IMG/VR virus record: IMGVR_UViG_3300044613_004774
Coordinates: 1 to 38,466 of that record
Direction: 5' to 3' (one strand)
Length of the DNA stretch: 38,466 nucleotides
Origin: a virus
A program made the translations under genes and the position numbers. Positions 1 through 38,466 of the stretch are shown piece by piece. Position 1 is the stretch's first letter. Every line of letters begins with the position of its first letter. The notes under the pieces were generated by a model. It had not been told where the DNA came from, made no database searches, and saw only the letters and a list, made by a program, of their open reading frames with translations.

Positions 1-68
1 AAGCGCAGCTGTGGATGTGGCTAAAAATCTATGAAAATTTCTAAAAATTTAGGATATGTGCGCAGCTA

Positions 69-1604
69 TTATCTGATTTCTGCCAATGGCATAAAGGTGC
101 TACTTAACTTGTGGCTGAACATACCAACCACAATCACATCCGCTGCATCACTGAAATGCGTAGCGTGTGCCTGGTCCATGCCTTTTTTACGTTCACTTGA
201 TTTGTCTTTACGTATGGCATCCTTACCACCTCTAACTGTTGGTGCGTTTTGCATTGAAATTAAAAGCTCCCTGCAATTGTTTGAATTAAAACGAACGCCT
301 GGGTAATCGTAATTTTCTTCATTCATTATGTTTACCCAAAGAAGGTGTTTCAAACTGTGATCTTCCTGCTTGTTCCAATTTGTCATTGATTGCACTGCCC
401 AACCTCGTTTCATCAATTGATTCATTACCTGGTCCGCATAGGTCATGGTGCTGTTTGCTTGAATATTGTTTCCAGATGGATCGTAGTAAAAGAATAAATG
501 CTTGTTTTGGTGCGCTTCATAATAGTCACAGAACTCTTTGATTAAATGGTCAATGATTTCAGGATGTTTTACGTAGAAATTCTTTACAAACCATAACTCA
601 TGCCCTTTATCTTGTGCAACAACCAAACAATTGATGTGACCGCCCCAGTCCATGCCAATGATTAAAGGTTCCAATGGGTTCAAATCCGCATCACCTAAGC
701 ATGTAGGCTTATCATTACTCATTAACTGTTGGTAATAGTTGTTGTCAAAGGATTGATTGTAGCAATGAATCTTTTCGTCTAGCTTCGGATAAAAGCATGT
801 CTCCACCTGTTTCATGCGTTCATTCAATATTTCGGCACGGTAAAGAAAATCAGGCATGATAGCCTTTGCATTCTTGAAGTACTGTTCGCCTAAATTTTTT
901 CTATTTACATACGCATTAGCGGAAAGGAATAGTACTTCTTTTGGGTTCAACTTAGCCTGTTCCTCATACTTGAATATCCAATTACCTTTAGCTGTTACTG
1001 GTGTAGAGGTAGCCAAGGTGATAGAGTGGTGAAGGTGGCAGTCTTTGAATAGTTTCCAAGTACCATCAGGGTAAATGGCTTTGCGTTCCTCATTACCCCT
1101 GTTAGTTAATAGCACATCTGTTTGGAACTGCTCTTCATCCAATAGCGCTGCTTCATCACCAACAATCCAATCAATATTCAAACCGCGTCCAGAAGCTGCA
1201 CCACCATCTTGCGAAATGAATAGCATTACAGCACCATTATACCAATACATGCAATTAGTATAGTCTAATGGTGGTTCATAAGGTTCTGGCCAATTCCACG
1301 TTTTAGGTGGTTTTTTTCCAACGACATAATGCAAATCCTTGTAGTAGCCTAATTGTTCTAATCCAGATATAGTTGAGGGAAGCGTTCGTGTTTTGATTTG
1401 TGCGTAAGACTGTGCGGCCATTACACCAGTAGAACGTGGCATCTGTTTAACGCACTCACTAATTGCCATTCCAAGTATCGTTGATTTTCCCGTACCTCTA
1501 GCCCAGCGAAGAAAACGCACTTTGACTGACTGCATAAAGAATAGCGAATACACAAAAAAAGCCTGTGCATCGTTCAATTTAACATCTTTAGCTAATGGTT
1601 GCAT
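69..1604 (-). CDS. terL: Terminase large subunit (DNA-packaging ATPase/nuclease)
   Basis: This is the motor that pumps phage DNA into the prohead through the portal and cuts the concatemer. The 511-aa length is normal for the family. Visible motifs are a Walker A (RGTGKST, residues 36-42), a Walker B with catalytic acid (WIVGDEAALLD, about residue 145-155), and a C-terminal RNase H-like nuclease with acidic clusters at GMDWGG (about 316), YYDPSGN (about 375) and FSDAADVI (about 484). The start overlaps the end of the upstream gene by 17 bases, so translation is probably coupled to the terminase small-subunit candidate. It is the last gene of the head block. The portal is not next to it but more than 30 kb away in window coordinates, unless the genome is circular. 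Family assignment is secure; the packaging mode (cos or pac) cannot be told. Confidence 0.93.
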   Translation of the reverse strand: MQPLAKDVKLNDAQAFFVYSLFFMQSVKVRFLRWARGTGKSTILGMAISECVKQMPRSTGVMAAQSYAQIKTRTLPSTISGLEQLGYYKDLHYVVGKKPPKTWNWPEPYEPPLDYTNCMYWYNGAVMLFISQDGGAASGRGLNIDWIVGDEAALLDEEQFQTDVLLTNRGNEERKAIYPDGTWKLFKDCHLHHSITLATSTPVTAKGNWIFKYEEQAKLNPKEVLFLSANAYVNRKNLGEQYFKNAKAIMPDFLYRAEILNERMKQVETCFYPKLDEKIHCYNQSFDNNYYQQLMSNDKPTCLGDADLNPLEPLIIGMDWGGHINCLVVAQDKGHELWFVKNFYVKHPEIIDHLIKEFCDYYEAHQNKHLFFYYDPSGNNIQANSTMTYADQVMNQLMKRGWAVQSMTNWNKQEDHSLKHLLWVNIMNEENYDYPGVRFNSNNCRELLISMQNAPTVRGGKDAIRKDKSSERKKGMDQAHATHFSDAADVIVVGMFSHKLSSTFMPLAEIR

Positions 1605-2220
1605 CTTCTATATCATTGAAGTCAAATGAACCTTTTTCCATAATTTTTTTGAATAATTCAGATGAATTCGGATCAATGTTGATATTGATTTGATTCATTT
1701 CCATTTTGGAGAAATTCGGCATTTCTGGATCTGTAGAATCTAATGCGTTAATCCTCATCACAAATTCCTCATCCTTTTGAATCAACTTCATCAATTTTTC
1801 ATAGGATGCTAAGTCTTTGGTTTTGTTGATAATTCGCGTGTTTCCGTTTTCATCCTTTTCCGTTTCGGAATTGAAATAATAGGCTGCACGTCTTTGATTC
1901 ATCTCAATCCTGCGAAGCGCACCTTCCGTCAATGTCATACGAAGGAAATCCTTACTCATGCTATTCATTGGTGCCAGTAAATCAATGGCATTTTTGAAGT
2001 CACGGTAAACGTCATTATCTGATAAAATAACGCCATTAGTTAACATCAGATTCTTGTATTTCTTTTTGGCTATTGTTTTGTTTTTATTGTGCTTTAGAAT
2101 CATGAATGCTGTTTCGTATCGATCACACAATTCTTGTTGCTTTTTGGTCAATCTGTGACCATGCTTGTAATATCGTTCAATAGCACTGAAATTATCTTCA
2201 ATTTTCTCTATATCACTCAT
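1588..2220 (-). CDS. Probable terminase small subunit
   Basis: This 210-aa protein lies directly upstream of terL and overlaps it by 17 bases, the usual place for the DNA-recognition subunit of terminase. It is mostly charged and helical. The N-terminal part (residues 20-80, with LTKKQQELCDRYETA and a lysine-rich stretch) could form a DNA-binding helix-turn-helix. The middle (residues 85-150) looks like an oligomerising helical core, and the tail (residues 165-210, IDPNSSELFKKIME) may contact the large subunit. No motif is diagnostic, so the call rests on position, size and composition. It could instead be an unrelated head protein. Confidence 0.55.
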   Translation of the reverse strand: MSDIEKIEDNFSAIERYYKHGHRLTKKQQELCDRYETAFMILKHNKNKTIAKKKYKNLMLTNGVILSDNDVYRDFKNAIDLLAPMNSMSKDFLRMTLTEGALRRIEMNQRRAAYYFNSETEKDENGNTRIINKTKDLASYEKLMKLIQKDEEFVMRINALDSTDPEMPNFSKMEMNQININIDPNSSELFKKIMEKGSFDFNDIEDATIS

Positions 2221-2926
2221 TGATTAATGTTTTGAGGTTGTTTTCATGTTTTTCAATCAACTTTTTGAAACGTTCAATTTCAGCAGTATTAGTTGATTTT
2301 TCAATCTTTCTTTTGTAATTCCTGATGTAATGGCGTGCATTTTCCATTTTAACAAATTCTTCCGCAGTTCTTGATTTCTTAATGAATTTGGCTGGAATTT
2401 GGTTTAATTCCAATCTTCTTAAATCAGCGTGTAATTCGTCAATATCCAAGCAAATATCCAAGATATTAATAGCGATTTGATGTCTTGATTCGTCCGAAAC
2501 AGCATTATACAAATCAGAACCTAAATGTTTACGAAGATCATATAATCGCCTGCGTTCTTTGTGTAGATGTTCTTTTATAGAATCTGTTTCGCCAGCCAAA
2601 TTAGCTGAAGTATAGCGATAATTACTTGACCAAGAATGATTGCTCTTTGCGCTTTCAGTAATCGTTGGTGGAACGGAATGATTTTGGTCAATAGGTTGTG
2701 CGCTTGCATGTTTTGCTTTGACCAACTTTGCGGAATTTTCATGATAATAAGATTTGAGGTTTTGAATTAAAATTTCTTTTTTGGATGGATTTTCAAGACC
2801 AAATAAAGACTTCAAAACATCCTTATCATGCGGAATTTTCATAAACAATGAAAGCCCAGCATTGTAGCTGAGCTCTCCATTGATGTACGCAAATATTTGA
2901 TTAAGAATTTGGCTTTGACCTGACAT
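2213..2926 (-). CDS. Unknown phage protein, helical
   Basis: Function not recognised. The first ATG (MSGQSQ) gives 237 aa; a GTG eight codons upstream is possible but would deepen the overlap with the preceding 77-aa gene, which is already 26 bases. The N-terminal 70 residues (IFAYINGELSYNAGLSLFM) look like a small folded domain, followed by a polar linker (about 75-115) and a long arginine/lysine/glutamate-rich helical C-terminus, probably a coiled coil. It sits between the tail-tube candidate and the terminase genes, and its stop overlaps the next start by 8 bases. The pair of small overlapping genes after a tail-tube gene recalls tail assembly chaperones, but there is no tape measure gene next to it, so this is only a guess. 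Confidence 0.7.
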   Translation of the reverse strand: MSGQSQILNQIFAYINGELSYNAGLSLFMKIPHDKDVLKSLFGLENPSKKEILIQNLKSYYHENSAKLVKAKHASAQPIDQNHSVPPTITESAKSNHSWSSNYRYTSANLAGETDSIKEHLHKERRRLYDLRKHLGSDLYNAVSDESRHQIAINILDICLDIDELHADLRRLELNQIPAKFIKKSRTAEEFVKMENARHYIRNYKRKIEKSTNTAEIERFKKLIEKHENNLKTLINE

Positions 2927-3134
2927 TTTTTGGTGCGATAAAATCTGCACCTAAATTAACCAATCTTTCCGCTTTCTCTACGGACATAGTTTTCAGGTCA
3001 ATAACTCCAAATTTTCCAATTGAAAACCTATGAATCAATTTTGGATAGTCAAGCCGAATTCTATACAACTTAGCCACCTCTTTAGGAAGTAGAGAGTTGA
3101 AATTGGGTTTACCCTTTTTTTTCGGCGTTTCCAT
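2901..3134 (-). CDS. Small unknown phage protein (77 aa)
   Basis: A 77-aa basic protein starting two bases after the stop of the 175-aa gene and overlapping the following gene. The N-terminus is lysine-rich (METPKKKGKPNFN) and the rest predicts as helix (LLPKEVAKLYRI, MSVEKAERLVNLG). There is no recognisable domain. The tight spacing on both sides makes it a real member of the head/tail operon. The overlap contains an A6 run (CCAAAAAATG), see findings. Confidence 0.7.
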   Translation of the reverse strand: METPKKKGKPNFNSLLPKEVAKLYRIRLDYPKLIHRFSIGKFGVIDLKTMSVEKAERLVNLGADFIAPKNVRSKPNS

Positions 3135-3136
3135 TA

Positions 3137-3664
3137 TTAAGCACCAGTTAAGTCAATTGTTCCTTCATAGTATGGAGCAACTCTTCCTGTTTTGTCTATA
3201 ACCGTAAGTGCCCAGTTCTTTTCGTCTGATAATACCAAACCATTTGAACCAACAGTAGTTTCAATTGTTGCCGGAATATCTTTTGAACCGATTACGCGAA
3301 TTTTACCCTCTTTGTTTTGAATTAAAAACACAAAACAGCCATTCAAATGCTTGTCAACCCATTCATCCGCCGCAATACTTTTCAACACTTTGAATGGAAA
3401 TTCTGATTGAATTGACTTACTACCAGTCACTCCTACTCCATTTTCGATTAAACCAACTGTATCTGAAATAGCTGTAATGGTAGCCCATTTCTTATCAGTT
3501 TTCAAAACAATGTTGCCATCTAAAGTGATGGAATCACCTACGGCAGTTGTTGTTTTTCTCGCAGGAAAAACATCAATATCACAAGGGCATACTGCATATA
3601 TTGTTACAGCAAAACCAGGTCTTGTGGATTCACCACAATCGGAAATTAAATCTGTGATTTCCAT
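3137..3664 (-). CDS. Probable structural protein, tail-tube candidate
   Basis: This 175-aa protein is rich in beta-prone segments, with many Thr/Val/Ile residues and short charged turns, and has no signal peptide or membrane segment. Segments such as NGCFVFLIQNKEGKIRVIGSK and NWALTVIDKTGRVAPYYEG look like the paired strands of phage tail-tube or other all-beta virion proteins of about this size. It follows the capsid and coiled-coil genes in the same operon, which suits a major virion protein. Assignment as tail tube is inference from composition and position. A head-completion or decoration protein is the main alternative. Confidence 0.5.
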   Translation of the reverse strand: MEITDLISDCGESTRPGFAVTIYAVCPCDIDVFPARKTTTAVGDSITLDGNIVLKTDKKWATITAISDTVGLIENGVGVTGSKSIQSEFPFKVLKSIAADEWVDKHLNGCFVFLIQNKEGKIRVIGSKDIPATIETTVGSNGLVLSDEKNWALTVIDKTGRVAPYYEGTIDLTGA

Positions 3665-3689
3665 TTTTGACTAATTAAAAAGATTAATA

Positions 3690-4052
3690 TTAATTTTTAA
3701 CAATTTGCAAACCTGCATACTTGATTTCAATCAAGCCATCAAGCACATCGGCATATTTTTCGGAATTCTCCATTATTTCAGTAGAACTTACCAATTTTCC
3801 TTTGATTCGAGTTTGCAAGTGACCCTTTTTAAAGGAAACTGTTACCCCATGCTTTTTAGATTTGTAAGTACCAACAACCTCTTTAGTGAACGCAACATTG
3901 GCTTGTTTAGCTTCTTTCAATTCTGCTTGCAATTTTTCAATTTCAGCACTTAATTCAGCTATTTTTTGTTCGTGTGCCTCAATTAGGCTAACTGTTTGCG
4001 CTTTCAATGCTTCATTTTCTTGTTGCATCGCTTTTATTTCTTTATCAGTCAT
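3690..4052 (-). CDS. Coiled-coil virion-associated protein, unknown
   Basis: The protein begins MTDKEIKAMQQENEAL. The upstream in-frame TTG would add only three residues, so the ATG at 4052 is preferred, giving 120 aa. Residues 1-52 form a strong heptad-repeat coiled coil (IAELSAEIEKLQAELKEA). Residues 55-120 look like a compact beta domain (GTYKSKKHGVTVSFKKGH, DGLIEIKYAGLQIVKN). It is placed just after the capsid gene and a hairpin. A head accessory, scaffold-like or cement role is possible, but nothing in the sequence settles it. Confidence 0.7.
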   Translation of the reverse strand: MTDKEIKAMQQENEALKAQTVSLIEAHEQKIAELSAEIEKLQAELKEAKQANVAFTKEVVGTYKSKKHGVTVSFKKGHLQTRIKGKLVSSTEIMENSEKYADVLDGLIEIKYAGLQIVKN

Positions 4053-4079
4053 GATTGACAATTATTAAAGTGAATGAAT

Positions 4080-4106
4080 AAGCACCCATTTTCATGAGTG
4101 CTTTTT
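4080..4106. terminator. Hairpin after the capsid gene, possible weak terminator
   Basis: AGCACCCAT (4081-4089) and ATGAGTGCT (4094-4102) pair as a 9-bp stem with one G-T pair and a TTTC loop. The plus side is followed by TTTTT, but the minus side, the direction of the operon, has only TTATT. In the operon direction it would be at best a weak terminator, or an mRNA-stabilising hairpin that keeps capsid message more abundant than the downstream genes. Confidence 0.5.
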
Positions 4107-4111
4107 AATTA

Positions 4112-5221
4112 TTATTCTTCTTCGTCTTCTGGAACGTCATTAACAAAAACAACATCCAAGGTATCAAATCCCCAACCTCTAGCAAAATCAGTCAAGATAT
4201 GAACATCTCTTTTATCCAATTGAATGGTTGGATTTGGCATTACGATTTTATCGTACATTTTCAAAAGATTTCCATTTACTCCAGTTGGTGTAAATAACAT
4301 ACGATCACTTCCATTCAAATCATCCAAACCAACCAATGTTTTTGAAGTTCCCCAAAGCTTAGTTGTTGGTCCTTCAAAATCGCGATTTTGACCAAAAGCA
4401 TCACGATAAGCATAGATGTAATCTTGCAAACGCTGGCTGGAAACAAAAATAAATCCTTCTTTTCCTACCCATTCGCTAGGCAAATCGCGGTTGAATTTCT
4501 CATATTTTTCAACAATATTAGAAGTTGTAATTGCTCCAACAGGTATTGGTGTAATATTTCCATCAGCCACTTCATTAGCAATGATTGTGAAAACGCCATT
4601 TGCAGATGAGATAGATGAGCCAGCAGTTCCAGCAGTAGGAGCGGCAAAAACACCTTTCACACTCATTGCACGTAATTCTTCCGTTATACCAGGAATAATG
4701 TGGTAATCAAACAACCATTTAACAATAGGGAATTGATCAGGTGTTTTGTTTTCATCATTTAAGAATGCTAAATAAGTTTTATATAACTCATGCAAATTAT
4801 CCAACGTCGTGTCCATTTTAATATCATAAATGGTGTTCACGTAAGGATTCATTTCTACTCCACCTTTAGGTGTCCAAGCTTTTTGCCACGGCTGTAAAAA
4901 TTCACCTCTAGCTGAACTTGTAGTAACATATCTATTTCGCACACCAGGAATTGGCTTCATGTACTGCTCGAAGTCTGTACCTTTCAAGATGTTGACCCAA
5001 ATAGTTTTGGAGTAATACTTGAAATATTCTTCGATTTGTGTTCGAATAGCAGAAACATCCACACCATCAATTGACAATGCACCGTTTGGTACTTTTGAAA
5101 AGGAAAGAATGGCTGTTGCCAATATTCCAGAAATTAACGGGTCAAAACCTACAGTTCCCCCCATTACCGCTCCCATCAACATCGTGAAGGAAAGCACTAA
5201 GATTAAGTTAATTGTTCTCAC
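4112..5221 (-). CDS. Major capsid protein (HK97-like)
   Basis: At 369 aa, directly downstream of the prohead protease-scaffold gene, this has the position and size of an HK97-fold major capsid protein. Typical features are an N-terminal helical arm (about residues 55-75), a middle domain with ISSQRLQDYIYAYR-like helices (VSSQRLQDYIYAYRDAFG) and a C-terminal segment (LVGLDDLNGSDRMLFTP, then DFARGWGFDTLDVVFVND) of the type seen near the P-domain end. The first about 42 residues are strikingly hydrophobic (MRTINLILVLSFTMLMGAV, then PLISGILATAILSF), looking like a signal peptide or membrane hairpin, which is odd for a capsid protein. This stretch could be a delta-domain-like piece removed by the protease. 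The acidic end is EDEEE. Confidence 0.8.
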   Translation of the reverse strand: MRTINLILVLSFTMLMGAVMGGTVGFDPLISGILATAILSFSKVPNGALSIDGVDVSAIRTQIEEYFKYYSKTIWVNILKGTDFEQYMKPIPGVRNRYVTTSSARGEFLQPWQKAWTPKGGVEMNPYVNTIYDIKMDTTLDNLHELYKTYLAFLNDENKTPDQFPIVKWLFDYHIIPGITEELRAMSVKGVFAAPTAGTAGSSISSANGVFTIIANEVADGNITPIPVGAITTSNIVEKYEKFNRDLPSEWVGKEGFIFVSSQRLQDYIYAYRDAFGQNRDFEGPTTKLWGTSKTLVGLDDLNGSDRMLFTPTGVNGNLLKMYDKIVMPNPTIQLDKRDVHILTDFARGWGFDTLDVVFVNDVPEDEEE

Positions 5222-5246
5222 TTATTTGCTGTTTTAAAAATTACAA

Positions 5247-6488
5247 TTAAAGGCCAAGATCTTTGGCGGCTTGTTTGTTGACCTCGTTGTTTGGATCCAT
5301 GAAAGATGGTCCATCAAACGCGGCACCTGATACAGGCTTTGGTTCGGTTACGGTCGCTCCTGGACCTTCCAATTTTGCAATTCTTTGACCGAATGCTTCA
5401 ATTTGACTTGAAATTGGAGCAAGCGCAGACGCAATAGCTTCTTCAATTGAAGGAGCTGGATTTTCGATTGCAACTGGAGCTTCTACTACTTGTGTAACTG
5501 GTGCTGGCGGTGCACTTTGTAGGCTCACAATGTGATTTTGGACAGTAGCCAAATCTTCCACTGAAAGCACTTCGCCTTCCATAACATCTCTTCCTAAGAT
5601 GTTTGAAAATACCTCGTTTTTCATTTGAACTGGTTTTTTGTGTTTAGAAAATATACCCATACTTTGATTTTGAGCGTTTTGAATTTCTTGTGATAATAAT
5701 GAAATAACTTCTTCCATTGATTTCATGCCATCAATCAATCCTAATTTGATGGCATCATACGAATAATACATTTCGCCACTTAGTGCCTTTTCGTCAATTT
5801 GTGGTCTTGCTGTTGTTACTTGATTGATGAAAACATCATTGATTGGATCTAACATTTTCGTGATTACATCCTCATGATTTCCAGCCAACATATTTTCAAT
5901 ACTTCTATTCTTTCTAGTTGATTTTGAAGAATAAACATTTACTTGAACATAACGTGGTTTATCCGGACTATCTGGATTATCCTTGTAATAGGAAATCATT
6001 GTTCCAATTGAACCAACCCTATCCGTATTAACTGAAGTATAAATGGCATCGCATTGTGAAGCCAACCAATAACCAGCGGAAGCACATGATGAAGATATGT
6101 AAGCAAAAATAGGTTTCGGAAAATCGTTTATGGTATTAGCCAAATTCTCTGTGTACGCCACTTGTCCTCCTGGTGTATCAAAATCTAAAAGAACACCACC
6201 AATTGAAGGATTGGAAGCGTAAGACTTTAAAAGATTATTGATGGATTCAGTTCCAAGTACACCGCACCAATCTTCACGCATAATAACATCATGAATGCGA
6301 ATAACCGCAACATCTTTACCGCTATTCAAATCTGAAATCATTAATGCTTCCGATTTCATGGAAACCAATGTATTCAAATTAACAGGTTCGCCAGCAAACA
6401 TACGCTGCATCATTTCATTTACCGAAATAGCATAGGCTTCATCAATAGCCCATGCGGATGAAAGAATTGTGCGTAATAATGGATTCAT
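5247..6488 (-). CDS. Prohead protease (S49/SppA-ClpP fold) fused to scaffold
   Basis: This 413-aa protein starts with an S49-type serine protease domain (about residues 50-265). The segment SSSCASAGYWLASQCDAI (about residues 131-148) carries the family's nucleophile-serine turn (ASAGY). IGGVLLDFDTPGGQVAYTEN upstream is the oxyanion-side strand-turn typical of SppA/ClpP folds. The C-terminal region (about 290-413) is Ala/Pro/Glu-rich with a short coiled coil (SSQIEAFGQRIAKLEG) and resembles a scaffolding domain. Protease and scaffold in one chain match the self-cleaving head-assembly proteins of many siphoviruses. It lies just upstream of the capsid gene, so it probably trims the capsid N-terminus and itself. 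Confidence 0.85.
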   Translation of the reverse strand: MNPLLRTILSSAWAIDEAYAISVNEMMQRMFAGEPVNLNTLVSMKSEALMISDLNSGKDVAVIRIHDVIMREDWCGVLGTESINNLLKSYASNPSIGGVLLDFDTPGGQVAYTENLANTINDFPKPIFAYISSSCASAGYWLASQCDAIYTSVNTDRVGSIGTMISYYKDNPDSPDKPRYVQVNVYSSKSTRKNRSIENMLAGNHEDVITKMLDPINDVFINQVTTARPQIDEKALSGEMYYSYDAIKLGLIDGMKSMEEVISLLSQEIQNAQNQSMGIFSKHKKPVQMKNEVFSNILGRDVMEGEVLSVEDLATVQNHIVSLQSAPPAPVTQVVEAPVAIENPAPSIEEAIASALAPISSQIEAFGQRIAKLEGPGATVTEPKPVSGAAFDGPSFMDPNNEVNKQAAKDLGL

Positions 6489-6534
6489 GCTCCAAAATTG
6501 ACCTATTTATAATATTCAAAAAAGGACAATATTT

Positions 6535-7044
6535 TTAATCAAATAATCTATGTTGCGCTTCAATAACCTCTTTAGTTCGTTTTTTAGAAATGCTTTTTTC
6601 TGGATACCTAGCACGGTAGTACATTTTAACTGCCGTATCATTGGCCAAATCATCCTCTGTTATTTGATAGTAATTCAAAAATTTCTGAATGGAATCCTGA
6701 ATGGAATATTCATCAGAATGATTGATGTTAATGAAATCAATCAATTGTTGATCAAACATTTCTTTCAATCGGAAATCAATCAACAAAATTCCCTCATGCG
6801 AAAGATTCAATTTTTTTTGAGCCAGTTGATGGGAATGGTAAATGCAAGGTAAAACATCGTTTAATCTTACCTTGTCCAGTTCCTTGCATACTGCTTCATC
6901 CTTACCAAGAGGTTCTAAAATCAAAGCGGAAAAATGGCATCTTTTGTTGACAATATGAAAAGGATCTATCTCCTTGGATGCTGCAATGTATTTTTTGAGG
7001 TAACTGCGAATAGGCAGGTCAAATTTCAAAGTGTATTGAGTCAT
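6535..7044 (-). CDS. Unknown phage protein, 169 aa
   Basis: First gene of the head block, starting just below the repeat-rich 528-base region. I do not recognise the family. The protein is mixed alpha/beta and charged, with an N-terminal strand-helix (YTLKFDLPIRSYLKKYI), a central helical part, and a C-terminal half (ITEDDLANDTAVKMYYRARY, then KSISKKRTKEV) that could include a helix-turn-helix. Because it is promoter-proximal and adjacent to the repeats, a regulator or replication factor acting on that region is conceivable, but this is inference only. Confidence 0.75.
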   Translation of the reverse strand: MTQYTLKFDLPIRSYLKKYIAASKEIDPFHIVNKRCHFSALILEPLGKDEAVCKELDKVRLNDVLPCIYHSHQLAQKKLNLSHEGILLIDFRLKEMFDQQLIDFININHSDEYSIQDSIQKFLNYYQITEDDLANDTAVKMYYRARYPEKSISKKRTKEVIEAQHRLFD

Positions 7045-7119
7045 GTGGTGCGATTTTAATAGGGTAAATTTAGGTTAAATAATTTTTCACCAAAAAAAAG
7101 CCCAGATTTTTTCTTGCAT

Positions 7120-7390
7120 TTTCTGCAAAAAATCCGCTATTCTGCCAACTCCCTGATAATCAGCACTAGTAGTTTTTTAGCAAAATCAACTAAATCCTTT
7201 ACCAGCATTGAAATAGCGTGTTTTTTTAGCGGAAAAAAGCAAATCCGCTATTCCGCTATTTTCATAGCAGGTTTCAAAAAATCCGCTATTTTTTTTATTC
7301 TATTCATAACTGATTGATTTATATATAATTATATCTTATTTTATATACTATTTACAGGGGTAAAAAGCGAAATAGCGGAATAGCGTTTTT
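7120..7390. repeat. CCGCTATT repeat cluster around an AT-rich segment: candidate origin or operator region
   Basis: The 528-base gap 7045-7572 has no credible gene. It holds CCGCTATT at 7134-7141, 7245-7252, 7253-7260 and 7283-7290, and the reverse complement AATAGCGG at 7371-7378 followed by a 7/8 copy to 7385. Weaker copies occur at 7212-7219 and 7227-7232. The 15-mer CGCTATTCCGCTATT (7246-7260) recurs inverted and perfect at 7371-7385, enclosing about 65 nearly pure A/T bases (7287-7352). Inverted iterons around an unwinding-type segment suggest a replication origin; operator clusters for the head promoter are the alternative. Confidence 0.6.
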
Positions 7391-7487
7391 TTTCGGCAAT
7401 TCTCATAGAAAATGTAACTTAATACAAAAACCGTCTATTTTCCGCAAATTTTAACTTTTTTGATGATTTTCCGCAAATTTCAACAAA

Positions 7488-7523
7488 AAAAAATGCCGAT
7501 TTCGGTGAAAATCGGCATTTTAA
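7488..7523. terminator. Strong bidirectional intrinsic terminator after the endolysin gene
   Basis: AAATGCCGAT (7491-7500) and ATCGGCATTT (7511-7520) form a 10-bp perfect stem with a 10-base loop, flanked by an A-run on the left and TTTTAAAA on the right, so it can work in both directions. It closes the tail/lysis operon coming from 15.6 kb and insulates the repeat region and head operon below it. Confidence 0.8.
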
Positions 7524-7572
7524 AAAATTAAAGTACTGGGGTATAAGCTGTTAATTTTTCAACTTAATACAT

Positions 7573-8088
7573 TCAAATTTCATTTTTTGAGATTTCTCCT
7601 TTAACAGTGAGTTGAATAACGCGCACATTAGCTGGCTGCGCAATCTTCCAAGCTGTGCGTCTCGCTTCCACCAATCTTGTCTTCAAAATTCGAGTTACAT
7701 TGACCATATCCGATTGATTTCCGCCCAAAACATGGTAACAAGTGGAATCTTCACCAACATAAATTCCAACATGACCGCCACCATTTCTGCTAAAGCAAAG
7801 AACATCACCTAACATTGGAACTGGTGAAGGATTTCCGAATTTTCTCCAGCTCAATGCACGAAGAGGAATTTTCACACCATCTACATTTGCCATTTTAGCT
7901 ACATACGCCATGAAAAGCCCACACCATGGAATTGAATCTGCTGTATAAACTTTTTCCAATCCTACTTCCTCAGCCCATTTGATGATATCAGGATTGTTCT
8001 TTGTTCCTGGTACTTCCTTTGTACCAATTAATTTAACTGCCTCCACCAACAATTTAGGAGACCTTTCATTTTTTAAAAAATCGTACAT
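7573..8088 (-). CDS. Endolysin, NlpC/P60-CHAP-like cysteine peptidase (TIGR02594-type)
   Basis: This 171-aa protein is predicted to cleave host peptidoglycan at lysis. The cysteine-peptidase triad pattern is clear: catalytic Cys56 in PWCGLFMAYVA, His106 in GGGHVGIYVGED, and a polar residue in the following strand region (HVLGGNQSDMVNV). The N-terminal VKLIGTKEVPGTKNNPDI segment is characteristic of the TIGR02594 group of phage and bacterial lysins. There is no signal peptide, so export would need the holin, which lies about 24 kb away at 31.5 kb. It is the last gene of the tail operon, four to seven bases after the 54-aa gene, and is followed by a strong terminator. Confidence 0.85.
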   Translation of the reverse strand: MYDFLKNERSPKLLVEAVKLIGTKEVPGTKNNPDIIKWAEEVGLEKVYTADSIPWCGLFMAYVAKMANVDGVKIPLRALSWRKFGNPSPVPMLGDVLCFSRNGGGHVGIYVGEDSTCYHVLGGNQSDMVNVTRILKTRLVEARRTAWKIAQPANVRVIQLTVKGEISKNEI

Positions 8089-8094
8089 GGTAAA

Positions 8095-8259
8095 TTATTT
8101 TAAGTAAAAAATTCGTTTCTCAAAATCGAAGTAAATTTCTTTTCCTTCTTGCGGTTCAATATCGCAAATTTGGCCAATTGCAATTTCATTTGGCTCGGTC
8201 GGGTCGTCAAGTCGGCAATACAGAAACTTACCAGTTATTTTATCGATTACGCTTTTCAT
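8095..8259 (-). CDS. Small unknown protein (54 aa) between fibre and endolysin
   Basis: An ATG at 8259 opens 54 codons ending in TAA at 8095-8097: begins MKSVIDKITGKFLYCRLDD and ends EIYFDFEKRIFYLK. It fills the gap between the fibre stop and the endolysin start almost exactly (one and six bases), which supports it as a real gene. Small proteins of this kind next to a fibre gene may be fibre chaperones or caps, but no family is recognised. No membrane segment. Confidence 0.65.
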   Translation of the reverse strand: MKSVIDKITGKFLYCRLDDPTEPNEIAIGQICDIEPQEGKEIYFDFEKRIFYLK

Positions 8260-8260
8260 G

Positions 8261-9301
8261 TTAGAAATTCTTTAAATGTGAAAAAGAACAAGTTGCCGTA
8301 TCTCCTGAACCTGACGGCTGGTAAGTCACGAAGAACCAAAGTGCTTGTGTTACGTCAATAGCACTACTTAATGTCGCCAACGTTGATGAAGTAAAATCTG
8401 TTGTGTTGCTTGATGATGGTGATAATCCAATAATATTACCTCCACTTATCGTTAATTTCCGTCGCATTGATGCGAATGTTGTTGTATTTCCGCCCATGCT
8501 TGTCGTAGCTAACAAAGTAGCTCCGACAAGCGTGTTTGACGTGTTAAATCTCAATCGAAATATTCCATTTGCTAAAGCTCCTACTCTGAAGAATTGCGTT
8601 TCAAAATGCAATATTTCATTGGCATTTAACTCATTGGCTGAAAATGCGTAAGTGTGTACTATCGTTTCAGAGATTGTTCCACTAACCGTTCCGCCAAATT
8701 GTTGCTTATTGACGAATCCCAACTTGGAAAGAATAGAAGCCTGTGTTTCGTCTCCTGTGTTTTCTCCATCCAAATCCAACAACGTCTTCACCTCACTCAC
8801 ACTCAAGCCCTTGATATTACTGCCTCCACCACTTAACCTACCTAATATCTGATTATTGCCAATAGTTACAGATGATGGTGAGCCGGTACCAGATTGTTGA
8901 GCGAGAACCGAATGTGCTGGAGTGTAATCTGCCTTAGCCACGAAGTTCGCTGGGTTTGGAATAGTAGGCTTATTTAATATTTGAGCGTCACCACTTGTAG
9001 CATCCCAATCTGCGTTAACATTTACTTCCGCTCCAGCTTGAATACCTGAAAGCTTAGATATTTCGGTTGAAGTAATTAATCTGTTACCAGCTTCTTTGTC
9101 AACCTTATTATTCAATGCCGTTTGCAAATCGGTTTGATCACTCAAAGTACCTTCAATATCACCCCAATCAACGGTAGTGCCACCATCAATTAATTCCAGT
9201 AATGACCTCAAGGCTAAATTCAGCACGTCACCAGTAATGGCACGTTTACCGTTTTGCTTGATTTTGGAATTAATGTAGTCTAATAATTCTGATTCAGTCA
9301 T
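8261..9301 (-). CDS. Tail fibre / receptor-binding protein
   Basis: This 346-aa protein has the build of a trimeric tail fibre. Residues 1-45 are a helical attachment part. Residues 45-175 are thin shaft-like repeats with phage-fibre phrases (TDLQTALNNKVDKEAGNRL, ISKLSGIQAGAEVNVNADW, AQILNKPTIPNPANFVAK, NNQILGRLSGGGSNIKGLS). Residues 200-346 form a beta-rich head with many Thr/Ser/Asn (LRFNTSNTLVGATLLATTS), probably the receptor-binding tip. It ends with an aromatic-terminated SFSHLKNF. It follows the 709-aa baseplate protein and precedes the lysin. The C-terminal domain is the part expected to set host range. Confidence 0.8.
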   Translation of the reverse strand: MTESELLDYINSKIKQNGKRAITGDVLNLALRSLLELIDGGTTVDWGDIEGTLSDQTDLQTALNNKVDKEAGNRLITSTEISKLSGIQAGAEVNVNADWDATSGDAQILNKPTIPNPANFVAKADYTPAHSVLAQQSGTGSPSSVTIGNNQILGRLSGGGSNIKGLSVSEVKTLLDLDGENTGDETQASILSKLGFVNKQQFGGTVSGTISETIVHTYAFSANELNANEILHFETQFFRVGALANGIFRLRFNTSNTLVGATLLATTSMGGNTTTFASMRRKLTISGGNIIGLSPSSSNTTDFTSSTLATLSSAIDVTQALWFFVTYQPSGSGDTATCSFSHLKNF

Positions 9302-9304
9302 GTT

Positions 9305-11434
9305 TTAAGAATTGAAATCACTATTGAAATCAGCGTTAAAATCACCTGTTGCCACGTTTTTATTTACCAAATAGGTAATGGTGGCTGGTGAAATCGTGCT
9401 TTTTCCAAGTGTAAATTTCAATTCTTTTACAATTCCATGAAAGGACGCATTTCTTTGTTGAATTGCATGCACCGGATTCTTCCAACGCATAATTTCAATG
9501 ATGTTTTGAAACGGCAAATTCAAGTTTTTTTCAATTTCTTGATTAAATAATTTCAGCTTATTTAAGAAATTGGCGTAAACACTTAAATAAGAATCTTCGC
9601 TATTTGCGTAAATGGAGCAGGTCCCGAAATCATTCGCATAGTTCAAAACTTCTTGACCAGTAAATGGCTCTTCATTCGGTTGCATTCTATTTTGATTGAA
9701 ACAAATCAATCGATTAGCGGTAGAAGTGGATGGTGGCACGAATGGTGGCGCAATGCTGTATTGAACCTCGAAATTTCCACGAAACAAACCTAACTGAAAT
9801 TGCGTTGCGCTTTCGAAATCATTCTCATTATATACTTTCGATTTCGCCAAATCAGGCCACTTGAAAGAGGTGGGTACGGAATTATTATCCACCAACACAG
9901 CGAACGGAATTTCTTCACTTTCTTCCTTTCCTTCACCTAAAATAGCATCGTGGTAGTAATTCACAAATTTGCCAGTTTCCCCTGTTAAAGCGAAAAAATC
10001 CCCATACTCCCAAAATCGCGTACCTAAATTATAGGTGTAGCGGATGGATTTATTTTCCAGCTCATTGATAAGAAATTGTGGCATGCAAAATTTACTGACA
10101 TTCAATGGCTTCATGTCAATGTTGACTGGCGCAATTTTAATAAAGCTGTACTGATAATTAAACGCTACACCAAATAAATGGCGCAGCACTTTGAACAGTT
10201 GAATCAATGGCGTATTTGGCTTGAATTCGTTCAGGTCAATTTCGAGACCATGGACATTGTATTGAAAACCATCCGCATCTTCGCGCATATCCATTCCTTT
10301 TCCAGCGTAATGAATCAAAGCTTTGAATTCTGGAATTTGCTCCAAAAGGTCATTCATTAAATTCAGTTTAAAATATTTGGCAATTTCTTGCAACAAATAT
10401 TCCAAGCGCAAAGTGGGAGCAACTGTTGTGCGCCAATTATTCTTCGCATCTTCAGCAGAACCACTACCACTCACCACATCAAAAATCGAACTTCCACCCA
10501 CATTGATATTTGAAGGAACATCTGTCAAACCTCCTTGAACATTGTTGATTTGCAAAATTCCTGTTCCAAAATCATTGACTTCAAAATCATTAACAAGATA
10601 ACCAATTTCAACGCCTGTTTTTGTGGCAACATCCACGCTACTATCTCCAGTCAAAATGTTAACCGTAATTCCAGTACGTCCTGATGGTGCAGGATCTACT
10701 CCAGTTCCATCCTTTCTAAACCAACAATAGTACTTATTGACATTATTAGCGGAATTGAAAATGAAATATTCACCACCCGAAATGGATGAAGCCGAACCCA
10801 ACAATATTCTGAAAGATGCCACACCAGGAAGCGCAATTCCGTAATTGGAAATATATTGACCTGTTGCCAAATCATAGGCGTTGATAGGAAAACCATTATC
10901 CCACATCGTAGGATTAATTTCCCTTTGGCTATCATCCTCCGAAACTGCCCACTGTAATGCAGGCGCGGCAAAAATAGGTGTGAATTTGAACGCACCAACA
11001 TTCCAAGGTTCGTTTTCAGGTAGTTTGGAAGTCATGAAATCATGCCACTTTTCTATTTTTTCGATAGGAGTATCTTCTACTTCACAAATAGGAATAGTAG
11101 GCAATTGTATTTTTTCAAAGGTTAAATTTTCCAACTGCTGGCGCAAATTCAACGCATCATTTTTAATCATTACGGCTATTCCGTTGCTATCCATTTTCAT
11201 TTGCGCTACTCCTGTGGCTAGCAAATGCGATTGGAAGGAAAGCGTGATTTTAGCACCCTTGTTCACGTATCTATTGTAGAGCGCACGATTTCGTGGGGAT
11301 GCCTGTAAATTGAAGGTGTAGGTAAAAATCTCGTTGAATCCCGAATCGCTCACCAAAGGATTAAGCACGGAAATTGGCACCTGAATATCATCTGGTATAT
11401 CAAAATATTGATTAGCTATCTTAATTTGTAACAT
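9305..11434 (-). CDS. Tail tip / baseplate protein
   Basis: The ATG giving MLQIKIANQYFDIPDDI is chosen (709 aa); it falls one base after the upstream stop. The N-terminal 110 residues (FTYTFNLQASPRNRALYNRY, KITLSFQSHLLATGVAQMKM) look like a beta-sandwich tail-hub module. Long all-beta and mixed regions follow, and a C-terminal part has a repeated acidic DFNADFNSDFNS ending seen in other Bacteroidota tail proteins as I remember them. Its place between the 1199-aa protein and the fibre suits a baseplate hub or fibre-anchoring component. The exact role is inferred from order and size. Confidence 0.65.
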   Translation of the reverse strand: MLQIKIANQYFDIPDDIQVPISVLNPLVSDSGFNEIFTYTFNLQASPRNRALYNRYVNKGAKITLSFQSHLLATGVAQMKMDSNGIAVMIKNDALNLRQQLENLTFEKIQLPTIPICEVEDTPIEKIEKWHDFMTSKLPENEPWNVGAFKFTPIFAAPALQWAVSEDDSQREINPTMWDNGFPINAYDLATGQYISNYGIALPGVASFRILLGSASSISGGEYFIFNSANNVNKYYCWFRKDGTGVDPAPSGRTGITVNILTGDSSVDVATKTGVEIGYLVNDFEVNDFGTGILQINNVQGGLTDVPSNINVGGSSIFDVVSGSGSAEDAKNNWRTTVAPTLRLEYLLQEIAKYFKLNLMNDLLEQIPEFKALIHYAGKGMDMREDADGFQYNVHGLEIDLNEFKPNTPLIQLFKVLRHLFGVAFNYQYSFIKIAPVNIDMKPLNVSKFCMPQFLINELENKSIRYTYNLGTRFWEYGDFFALTGETGKFVNYYHDAILGEGKEESEEIPFAVLVDNNSVPTSFKWPDLAKSKVYNENDFESATQFQLGLFRGNFEVQYSIAPPFVPPSTSTANRLICFNQNRMQPNEEPFTGQEVLNYANDFGTCSIYANSEDSYLSVYANFLNKLKLFNQEIEKNLNLPFQNIIEIMRWKNPVHAIQQRNASFHGIVKELKFTLGKSTISPATITYLVNKNVATGDFNADFNSDFNS

Positions 11435-11435
11435 C

Positions 11436-14400
11436 TTAAATGAAATCAATGGTTATACCATACGTACTAAGCCCATCACCAGCGTAAATGCCAGTTGCAT
11501 CAATGATGGATTGTGCTTTAGATGAAATCACTACTTCATCTGTAATTGAAATTACAAATTCATTATCATAAGATTTTCTGAAAGTCCAAAGCTCCACAAT
11601 CAAATCTTCAAAATTCGATTCTGAAATATTGGTGAAAGCCAAAATTAGATTCTCCAAATCTTTTTGATATCCGATATTTAATTTGTGGACATTGGTATTT
11701 AAAAACGCCACCTCACGAAGATTTTTCAATCCAACAAAATAGAAATTTCCACCGACACAATCTTCATACAATACGGTGCGAAGCAAAGTGAATTTCGTTA
11801 CATCAATCTGATTAACGGCATTATGCACAATGAATTCTGTAATGTCTGAAAAAGTAGGTTTGAAAATTCGAATGATTTTTTTGCCTGTTGTGGTGTAAGT
11901 TTTTGTGAAGGTTTCGCCATCATCAGTAACCGTCACATCATCAGTAGTTCCGTCATTCCAATCAATTCTCATGGGCGTAGAAGTTAGGAATGTTGAAAAG
12001 CGAATATCTGCATCTGGTTCAATCAATTCGTAGGTGATTTGATCCCATTTGTAATTCAGATATTTCTTCACTGTTTTTTCTTCACCATTCACTTCGCAGG
12101 TTAAAATGAAAGTGAGCAAGCCTTCCTGAGTGATTGCAGTTCCAGTGTAGATTTTTTGTAAAGCATTATAGGTAAAAGTGCCAATTTCAGCACCTTCAAA
12201 ATAAATCTTGATATTTCCAAAATCGGTAATGTTTAACAAGTTTCGATTGAAGGTGCAATACGTGATGCCAACGGTGTAAAGTGAAAATGGCTCAAAATCT
12301 GGAAGCACCTCATAATAACTTACTCGATCACTTTCATTTGCGCGTGCCATTTCCACCTGAATCTTTTGTAGAAAGGCATTTACCTTGAAAATAGGCGTGG
12401 TTCCAGCGTTTAAAACAACTGGAACAAATCTATTTTTCTCCACCAAATAAGTAATAGTAGAGTTGATTAATGGCATAAGTCTTTCAGCTTCTAAATTCGA
12501 AAGCATGAGCGTTTCGGCATTGTACGAAATCACATTTCTTGAATCAAAAATGTAGTTCTGTGGCAATTTATTATTAAGCTGAAACGATTCTGTTCTAACT
12601 GCTAATTCCTGCGAAGTGGTGATGTTTTGGGTAAATTCTCCTGAAAGCAAAAACGTTTCTGGAATGCCGAAAGAATTGAAAAATAATATTTGTTGTGCAA
12701 GGCAATTTTGAAGTGGATGGTAGCGAAATTTTTCAACGCAATTTCCATTCGGCAAACAGCAATTATAAAGCGGTTGTATTTCAAATTCCTCAAAAAAACT
12801 GAACACTTCAAATTCTCCAAATGGACAATCACTATCATCATTTAATTCTGCAAAAATTTGCTTTGATTTGAAGTTTAGGCTACTCCATAATAAATCAGCT
12901 GCATCCTCCCTAGATGTCCAAGTAATTCCATCAGTTGAAGTTATTACTCTATTAGTGCCTGTTTGTGAAACTGATACGAAAATTCCATTTCCATATTCAA
13001 TTGCATACCATTGGTCAGCAGTAGGTGCAGTTCTATTTGTCCAAGTAATTCCATCTGGACTAGTCATAATTCTATTAGTACCACTAATTCCAACAACAAC
13101 ATAAAGTCCGTTTCCGTAAGTAATGTCAAACCAAAAATTAGATTGACTTTGAGTTCTTAAAGTCCAATTTATGCCATCAGGACTAGTCATTACTCTATTT
13201 GTACCGTCAATCGATATTGCTACAAATTGACCATTTCCAAAACAAATTGATTTCCATTGATTATTTTGAGGTGCTAATCTTGGAGTCCAAGTAATTCCAT
13301 CTGGACTAGTCATTATTCGATTAGTTCCAGCACCTGCTACAGCTACAAAAATTCCATTTCCATAAGCTACACCGTTCCAAGGATTATTTTCAGCAGTTTG
13401 CGAAGTCCAATTTAAACCATCAGGACTGGTCATTACTTGTGGACTACCTGAATTTGAAACTGCTACAAAAATTCCATTTCCAAAACATATAGATTGCCAA
13501 ATAGAATTAAATGCAGTTACATTTTGCCATGAAATTCCATCAGATGAAATCATTACGTTAGTTGATGATGAAATAGCAACAAAAATGCCATTTCCTGATG
13601 CTATATCTACCCAATTACTATTACTTGATGAACTCCTAGATGTCCATGAAATCCCATTTTCTGAGGTCATTACTCTGTTTCCAGTACCACTTGCTGCAAC
13701 CGCTGCAAATCTTTCTATCGCGCCATCAGTAACTAACCATTTATCATTTACCTTTTCAATAACATAATCAAAATCGTCAATTACTAAAATAAATTTTCCT
13801 TCCTCATTTTTAGGTAATTCAATAGTTTCATTGCTTTCTTCTGGTAGTTTGTATTGCAATTTAATTATATCACAGGTGCTACATTCAAATCCCAACCTCC
13901 AACTCCAATGCGCAATTTCCTCACCACTTTCCACATCGTTTTGCAAGTCATTCGCTTCAAATCCAGTATTGAAAACAAATGTTTCAAAAGGTTGCAATGT
14001 TATTTGGCTATGTTTCACCACGTTATATTCAGAGGCGTTTGTCACAATTTGGCAAATAACGTCAAAGGTTACTGGTGTTGCGCCATTCATCCATGCCAGC
14101 CAATCGTTTTGCTCTTTCAAAACGCGCTTACCACTTGGCCACCATGTCAACCATTGCCCAGAGGTGTTTTGCGCCGCCACAGGATTAAGGTTGTAGGCAT
14201 CATCCGTACTTGCACCGCCCCAATGTGCGTAAAGAATTTCGGTTTTCAGTACGGGTGCTTCCGTTTCATTTGCAAATTCCTCCGAAAATTCAACGTAGTA
14301 ACGCCTAAGATTTGGTGCTTTATAGCCCAATTCCTGCTCATAAGGTAAAGGGTATTCCGTCCATGAGGCTTCAATTTCGCTATCCAAATAACTGGAAACG

Positions 14401-15035
14401 TCCACGTGCGCCACAGATTCACTATCCAGCACCGCTTCAATGGCTGTCACAAAGTAGAAATTGCCACTTCCATAAATAGTTTCCAAAAAAAGCGAAGCCT
14501 TCAGCGCGTATCCGTCTCGCACCACCGGTTCATGATAGGCCACTGAATTGGCTTCGCTAATGTATTTATCTATTTCCGCTGTTGGCTGTGTAGATTCCCA
14601 CGTCATTACCAGTTCCGCAATCGCTTCTTTGGCAGTTATGATAATTCTTCGAATGGAAAGCGGAAGTTCAAGTATAGGAATCGAAATATTGTAGTAAGAG
14701 TTAAATATTGGATAGTTCCTTAATTTTTCTAAAACAATATTTCGTAAATCCAATAATGATCCTGAAAATGAAGTGTCTGGAATCTGCCATATTTCCCTAT
14801 AATTTGAAGCGTTTGAACCATCCACAGCCACCAAATTAATCGTTTCCGTTCTGCCATTTTCGGGATTTGTGAATGAAATATTGAATGTTGTTCCAAGTAC
14901 TGGTTTTGCCTTAAATGAAAGAATTAATTCAGGAAAAACAGTAGCCGTATTAAATTGTAAATCAGTCTGTAATTCAAAGTCAATTGAATTTTTAGTGAAA
15001 CTGCATAAATAGGGCTTTTTGAGAATCGTTATCAT
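11436..15035 (-). CDS. Large tail/baseplate adhesin with seven-bladed propeller, PKD-like and LRR-like parts
   Basis: The 1199-aa product starts with a beta-rich tail module (about residues 1-420). Residues about 445-730 contain seven repeats of about 40 aa with the core (V/I)MTSPDGITWT and the strand GNGIFVAVS, ending in a truncated repeat. The strand before repeat 1 (RFAAVAAS) would close the ring, so a seven-bladed BNR/Asp-box-like beta-propeller is expected. Further on there is a PKD-like stretch (IDWNDGTTDDVTVTDDG, about 1020-1060) and a leucine-rich, BspA-like end (about 1065-1165). The gene overlaps its upstream neighbour by 4 bases (ATGA). Likely a surface-exposed tail protein that binds host glycan or protein; enzymatic activity is not shown. 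Confidence 0.75.
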   Translation of the reverse strand: MITILKKPYLCSFTKNSIDFELQTDLQFNTATVFPELILSFKAKPVLGTTFNISFTNPENGRTETINLVAVDGSNASNYREIWQIPDTSFSGSLLDLRNIVLEKLRNYPIFNSYYNISIPILELPLSIRRIIITAKEAIAELVMTWESTQPTAEIDKYISEANSVAYHEPVVRDGYALKASLFLETIYGSGNFYFVTAIEAVLDSESVAHVDVSSYLDSEIEASWTEYPLPYEQELGYKAPNLRRYYVEFSEEFANETEAPVLKTEILYAHWGGASTDDAYNLNPVAAQNTSGQWLTWWPSGKRVLKEQNDWLAWMNGATPVTFDVICQIVTNASEYNVVKHSQITLQPFETFVFNTGFEANDLQNDVESGEEIAHWSWRLGFECSTCDIIKLQYKLPEESNETIELPKNEEGKFILVIDDFDYVIEKVNDKWLVTDGAIERFAAVAASGTGNRVMTSENGISWTSRSSSSNSNWVDIASGNGIFVAISSSTNVMISSDGISWQNVTAFNSIWQSICFGNGIFVAVSNSGSPQVMTSPDGLNWTSQTAENNPWNGVAYGNGIFVAVAGAGTNRIMTSPDGITWTPRLAPQNNQWKSICFGNGQFVAISIDGTNRVMTSPDGINWTLRTQSQSNFWFDITYGNGLYVVVGISGTNRIMTSPDGITWTNRTAPTADQWYAIEYGNGIFVSVSQTGTNRVITSTDGITWTSREDAADLLWSSLNFKSKQIFAELNDDSDCPFGEFEVFSFFEEFEIQPLYNCCLPNGNCVEKFRYHPLQNCLAQQILFFNSFGIPETFLLSGEFTQNITTSQELAVRTESFQLNNKLPQNYIFDSRNVISYNAETLMLSNLEAERLMPLINSTITYLVEKNRFVPVVLNAGTTPIFKVNAFLQKIQVEMARANESDRVSYYEVLPDFEPFSLYTVGITYCTFNRNLLNITDFGNIKIYFEGAEIGTFTYNALQKIYTGTAITQEGLLTFILTCEVNGEEKTVKKYLNYKWDQITYELIEPDADIRFSTFLTSTPMRIDWNDGTTDDVTVTDDGETFTKTYTTTGKKIIRIFKPTFSDITEFIVHNAVNQIDVTKFTLLRTVLYEDCVGGNFYFVGLKNLREVAFLNTNVHKLNIGYQKDLENLILAFTNISESNFEDLIVELWTFRKSYDNEFVISITDEVVISSKAQSIIDATGIYAGDGLSTYGITIDFI
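12895..13720 (-). repeat. Tandem coding repeats of about 120-126 bp (propeller blades)
   Basis: Within the 1199-aa gene a unit of about 120-126 bases recurs seven times, with near-identical cores such as CCATCTGGACTAGTCAT at about 13050, 13175, 13297 and 13420 (plus-strand view). The units encode the WT..W....GNGIFVAVS blades. DNA-level similarity is highest among the middle units, which implies recent duplication or gene conversion and allows blade number to change by recombination. Confidence 0.8.
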
Positions 15036-15595
15036 GGTGCGTCAGTTGTTTCTTCGTTATTTTCTTCCTCTTCATCAGGAGCTTGTCCGCCCGTCCATTT
15101 TGCAGGGTCAATGCAAGCACTAATTCTTTCATTCAAGAAAAAAGAACATTGCCAACCTACATATTTTCCTGTTGCATTTGCATATTTGACAGGAACGCAC
15201 CGAATGGAATTAAACTCAAATCCCCAGCGCAAAAAATCGTTGGTAGGCGCATCGTAGTTAATCTTTTTGACAATTTCCTCCATGACATTTTCTGTCAAAT
15301 CGGTGGCTTTTTCTTCCGCTGTGAAATCATCTTTTGGATGCCCTTGCAAAATCATGAACAGAAATTGTTTCTTCTTATTGGGCTGGTCAGGCTTTGAGTA
15401 GTCAATGATGTAGTTAAATAGCACCATGAATGGACCAGCGGAAGGGGCTGGCAATTGCGCTACTGTTCCGCTCCAAAATTCCTCTAAATCCATGCGAAAA
15501 AATTTCTTTTTCCCATTTTCATCAAGGTGTAGAATGTCGGTATTTGCCACAGATAATCCCTTGAAATAGGCTACTGCATCTTTGTAACTGCTCAT
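15032..15595 (-). CDS. Unknown tail-block protein, 187 aa
   Basis: First gene of the minus-strand tail operon. The 187-aa protein has an acidic C-terminus (DEEEENNEETTDAP) and a compact mixed core (GPFMVLFNYIIDYSKPDQ, KYVGWQCSFFLNERISACID). No family recognised. The ATGA overlap with the 1199-aa gene shows translational coupling. A tail adaptor, tail terminator or chaperone is likely from position only. Confidence 0.7.
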   Translation of the reverse strand: MSSYKDAVAYFKGLSVANTDILHLDENGKKKFFRMDLEEFWSGTVAQLPAPSAGPFMVLFNYIIDYSKPDQPNKKKQFLFMILQGHPKDDFTAEEKATDLTENVMEEIVKKINYDAPTNDFLRWGFEFNSIRCVPVKYANATGKYVGWQCSFFLNERISACIDPAKWTGGQAPDEEEENNEETTDAP

Positions 15596-15635
15596 AGTAC
15601 AAAAGTCAATCTTTCACAACAAAAAAAGTAGGACT

Positions 15636-15672
15636 AAAAAAAAAAGCAATCAACGTTTTGAATGCTTTTTTC
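15636..15672 (-). terminator. Intrinsic terminator inside the tail operon leader
   Basis: AAAAAGCA (15641-15648) pairs with TGCTTTTT (15663-15670), and inside it TCAA/TTGA pair around a CGTT tetraloop, with one A-A mismatch. On the minus strand the stem is followed by a run of about ten T. It lies between the promoter-like sequence at 15737-15764 and the first tail gene at 15595, an attenuator position. On the plus strand the T-run is shorter. Confidence 0.65.
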
Positions 15673-15736
15673 TACAAAAAAAAAGATAACCATAAAAAAT
15701 ACTACTACTTCCTCAAAGTGTTAGAATTCAACACGG

Positions 15737-15764
15737 CAAATATAATGAATTTCGCAACATTCAA
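15737..15764 (-). promoter_or_regulatory. Bacteroidota-type promoter for the tail operon
   Basis: On the minus strand TTG (15764-15762) is followed after 17 bases by TATATTTG (15744-15737), matching the flavobacterial pattern TTG-N17-23-TAnnTTTG. The expected start, near 15730, leaves a leader of about 135 bases before the 187-aa gene. No equally good promoter faces the plus strand; a one-mismatch candidate (TTG at about 15791-15793, GAAATTTG at 15813-15820) would give a near-leaderless transcript for the gp10-like gene. Confidence 0.6.
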
Positions 15765-15825
15765 TATAATTCTTTGAAAATTAGCGTCCTTTTGCGTGCG
15801 CGTGTGAATAAGGAAATTTGTGATT

Positions 15826-16212
15826 ATGCTAATAGATTTCCAAAAATACGACATTAAAAAAGCCAGAGAAATGGCACGTACACATGGCGCGGCTGTGGTA
15901 GATCAAATGATGCAAAACATTCTGCAGATGGATTTGGTGGATAAAGGAAATCTTTTGAGGTCGCTAAAGTATTCAGTAAGAAGCACAAAAGGGGAGGTAG
16001 ATAGAATTCAATTTCAGTATGAATGGTACGGTAAATTTCACGAATTAGGCGTTGACAATGCTTTTGGAAAAGGTGTGAAATTGCGGAAACAGCAGTGGCG
16101 AACAAATGCCATTCAACAGGAATTGCCAAATATCACTGCCGATTTTGCAGAATATTACGCATCACTTATAATCGAAGAAATTCAAATTGATTCAACAAAA
16201 ATGGAAATGTAA
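15826..16212 (+). CDS. HK97 gp10-like tail completion protein
   Basis: This 128-aa protein starts at the ATG of MLIDFQKYDIKKA (a GTG two codons upstream is possible). The pattern LVDKGNLLRSLKYSVRSTKG followed by YEWYGKFHELGVDN is the signature of the HK97-gp10/minor tail family: helix, then the (Y)xx(Y/F)xEyG-type turn, here YGKFHELG. Such proteins help close the head-tail junction or the tail end. It is transcribed with the tape measure gene, overlapping it by one base (TAATG), on the strand opposite to the rest of the virion genes. Confidence 0.7.
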   Translation: MLIDFQKYDIKKAREMARTHGAAVVDQMMQNILQMDLVDKGNLLRSLKYSVRSTKGEVDRIQFQYEWYGKFHELGVDNAFGKGVKLRKQQWRTNAIQQELPNITADFAEYYASLIIEEIQIDSTKMEM

Positions 16213-19200
16213 TGGCAAAGACTAACATATTTATTGACGGAACACAAGCAGGGCAAACCCTCAAAATGATTGAAGGACAGGTGAAGAAATTAAACAATGA
16301 GATTCGCCAATTGCCTAGAAATTCTGATGCTTACAAGCAAAAGGTAAAAGAACTTGGTGAGGCTTCCGCAGCATTAAACAAGCACCGTTCCGATATCAAG
16401 GCAGTTTCCGATTCTTACCTTCCTGCGAAATCCAACCTCAAAAGCTTAATGGGTCAAATGTTGCCTTTCGCTGGTGTGGCTGGTGCTATCACTTTAGCAG
16501 CACAAGGGGTAACAACCGCTATTCAGTCTTGGTGGACTAACAACAAGGAAATGGAAAAATCCCTTTCTAGTTTGCGTTCAATTACGGGTGCTTCCGCTTC
16601 CGACATGGAATTTTACAAGGAACAAGCAAAAGAAATCGGAGTTGCCACAACGCTTTCAGCCACACAAGCGGTTGAAGCGTTCAAATTGATTGGTTCGGCA
16701 CGTCCTGACCTATTGAAAGACAAAGAAGCATTAGCACAAGTGACAAAAGAAGCGGTGATTTTAGCGGAAGCGGCAGAAATGGAATTGGCTCCAGCGGCAC
16801 AAGCTTTAGCATCCACCATGAACCAATTTAACCTTGGAGCGGAAGATTCATCACGAATTATAAACGCATTGGCCGCTGGTTCGGTTGAAGGTGCAGCCGA
16901 AATAAAGGATTTGACTGATACAATTGACAAAGCCGGAACAGTCATGAATTCTTACAATGTGTCCGTGGAAGAAGGCGTTGCACTCACTGAATTGTTATCT
17001 ACCAAAAATATTAAAGGTTCGGAAGCTGGTACGCAGTTACGTAACGTTTTACTTGCAATGTCAACGGTTAAGGCGTTGGATGATAAAGCAGTAAAAGAAC
17101 TTGAAAAGTTTGGCGTAAACATGGATTTTGTGATGGACACATCTAAGCCATTTAACGATCGATTGAAAGAAATGAGCAAAATATCAGGTGATCAAACTGC
17201 TTTACTTCGTGTTTTTGGAAAGGAAAATATTACAGTAGGTCAAACAATTTTGCAAAATGTTGACCAATTTGAGAAATTGACGGATGCAGTTACTGGAACG
17301 AACACAGCCTACGTGCAAGCCAAAATAAACAATGACAACTTGGATGGAGATTTAAAACAGCTATCAAGTGCATGGGAGGGCTTAACTTTATCCACAAGTG
17401 CTGCACAGTCTCCAATGCGTGGAATTGTGCAAATAGGAACGGAGGTTTTACGCTGGTTAACTAATGTAATTTCCTTATTAACCGAATGGGATGATTTAAA
17501 ATTTGAAGAATTATTGCTCGATTTCACTAAAGCCCTAACCTATCTTAATCCAGCTATGTTTCTTTTTGGCGATTCCTTACGTGAAGCCATTGACGAACAA
17601 CAACGCATGAACCGATTAACTCAGGAAGTGGTGAAAGGCATGAAATCGCAAGCGGATGAAGCGGCTACTTTGATTAAGGTGCTTGAAGCCAACAAAAAAG
17701 CGATGAAAGACAAATCGTTGACCGACATGGAATCCACCAAAATTTCAAAGGAAAATGAAACGATTATCGCAAAATTGAATGAAAAATATCCAGAACTAAC
17801 CAAAAATTACGATTTACAAACGGCATCTTCCAAAGAACTTTCGAAATTGCAAAAGGAAATTACCAATAATTTATTGGAACAATCTATTGCAGCTGTTCAA
17901 GCAACTGAAGCAGAAAGAATATTGGCTGAAATGGTTCAGTTAAGTATGTCAATTGCCAGTCAACGTGCCAAAGAACAGAATAGAATGGCAGCTACCAATT
18001 TCTTTTTTGACATATTCACTGATGACGCGGAAGATTTAGAAGAGCAATTGCGTAAATCACAAAATCAGCTGGAGAAATTACCAGAAACAATGAAAGATGT
18101 TACCAATCGAGTAAAAGGATTGAACATCAATTTTGGTGAAGCATTTGCCACACAAACATCTTTAATTGAAAAATCAGTTAACAAAATCAATCGATTGAAA
18201 CTGCAACAGACACAGTTCAAGGATTCTTTTTTCTCTAAATTTTTGGACAAGCAAATAAAAGCTGAGGAACAGATTTTGAAAGTGCTGAAAGCTCAAGCCG
18301 AAACAGAAAAAAAGAAATTCTTGGAAGAAGATAAAAAAGAGGCTAAAGAGGAAGAAAAAAAGGCAAAAGCGGAAGAAGCAAAAGCCAAAGCAGCCGAAAA
18401 AGCAAAGCAAGAATCAGATGCAGCAGCCCAAAAATGGGCAGAACTGAAAAAAACTTTGGATGATATTATTGCCACATCCGCCAAATTCAAAATTGATTTT
18501 GATTACGAAAAACAATTGGCAGAATTTACAGATGAATTCGCCAAAGAAATGTTTGTTTTCGAAAACGGCATCAAATCCAAGTATGAAAAAGAGATTGAAA
18601 ATGCACGAAGATTATCCACCGAAAAAGGAAAAATTGGCGAAGATGCCGCCAAAGAATTAGCCAATTTGGAATCCTTAATGACCGAGGAACTGGAATTTGG
18701 CAAAGAAAATATTCGCAAAAAATACCGTACAAAAGGTGAAGAAGAATTGGATGCCTATCAACAACGACAGCTTGAATTGGCAGAACAATATGAACGCTCA
18801 TTGATGGAAGTGAAAGTGGCGCGTGCCTATGCTACATTTGAATCAATTAACAAAAATGACATCAAAGCCCGAAAACAGGCTAATGAGCAATTGAAACAAG
18901 TGCTTATTGAACAGTTGGAATTTGAATCCAAAGAAAAATCAAAAGCACTTAACAAACAGCTCAAAGAAGGATTGATTACTGAAAAGGAATATGACCTTTT
19001 GAAGGAAGAAAATGAGCGCACATTAGCTGAAAAAATAGCGAAAATCCACCAAAACAATCAAGATGAAATGTTGCGATTATTCCAGGAACGATTCCAAAAA
19101 ATTATTGAAGGATTTTCACAGGTGGTGGACAACGCACGTAGAATTGCTGATGCTTATTTCAACATCCAAAAAAATAACATTGACCGTGACCGAAATTATG

Positions 19201-19907
19201 CCATTCAAAGTGAGCAGGAAAAACTGAATCAAGGCATCATTTCCCGTGAGGAATTTGAATTGAAAAAACAATCTATTCAAGCCGAAAGCGATAAAAAAGC
19301 TCACGAAATGGAAGTTGAGCGTGCAAAAATGGCAAAGGCTTTCGCTGTTTTCCAAATAGCACTTTCAACTGCTGAAGCTGTGGCAAAAGCGGTGGCGGCA
19401 TCACCCGTAACTTTTGGTTTACCCTTTTCTGCATTTGCCGTCACCACTGGAATTGCGCAAACAGCATTGGCACTTTCAGAACCTATGCCACAATTCATGG
19501 ATGGAGGTTTCCGAAATGTAGTAGGAGCGGATGATGGAAAGACTTACAAAGCCCGTCAAGTTTCGCCACTCAAAGGAGGAATGACACCTTCACAACCATC
19601 ATTTGCGCTGTTTTCAGAGAAAGGTCCCGAATATTTTGTACCAAATCATTTATTACAAGATGCTAGAGTGGCGAACCACGTTAACGCGATTGAAGCCATT
19701 CGCACCAATCAAATGGGCGGTACTGCACCCGGTTCGATGCCAGCAGGAAGCATGAGTGATTCGCAATTATTGGCGATGCTGTCTGCCAACGTTCAATTAA
19801 TGACGGCACTTAACGCCAAAATTCCTAACATGGGCGTAACCATTGGCGACAAACAAATTGATGATCTTTCCGTTCGTACCAATGAATTGAACAGTTTCAA
19901 GGCATAA
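16212..19907 (+). CDS. Tail tape measure protein
   Basis: At 1231 aa this sets tail length and would predict a tail of roughly 180 nm if about 1.5 Angstrom per residue applies. Residues about 110-400 match the TP901/PhageMin tail core (MEKSLSSLRSITGASASDM, VEAFKLIGSA, LAPAAQALASTMNQFNLG, EGVALTELLSTKNIKGSEAG). There is a hydrophobic stretch near residues 78-105 (FAGVAGAITLAAQGV) and another near 1070-1100 (TFGLPFSAFAVTTGIAQTAL). Long coiled coils lie between, including a Lys/Glu/Ala-rich helix at about 700-740. The C-terminus is Gly/Met-rich. Long tape measure plus the rest implies siphovirus morphology. It ends just before a bidirectional terminator. Confidence 0.92.
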   Translation: MAKTNIFIDGTQAGQTLKMIEGQVKKLNNEIRQLPRNSDAYKQKVKELGEASAALNKHRSDIKAVSDSYLPAKSNLKSLMGQMLPFAGVAGAITLAAQGVTTAIQSWWTNNKEMEKSLSSLRSITGASASDMEFYKEQAKEIGVATTLSATQAVEAFKLIGSARPDLLKDKEALAQVTKEAVILAEAAEMELAPAAQALASTMNQFNLGAEDSSRIINALAAGSVEGAAEIKDLTDTIDKAGTVMNSYNVSVEEGVALTELLSTKNIKGSEAGTQLRNVLLAMSTVKALDDKAVKELEKFGVNMDFVMDTSKPFNDRLKEMSKISGDQTALLRVFGKENITVGQTILQNVDQFEKLTDAVTGTNTAYVQAKINNDNLDGDLKQLSSAWEGLTLSTSAAQSPMRGIVQIGTEVLRWLTNVISLLTEWDDLKFEELLLDFTKALTYLNPAMFLFGDSLREAIDEQQRMNRLTQEVVKGMKSQADEAATLIKVLEANKKAMKDKSLTDMESTKISKENETIIAKLNEKYPELTKNYDLQTASSKELSKLQKEITNNLLEQSIAAVQATEAERILAEMVQLSMSIASQRAKEQNRMAATNFFFDIFTDDAEDLEEQLRKSQNQLEKLPETMKDVTNRVKGLNINFGEAFATQTSLIEKSVNKINRLKLQQTQFKDSFFSKFLDKQIKAEEQILKVLKAQAETEKKKFLEEDKKEAKEEEKKAKAEEAKAKAAEKAKQESDAAAQKWAELKKTLDDIIATSAKFKIDFDYEKQLAEFTDEFAKEMFVFENGIKSKYEKEIENARRLSTEKGKIGEDAAKELANLESLMTEELEFGKENIRKKYRTKGEEELDAYQQRQLELAEQYERSLMEVKVARAYATFESINKNDIKARKQANEQLKQVLIEQLEFESKEKSKALNKQLKEGLITEKEYDLLKEENERTLAEKIAKIHQNNQDEMLRLFQERFQKIIEGFSQVVDNARRIADAYFNIQKNNIDRDRNYAIQSEQEKLNQGIISREEFELKKQSIQAESDKKAHEMEVERAKMAKAFAVFQIALSTAEAVAKAVAASPVTFGLPFSAFAVTTGIAQTALALSEPMPQFMDGGFRNVVGADDGKTYKARQVSPLKGGMTPSQPSFALFSEKGPEYFVPNHLLQDARVANHVNAIEAIRTNQMGGTAPGSMPAGSMSDSQLLAMLSANVQLMTALNAKIPNMGVTIGDKQIDDLSVRTNELNSFKA

Positions 19908-19940
19908 AAAAAGCCACTGACTAGGTGGCTTTGTGTTTTT
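19908..19940. terminator. Bidirectional terminator between convergent operons
   Basis: AAAGCCAC (19910-19917) and GTGGCTTT (19925-19932) form an 8-bp stem with loop TGACTAG. T-runs on both sides (TTTTTTTT at about 19936 on plus, T7 on minus) allow termination of both the tape measure transcript and the replication-side transcript whose last gene stops at 19957. Confidence 0.85.
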
Positions 19941-19950
19941 TTTGGTTGCT

Positions 19951-19969
19951 AATCCGCTATTCTGCTATT
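19951..19969. repeat. Outlying copy of the CCGCTATT tandem repeat
   Basis: AATCCGCTATTCTGCTATT here matches 18 of 19 bases with 7242-7260 in the repeat cluster. It spans the TAG stop of the 108-aa gene. A long-range second site like this would fit an operator or loop partner for the protein that binds the 7.1-7.4 kb cluster. Confidence 0.6.
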
Positions 19970-20283
19970 GCACTTGGAATCTTCTTGATGTCTTTTTGCG
20001 CCAATCCAAACTGCTGAATTATCCAATCTCTGAAAGAACGCTGGATATATACTTGTTGCTCCATGAGATCAATTCGTTTCTTTTTATCTTTTTCAGAATT
20101 AATCATTACGTTATCCAGTTCACGAATTAAATCGGTCAATTCATTTACAATTTTCTCAGCTTCTTTCGGAATTGAAATATCTTCGAAGAAATCAGCAACC
20201 GTAGGCAACACACAACAAGTAACCAACATTTTTGCGTTCATAGATCGCATTTCTTGTGCGTTCATTTCGTTTAGTGGTTTCAT
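19957..20283 (-). CDS. Unknown small protein, last gene of the replication-side operon
   Basis: The ATG at 20283 (MKPLNEMNAQEM) begins one base after the TAG stop of the upstream gene and gives 108 aa; an ORF extension of four residues is overlapped by that gene. Helical, with two Cys (TCCVLPTVADFFED) and a basic C-terminal half (KDKKKRIDLMEQQ). No family recognised. TAG stop, showing amber is a normal stop in this genome. Confidence 0.65.
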   Translation of the reverse strand: MKPLNEMNAQEMRSMNAKMLVTCCVLPTVADFFEDISIPKEAEKIVNELTDLIRELDNVMINSEKDKKKRIDLMEQQVYIQRSFRDWIIQQFGLAQKDIKKIPSAIAE

Positions 20284-20284
20284 A

Positions 20285-20956
20285 CTAATCCTCAAATTCG
20301 TGAATAATTTTATAATTCAAATACCTTGCAATTTGCGCTTCGATTTGTGCGCCTTGGCTATTTCTCCAGCCTTTCATTAAGAAAATAGCTTCACAGTTCA
20401 TCAATTCTTTGATGTCTTCTCGCATGTAGGATTCCCAAGATTTATCGTGTTCATGTGGCAAATCAACTGGTGAAATCGGAATGTATGCCTCATTTAAGGA
20501 AACTACGGTTTTTTTGGCATTCTCAAAATCTTGCATGTAATTTTGATTGGAAGAAATAGCACCAGAAATGTAAACCTTAATTCTTCTTTCGTCAATGATT
20601 TCGCCGTACAAACGCGAGCAATCAGCACAAATTTGAAATTTTGATGCAAGGCTTTGATTATAACCTTCCAATGCGTTTTGCATGTTGGCCATGTGGTGGT
20701 AAACAGTAGCGTGGTCAACGCCAAACAATTCTCCCACTTCACGCGAATTCATGCCACAACAAACCATCCATACAATGCCACAAATACGCCACTCTAACAA
20801 TTCATTTTTCCTAGATTTACTTAACAAATCCTCCTTAGTGAAAGGAGATGAAAAAAAGAAATGCTTTGGATGATAATGTTTGCATTTCAGATTGGATTTG
20901 AAGAAAGCTCTGTAATCTTCAATCTTACTTTTCAGGGAAACAGTATTTTTTTTCAT
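20285..20956 (-). CDS. Fusion of DnaA-domain-IV-like HTH with DUF4406 nucleotide-processing domain
   Basis: Residues about 50-95 (CCGMNSREVGELFGVDHATV, then YHHM) follow the DnaA domain IV pattern: helix, small turn, EIGxxFG(G)xDHxTVxHA. Residues about 126-218 match DUF4406/nucleoside 2-deoxyribosyltransferase-like proteins: KVYISGAISSNQNYM at the start, the MNCEAIFLMKGWRNSQGAQI segment with the GW.xS.GAxxE pattern, and RYLNYKII at the end. A Cys pair (CADC, 110-113) lies in the linker. Such HTHs bind DnaA-box-like DNA; DUF4406 proteins are thought to act on nucleotides. The gene starts 2 bases after the 169-aa gene and ends 1 base before the next start. I do not know a characterised protein with this arrangement. 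Confidence 0.75.
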   Translation of the reverse strand: MKKNTVSLKSKIEDYRAFFKSNLKCKHYHPKHFFFSSPFTKEDLLSKSRKNELLEWRICGIVWMVCCGMNSREVGELFGVDHATVYHHMANMQNALEGYNQSLASKFQICADCSRLYGEIIDERRIKVYISGAISSNQNYMQDFENAKKTVVSLNEAYIPISPVDLPHEHDKSWESYMREDIKELMNCEAIFLMKGWRNSQGAQIEAQIARYLNYKIIHEFED

Positions 20957-20958
20957 GG

Positions 20959-21468
20959 TTACGATTTGTTAGATAATTTTTGAGATAAAAAAACAGTGAC
21001 TAGGTATTCTTTTATTTTTCGGATGTTAGCAATATCCGGAGTTTCAGAAACGTCATTCATAAGTTTGATTTGTGCCAAATTCATTTGAATTAACTCCGAA
21101 AAACAGCCATTCAACTGCTCAATCAATTCTTTGTTGGAAATGGAAATTGAAGGTGTTTTCACCTTGTATTTTTCAATGATTTCACGAATGGCAGTGCGCA
21201 GTTCCGCTTCATTTTGCATTGATTTGGTAAGCGTCAAAGATTGGTTTTTTAATTGCAATTCCTTTTCCTTTAATTGATTAGAAAGATAATTAATTGATTT
21301 TAAGTTGATTTCATTTTGATGGTTCGAATTCCGCACCTTTATTTTCAACTGATGGTTATCTTCGCGAAGGTCTTCAATGGTCATAAAACTGTTTCGGCTA
21401 CCCTTTTTCTCCGCTTTTTCAAGCTCTTTATCCCAATTTTTTTGGGTAATTAATTTTAATCCAAACAT
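20959..21468 (-). CDS. Coiled-coil protein, unknown
   Basis: A 169-aa protein with a long coiled coil (about residues 25-100: DLREDNHQLKIKVRNSNHQ, LSNQLKEKELQLKNQS) and a helical C-terminus (NKELIEQLNGCFSELIQMNL). It starts five bases after the 50-aa gene. There are no enzymatic motifs. Similar coiled-coil proteins in phages can be replication or recombination accessory factors, but the sequence does not say which. Confidence 0.65.
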   Translation of the reverse strand: MFGLKLITQKNWDKELEKAEKKGSRNSFMTIEDLREDNHQLKIKVRNSNHQNEINLKSINYLSNQLKEKELQLKNQSLTLTKSMQNEAELRTAIREIIEKYKVKTPSISISNKELIEQLNGCFSELIQMNLAQIKLMNDVSETPDIANIRKIKEYLVTVFLSQKLSNKS

Positions 21469-21473
21469 AGGTT

Positions 21474-21626
21474 CTATTTTTCGTAAACGTTAACTGATTT
21501 GATAAACGCCTTCACCTTTGAAAGCTCTGATTTGGTGACTTTAGAAGTGAGAACAACAGCATCTTTAACTTTTGACCTGCCCGAATTTTGACGTGCGCCA
21601 CCGCTTGCACCTTTTTTTCCTGCCAT
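21474..21626 (-). CDS. Small basic protein (50 aa)
   Basis: Starts ATG at 21626, overlapping the upstream TAA stop by one base (TAATG), and ends in TAG at 21474-21476. The N-terminus MAGKKGASGGARQNSGRSK has the Gly/Arg-rich GARxNSGR pattern common at the start of phage DNA-binding proteins, followed by a short helical part (TKSELSKVKAFIKSVN). It probably binds DNA, but this is inference from composition. Confidence 0.6.
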   Translation of the reverse strand: MAGKKGASGGARQNSGRSKVKDAVVLTSKVTKSELSKVKAFIKSVNVYEK

Positions 21627-22192
21627 TATATTGGTTTTTCAATTCGTTCAAATTCTATTACCCAAACCCAAGGATTTTCGTTCCATGATTTTTCACCGTT
21701 GATGGATTGCCATAAATCTGAGAACCATTCGCGAACATTTAATAGGTATATACTACCCTCTTTTATCGCGTCTTCCTCCGAAATCTCCTGCAAACGCTCA
21801 ACTCTTACGTTGGTAATTTCCAGCCAAATCCTCGCGGCTGCTTTCGGCATGTAGATTGAAGGTTTCCACTTTTCTCCACTGGCGAAATTTACATGAAAAT
21901 TCGGATGGTCAGCTTTGTAAATGTAGTTAGGCGTTTTATCTGTTGAATTGAAATTCAAATACGTCTCCCGAACCCAAAGCACGTCACCAACTTCACCAAA
22001 TGGAAACTTGTGTAGAGATTCTATTTTTGTGCCTCTTCCAAATGCCACTTGAATGTATTCTGGTAGTTTCCATCCAAAAAAATTTAGCTCTTTTTTCGGA
22101 TGTGGCTTCACCACTCGTCTTGTTTGCGTCTTACGTCCCGCAAGAATCGCTTGCACCATTTCGGTGCTGAATAAAATCGGTCTTTCTTTCAT
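21626..22192 (-). CDS. Phage ASCH-domain-like protein
   Basis: This 188-aa protein is a clear member of a widespread phage family: RPILFSTEMVQAILAGRKTQ then TRRVVK at the start, GDVLWVRETYLNF in the middle, MPKAAARIWLEITNVRVERL then QEISEEDAIKEG, and NENPWVWVIEFERI at the end. These segments match the ASCH-type fold (PUA-like, often RNA or nucleic-acid binding). The molecular function is not established; annotated variously as ASCH or morphogenesis-related protein. Located in the replication-side operon between the 78-aa and 50-aa genes. Confidence 0.8.
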   Translation of the reverse strand: MKERPILFSTEMVQAILAGRKTQTRRVVKPHPKKELNFFGWKLPEYIQVAFGRGTKIESLHKFPFGEVGDVLWVRETYLNFNSTDKTPNYIYKADHPNFHVNFASGEKWKPSIYMPKAAARIWLEITNVRVERLQEISEEDAIKEGSIYLLNVREWFSDLWQSINGEKSWNENPWVWVIEFERIEKPI

Positions 22193-22195
22193 GGC

Positions 22196-22432
22196 CTAAG
22201 AATTTATCGCAATTAAAAGTGCTTCTACAGCTTCTTGAAGGCTGTAACATCTGTAAGAGGGCTTTTTGGGTTGTTCCAAAACAAACATTTTGAGACGAGG
22301 GTAAGCATACATGGAAATAAGTGTAGCATCAGTTTCTTGATTTTTGGCTAGGATTACTTCGCCATTAAAATGAAACGCCTCTCGTTTCATCCGATCATTT
22401 GCCATAATGGCAATTACTTCTAAATTATTCAT
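22196..22432 (-). CDS. Unknown small protein (78 aa)
   Basis: A 78-aa protein beginning MNNLEVIAIMANDRMKREA and ending SLQEAVEALLIAINS. No domain recognised. It sits downstream of a terminator, with the A-rich start context AATTTTTAACCATG-like shared by several genes of this genome (see findings), and 3 bases upstream of the ASCH-like gene, so they are probably co-expressed. Confidence 0.6.
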   Translation of the reverse strand: MNNLEVIAIMANDRMKREAFHFNGEVILAKNQETDATLISMYAYPRLKMFVLEQPKKPSYRCYSLQEAVEALLIAINS

Positions 22433-22461
22433 GGTTAAAAATTTACGTGTTTTATAAAAGA

Positions 22462-22502
22462 AACCCCACCAGCACTTTGCCGATTTAATGCGGATGGGGT
22501 TA
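22462..22502 (-). terminator. Terminator after the 98-aa gene
   Basis: On the minus strand AACCCCA (22501-22495) pairs with TGGGGTT (22468-22462), enclosing a shorter GCA/TGC stem, followed by TCTTTT. It follows the stop at 22520 by about 20 bases. The GC-rich stem stands out in AT-rich DNA. Confidence 0.65.
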
Positions 22503-22519
22503 GACTTACCAGAGCTTGA

Positions 22520-22816
22520 TTAAATATTATAATCTGAAAGCATTATTATTTGTTTAGAACATCCAAACATACCTCTTATTTTTTCTTCAAAAGTTGTGAA
22601 TATGCTCATTTGTAAATCTGAAAAATACATAGCAAAATAGTTGAATTTTAAATGATTTTCTGCGTGTAAATCAATCATGCTTGCAATTTCAGATTCTAAA
22701 TCATTTAATTCTTTAAAACCAAAAGATTCAATAGATTTTTGAATTTGATTTTCTGATGCAAAATAATAGATAGATTTTACTAAATCTTTTGCTAATTCTA
22801 ATGATGTTGTTTTCAT
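22520..22816 (-). CDS. Unknown small protein (98 aa)
   Basis: 98 aa, acidic and helical (MKTTSLELAKDLVKSIYYF, ESFGFKELNDLESEIASMID), with a possible short aromatic segment (YFAMYFSDLQMSIFT). No family recognised. It has its own promoter (TACATTTG at 22842-22849) with the same leader as the 98-aa gene at 26863, so both are likely expressed together. Encoded alone between that promoter and a terminator. Confidence 0.6.
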   Translation of the reverse strand: MKTTSLELAKDLVKSIYYFASENQIQKSIESFGFKELNDLESEIASMIDLHAENHLKFNYFAMYFSDLQMSIFTTFEEKIRGMFGCSKQIIMLSDYNI

Positions 22817-22907
22817 AGCGTTTATCTTTTTTTTGTTGAGACAAATGTAAGCCGTTTATTTGAATTAATAGTATTTATTTCAAATAAAAATGAAAATAAT
22901 TTTTAAA
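22811..22907. repeat. Direct repeat (copy 1), about 97 bases
   Basis: This segment matches 26858-26953 nearly base for base in its outer parts: CATAGCGTTTATCTTTTTTT, then GTTGAGACAAATGTAAGCC, the TTGAATTAA part and TTTCAAATAAAAATGAAAAT. The middle spacer is the divergent part. The two copies bracket the 98-aa, 109-aa, helicase, IbrA, GNAT and IbrB genes. Confidence 0.8.
22842..22887 (-). promoter_or_regulatory. Promoter with palindromic element (copy 1)
   Basis: The minus-strand -7 box TACATTTG is at 22849-22842. Upstream, arms TTATTTGAA (22856-22864) and TTCAAATAA (22879-22887) form a perfect 9-bp inverted repeat with a 14-base spacer. No TTG box was found at 17-23 bases, so activation through the palindrome is possible. 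The arms lie 6 bases from the -7 box. Confidence 0.6.
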
Positions 22908-22928
22908 ATGTTGAAAATCAAAGAGTAT

Positions 22929-23426
22929 TCATCCATTTTTTTTTGAATCAAATTGCCAAGAATTAGAATATTCAACATTTTTAAAAATAGAAGCTATCCC
23001 TGAGTTTTGTTTTAATCTCAAAACTTCATCAGCATCCATGCCTAAATTTTTTGCAATTTCAGCATCAGAACATCCTTGAATAATTAAATCTTTAACTATT
23101 TGACTCATAGCATCAATTTGGTGAGTTCCTTTTGCTCTATTAAATCTAATCGTGCAATTCATTAGCTCACTTATTGGTTCATCCAAAATTATAGCTGGAA
23201 CATAGGGCATTTTTAATTTTTTTGCTAATAAATGTCTATGAAAACCATCCACTATCATGTGATTATATTCATCTTTTTTTATCACAATTAAAGGAAAACA
23301 AAATCCACTTTTTCTTATGGATATTTCCAATAAATCCATTTCTGGCTTCATTACTTTATTCGGATTCCAAGGATTAGGTATTAATGATCTTGTTTCAATT
23401 AATACAGGTATTTTAATTTCTATCAT
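22929..23426 (-). CDS. ParB/sulfiredoxin-fold protein, IbrB-like
   Basis: This 165-aa protein carries a ParB N-terminal-like fold. NPWNPNKVMKPEMDLLEISI (about 18-37), the ligand-binding motif VDGFHRHLLAKKL (59-71; compare the DGxHR motif) and a helical tail with a helix-turn-helix (CSDAEIAKNLGMDADEVLRL, about 118-137) are visible. It overlaps the GNAT gene by 4 bases (ATGA) and follows it in the operon. IbrB proteins occur with IbrA PP-loop proteins. In E. coli the IbrAB pair activates expression of other prophage genes; the chemistry is unknown to me. The ParB fold can carry a CTP or nucleotide-binding activity. Confidence 0.75.
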   Translation of the reverse strand: MIEIKIPVLIETRSLIPNPWNPNKVMKPEMDLLEISIRKSGFCFPLIVIKKDEYNHMIVDGFHRHLLAKKLKMPYVPAIILDEPISELMNCTIRFNRAKGTHQIDAMSQIVKDLIIQGCSDAEIAKNLGMDADEVLRLKQNSGIASIFKNVEYSNSWQFDSKKNG

Positions 23427-23827
23427 AGCTTAAATTTTGTGTACTTACCTCTTTTGCCATTTTCTTTAAATCCATAGTTTTTATAACGTTCTATTTGTAT
23501 GGAATTATCAGTTATAACTCTTATTTCTTTTTGCAATGATTTGGCAAAAGATAGTCTAGCATCAAATAATTGTTTAGAATAACCATTGCCTCTATACTCT
23601 TTTAATACATAAAAGTTATCAAAATATAAATGTGTTTTTTCTTGTATTATAGAGCAAAACCCAATCACATTATTTTGTTGCCTTAATACAAACCAAATAG
23701 CATTTTCCTTAGTATAGAATTGCCAACCACCCATTTCAAAAGCGTATTTTCTGTAGGCAAAATATTCACCCATGATACACCAAAAGTCATTTTCATGATT
23801 TTGATACACTATAATTCTTGATTCCAT
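23423..23827 (-). CDS. GNAT-family N-acetyltransferase
   Basis: 134 aa with the GNAT acetyl-CoA-binding signature: DNFYVLKEYRGNGYSKQLFD (70-89), including the R-G-N-G-Y pyrophosphate loop, and the C-terminal strand-turn NSIQIERYKNYGFKENGKRG seen after helix 4. The substrate is not evident. It lies in the middle of the IbrA/IbrB cassette, overlapping IbrA by 19 bases and IbrB by 4, so it is probably part of that system rather than an isolated enzyme. A DNA- or protein-directed acyltransferase in a modification pathway is possible. Confidence 0.8.
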   Translation of the reverse strand: MESRIIVYQNHENDFWCIMGEYFAYRKYAFEMGGWQFYTKENAIWFVLRQQNNVIGFCSIIQEKTHLYFDNFYVLKEYRGNGYSKQLFDARLSFAKSLQKEIRVITDNSIQIERYKNYGFKENGKRGKYTKFKL

Positions 23828-25068
23828 TTTTCTTGTATTTCTTCAATCCGTTTTGACATTTTATTTGAGTAACCAAAGCCATATTTTTTAAACACAAAAT
23901 CCCTTCTAATTACAGCTCCACATAAAGTTTCGTATGAAAAAAAATACTTGATTGGCATATTGTTTTTAAACGCCTTTTCTTTTGCTTCTTTTTTAGAATC
24001 ACATGAAATAAATTCAAAATCTAAGCCCATTTTATCGCAATACATTTTTCTATGATATTTAAAAACAATTGAAAATTTTTCTTCAAAGTTTTCCGCAACA
24101 TCATTAGGTAATTCAGCTATTAGCAATTTCAAGTACTCTTTCCAAGTAATATTTTTAGGTTTTACTATTTTACCCCTGTTAATATTAGTATGGTTATAGT
24201 TTGCTCCAAAATTCACACCTTCAACTCTTTGCAACATTCTATCAAATGTTGAGGGCTCTATTATTTTCCAAAGCCATAATGATTTTTTTTGCTCCTCACC
24301 AAAAGCACTACATGTTCTCATTTCTGAAATTGGTAAACCAGCCTTAAACATTGAATCATAAACACGGTTATAATCTAAATTATTGTCGGAATAATACTTC
24401 CAAACGTCTTTTGTTAGCCAATCAAATATTGGTAAACATGTCCAAGTTCTATTTGCATTGTTTTTCGTTAAATAAGTGTATTCATTCCTTTTTGTACGAT
24501 GCTTTTCAACAGCAATAGCCATGTGTCTGCCGTATGATTCTTCGGTTCTCATTCCTATGAAATTACAGATAGTTTCAACACCAGAAATATCGCATAGATA
24601 TTCACCGAAACATTCTATTGACCAATATTCAAGCCTATTCAATTCTAAATACTTGGCAAATTCTTCAGGTAAATTATGTTTATTTATTACGTAGTCTTTG
24701 TTAGGCATAGGTCTAACCCAAAAATCCTTTTTTGATTCATCCCAGATCTTAAAATACCTTTGAAAAACACTACTGGCATTATCGTCCAATTCTTCAATAC
24801 ACAACCAAAAAGGCTTAATTCTTGGATCTTCCATTATTGACTCTGTATATCTAGCGGTTTCCTGAAATATAACCTCTAAGTCAGAAAACACACATTTAAC
24901 TGGAAGTCTATTCAGTTCCGTAGCCACCTCTAAAACAAGATTAATCAATACTCCAGAATCTTTACCTCCTGAAAATGAAACATAGAAATCAGGAAAAAAC
25001 AATATCTGTTCTTTAATTCTATTTTTAGCGGCTTGATAGACGTTTAAGTGTTTATTGTAAATTTTCAT
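23809..25068 (-). CDS. PP-loop ATPase / PAPS reductase-like protein, IbrA-like (DUF3440)
   Basis: The 419-aa product has the PP-loop SFSGGKDSGV (31-40), the signature of the adenosine phosphosulfate (PAPS) reductase superfamily. The long DUF3440-type extension has Arg- and Cys-containing segments (ICNFIGMRTEESYGRH, TWTCLPIFDWLTKDVW, EMRTCSAFGEEQKK) typical of IbrA. This superfamily activates a substrate by adenylation, and relatives such as DndC take part in DNA phosphorothioation. Start and end overlap the helicase (4 bases) and GNAT (19 bases) genes. No Fe-S or sulfurtransferase partner gene was seen in the window. Confidence 0.85.
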   Translation of the reverse strand: MKIYNKHLNVYQAAKNRIKEQILFFPDFYVSFSGGKDSGVLINLVLEVATELNRLPVKCVFSDLEVIFQETARYTESIMEDPRIKPFWLCIEELDDNASSVFQRYFKIWDESKKDFWVRPMPNKDYVINKHNLPEEFAKYLELNRLEYWSIECFGEYLCDISGVETICNFIGMRTEESYGRHMAIAVEKHRTKRNEYTYLTKNNANRTWTCLPIFDWLTKDVWKYYSDNNLDYNRVYDSMFKAGLPISEMRTCSAFGEEQKKSLWLWKIIEPSTFDRMLQRVEGVNFGANYNHTNINRGKIVKPKNITWKEYLKLLIAELPNDVAENFEEKFSIVFKYHRKMYCDKMGLDFEFISCDSKKEAKEKAFKNNMPIKYFFSYETLCGAVIRRDFVFKKYGFGYSNKMSKRIEEIQEKWNQEL

Positions 25069-26291
25069 AACACTTCTTTTAACTGATTTTTACTTACTTT
25101 TTTGAAATACTCCAAAGCTGTTTGTTTGGTGTCGTTGTTTTTTCGGATTAGATTATCCAGTGGAATTTTGGCATCCAAATAATAGTGGTAGCAATTTCTT
25201 TTTTGGCCTGTCCGGAAAATTCTTTTTTGATATTGATCTACATCCATCCAATTCCAAGTTTTATCAAATTCAACCGTCACATTGAATTGATTTTGTAAAT
25301 TGATGGACATTGAATCTGATTGCAATGAAAATACATTGGCATTGTATATTTCCGATAAAATAAAACATCTGCTATCCACAAATTTGGTATAAACAGCAAC
25401 ATTTTCAACGCCATGTTTCTGAATGATTTTTTTGAGCAAAACAATCTTTTCCTGACAACAAGAATAGCTGTGTTGCATTTTCTGCACCATCATTAAAAAA
25501 ATGTTGTTGTTGTATTCTTCCAATGATTCCTCACAAAGAAAATGCTCCTTGATTGCGGTGTATTCCTTCTTGTATTCATCCTCTACCTCATAACTCATTC
25601 GTATGTGCTGCGCTTCAATATTTAGATTCAATTCAGCTTCATAGATGAAAGGTCGAATTAAATGATAGAGGTAATCAATGTTTTCGTAACCAATAACGAA
25701 TTCTTTCATCACTCTTCCACCGCATTTTATTCTAATTTTCTCACAAAAAGTATTTTCAAATTCGGCATAATTCATTTTCAGAATTAAAGGTGAAAGAAAT
25801 TCCATTTGGGACCACAAATCCATTAGATTTCTACTGAATGGCGTGCCGTTCAAAATCAACTTGTAGGTTGATAACTTTCCGAATTCTAGTATTCTTTGTG
25901 TTCGCTTTGCATCAGAATTTTTGATTAATAATGATTCATCAACTACAATAAATGGATTCTTTGCAGCTTGTAATTTCTTTGTCAATTCCAAATAAACGCG
26001 GTCACTCATTCCAACAGATTGAACGCCAACGAAATCAATATTTTCAAAATGATGCCATTTTTCAACTTCTTTTTTTATTCCTGAAGAAGCAATCTTTGGA
26101 TTTACAGAACGAAACGGAGCTAGCCACAACACGTAATCAGGATGAACTTGTTTTATTAATTCAACTGCTGTTCGTGTTTTGCCTGTTCCTGGTGATTTAA
26201 AAAGCGCACCCACTTTTTTTGTTTGCAAGTGGGAAATTGCGCCAGTTTGATTATTTAATAAGGCTTTCATCTGGTGCTTGATTTTGGTCAA
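25065..26291 (-). CDS. SNF2-like superfamily 2 helicase/ATPase
   Basis: 408 aa with helicase motifs in order: Walker A FKSPGTGKTRTAVELI (31-46), DESLLIK motif II (about 118), LNGTPFSRNLMDLW motif III (about 147-160), and motif VI QYQKRIFRTGQKRNC (about 355-369). This is the Snf2/phage-type DNA translocase family, common in phage replication modules. It overlaps the 109-aa gene start by about 41 bases at its N-terminus; the ATG at 26270 (MKALLNNQTG) is the alternative start with less overlap. It likely remodels or unwinds DNA in replication or modification. Confidence 0.85.
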   Translation of the reverse strand: MTKIKHQMKALLNNQTGAISHLQTKKVGALFKSPGTGKTRTAVELIKQVHPDYVLWLAPFRSVNPKIASSGIKKEVEKWHHFENIDFVGVQSVGMSDRVYLELTKKLQAAKNPFIVVDESLLIKNSDAKRTQRILEFGKLSTYKLILNGTPFSRNLMDLWSQMEFLSPLILKMNYAEFENTFCEKIRIKCGGRVMKEFVIGYENIDYLYHLIRPFIYEAELNLNIEAQHIRMSYEVEDEYKKEYTAIKEHFLCEESLEEYNNNIFLMMVQKMQHSYSCCQEKIVLLKKIIQKHGVENVAVYTKFVDSRCFILSEIYNANVFSLQSDSMSINLQNQFNVTVEFDKTWNWMDVDQYQKRIFRTGQKRNCYHYYLDAKIPLDNLIRKNNDTKQTALEYFKKVSKNQLKEVL

Positions 26292-26580
26292 ATTCTACCT
26301 TTTTCGGCTTGTGATGTTCTACCACAATATTTGGTTCAATTCTGCCTTTTTCTGGATTCCACCAACCTACTTTTTTGGTAGAGTGCTGTATATCTTTTTG
26401 ATCCATTATCCAAGCAGAAATCCAATAAGCATCTGATTTTTGAACATCGTAATCTTGTGCGAAAACTTGTGATTTTGGAATGATTGCCTCTGAACCATCA
26501 AAAGCAGTTGCTTTATAAGCCTTGTCAGATATACTAACAAGGCTTTGAAGTCTTACCGAATAACACTTAGTTTTTTTCAT
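26251..26580 (-). CDS. Unknown phage protein (109 aa)
   Basis: Begins MKKTKCYSVRLQSLVSISD. A compact alpha/beta protein with YKATAFDGSEAIIPKSQVF and SDAYWISAWIMDQKDI segments that I recall from Bacteroidota phage proteins, though no function is known. Overlaps the preceding 98-aa gene by 14 bases and the helicase by about 20-40 bases, so it belongs to that operon. Confidence 0.65.
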   Translation of the reverse strand: MKKTKCYSVRLQSLVSISDKAYKATAFDGSEAIIPKSQVFAQDYDVQKSDAYWISAWIMDQKDIQHSTKKVGWWNPEKGRIEPNIVVEHHKPKKVEFDQNQAPDESLIK

Positions 26581-26863
26581 GCTTGAAAACTAATTTAGAA
26601 TCATTCAATTGAATCCATCCATGTCTTAACTGCTGAACTCCGTCAACAATATAAGGAAACCAATTTCCGTCTGGAATCAATTCTCCAATGCAACTTGAAA
26701 TGGATTCATCAGTATAAGCAGGAAATCCACCATCGTAACTCCAATGCTTTCTGATAAACATTGGTTTTCCTTCAAACTCAATCCATCCTTGGATTGTTCC
26801 AGAACCTTGTCCGTCTGGATGACAAGCAGATTTTAATTCTCTGTAAGTAGTTACATTTTTCAT
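26567..26863 (-). CDS. Unknown phage protein (98 aa)
   Basis: The ATG at 26863 is preferred, because the shared leader AAAAAAGATAAACGCTATG precedes both it and the 22816 gene; this gives 98 aa (MKNVTTYRELKSACHPDG...). Aromatic-rich and beta-prone (YDGGFPAYTDESISSCIGEL, GNWFPYIVDGVQQLRHGWIQ), perhaps a small ligand-binding or nucleic-acid-binding domain. No family recognised. First gene of the helicase/IbrAB operon. Confidence 0.65.
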   Translation of the reverse strand: MKNVTTYRELKSACHPDGQGSGTIQGWIEFEGKPMFIRKHWSYDGGFPAYTDESISSCIGELIPDGNWFPYIVDGVQQLRHGWIQLNDSKLVFKHEKN

Positions 26864-26953
26864 AGCGTTTATCTTTTTTTGTTGAGACAAATGTAAGCCA
26901 TTTGTTTGAATTAATTACCATTTTTTCAAATAAAAATGAAAATAATTTTTAAA
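26858..26953. repeat. Direct repeat (copy 2), about 96 bases
   Basis: Matches 22811-22907: same start codon context, same leader, same -7 box and same TTTCAAATAAAAATGAAAAT end. It lies just after the primase stop (26975) and carries the promoter of the helicase/IbrAB operon. Confidence 0.8.
26888..26933 (-). promoter_or_regulatory. Promoter with palindromic element (copy 2)
   Basis: The -7 box TACATTTG is at 26895-26888 on the minus strand. Upstream, TTGTTTGAA (26902-26910) and TTCAAATAA (26925-26933) form an inverted repeat with one mismatch and the same 14-base spacer as copy 1. Arm-to-box distance is again 6 bases. Confidence 0.6.
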
Positions 26954-26974
26954 GAATTTTTAATCGTCTGAAAA

Positions 26975-29900
26975 TCAGAAAGGAAGATCGTCTTTATTTT
27001 GGTCGAAACGCGAAAATAATTGCTGTTCTTTGGCATTAAATCCTTGTGTTTCTACTGGTTTTCCACCAATAATCACATCTTTCAAAGATAAAACCAACTG
27101 ATCATAATCAAATGCGTAGGCGCTTGTTTGCCCCGTTCCAAATTCAACGGCTTTTACATTTCCTAAAAATGCCTTTTTGTCGGCTTTCATGTAAGATTTC
27201 AATGATGTTTCCGGATGTCCGTTTTCGCCAGTCTGTTTCCGGTGGTTTTCGGCATATTTTGGAAACACACGTTGAAAGCGAAGGAAAAGAACATTCTTGT
27301 TTTCCTTCCATTCCAGCACTTCTTCCTTATCTCCTTTGGCTCTCACTTTCAATGATGGTAAATTGACCACTTTATAATCTTCATCATTCCTAATTAAGCC
27401 GTCCAAGCTCATGAATTCAAGCATTTTCCAGAAACCACTCAAAACGTTTGATTCGCTTGATAATGACGATTGACTTAAAATGTGCTCTTTACCCAAATTA
27501 TAGACGTACTCAAATGGATAATGAAAATTCAATTTTGAGCCAATTAAAAACAATGTGGTTAGCATCACTGTAATAGATTGCATGATCCTTCCTTCGTAAT
27601 GCTCCAGCCCTAAATCTGTAGACATACGCTTGTATATCTTTTGATAAGATTCGCGCCATTCGTCATTGAAATAGTCACGGTACGCAATCGTTTCAATAAT
27701 CAAATTGGATAAACCTTCCATTTGCCATTTGTTCAATTCCTCATACTCTTTCACGTCTTCCGCACTTAATTCTTCCTGTTTTCGCGTAAATTCCAAAAGA
27801 ATGGACCTGGTCAGTAATGCGTTTTCGTCAATGGTCGGGTAATGTTGCCCCGAAATGCCAAATCCTGAATTGATTTTAGTTGATTTCGTTCGGTTATCAT
27901 TGGTCATGATTCCTTTTTCGGCACCAGTTCCGTCAAATCCTCCTTTTAGCGCTTGGATTCGCTTCATATCAATGTCGTTTCGGTATTCGTCCAGCCAAAT
28001 GAAGCAATTCCGCAAACGTGCCAATCTTCGCTGAAAACCTACTGCTGTTCCGGTTGAAAGGTTGAAAGCTGGTTGGTCAGCCGTGAAGATGGTCGCCAAT
28101 GACCTTGCACAGGTAGATTTACCCGTCTGTGGTTGTCCAACAAGGAAAAGGATGGGGAAAATTTGCGTGTTTGAAAAAATAATATCGCGAAAACAACACG
28201 CAACAAAAAAGCACGTTGCCCAAATGCCATTAATGCCGTAAACACGTTCCATTTTTCGCGCCCAAACGCTCATGGTCACATGCTTGTTAGGTCGGTAGCG
28301 TAGAAATCTATCTGCTTCAAAATAATCATCTTCATCTTCCACGTTTGAATTGATTTCCGAAAATGCAGGAAGAAAGAATTTCCTGTCTTGCGCTTCCACT
28401 ATTCCAAATGGATCTATTTTTTTGAAGTGATTTTCGCGAACAATACCATCCGCAAATGCGAAGAAATTTCCTGATTTATTCCAGCCTAAAGTCCTGATTT
28501 CAGAACAAAAAGGAAATTGCGCCATGAGCTTAATGTATAGTGCCTGGTGCTGCATCGCATTTCCACGAAAATAGAAATTACCGTAATTTCCAATGGCTTC
28601 ACGAAAGGCCTGCAAAGAAAGTAGCGCCTTGTTGGTGATTTCAATGATTACCTTTTTGTGCGGATTTCTGATTTCCACTATCCGCTTTGAATCATCTTTA
28701 TTTTCTACCTGAAAAATAGGTCGAATGATAAAATTCGAAACGCGTTCAAAATCCTTGAAAGAATTGCCTTTCGGAAAATAGTAGCCAATCTTCTTTGAAT
28801 CCACTTCGCTGTAAAATCCGAATTCGCTGAAATCTTGAATTTCATCCTTGGAAAGATGGCGTGGCAAAATGAAACCATCCACTTCCTCCTCGTTTAAAAC
28901 GGCTTTGGCGGCAATATGAACCTTCACCTTTTCCTCCACCACTTTTCGCTCTAATTTGTACTCTTTGGCGAACAATTTTACATACGCGTTTCGAAGCTGT
29001 GCATCTGGAATGGCTGCTAATATTTCCGCTGTTTGTGCTTCCGCTGCCGCTTTTTCGATTGTGGTGGTAGATTTAGCGTAAAGGTTATTCACCAAATATT
29101 CTACAGCGTCTAATTTCGTGGATTCAACTTCATCTTGAAATTCATTTTGGTTTTCGTTAATCTTCCAAACCTTGGATTTCGCGAAATCATCAGGATCCAT
29201 ACCTTCAACTGGAGGGATGAAAAGATACACCTTGAATCCTTCTTCTAATAGATTGATGGTGTCTTTGAGAATCTTGTTTTTTCCAGCTTTATCATTGTCA
29301 ACGAAAAGCAAAATCACATCTGCAAAACGTTTGATGATTTTCATTTGGTCTGCTGTGAATGCCGTTCCAAGTGGTGCAATGGTGTTTGGTAATCCTAAAG
29401 AATGAAGGCTGGTCACATCAAAATTACCCTCCACTTTTACTGCAAATCCCATTTTTCGAATGGCTTCTTTTGCCAAATGGATTCCAAGTAAAGAATGAGA
29501 TTTGGAGTAGGCTTCCGTTTCTGGTGTGTTCAGGATTTTCGGTATTTTTTGCCCTTCTTTTTCTTCAATGATATTTCTTCCTGAAAATCCAATCAATTTG
29601 CCTGATTCTGTGAAAATGGGAAACATGATTCTTCCACGGAAAAAATCGTAAACCTTTCCTTTTTCAGATTTAGAGGCCAATCCACATTTTAATATCATTT
29701 CCTCCGAAATTCCTTTGGCTTTCAGAAATTTGAGTAAGCCATCAAAAGAATCCGGTGCGTAGCCTAATGAGAATTTTTCGTAAATAAATGGCGTGGCTCT
29801 TAGCTTGTCTGGAGGAATGGCGGAAACGTTGATTTCCTGCGTGAAATATTCGAGTGCTAAAGCGTTGACTTCGTGAATATTCTTGATTCGCTCTTGTTTT

Positions 29901-30220
29901 TCCACGTACTTTTTGCTTCGTTCGGCATCGTCAAATTCAATTTGAATACCGTGCGTGCTGGCTATTTCTTTGATTGCTTCTGGGTAGGTCATGGCGTTTT
30001 TTGCCATTACAAATGAAACGGCACTTCCACCACCTTTACCTGTGGAGAAACATTTCCAAACTCCTTTTGCTGGATTAACAAAAAAAGATCCTGATTTTTC
30101 ATCAGTGAAAGGAGATTTCCCCTTATAGGATGCGCCACTTCGCTTTAATTCTACATACTTACCAATAACCTGTTCTAAGTCTAGGTCATTTACTGCGTCA
30201 ATGGTTGATCTACTTAACAT
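26975..30220 (-). CDS. Bifunctional primase-helicase (DnaG-type primase fused to AAA+ helicase)
   Basis: 1081 aa. An N-terminal CHC2-type zinc-finger region (about 1-85) is followed by a DnaG primase core with TOPRIM motifs: VKVEGNFDV (about 260), GTAFT (about 285) and FVDNDKAG (about 305), then DPDDFA. The C-terminal half carries a P-loop ATPase, VGQPQTGKSTCARSL (about 690-705) and Walker B FIWLDEYRND (about 740), with sensor-like downstream helices. Such primase-helicase fusions are the replication core of many phages. In the zinc finger three of four expected ligands are replaced (KSPFTDEK, WKCFSTGK; only one Cys kept). The start overlaps the 90-aa gene by 11 bases. Confidence 0.88.
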   Translation of the reverse strand: MLSRSTIDAVNDLDLEQVIGKYVELKRSGASYKGKSPFTDEKSGSFFVNPAKGVWKCFSTGKGGGSAVSFVMAKNAMTYPEAIKEIASTHGIQIEFDDAERSKKYVEKQERIKNIHEVNALALEYFTQEINVSAIPPDKLRATPFIYEKFSLGYAPDSFDGLLKFLKAKGISEEMILKCGLASKSEKGKVYDFFRGRIMFPIFTESGKLIGFSGRNIIEEKEGQKIPKILNTPETEAYSKSHSLLGIHLAKEAIRKMGFAVKVEGNFDVTSLHSLGLPNTIAPLGTAFTADQMKIIKRFADVILLFVDNDKAGKNKILKDTINLLEEGFKVYLFIPPVEGMDPDDFAKSKVWKINENQNEFQDEVESTKLDAVEYLVNNLYAKSTTTIEKAAAEAQTAEILAAIPDAQLRNAYVKLFAKEYKLERKVVEEKVKVHIAAKAVLNEEEVDGFILPRHLSKDEIQDFSEFGFYSEVDSKKIGYYFPKGNSFKDFERVSNFIIRPIFQVENKDDSKRIVEIRNPHKKVIIEITNKALLSLQAFREAIGNYGNFYFRGNAMQHQALYIKLMAQFPFCSEIRTLGWNKSGNFFAFADGIVRENHFKKIDPFGIVEAQDRKFFLPAFSEINSNVEDEDDYFEADRFLRYRPNKHVTMSVWARKMERVYGINGIWATCFFVACCFRDIIFSNTQIFPILFLVGQPQTGKSTCARSLATIFTADQPAFNLSTGTAVGFQRRLARLRNCFIWLDEYRNDIDMKRIQALKGGFDGTGAEKGIMTNDNRTKSTKINSGFGISGQHYPTIDENALLTRSILLEFTRKQEELSAEDVKEYEELNKWQMEGLSNLIIETIAYRDYFNDEWRESYQKIYKRMSTDLGLEHYEGRIMQSITVMLTTLFLIGSKLNFHYPFEYVYNLGKEHILSQSSLSSESNVLSGFWKMLEFMSLDGLIRNDEDYKVVNLPSLKVRAKGDKEEVLEWKENKNVLFLRFQRVFPKYAENHRKQTGENGHPETSLKSYMKADKKAFLGNVKAVEFGTGQTSAYAFDYDQLVLSLKDVIIGGKPVETQGFNAKEQQLFSRFDQNKDDLPF

Positions 30221-30482
30221 ACTGGCCGATTCTTGAAATGTGAATCACTTCTTTATCCATCAGCCGTGCGATTTGCAAGAAATCCTTAATGATTTTACTT
30301 TCATTGTCTTGCAAATTCTCACACACTACCAAATTACAATGTAGCAATTGCGCCACATTTTCTTCCTGGTCTTCGTAACTGATTAAAGCAATTGATTCTA
30401 CATTTTCTCCATCGAAAATTGAGAATTTAAAATTTTGAGGTTGTGCATTTTCGGTCACAACCAATATGCGAATTTTTTTCAT
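30210..30482 (-). CDS. Unknown small protein (90 aa)
   Basis: Begins MKKIRILVVTENAQPQNFKF and ends HISRIGQYVK with a TAG stop that overlaps the primase start. The N-terminal strand and loop (IRILVVTENA) and the alternation of strands and helices suggest a small flavodoxin/Rossmann-like fold, but no catalytic motif is visible. Shares the AATTTTTAACCATG-type start context and is coupled to the primase gene. Confidence 0.6.
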   Translation of the reverse strand: MKKIRILVVTENAQPQNFKFSIFDGENVESIALISYEDQEENVAQLLHCNLVVCENLQDNESKIIKDFLQIARLMDKEVIHISRIGQYVK

Positions 30483-30535
30483 GGTTAAAAATTAAGGGGT
30501 GCGAATTTGAGGAATTAAGGTGTCAAAAAAAATGA

Positions 30536-30802
30536 CTACCTAAAGTGGGCTACTCTACGTGCGTTTTGTTGCCGTTTCAATTTTGTTTCTTCCGCCAAAA
30601 GAAAGGCTTCCGCAATGGTGGAGGAATTGGAATACTTCACAGTCAAGTGCCTGCGAATGCTGTTGAGCGCGTAAAATCTGCCTGTTTTTTCGGCTATTCT
30701 GTCGCGTAGAATTTCGGCATAACCGAATGGTAATGAATTGCGCAGGCGCATGAGCTTCATGTCGTCATATTCATAATCTACATTTTCGTTGGGTGTATTC
30801 AT
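30536..30802 (-). CDS. Small basic protein (88 aa), possible DNA-binding
   Basis: Starts ATG overlapping the previous stop as ATGA (30799-30802). Residues 15-80 predict helices with a basic C-terminus (KLKRQQNARRVAHFR) and a helix-turn-helix-like LPFGYAEILRDRIAEKTGR/FYALNSIRRHLT segment. It may be a regulator or replication accessory factor, placed upstream of the primase. The assignment is from composition only. Confidence 0.55.
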   Translation of the reverse strand: MNTPNENVDYEYDDMKLMRLRNSLPFGYAEILRDRIAEKTGRFYALNSIRRHLTVKYSNSSTIAEAFLLAEETKLKRQQNARRVAHFR

Positions 30803-31041
30803 TTTTTCTGAGATTTTAAATGATTTAATTTTTGCTCTAGCAAAGAAATTTCATGGTCTAAAGCCTCTTGACTAGTCATCCTTTGATATAATTCAAGGTC
30901 GTGATATTCTTCACCTCTATCACTTACATGGGTAAACCTGTAAAAGTTAGCCCCTTAATCTCTTTGCTTTTCAAGTAATCTGATTAAATCTGAAACTTCA
31001 CCAGAACCTTCAGCAATTATTTTGCTAATAAATTTTTCCAT
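30799..31041 (-). pseudogene. Small gene split by an in-frame TAA
   Basis: One reading frame runs from ATG 31041 (MEKFISKIIAEGSGEVSDLI) for 28 codons, meets TAA at 30957-30955, and continues in the same frame as an open stretch (GANFYRFTHVSDRGEEYHDL...) to TGA at 30799, which overlaps the next ATG. The second part has no early start codon (first ATG well inside), so it looks like one about 80-aa gene with a nonsense change. The first part is preceded by a promoter at 31058. Function unknown. Confidence 0.55.
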
Positions 31042-31057
31042 GATTTCTTTTTTTTGG

Positions 31058-31078
31058 CAAATATATGTATTATTTGAA
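31058..31078 (-). promoter_or_regulatory. Promoter of the same class (copy 3)
   Basis: -7 box TATATTTG on the minus strand at 31065-31058, with TTCAAATAA immediately upstream (plus-strand TTATTTGAA at 31070-31078, 4 bases from the box). The upstream region has a direct repeat ATGTATTATTT (31066-31076 and about 31083-31093). It drives the interrupted gene and the primase operon. Confidence 0.6.
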
Positions 31079-31100
31079 TTAAATGTATTATTTTATATAC

Positions 31101-31130
31101 AAAAAAAAACGCGCATCTTTCAATGCACGT
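31101..31130 (-). terminator. Intrinsic terminator before the primase operon promoter
   Basis: On the minus strand CGTGCAT (31129-31123) pairs with ATGCGCG (31116-31110), one G-T pair, loop of six, followed by T9. It ends the portal-holin transcript upstream of promoter copy 3, separating the two operons. Confidence 0.75.
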
Positions 31131-31149
31131 CTAATTAGTTAGAATTCAG

Positions 31150-31320
31150 CTATTTTAATTTTCCGCGAATCAATTTAACTGCTTGTCTTACTTTTTCGAT
31201 TAGCGGAATTTTTTCGGTTTTAACCTGCAGAACTCTGTCGCCAGCTTCGTTTCGGTCAAAGTTCACATCTACATTAGGTGTGTCCACTTCAATTCTTAAG
31301 GGTCTTTTTGGTGCTTTCAT
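31150..31320 (-). CDS. Small basic protein (56 aa)
   Basis: ATG at 31320 to TAG at 31150: begins MKAPKRPLRIEVDTPNVDVN and ends KVRQAVKLIRGKLK. It overlaps the end of the 82-aa gene by 32 bases in another frame. Strand-rich middle and helical basic end. No domain recognised. It lies between the membrane-protein genes and the terminator, so is the last gene of the portal operon. Confidence 0.55.
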   Translation of the reverse strand: MKAPKRPLRIEVDTPNVDVNFDRNEAGDRVLQVKTEKIPLIEKVRQAVKLIRGKLK

Positions 31321-31537
31321 CGGTTTTTGATTTTGGGTAAAAAATAAATATTAGAATAGATATGCCCGTCAATATCATGGTGATAATTCTCGGTAAATCG
31401 TGCTGAATGAAATCGTGTTGCGTGATTTCCTTAATCAGTACTTTTTGACCTTGAATCCATTCAATATGGGTCAATGTGTCTTGAGTGAAGCCAAAGTTGG
31501 CCACCATCAAAAATAAAATAATGGTAATTGCTTTCAT
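31289..31537 (-). CDS. Small membrane protein with signal peptide and C-terminal TM segment
   Basis: 82 aa. The N-terminus MKAITIILFLMVANFGFTQ is a typical signal peptide, and residues 50-68 (IITMILTGISILIFIFY) form a transmembrane segment. This topology (secreted N-part, membrane-anchored C-end) recalls spanin-like proteins, but there is no lipobox cysteine and no coiled coil. It overlaps the holin candidate by 4 bases, hence probably a lysis accessory. The alternative is an unrelated membrane protein. Confidence 0.6.
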   Translation of the reverse strand: MKAITIILFLMVANFGFTQDTLTHIEWIQGQKVLIKEITQHDFIQHDLPRIITMILTGISILIFIFYPKSKTDESTKKTLKN

Positions 31538-31845
31538 TTCTTGAATTTAGATTTAACTGTCGCTATAATAACATCGTAGAAATCATTTACAAATGAATCT
31601 AATTTCGAGGTTAATTCATTGGCTACCCATCCAATAGAGAATGATGCAAGCACTAATATTTTTGGGCTCATTTTGTCAAAAAATAAAGCCAATACGCCAA
31701 TGGTACCGTAAGCCATTACACCAGCCACACACATTGACAATAAAATTGAACGCCATGAGAGTTTCAATTTCAAAGCTTTCAACATGGCTGCACCTGCGCC
31801 AAATATGATGGAAAATAAATCTCCGAAATTCTCTAAATGCTTCAT
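31534..31845 (-). CDS. Holin (LydA/holin superfamily III-like)
   Basis: 103 aa with three predicted membrane segments: DLFSIIFGAGAAMLKAL (about 9-25), WRSILLSMCVAGVMAYGTIG (about 31-50, then VLALFF), and ILVLASFSIGWVANEL (about 63-78), and a basic C-terminus (KSKFKK). Length, topology and the small-residue-rich second helix (the AGxxG pattern) agree with LydA-like phage holins that form membrane holes to release endolysin. It is separated from the lysin gene by about 24 kb. Start overlaps the adaptor gene by 4 bases. Confidence 0.65.
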   Translation of the reverse strand: MKHLENFGDLFSIIFGAGAAMLKALKLKLSWRSILLSMCVAGVMAYGTIGVLALFFDKMSPKILVLASFSIGWVANELTSKLDSFVNDFYDVIIATVKSKFKK

Positions 31846-32765
31846 GCTATGAAGGTTTTCATGGTTGTTTTAATCGGTTGAGGCAGTACGCCTGCGTCAA
31901 TAAGAATGGAACTGGCTTTTGAAATGTAATTTTGACCCCATTGTTCATAGCGTAAGATTTGCTGGTCAATTTTGGTGTCTTTTCCAGCTTCGTAGATTTG
32001 TTGGTCAGTGTCTTTGTCTGCACGATTTTCCACTATTCCTTGAGGTGTTAATTTCACCAAATTCCTTTCAAATGCCAATTTCAATGTAAAATTCACAATG
32101 GCATTTTTTGTTTGATTCAATGCAAATTCTTTCGCGTCCTTATTGGGGTCATCTTCCGAAATTCCATTGATAAACTGCTGGATGATTTCCGCTGTTAATT
32201 CTGAAAGCAAGTAGGTTTGAATGGTATCAATTTGACATTGCACCAACATCGGAAACAATAAGAATGGACGCGCCAAATATTGCCTTTTGTGAAAATCCAA
32301 AGTTTTTTTGATAATTAATTGGTCGCGTTCCTCGAATGCTGGTTGGCTTTCAAATCCTTCAAAAGATTCAGGATTAGATTCAACCAACTTTATCAATTCT
32401 GAAATGTAAATCAATCCATTTTCCTGAAATGCGGCTTCCATTTTTTTGACTTGACCAGAATAGGCCGCTTTGGCGTTTTCATTTTCATTCCGCAAAATTC
32501 CCAAATCTCCAATAATTACTTCACCTGTTTGGGTCCATTGCCACATCGCGAAGTAAATCAATGCGCCTTCCACGAATTTCTTTGCGTCAACAACTGGTTG
32601 TTGCTCACTTTCAGAGTTTAAAATTTCATCACAAAATTCTGTTGTGAAATATTGGTTAATGTGTGAAGTGAAAGCTATTTGTTCGTGTGCATTTAGCTGG
32701 GAATAGGTAAATGTGTTGGCAACATTCACATATCTCTGAATCTGTTCAAGGCTATTGATTCTCAT
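31842..32765 (-). CDS. Probable head-tail adaptor (DUF6712-like)
   Basis: 307 aa, all-helical, directly after the portal gene with a 1-base overlap. Its size, composition and neighbourhood fit the Bacteroidota phage family known to me as DUF6712, thought to be a connector or head-tail joining protein. Segments such as FVEGALIYFAMWQWTQTGEV and LLFPMLVQCQIDTIQTYLLS are hydrophobic helices inside a soluble fold. Function is inferred from position beside the portal. Confidence 0.65.
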   Translation of the reverse strand: MRINSLEQIQRYVNVANTFTYSQLNAHEQIAFTSHINQYFTTEFCDEILNSESEQQPVVDAKKFVEGALIYFAMWQWTQTGEVIIGDLGILRNENENAKAAYSGQVKKMEAAFQENGLIYISELIKLVESNPESFEGFESQPAFEERDQLIIKKTLDFHKRQYLARPFLLFPMLVQCQIDTIQTYLLSELTAEIIQQFINGISEDDPNKDAKEFALNQTKNAIVNFTLKLAFERNLVKLTPQGIVENRADKDTDQQIYEAGKDTKIDQQILRYEQWGQNYISKASSILIDAGVLPQPIKTTMKTFIA

Positions 32766-34078
32766 TAGCTTACAATTTTTGTTCCTGATTTATTTTCATT
32801 CAAAGTGGTAGGCACTTCATATTCAAAAGTCCACTTTAGATTCTTTGGCCATCCATTCACCATTCCTACCACTTTTAGTGGCTTCAAAACAATCATTTGT
32901 TCTGCGTAAGATGCGGCAATGGTATTATCCATTCCTACTCGTTTATCACTTCCACTTCCTGCTCCCATCGAGTTGGATTTGCTGGAAATGTTAGCCAAAG
33001 AAACATCTACACCAATGGCTCTAGCAGTTTGCATATCCGCTTCTTGGAGTGAGGTAAGGAATTGATCTTTCTTGATTGGGTCCTTTAATTCCGTGATTTT
33101 CCATCCTGAAATTTCTTTTCCTGTTGCTTGATGAATGCCAAAATGAGAATAGAAATTCTTTCCTGCGTTTTCAGTTGATTTCAGGAAAGCATCCATTTCA
33201 TCCATTTTTTCTTGCATCAATTCTTTTTTCTTTGCCTCTGTTTTGGTTTCCCAATCCTTATAAACAGAGCTCCAGTAATTGGAAGGGATTTCAATGTGAT
33301 ATTTTAACAAGAAACCGTTTTTGTTAATCAAATTCATCAGTTTTGGAACTGAAATTGAATAGTCCAACCAACCTTGATTTTCAAAAAGTCCAATGTGTGA
33401 AGGTACCGCATAAAGTGTGCGCCCTGGTGAAGGAATATTGTTGTGTGTAACAAATTTCTTTTTTGATTTTCCCAAATTTATAGCTTCTTCCACATTCATG
33501 TAATAATCATCATAAAATGGAACTTCAACATAATCTAAGCCATGCAACTGCCAATCTGAATTGATTAAAACATGTTTGATTTTGTTGTTTTCAATTTCAC
33601 CAAATCGACAAAATTCTGCTTCCTGGTGAGCTAACTTGACTATTTTAGTTCCAGCTCCATTAAAAAGAAATTCGCAAAAAATGTTGTTGTAAAATTTTAA
33701 ATCCATCCACCTTTCAAGCATGATTATTTCAAGATCGTTTCCGTAGATGAATTCATCCACTTCTGCAATGGAGGAATAATCTCTTTCAATTCCAGCCGCA
33801 GTACGCACTTCTTTGTAATAAGTAAGACCGCGTCCAAAAAGAGTGGTGGCGGTTTTGCTGATTAAAGGAAAAGCCGTTGTTGTCTTTTCTAATTTTTGGC
33901 GTTGCTCCATTGGCTGAAGGTTATTTGCTCCCCAGTTCTGAATGGTAGCCCCTTCGCGGTCAGGAGTAGTGTAGCCAATGATTGGGGCTTTAGCTGGTGC
34001 TTCTAAGAGCGAGACAACCGTTCCCGAACCGTGTAAAACTGCAAAATGCTCACCAACAAATTCAATATTTTTTTTCAT
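32765..34078 (-). CDS. Portal protein
   Basis: 437 aa. The sequence has the build of portal proteins: a long, mostly helical protein with a wing/stem region (about 95-220), the segment SKSNSMGAGSGSDKRVGMDN near the C-terminus and YAEQMIVLKPLKVVGMVNGW. It is adjacent to the adaptor candidate, which supports it as the DNA entry ring at the capsid vertex. It starts 4 bases inside the end of the 104-aa gene. In most siphoviruses it lies directly after terL, but here the integrase/methyltransferase region intervenes. Confidence 0.7.
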   Translation of the reverse strand: MKKNIEFVGEHFAVLHGSGTVVSLLEAPAKAPIIGYTTPDREGATIQNWGANNLQPMEQRQKLEKTTTAFPLISKTATTLFGRGLTYYKEVRTAAGIERDYSSIAEVDEFIYGNDLEIIMLERWMDLKFYNNIFCEFLFNGAGTKIVKLAHQEAEFCRFGEIENNKIKHVLINSDWQLHGLDYVEVPFYDDYYMNVEEAINLGKSKKKFVTHNNIPSPGRTLYAVPSHIGLFENQGWLDYSISVPKLMNLINKNGFLLKYHIEIPSNYWSSVYKDWETKTEAKKKELMQEKMDEMDAFLKSTENAGKNFYSHFGIHQATGKEISGWKITELKDPIKKDQFLTSLQEADMQTARAIGVDVSLANISSKSNSMGAGSGSDKRVGMDNTIAASYAEQMIVLKPLKVVGMVNGWPKNLKWTFEYEVPTTLNENKSGTKIVS

Positions 34079-34389
34079 AACAACATTCTTTTATCGTTGA
34101 TTTTTGTGATTAATGGCAAATGTACCGGCTTTAATGTGGCTGTTTCTCGGTTGCCCATATACACGCGAATTAATCGTGTAAAATTATCGTAGTGATTTCG
34201 CTTTGATATTCCCGTCATTTTCATTTCAGGCGCTTGTTTTCGTTCCGATTTCGCCACCGTAACTCTACCTGTAATCAACCTTAATTTTCCGCCTGTTTTT
34301 CTTTTTCGATCTAAAGAAACATATTCTAATTTGACCAGTTCACCTGAATCAATTAGCTTAATTGCGTCTTCAAATTGTATAAAATTCAT
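34075..34389 (-). CDS. Small basic unknown protein (104 aa)
   Basis: Upstream of the portal gene with a 4-base overlap. Begins MNFIQFEDAIKLIDSGELVK and has basic strands (SLDRKRKTGGKLRLITGRV) and a helical C-half (RLIRVYMGNRETATLKPVHL). A small beta-rich protein conserved beside portals of Bacteroidota phages as I recall; function not known. Start context AATTTTGAACCATG. Confidence 0.6.
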   Translation of the reverse strand: MNFIQFEDAIKLIDSGELVKLEYVSLDRKRKTGGKLRLITGRVTVAKSERKQAPEMKMTGISKRNHYDNFTRLIRVYMGNRETATLKPVHLPLITKINDKRMLL

Positions 34390-34428
34390 GGTTCAAAATT
34401 GTTAGATTTTACCCTAAATATCAATGAC

Positions 34429-34457
34429 AAAAAAAAGCCACCTTTTACAGTGGCTTT
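34429..34457 (-). terminator. Intrinsic terminator before the portal operon
   Basis: AAAGCCAC (34434-34441) and GTGGCTTT (34450-34457) form an 8-bp stem with an 8-base loop. On the minus strand it is followed by a T8 run. It lies between the 107-aa gene (stop 34511) and the 104-aa gene (start 34389), so the portal operon may need read-through or a promoter in the 34390-34428 gap. Confidence 0.75.
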
Positions 34458-34510
34458 CTTCAAACTAAACGCTAATTATGACATATCGGGATTCAAATAT
34501 ACTTGAAAAT

Positions 34511-34834
34511 CTAAATGAAATCAAAATTCAAATTGTTTTCATAAAATTTTTGAGCTAAAAAAAAAGCTAAAAAAATAATGACGGTACAAACAACCGCTGT
34601 AACTACTGCAAATGCAAGTGTAATTTCAATCAATTCTTTTCGAACTGATTTTAAATCTTCATAAGATTCAAGCACAAAAATAGCATCTTCAATTTCTTGT
34701 ACTGATTTACGATTTTCAACTGCAACTGGAGCAATGCTTGAAATTTCACCTTCAATTACCAATGCTTGATAGGTTTCGTTCAATTTCTGTTTTTGATCGG
34801 TTAAAATTTGGATAGGTTGTTGGTTTTTAATCAT
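34511..34834 (-). CDS. Small membrane protein (107 aa), unknown
   Basis: ATG at 34834 (MIKNQQPIQ) overlaps the stop of the 63-aa gene by 8 bases; a GTG eight codons upstream is less likely. Cytoplasmic coiled-coil part (residues 15-70), then a transmembrane segment at about 74-98 (LAFAVVTAVVCTVIIFLAFF). Possibly a moron or lysis-related protein; no family recognised. Confidence 0.6.
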   Translation of the reverse strand: MIKNQQPIQILTDQKQKLNETYQALVIEGEISSIAPVAVENRKSVQEIEDAIFVLESYEDLKSVRKELIEITLAFAVVTAVVCTVIIFLAFFLAQKFYENNLNFDFI

Positions 34835-35018
34835 GGTTTTTAGGTTTATATATTTCACATTTAAGGATTAAACTAGGGTGAATATCCAGCAGTTCTTTAG
34901 CTTCCATGGAAGAATCTGCTTTGATGAATTTTATTTTTACTTTGAGTGATTTTCGCCCATTTTGCACAATGTAAGTCTTGTAGGTTAATTTCCAAGTAAG
35001 AGTTTCAAAAGGTTGCAT
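34827..35018 (-). CDS. Unknown small protein (63 aa)
   Basis: Begins MQPFETLTWKLTYKTYIVQN, basic and strand-rich (RKSLKVKIKFIKADSSMEAK). It lies two bases after the 272-aa gene stop and overlaps the next gene. No family recognised. Confidence 0.55.
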   Translation of the reverse strand: MQPFETLTWKLTYKTYIVQNGRKSLKVKIKFIKADSSMEAKELLDIHPSLILKCEIYKPKNHD

Positions 35019-35020
35019 GG

Positions 35021-35839
35021 CTACTTTTTTTCTTGTGATTTAATAGTTTGTTCTGCCAACCTGTCCATTTCTACCATCACTGTAAACCAGTTCATTTTCA
35101 TCTGATCTGCAAAAGAACCAAATACGCCAGTGTGCGACAATGACAGCATAGAACCAGCCCATCCTCTATCATCCATGAATATTTTGCTGGAAGTTTTTTG
35201 AAACAAATATTTCAAGCGTTCAAATTTCTGTTTCCGAACCGATTGAAAATACAAGAATGTTGCCACCAAAATAGACAAAGGAACAATTTCTTTTAGCTCT
35301 TCAATCCTTGATTTGCACTTTTCAAGGTTAAATTCTTCGCGAAAATCTCCATTCCATTTTGATGAAGACTTGAAAAAAGGTAAATCATTTCGCTTTGGTC
35401 TGTACATGTAGGCCAAAATCTGCAATAAAGCGGAAACATCTTTGGTGTTTGATGCGCGAATGAAAGCTGTGTCAATGTACGTGAATTCTTCAGCTGTGCA
35501 TTTATCCATCAATCCAACGGGTCCAAATAGCGAATATTTGCCTACTTCAATTATTGGCAAAGGATTCTTTGTGAAATCTGGAATTTCTTTTGCTGCAAAA
35601 TCCACATGAGGCAATAAGTCTGCCCATTGTTCTGCTGTGATTTTCCCGTAAATCCTTTTTGGAAGATTAGACAATAAGATGAAAATTGGAATTCTTATGG
35701 CATTGTATTCTGCCATAGTGGCTTTTTTTTCCATGAATTCGGAGCGCAACTTACATATTTGCAAGAATTCTTTTTCATTGATTTCACTAAATGATGATTT
35801 CAACGAGAAATTTTCATTGTTGATTTTTATCGACTTCAT
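35021..35839 (-). CDS. Unknown phage protein (272 aa)
   Basis: Helical, 272 aa, beginning MKSIKINNENFSLKSSFSEI. Contains ADLLPHVDFAAKEIPDFTKN, DVSALLQILAYMYRPKRNDL and LVATFLYFQSVRKQ, with a Tyr/Arg-Pro pattern of the type YRP that I associate with tail-assembly-chaperone-like proteins of other phages, but not enough to assign it. Starts right at the end of the broken integrase (ATG adjacent to its TAA). It is the first gene of the conserved block that leads to the portal. Confidence 0.6.
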   Translation of the reverse strand: MKSIKINNENFSLKSSFSEINEKEFLQICKLRSEFMEKKATMAEYNAIRIPIFILLSNLPKRIYGKITAEQWADLLPHVDFAAKEIPDFTKNPLPIIEVGKYSLFGPVGLMDKCTAEEFTYIDTAFIRASNTKDVSALLQILAYMYRPKRNDLPFFKSSSKWNGDFREEFNLEKCKSRIEELKEIVPLSILVATFLYFQSVRKQKFERLKYLFQKTSSKIFMDDRGWAGSMLSLSHTGVFGSFADQMKMNWFTVMVEMDRLAEQTIKSQEKK

Positions 35840-36640
35840 TTATAACGGCAAATTAACTCTACTCAAAGAGGCTTGTGAAACGTGTGTGTAAATTTCGGTA
35901 GTTTTCGTGGAGGAATGCCCAGCTATTTTTTGAATCATTCTAATATCCGTGCCATTTTCCAATAGGTTTGTAAAACATGAATGACGTAATTGATGAAAGT
36001 GACCAGTCTTATCAATGTATAATTTAAAAATCTGCTGGCAGCTTCTTACCGAATATTGTAGTGAATATTGTCCATTAAATAGAAATTCTTTGGGTTTATA
36101 TTGCTGCCAATAATTTCTAAGTAATTCCAATATTTTTTGGCTTAGAGGTACAAGCCTATCTTTTCTTCCTTTTGCATTTTTAATATGAATAATCATTCTT
36201 TTGGAGTCAATGTCTTCAATTTTCAGATTTACAATTTCAGAAACCCTTAATCCTACTGAAAAAGCCAAAGAAAGTAATGTTTTATGTTTCAGATTTTCAA
36301 TTTTACTCAAAGATTCCAAAATGTGACCAGAATCAATTACTACTGGCAATTTCTTTTCCTTTTTAGCCTAGGGAATGTATTTGAATTTTAAAGGTTGGTG
36401 AACTGTTAATTTGTAAAACAATTTCAATGCAGAATGAGCATGCCTTTGAGAATTAATACACTTAGCCCTAAGTAAATATTTTTCAACTTCATCACTAGAA
36501 ATGTGCTTTGGCGAATCTTTTGATTTAAAATGATTTAGAAAAATTTCAACCTGACAAACGTAATTTTTAACGGTTGTCGGAGCGTACTGTTTTACTTTCA
36601 AAACTTGCTCATACTTTTGAATAAACGTTGAGGAATTCAT
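35840..36640 (-). pseudogene. int: Tyrosine recombinase (integrase) with in-frame amber stop
   Basis: The N-terminal SAM-like core-binding domain (MNSSTFIQKYEQVLKVKQYA...) runs to FKYIP, then TAG, then in the same frame AKKEKKLPVVIDSGHIL and the full catalytic domain. That half keeps Arg in GLRVSEIVNL, Lys in NAKGRKDRLVPL, HxxR in HQLRHSCFTNLL, GHSSTKTTEIY and the nucleophile Tyr of IYTHVS. The downstream half has only a TTG start, so a single nonsense change (for example from an Arg, Gln or Trp codon) has probably broken an otherwise intact XerC/D-like integrase of about 266 aa. Amber suppression would restore it. It stands between the methyltransferase and the 272-aa gene. Confidence 0.8.
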
Positions 36641-36692
36641 GTGTTATTTTTTTGGTTATTAATTAATTATAGGGGATGTTTACATATATACG

Positions 36693-37460
36693 TTAGCCAC
36701 AATACGAAGAAAGCCTCCGAACTGCAACATCGTAATATTGTTTTTCCTTTTCAATGCCAATTGATTTACGATTTAATTTTAAACAAGCAAGGTTTGTTGT
36801 GCCAGAACCCATTGTGTTATCTAAAACCATATCACCTTCGTTTGTGTAGGTTTTTACAAGCATTTCTAATAATCCAATCGGTTTTTCAGTTGGGTGTGTT
36901 TTGTTTTGTTGCCTTCCAATCGGTTCATAGAATATTGTAGTGGGGTATCTATAACCGTCATTTACAATCGTACTATCCTCGTGCTTACCATAATTCCCCC
37001 TGCAAGTTTCTGATTTACTTGTTCTCGTATAAGCATCGCCCTTTGTAAATTGAGGGTTATAGGTTGTTTTCTTTTTGGCAAAAATCAAAATATTGTCGTG
37101 TTTTCTTAATGGCATTATTTTAGCGTTTAAGTGCCCACTTGCTCTGCCTTTATCCCAAATTATTTCATACTTAAACCATTTTTTGTTTGAGTATATTAAA
37201 TCAGCTGTAAATGGTTGGTTGCCAAAAAGAATGATACAGCCACTATCTTTTAAAACTCTTTTGTATTCAATCCAAAGTTTGTCCAATGGCAAAACACTAT
37301 CCCATTTGTTTTGAGTAGTTCCATAAGGCAAATCGCAAATAATAGCATCTATACTCTTATCCTCAATAAAAGGAAAAACATCAAAGCAATCAGCATTAAC
37401 CAACGTACTGTGGCTAACACGTGCTATATACCATTTGGGGTTTTGTGGTAAATTCAACAT
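36693..37460 (-). CDS. DNA adenine methyltransferase, orphan
   Basis: The start MLNLPQNPKWYIA (37460, 255 aa) is preferred; upstream residues come from a region overlapping the attC-like repeat and the 66-aa gene. Motif IV DLPYGTTQNKWD (43-54) and motif I DNTMGSGTTN (about 218-227) show a beta-class-like N6-adenine or N4-cytosine enzyme, with motif order IV before I. The second residue of DPPY is Leu here (DLPY), common in phage members. No restriction partner is present in the window. Likely masks phage DNA from host restriction or affects regulation. Confidence 0.85.
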   Translation of the reverse strand: MLNLPQNPKWYIARVSHSTLVNADCFDVFPFIEDKSIDAIICDLPYGTTQNKWDSVLPLDKLWIEYKRVLKDSGCIILFGNQPFTADLIYSNKKWFKYEIIWDKGRASGHLNAKIMPLRKHDNILIFAKKKTTYNPQFTKGDAYTRTSKSETCRGNYGKHEDSTIVNDGYRYPTTIFYEPIGRQQNKTHPTEKPIGLLEMLVKTYTNEGDMVLDNTMGSGTTNLACLKLNRKSIGIEKEKQYYDVAVRRLSSYCG

Positions 37461-37536
37461 TTGTTCTCGTTTTAAAGTTATTAATAAATTGATAGAATGG
37501 TGCTTCGTAATCCCAAACGGTACATAGCACCATACG

Positions 37537-37737
37537 TTATAGGGCATTTGGATTGAACAACCTGATAGCCTTTAACGGGGCTTTCATTGTTAAATCACTC
37601 ATTACATCATCTACATCATTTAAGACAGTATGATGAACTGTGCCTTTTAACTTCATTGATATTTTTACCCTTGCATCCATCAATTCTTTGTAGAGCAATT
37701 CGTATAGTTCGGTTTCTTTTTTCTTACTTATTTTCAT
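37537..37737 (-). CDS. Small unknown cassette-like protein (66 aa)
   Basis: Begins MKISKKKETELYELLYKELM and ends FNPNAL. The stop codon lies inside GCCCTATAAC, the same 10-mer that ends the attC-like element beside it. No recognised domain. It sits between two copies of the repeat, in the manner of a gene cassette, and has no promoter of its own. Confidence 0.6.
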   Translation of the reverse strand: MKISKKKETELYELLYKELMDARVKISMKLKGTVHHTVLNDVDDVMSDLTMKAPLKAIRLFNPNAL

Positions 37738-37746
37738 AAAATAAAC

Positions 37747-37843
37747 GCCCTATAACATTGCATACACGGCAAGCGGGGCGGACACTTGCCTGTATGTTCG
37801 GGTTATTGCAGCCCCGCCTGCGTGTATGCCTTGCCGTTATAGC
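37747..37843. repeat. attC-like imperfect hairpin element
   Basis: GCCCTATAAC (37747-37756) on the left and GTTATAGC (37836-37843) on the right end an about 97-base element that folds on itself: CATACACG (37760) with CGTGTATG, and AAGCGGGGC with GCCCCGCCT, plus bulges. It is much more GC-rich than its surroundings. Size, complementary ends and bulged double stem are those of integron attC sites, but the core sequence (GTTATAG) departs from the GTTRRRY consensus, so identity is inference. Confidence 0.55.
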
Positions 37844-38094
37844 CAATTAAAAGAACCAGATACAAGCATTTTATGAATATTATGCGCTATTCTAATTTCT
37901 TTACCATTTGTATGGCTTTGAATATTTTTACGACTTATGTATTTACCATCTTTTCGATAAATAACAACATCATCTACTTCAATATCCATATTAAAAAAAT
38001 CTAAACAGCAAGTTGTAAAATTATCTTTAAGCTCTAATCCTTCTTGATAAGAAACTTCTTCCCCTGTTGTAAAATCCCAATGTATTGTAATCAT
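37837..38094 (-). CDS. Unknown small protein (85 aa)
   Basis: Begins MITIHWDFTTGEEVSYQEG, acidic, beta-prone with KNIQSHTNGKEIRIAHNIH, and ends NWL with the TAA inside the CTATAAC repeat of the attC-like element. The gene ends at the border of that hairpin, as expected for a cassette gene. No family recognised. It starts 17 bases after the 30-aa gene. Confidence 0.6.
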   Translation of the reverse strand: MITIHWDFTTGEEVSYQEGLELKDNFTTCCLDFFNMDIEVDDVVIYRKDGKYISRKNIQSHTNGKEIRIAHNIHKMLVSGSFNWL

Positions 38095-38111
38095 GTTTTG
38101 AAAATAATTAA

Positions 38112-38204
38112 CTAACTATAATCGTATAAAGTGTGCATTTGCAGTTCTATAATTTTGTTTTTTTCTTTGATTTTTCGAAAAAGTTCTGCTTTACTATCAA
38201 TCAT
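38112..38204 (-). CDS. Tiny possible protein (30 aa)
   Basis: ATG at 38204 to TAG at 38112 encodes MIDSKAELFRKIKEKNKIIE and ten more residues, a single amphipathic helix. It starts five bases after the 73-aa gene stop and is followed by the 85-aa gene, which suggests a real small gene, but its size makes chance possible. Confidence 0.4.
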   Translation of the reverse strand: MIDSKAELFRKIKEKNKIIELQMHTLYDYS

Positions 38205-38209
38205 TTGAA

Positions 38210-38431
38210 TCAAAAATTAACGGTTAAAACCACAATCCACCAACAAAGAATATTAACAAATAATGTAAACAGAAACATCATTAAAAATGCTGTTTTCTGA
38301 TAAACTGGAGCTGATTTTAAAATTCCGTAATTAAAAACTTCAAAGATTTTTTTGGCACGAAACACAAAAAATAATGTGCCTATAAAAAGCCATGACATTA
38401 CACGGCTAAAAGTGAGGATTGTTTCTTTCAT
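38210..38431 (-). CDS. Small two-pass membrane protein (73 aa)
   Basis: Two predicted membrane segments: VMSWLFIGTLFFVFR (about 11-25) and FLMMFLFTLFVNILCWWIVV (about 49-68). Could be a holin-like or superinfection-exclusion protein, but nothing decides. First gene after the promoter at 38446 in the last operon. Confidence 0.6.
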   Translation of the reverse strand: MKETILTFSRVMSWLFIGTLFFVFRAKKIFEVFNYGILKSAPVYQKTAFLMMFLFTLFVNILCWWIVVLTVNF

Positions 38432-38445
38432 TGGTTTTTTTTTTA

Positions 38446-38466
38446 CAAATATATGTATTATTTGAA
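38446..38466 (-). promoter_or_regulatory. Promoter of the same class (copy 4)
   Basis: -7 box TATATTTG on the minus strand at 38453-38446, preceded by TTCAAATAA (plus TTATTTGAA at 38458-38466, 4 bases from the box) that reaches the end of the window. It drives the 73-aa gene, with 14 bases from the box to the ATG. Confidence 0.55.

Follow-up and report, generated by a model that had tools for sequence, protein, structure and literature searches.

A recurring helicase-IbrA-GNAT-IbrB module in phages, possibly a modular system for DNA modification

What might a SNF2-type helicase, a PAPS-reductase-like enzyme, an acyltransferase-like protein and a ParB-like protein do together in one phage operon? 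The window analysed here, a virus record of 38,466 bases that also encodes terminase, protease, tail, primase and integrase-like genes, raises this question with four minus-strand genes (22929-26291), in the order SNF2 helicase, IbrA, GNAT and IbrB (Table 1). Phage genes of the PAPS-reductase-like kind are usually assigned to sulfur metabolism or labelled "auxiliary metabolic genes", and published phage annotations treat IbrA/IbrB or "PAPS reductase" as auxiliary metabolic or regulatory. For IbrAB a single function has been reported, going by the title of Sandt 2002 as cited in PMC10434257: the pair activates eib genes of a prophage in E. coli. In E. coli K-12 the pair ybdNM resembles IbrAB and belongs to a citR-linked operon that has neither helicase nor GNAT (PMC9068703).

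An earlier note on this DNA had described an overlapping IbrA-GNAT-IbrB cassette in one operon with the helicase, and the open reading frames bear this out: helicase and IbrA overlap by 4 bases, IbrA and GNAT by 19, and GNAT and IbrB by 4 (the last two overlaps were read in the DNA). The PHROG assignments of the operon genes are consistent with their Pfam-type families, and the helicase scores 46.9 bits against SNF2-rel_dom (cut-off 24.9), with the Walker A motif SPGTGKT as well as the DES and QKRIFRTGQ motifs present. The gene for a 109-aa protein overlaps the start of the helicase gene; relatives occur in eleven of the compared loci (L014, L015, L022, L069, L070, L076, L095, L118, L163, L175 and L244). 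It is a frequent upstream neighbour of the helicase and possibly accessory to the module. Downstream of the operon, and in the same direction, lies a gene for an ASCH-domain protein, and a further gene of the window joins a DnaA-C-like helix-turn-helix to a DUF4406 (deoxyribosyltransferase-like) domain. As neither has relatives within IbrAB loci, both were left out of the module. A DNA methyltransferase is encoded elsewhere in the same phage.

Table 1. Features of the window and of compared loci (L-numbers denote loci compared in the analysis)
Feature	Position	Strand	Matches and remarks
SNF2-type DNA helicase/translocase, 408 aa	25065..26291	-	First module gene, TTG start; SNF2-rel_dom 2.5e-12; phrog_62 1.5e-48
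IbrA-like PP-loop ATPase, 419 aa	23809..25068	-	PAPS_reduct 2.2e-16 and DUF3440 7.3e-25; phrog_2302 8.6e-81
GNAT-fold acyltransferase-like protein, 134 aa	23423..23827	-	IbrAB-dedicated subfamily; Acetyltransf_7 8.4e-12
IbrB-like ParB/sulfiredoxin-fold protein, 165 aa	22929..23426	-	ParB_N 6e-07; phrog_2159 1.2e-50
109-aa protein, overlaps helicase start	26251..26580	-	phrog_5809 8.1e-41
ASCH-domain protein	21626-22192		phrog_874
DnaA-C-like helix-turn-helix joined to DUF4406	20285-20956		
DNA methyltransferase	36693-37547		phrog_67
Ectoine-synthase-family cupins	L003:5326-5718, L004:5290-6189, L113:4542-4916, L122:4574-4951		Between IbrA and IbrB or fused to IbrB; single IbrA clade
Methyltransferase-like proteins in the slot	L125:4414-4962, L156:931-1494		Methyltransf_12
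Glycosyltransferase-like protein in the slot	L129:4219-4845		phrog_854 glucosyltransferase 1.5e-08
Family 3, about 140 aa	L006:3567-3992, L029:2269-2697, L074:4592-4987		NRxAWxGQA motif; often fused to IbrB; 86 loci in all

IbrA and IbrB are companions far beyond this phage. In a tblastn search of 50,697 phage records IbrA was found in 215 and IbrB in 218, in nearly identical genera, and both occur together in phages of Flavobacterium, Mycobacterium, Streptococcus, Arthrobacter, Lactobacillus and others. Profile scans for IbrA and IbrB, with loci drawn from viral contigs as well as the genomes of bacteria and archaea, yielded 218 non-redundant loci with both genes. Two IbrAB pairs (L205, L230) are located on contigs assigned to Heimdallarchaeota, and in the cultured Flavobacterium phage FCL-2 (L248) the module has the order helicase-IbrB-IbrA, with every gene annotated as "hypothetical". 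Among other cultured phages, Streptococcus thermophilus phage CHPC1230 has IbrA-IbrB, and mycobacteriophage Gaia has IbrA and a cupin-IbrB.

The coupling of the cassette to the helicase, also claimed in the earlier note, can be seen from both sides. A SNF2 helicase is present in 66 of the 218 loci, 58 times directly upstream of the module and on the same strand. Conversely, when only the helicase was used for scanning, IbrA was located downstream of 78 of the 80 helicases most similar to that of the window, usually with a 4-base overlap and in the order H-A-B or H-B-A (H, helicase; A, IbrA; B, IbrB); since module helicases had served as seeds for the profile, this fraction describes the subfamily and not all phage SNF2 helicases. 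Of the two exceptions, one sequence ends after the helicase (L335) and the other has no IbrA within 1.3 kb (L333). Between the window and L167, IbrA is 67% identical and the helicase only about 30%, a pattern that would fit a swap of the helicase next to a conserved IbrA-GNAT-IbrB unit. On these identities, the cassette could lie next to a helicase used in replication, and this counts against a role in modification.

The GNAT is equally tied to the pair. Members of its subfamily occur in 27 of the 218 loci, each time directly next to IbrA or IbrB, and no other copies were detected in about 2 Mb of flanking sequence; a distinct gap in score separates module GNATs (E <=5e-29) from the other GNATs of the same genomes (>=7.6e-13). 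In blind scans with the GNAT only, each covering 369-395 genomes of one class (the first two scans share genomes), all four new matches at E<=1e-15 (L251, L252, L253, L256) adjoin both IbrA and IbrB, and three weaker matches near 1e-13, without the N-terminal motif, have no IbrA next to them. The possibility raised in the earlier note that the GNAT is never conserved beside IbrAB in relatives is thus at odds with 27 loci and every confident blind match, which also rule out a chance neighbour. The exact order H-A-G-B (G, GNAT) recurs in L008, L009, L025, L035, L108, L167 and L262, the last being the closest to the window (helicase 72%, GNAT 64%, IbrA 74% and IbrB 80% identical), and in L103 and L168 with a gap of 249 or 720 bases after the helicase. 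The order H-G-A-B is found in L088, L098, L175, L178, L306, L322 and L336, and in L203 as a fusion, where the C-terminus of the helicase and the GNAT share one open frame (L203:1-636) directly before IbrA. The gene order of the window is far above chance expectation.

With dN/dS values of 0.11-0.19, similar to those of IbrA and IbrB and obtained at high dS, the GNAT is, as judged from its substitutions, under purifying selection. In a tree built from 149 IbrA rows the GNAT label needs 14 changes, which speaks for repeated gain and loss, and the cupin label one; in the clade of the window (99% SH-aLRT) all six rows have the GNAT. Most IbrAB loci have no GNAT, so it is not essential to the core. 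That the four genes form one conserved, recurring module across many unrelated phages and prophages is well supported by these comparisons.

What takes the place of the GNAT elsewhere? The slot between or beside IbrA and IbrB may hold the GNAT, a cupin of the ectoine synthase family (Ectoine_synth, PF06339, to 2.9e-45; in 27 of the 218 loci and often fused to IbrB), a methyltransferase-like or glycosyltransferase-like gene, or a member of an undescribed protein family that we call family 3, the tested member of which has no Pfam match. Neither a family-3 protein nor a cupin was found in the window. Among the 218 loci GNAT and cupin are never together, where 3.3 joint loci would be expected, and helicase and family 3 meet in a single locus, where 26 would be expected; as part of this pattern follows phylogeny, these statistics are descriptive. 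A sequence of GNAT and then cupin steps is unsupported because the two never occur in one locus. The multi-step chemistry proposed in the earlier note nevertheless gains indirect support, since the slot holds alternative tailoring-type enzymes.

Which reaction might the core carry out? IbrA scores 60.8 bits against PAPS_reduct (cut-off 22.5) and 88.2 bits against DUF3440 (cut-off 25) and has the PP-loop SFSGGKDS. The solved folds nearest to its structure model (pLDDT 91) are the PAPS domain of FAD synthase and APS/PAPS reductases (Z 14-16), with further matches to TilS, LarE and NAD and GMP synthetases. Across 54 IbrA sequences the PP-loop is invariant, together with many Trp, Arg and Asp residues, but no Cys is; at the two positions where Cys is most common it occurs in 43 and 44 of the 54, and the window has F393 at the second. 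PAPS reduction is therefore unlikely, as is also suggested by a score of 40 bits against NCBIfam cysH, far under its cut-off of 165, and sulfur transfer is doubtful, though this is less strongly argued. Adenylation followed by displacement is thus left as the likeliest chemistry of IbrA, as far as its conserved residues can tell.

The same residues bear on a phosphorothioation-like sulfur mark on DNA, for which IbrA would be the equivalent of DndC or SspD, the helicase the ATPase and IbrB the DNA recogniser, with host IscS as sulfur donor. The phosphorothioation core consists of a PAPS-reductase-like enzyme, an ATPase and a DNA-recognising protein, a three-part design that the module shares with Dnd/Ssp (PMC12707154), and IbrA weakly matches the DndC (3.6e-8; 32.7 bits against an equivalog cut-off of 290) and BrxP (1.3e-8) models. 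However, such a mark is very unlikely given that IbrA has no invariant Cys, that even the second common one is missing in the window, that the operon contains no desulfurase, and that GNAT, cupin and methyltransferase partners are ill-suited to a sulfur mark on the backbone.

IbrB matches ParB_N with 29.9 bits (cut-off 26.3), conserves DGFHR and TIRxNRAxGxH, and has a predicted helix-turn-helix region at its C-terminus (about residues 107-140). ParB-fold proteins recur in DNA-modification systems, e.g. DndB and DpdB (PMC12839542), as well as in CmoX loci (PMC12783734). The proposals of the earlier note that the ParB-like protein selects DNA sites, and that the outcome would be a modified DNA or nucleotide or an anti-restriction function, are plausible. 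A weak match of IbrB to SerK (5e-4), together with DGFHR, would also fit a target other than DNA: IbrA may adenylate a metabolite or RNA, a SerK-like IbrB may phosphorylate it, and the GNAT or an EctC-like enzyme may finish a product that blocks host defence or signalling. The PP-loop relatives named above, which include TilS with its tRNA substrate, FAD synthase, NAD and GMP synthetases and LarE, agree with a small-molecule, nucleotide or tRNA target, and so do the small-molecule substrates of EctC-type cupins. Nevertheless, the large number of modules with a SNF2 DNA motor of their own speaks for DNA, and the helix-turn-helix-like tail of IbrB suggests DNA binding, so that we regard this alternative as unlikely.

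The same tail could also belong to a regulator. IbrB would then bind promoters via its ParB and helix-turn-helix parts, IbrA would serve as ATP-using co-activator, the helicase would remodel DNA or RNA polymerase, of which SNF2-type proteins are capable, and the GNAT would acetylate a partner and thereby tune activity. In annotations and in the literature IbrAB are termed co-activators of prophage gene expression, and ybdNM of E. coli is part of a regulatory operon. However, the slot genes found elsewhere (ectoine-synthase-like cupin, methyltransferase, glycosyltransferase-like) have no obvious use for a regulator, IbrA conserves the full signature of a PP-loop enzyme, and a promoter scan of the region gave no excess over shuffled sequence. 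Thus, we consider regulation improbable as the function of the module; still, gene activation, just like the modification of RNA or a small molecule, stays a serious rival to DNA modification.

The window GNAT is a member of the GNAT superfamily by its Pfam match (8.4e-12) and by its fold: its structure model (pLDDT 95) has generic GNATs as neighbours, including CoA-bound ones. It keeps the motif YRGNGYSKQL, in which R-G-N-G-Y-S corresponds to the acetyl-CoA motif R/Q-x-x-G-x-G/A except for the Ser at the last position. In many relatives, however, the CoA-binding motif is lost or unclean, so that the chemistry may vary and the protein may not be an acyltransferase everywhere. Group transfer by the GNAT, as put forward in the earlier note, is therefore compatible with the window copy, whereas acyl transfer is not secure for the family as a whole. 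An ectoine-type GNAT was rejected because the window protein does not match the EctA model, and none of 26 relatives matches phrog_1384, which is named Mom-like (PMC11318856).

Our preferred reading is a DNA-hypermodification module with helicase, IbrA and IbrB as core and the GNAT as tailoring enzyme. Such a system is the best fit for the combination of DNA motor, putative adenylating enzyme, ParB-fold protein and exchangeable tailoring enzyme, and the parallel in design to the phosphorothioation core and the recurrence of ParB-fold proteins in DNA-modification loci speak for it too. It is plausible, if somewhat short of probable, that the module writes a chemical mark on phage DNA, most likely protecting the genome from host defences. 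IbrB would bind the DNA and hold a nucleotide in its ParB/Srx-fold domain; the SNF2 protein would spend ATP on moving along the DNA or deforming it, exposing a base; the PP-loop of IbrA would adenylate the base or a small building block, and a nucleophile would displace AMP; finally, the GNAT would acylate the group so installed or decorate it in another way. Sister modules, with an ectoine-synthase-like cupin, methyltransferase or glycosyltransferase-like protein instead of the GNAT, would produce a different final mark. A more specific version, which we hold possible with less confidence, is that of a previously undescribed modular system in which the SNF2 translocase, the cysteine-free IbrA and IbrB install a core mark that the swappable tailoring enzyme diversifies, evading host defences. 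We found no description of a helicase-IbrA-GNAT-IbrB module in the literature searched, a search with most subscription journals and preprints outside its scope, and an earlier description is possible.

A modification or product might also be aimed at competing phages, i.e. a temperate phage might protect its host by superinfection exclusion or defence. The window phage has an integrase-like gene, and SNF2 helicases accompany PAPS-reductase-like proteins in defence systems (PADLOC hits). However, the operon contains no nuclease or other effector, and the module is also present in phages reported without integration genes, e.g. FCL-2 (PMC4541368), which makes host protection highly improbable. 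Under the preferred reading of DNA modification, the module would provide new chemistry for phage counter-defence and an explanation for the role of IbrAB. On the evidence of the compared loci, a large group of phage PAPS-reductase-like genes is part not of sulfur metabolism but of a dedicated module that is linked to a DNA motor and has exchangeable partner enzymes. Cultured phages with the core, e.g. Flavobacterium phage FCL-2 and Streptococcus thermophilus phage CHPC1230, allow a direct test.

Several known systems resemble the module in part. The eib activators IbrA/IbrB of ECOR-9 and YbdN/YbdM of E. coli belong to the same two families (PAPS_reduct plus DUF3440, and ParB-like) and are encoded by adjacent genes, but neither helicase nor GNAT is reported there, and their reported role is gene activation. 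Dnd, Ssp and BREX type 4 combine a PAPS-reductase-like PP-loop enzyme, an ATPase and a DNA-recognising protein, DndB being a member of the ParB superfamily; in contrast, the window module has a SNF2 ATPase and belongs to a group with GNAT or cupin tailoring genes, and it has no conserved Cys set and no desulfurase. The parallel to the phosphorothioation machinery would thus be a likeness of design and not membership. The Dpd system, which places 7-deazaguanine in DNA, uses the ParB-like ATPase DpdB for base modification and has a SNF2-type helicase, DpdE (PADLOC hits), whereas the window operon contains no TGT/DpdA or preQ0 genes and its PP-loop enzyme is of another family.

Mom of phage Mu is a GNAT-fold enzyme that modifies phage DNA. 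The window protein shares this fold; none of the 26 relatives matches phrog_1384, and the Mu system has neither IbrAB nor a helicase partner. In the ectoine pathway EctA is a GNAT and EctC a cupin. Although the window GNAT does not match EctA, EctB was not seen and GNAT and cupin never occur in one module among the 218 loci, the likeness lies in the slot of the IbrAB module, which holds either a GNAT or a cupin of the EctC family.
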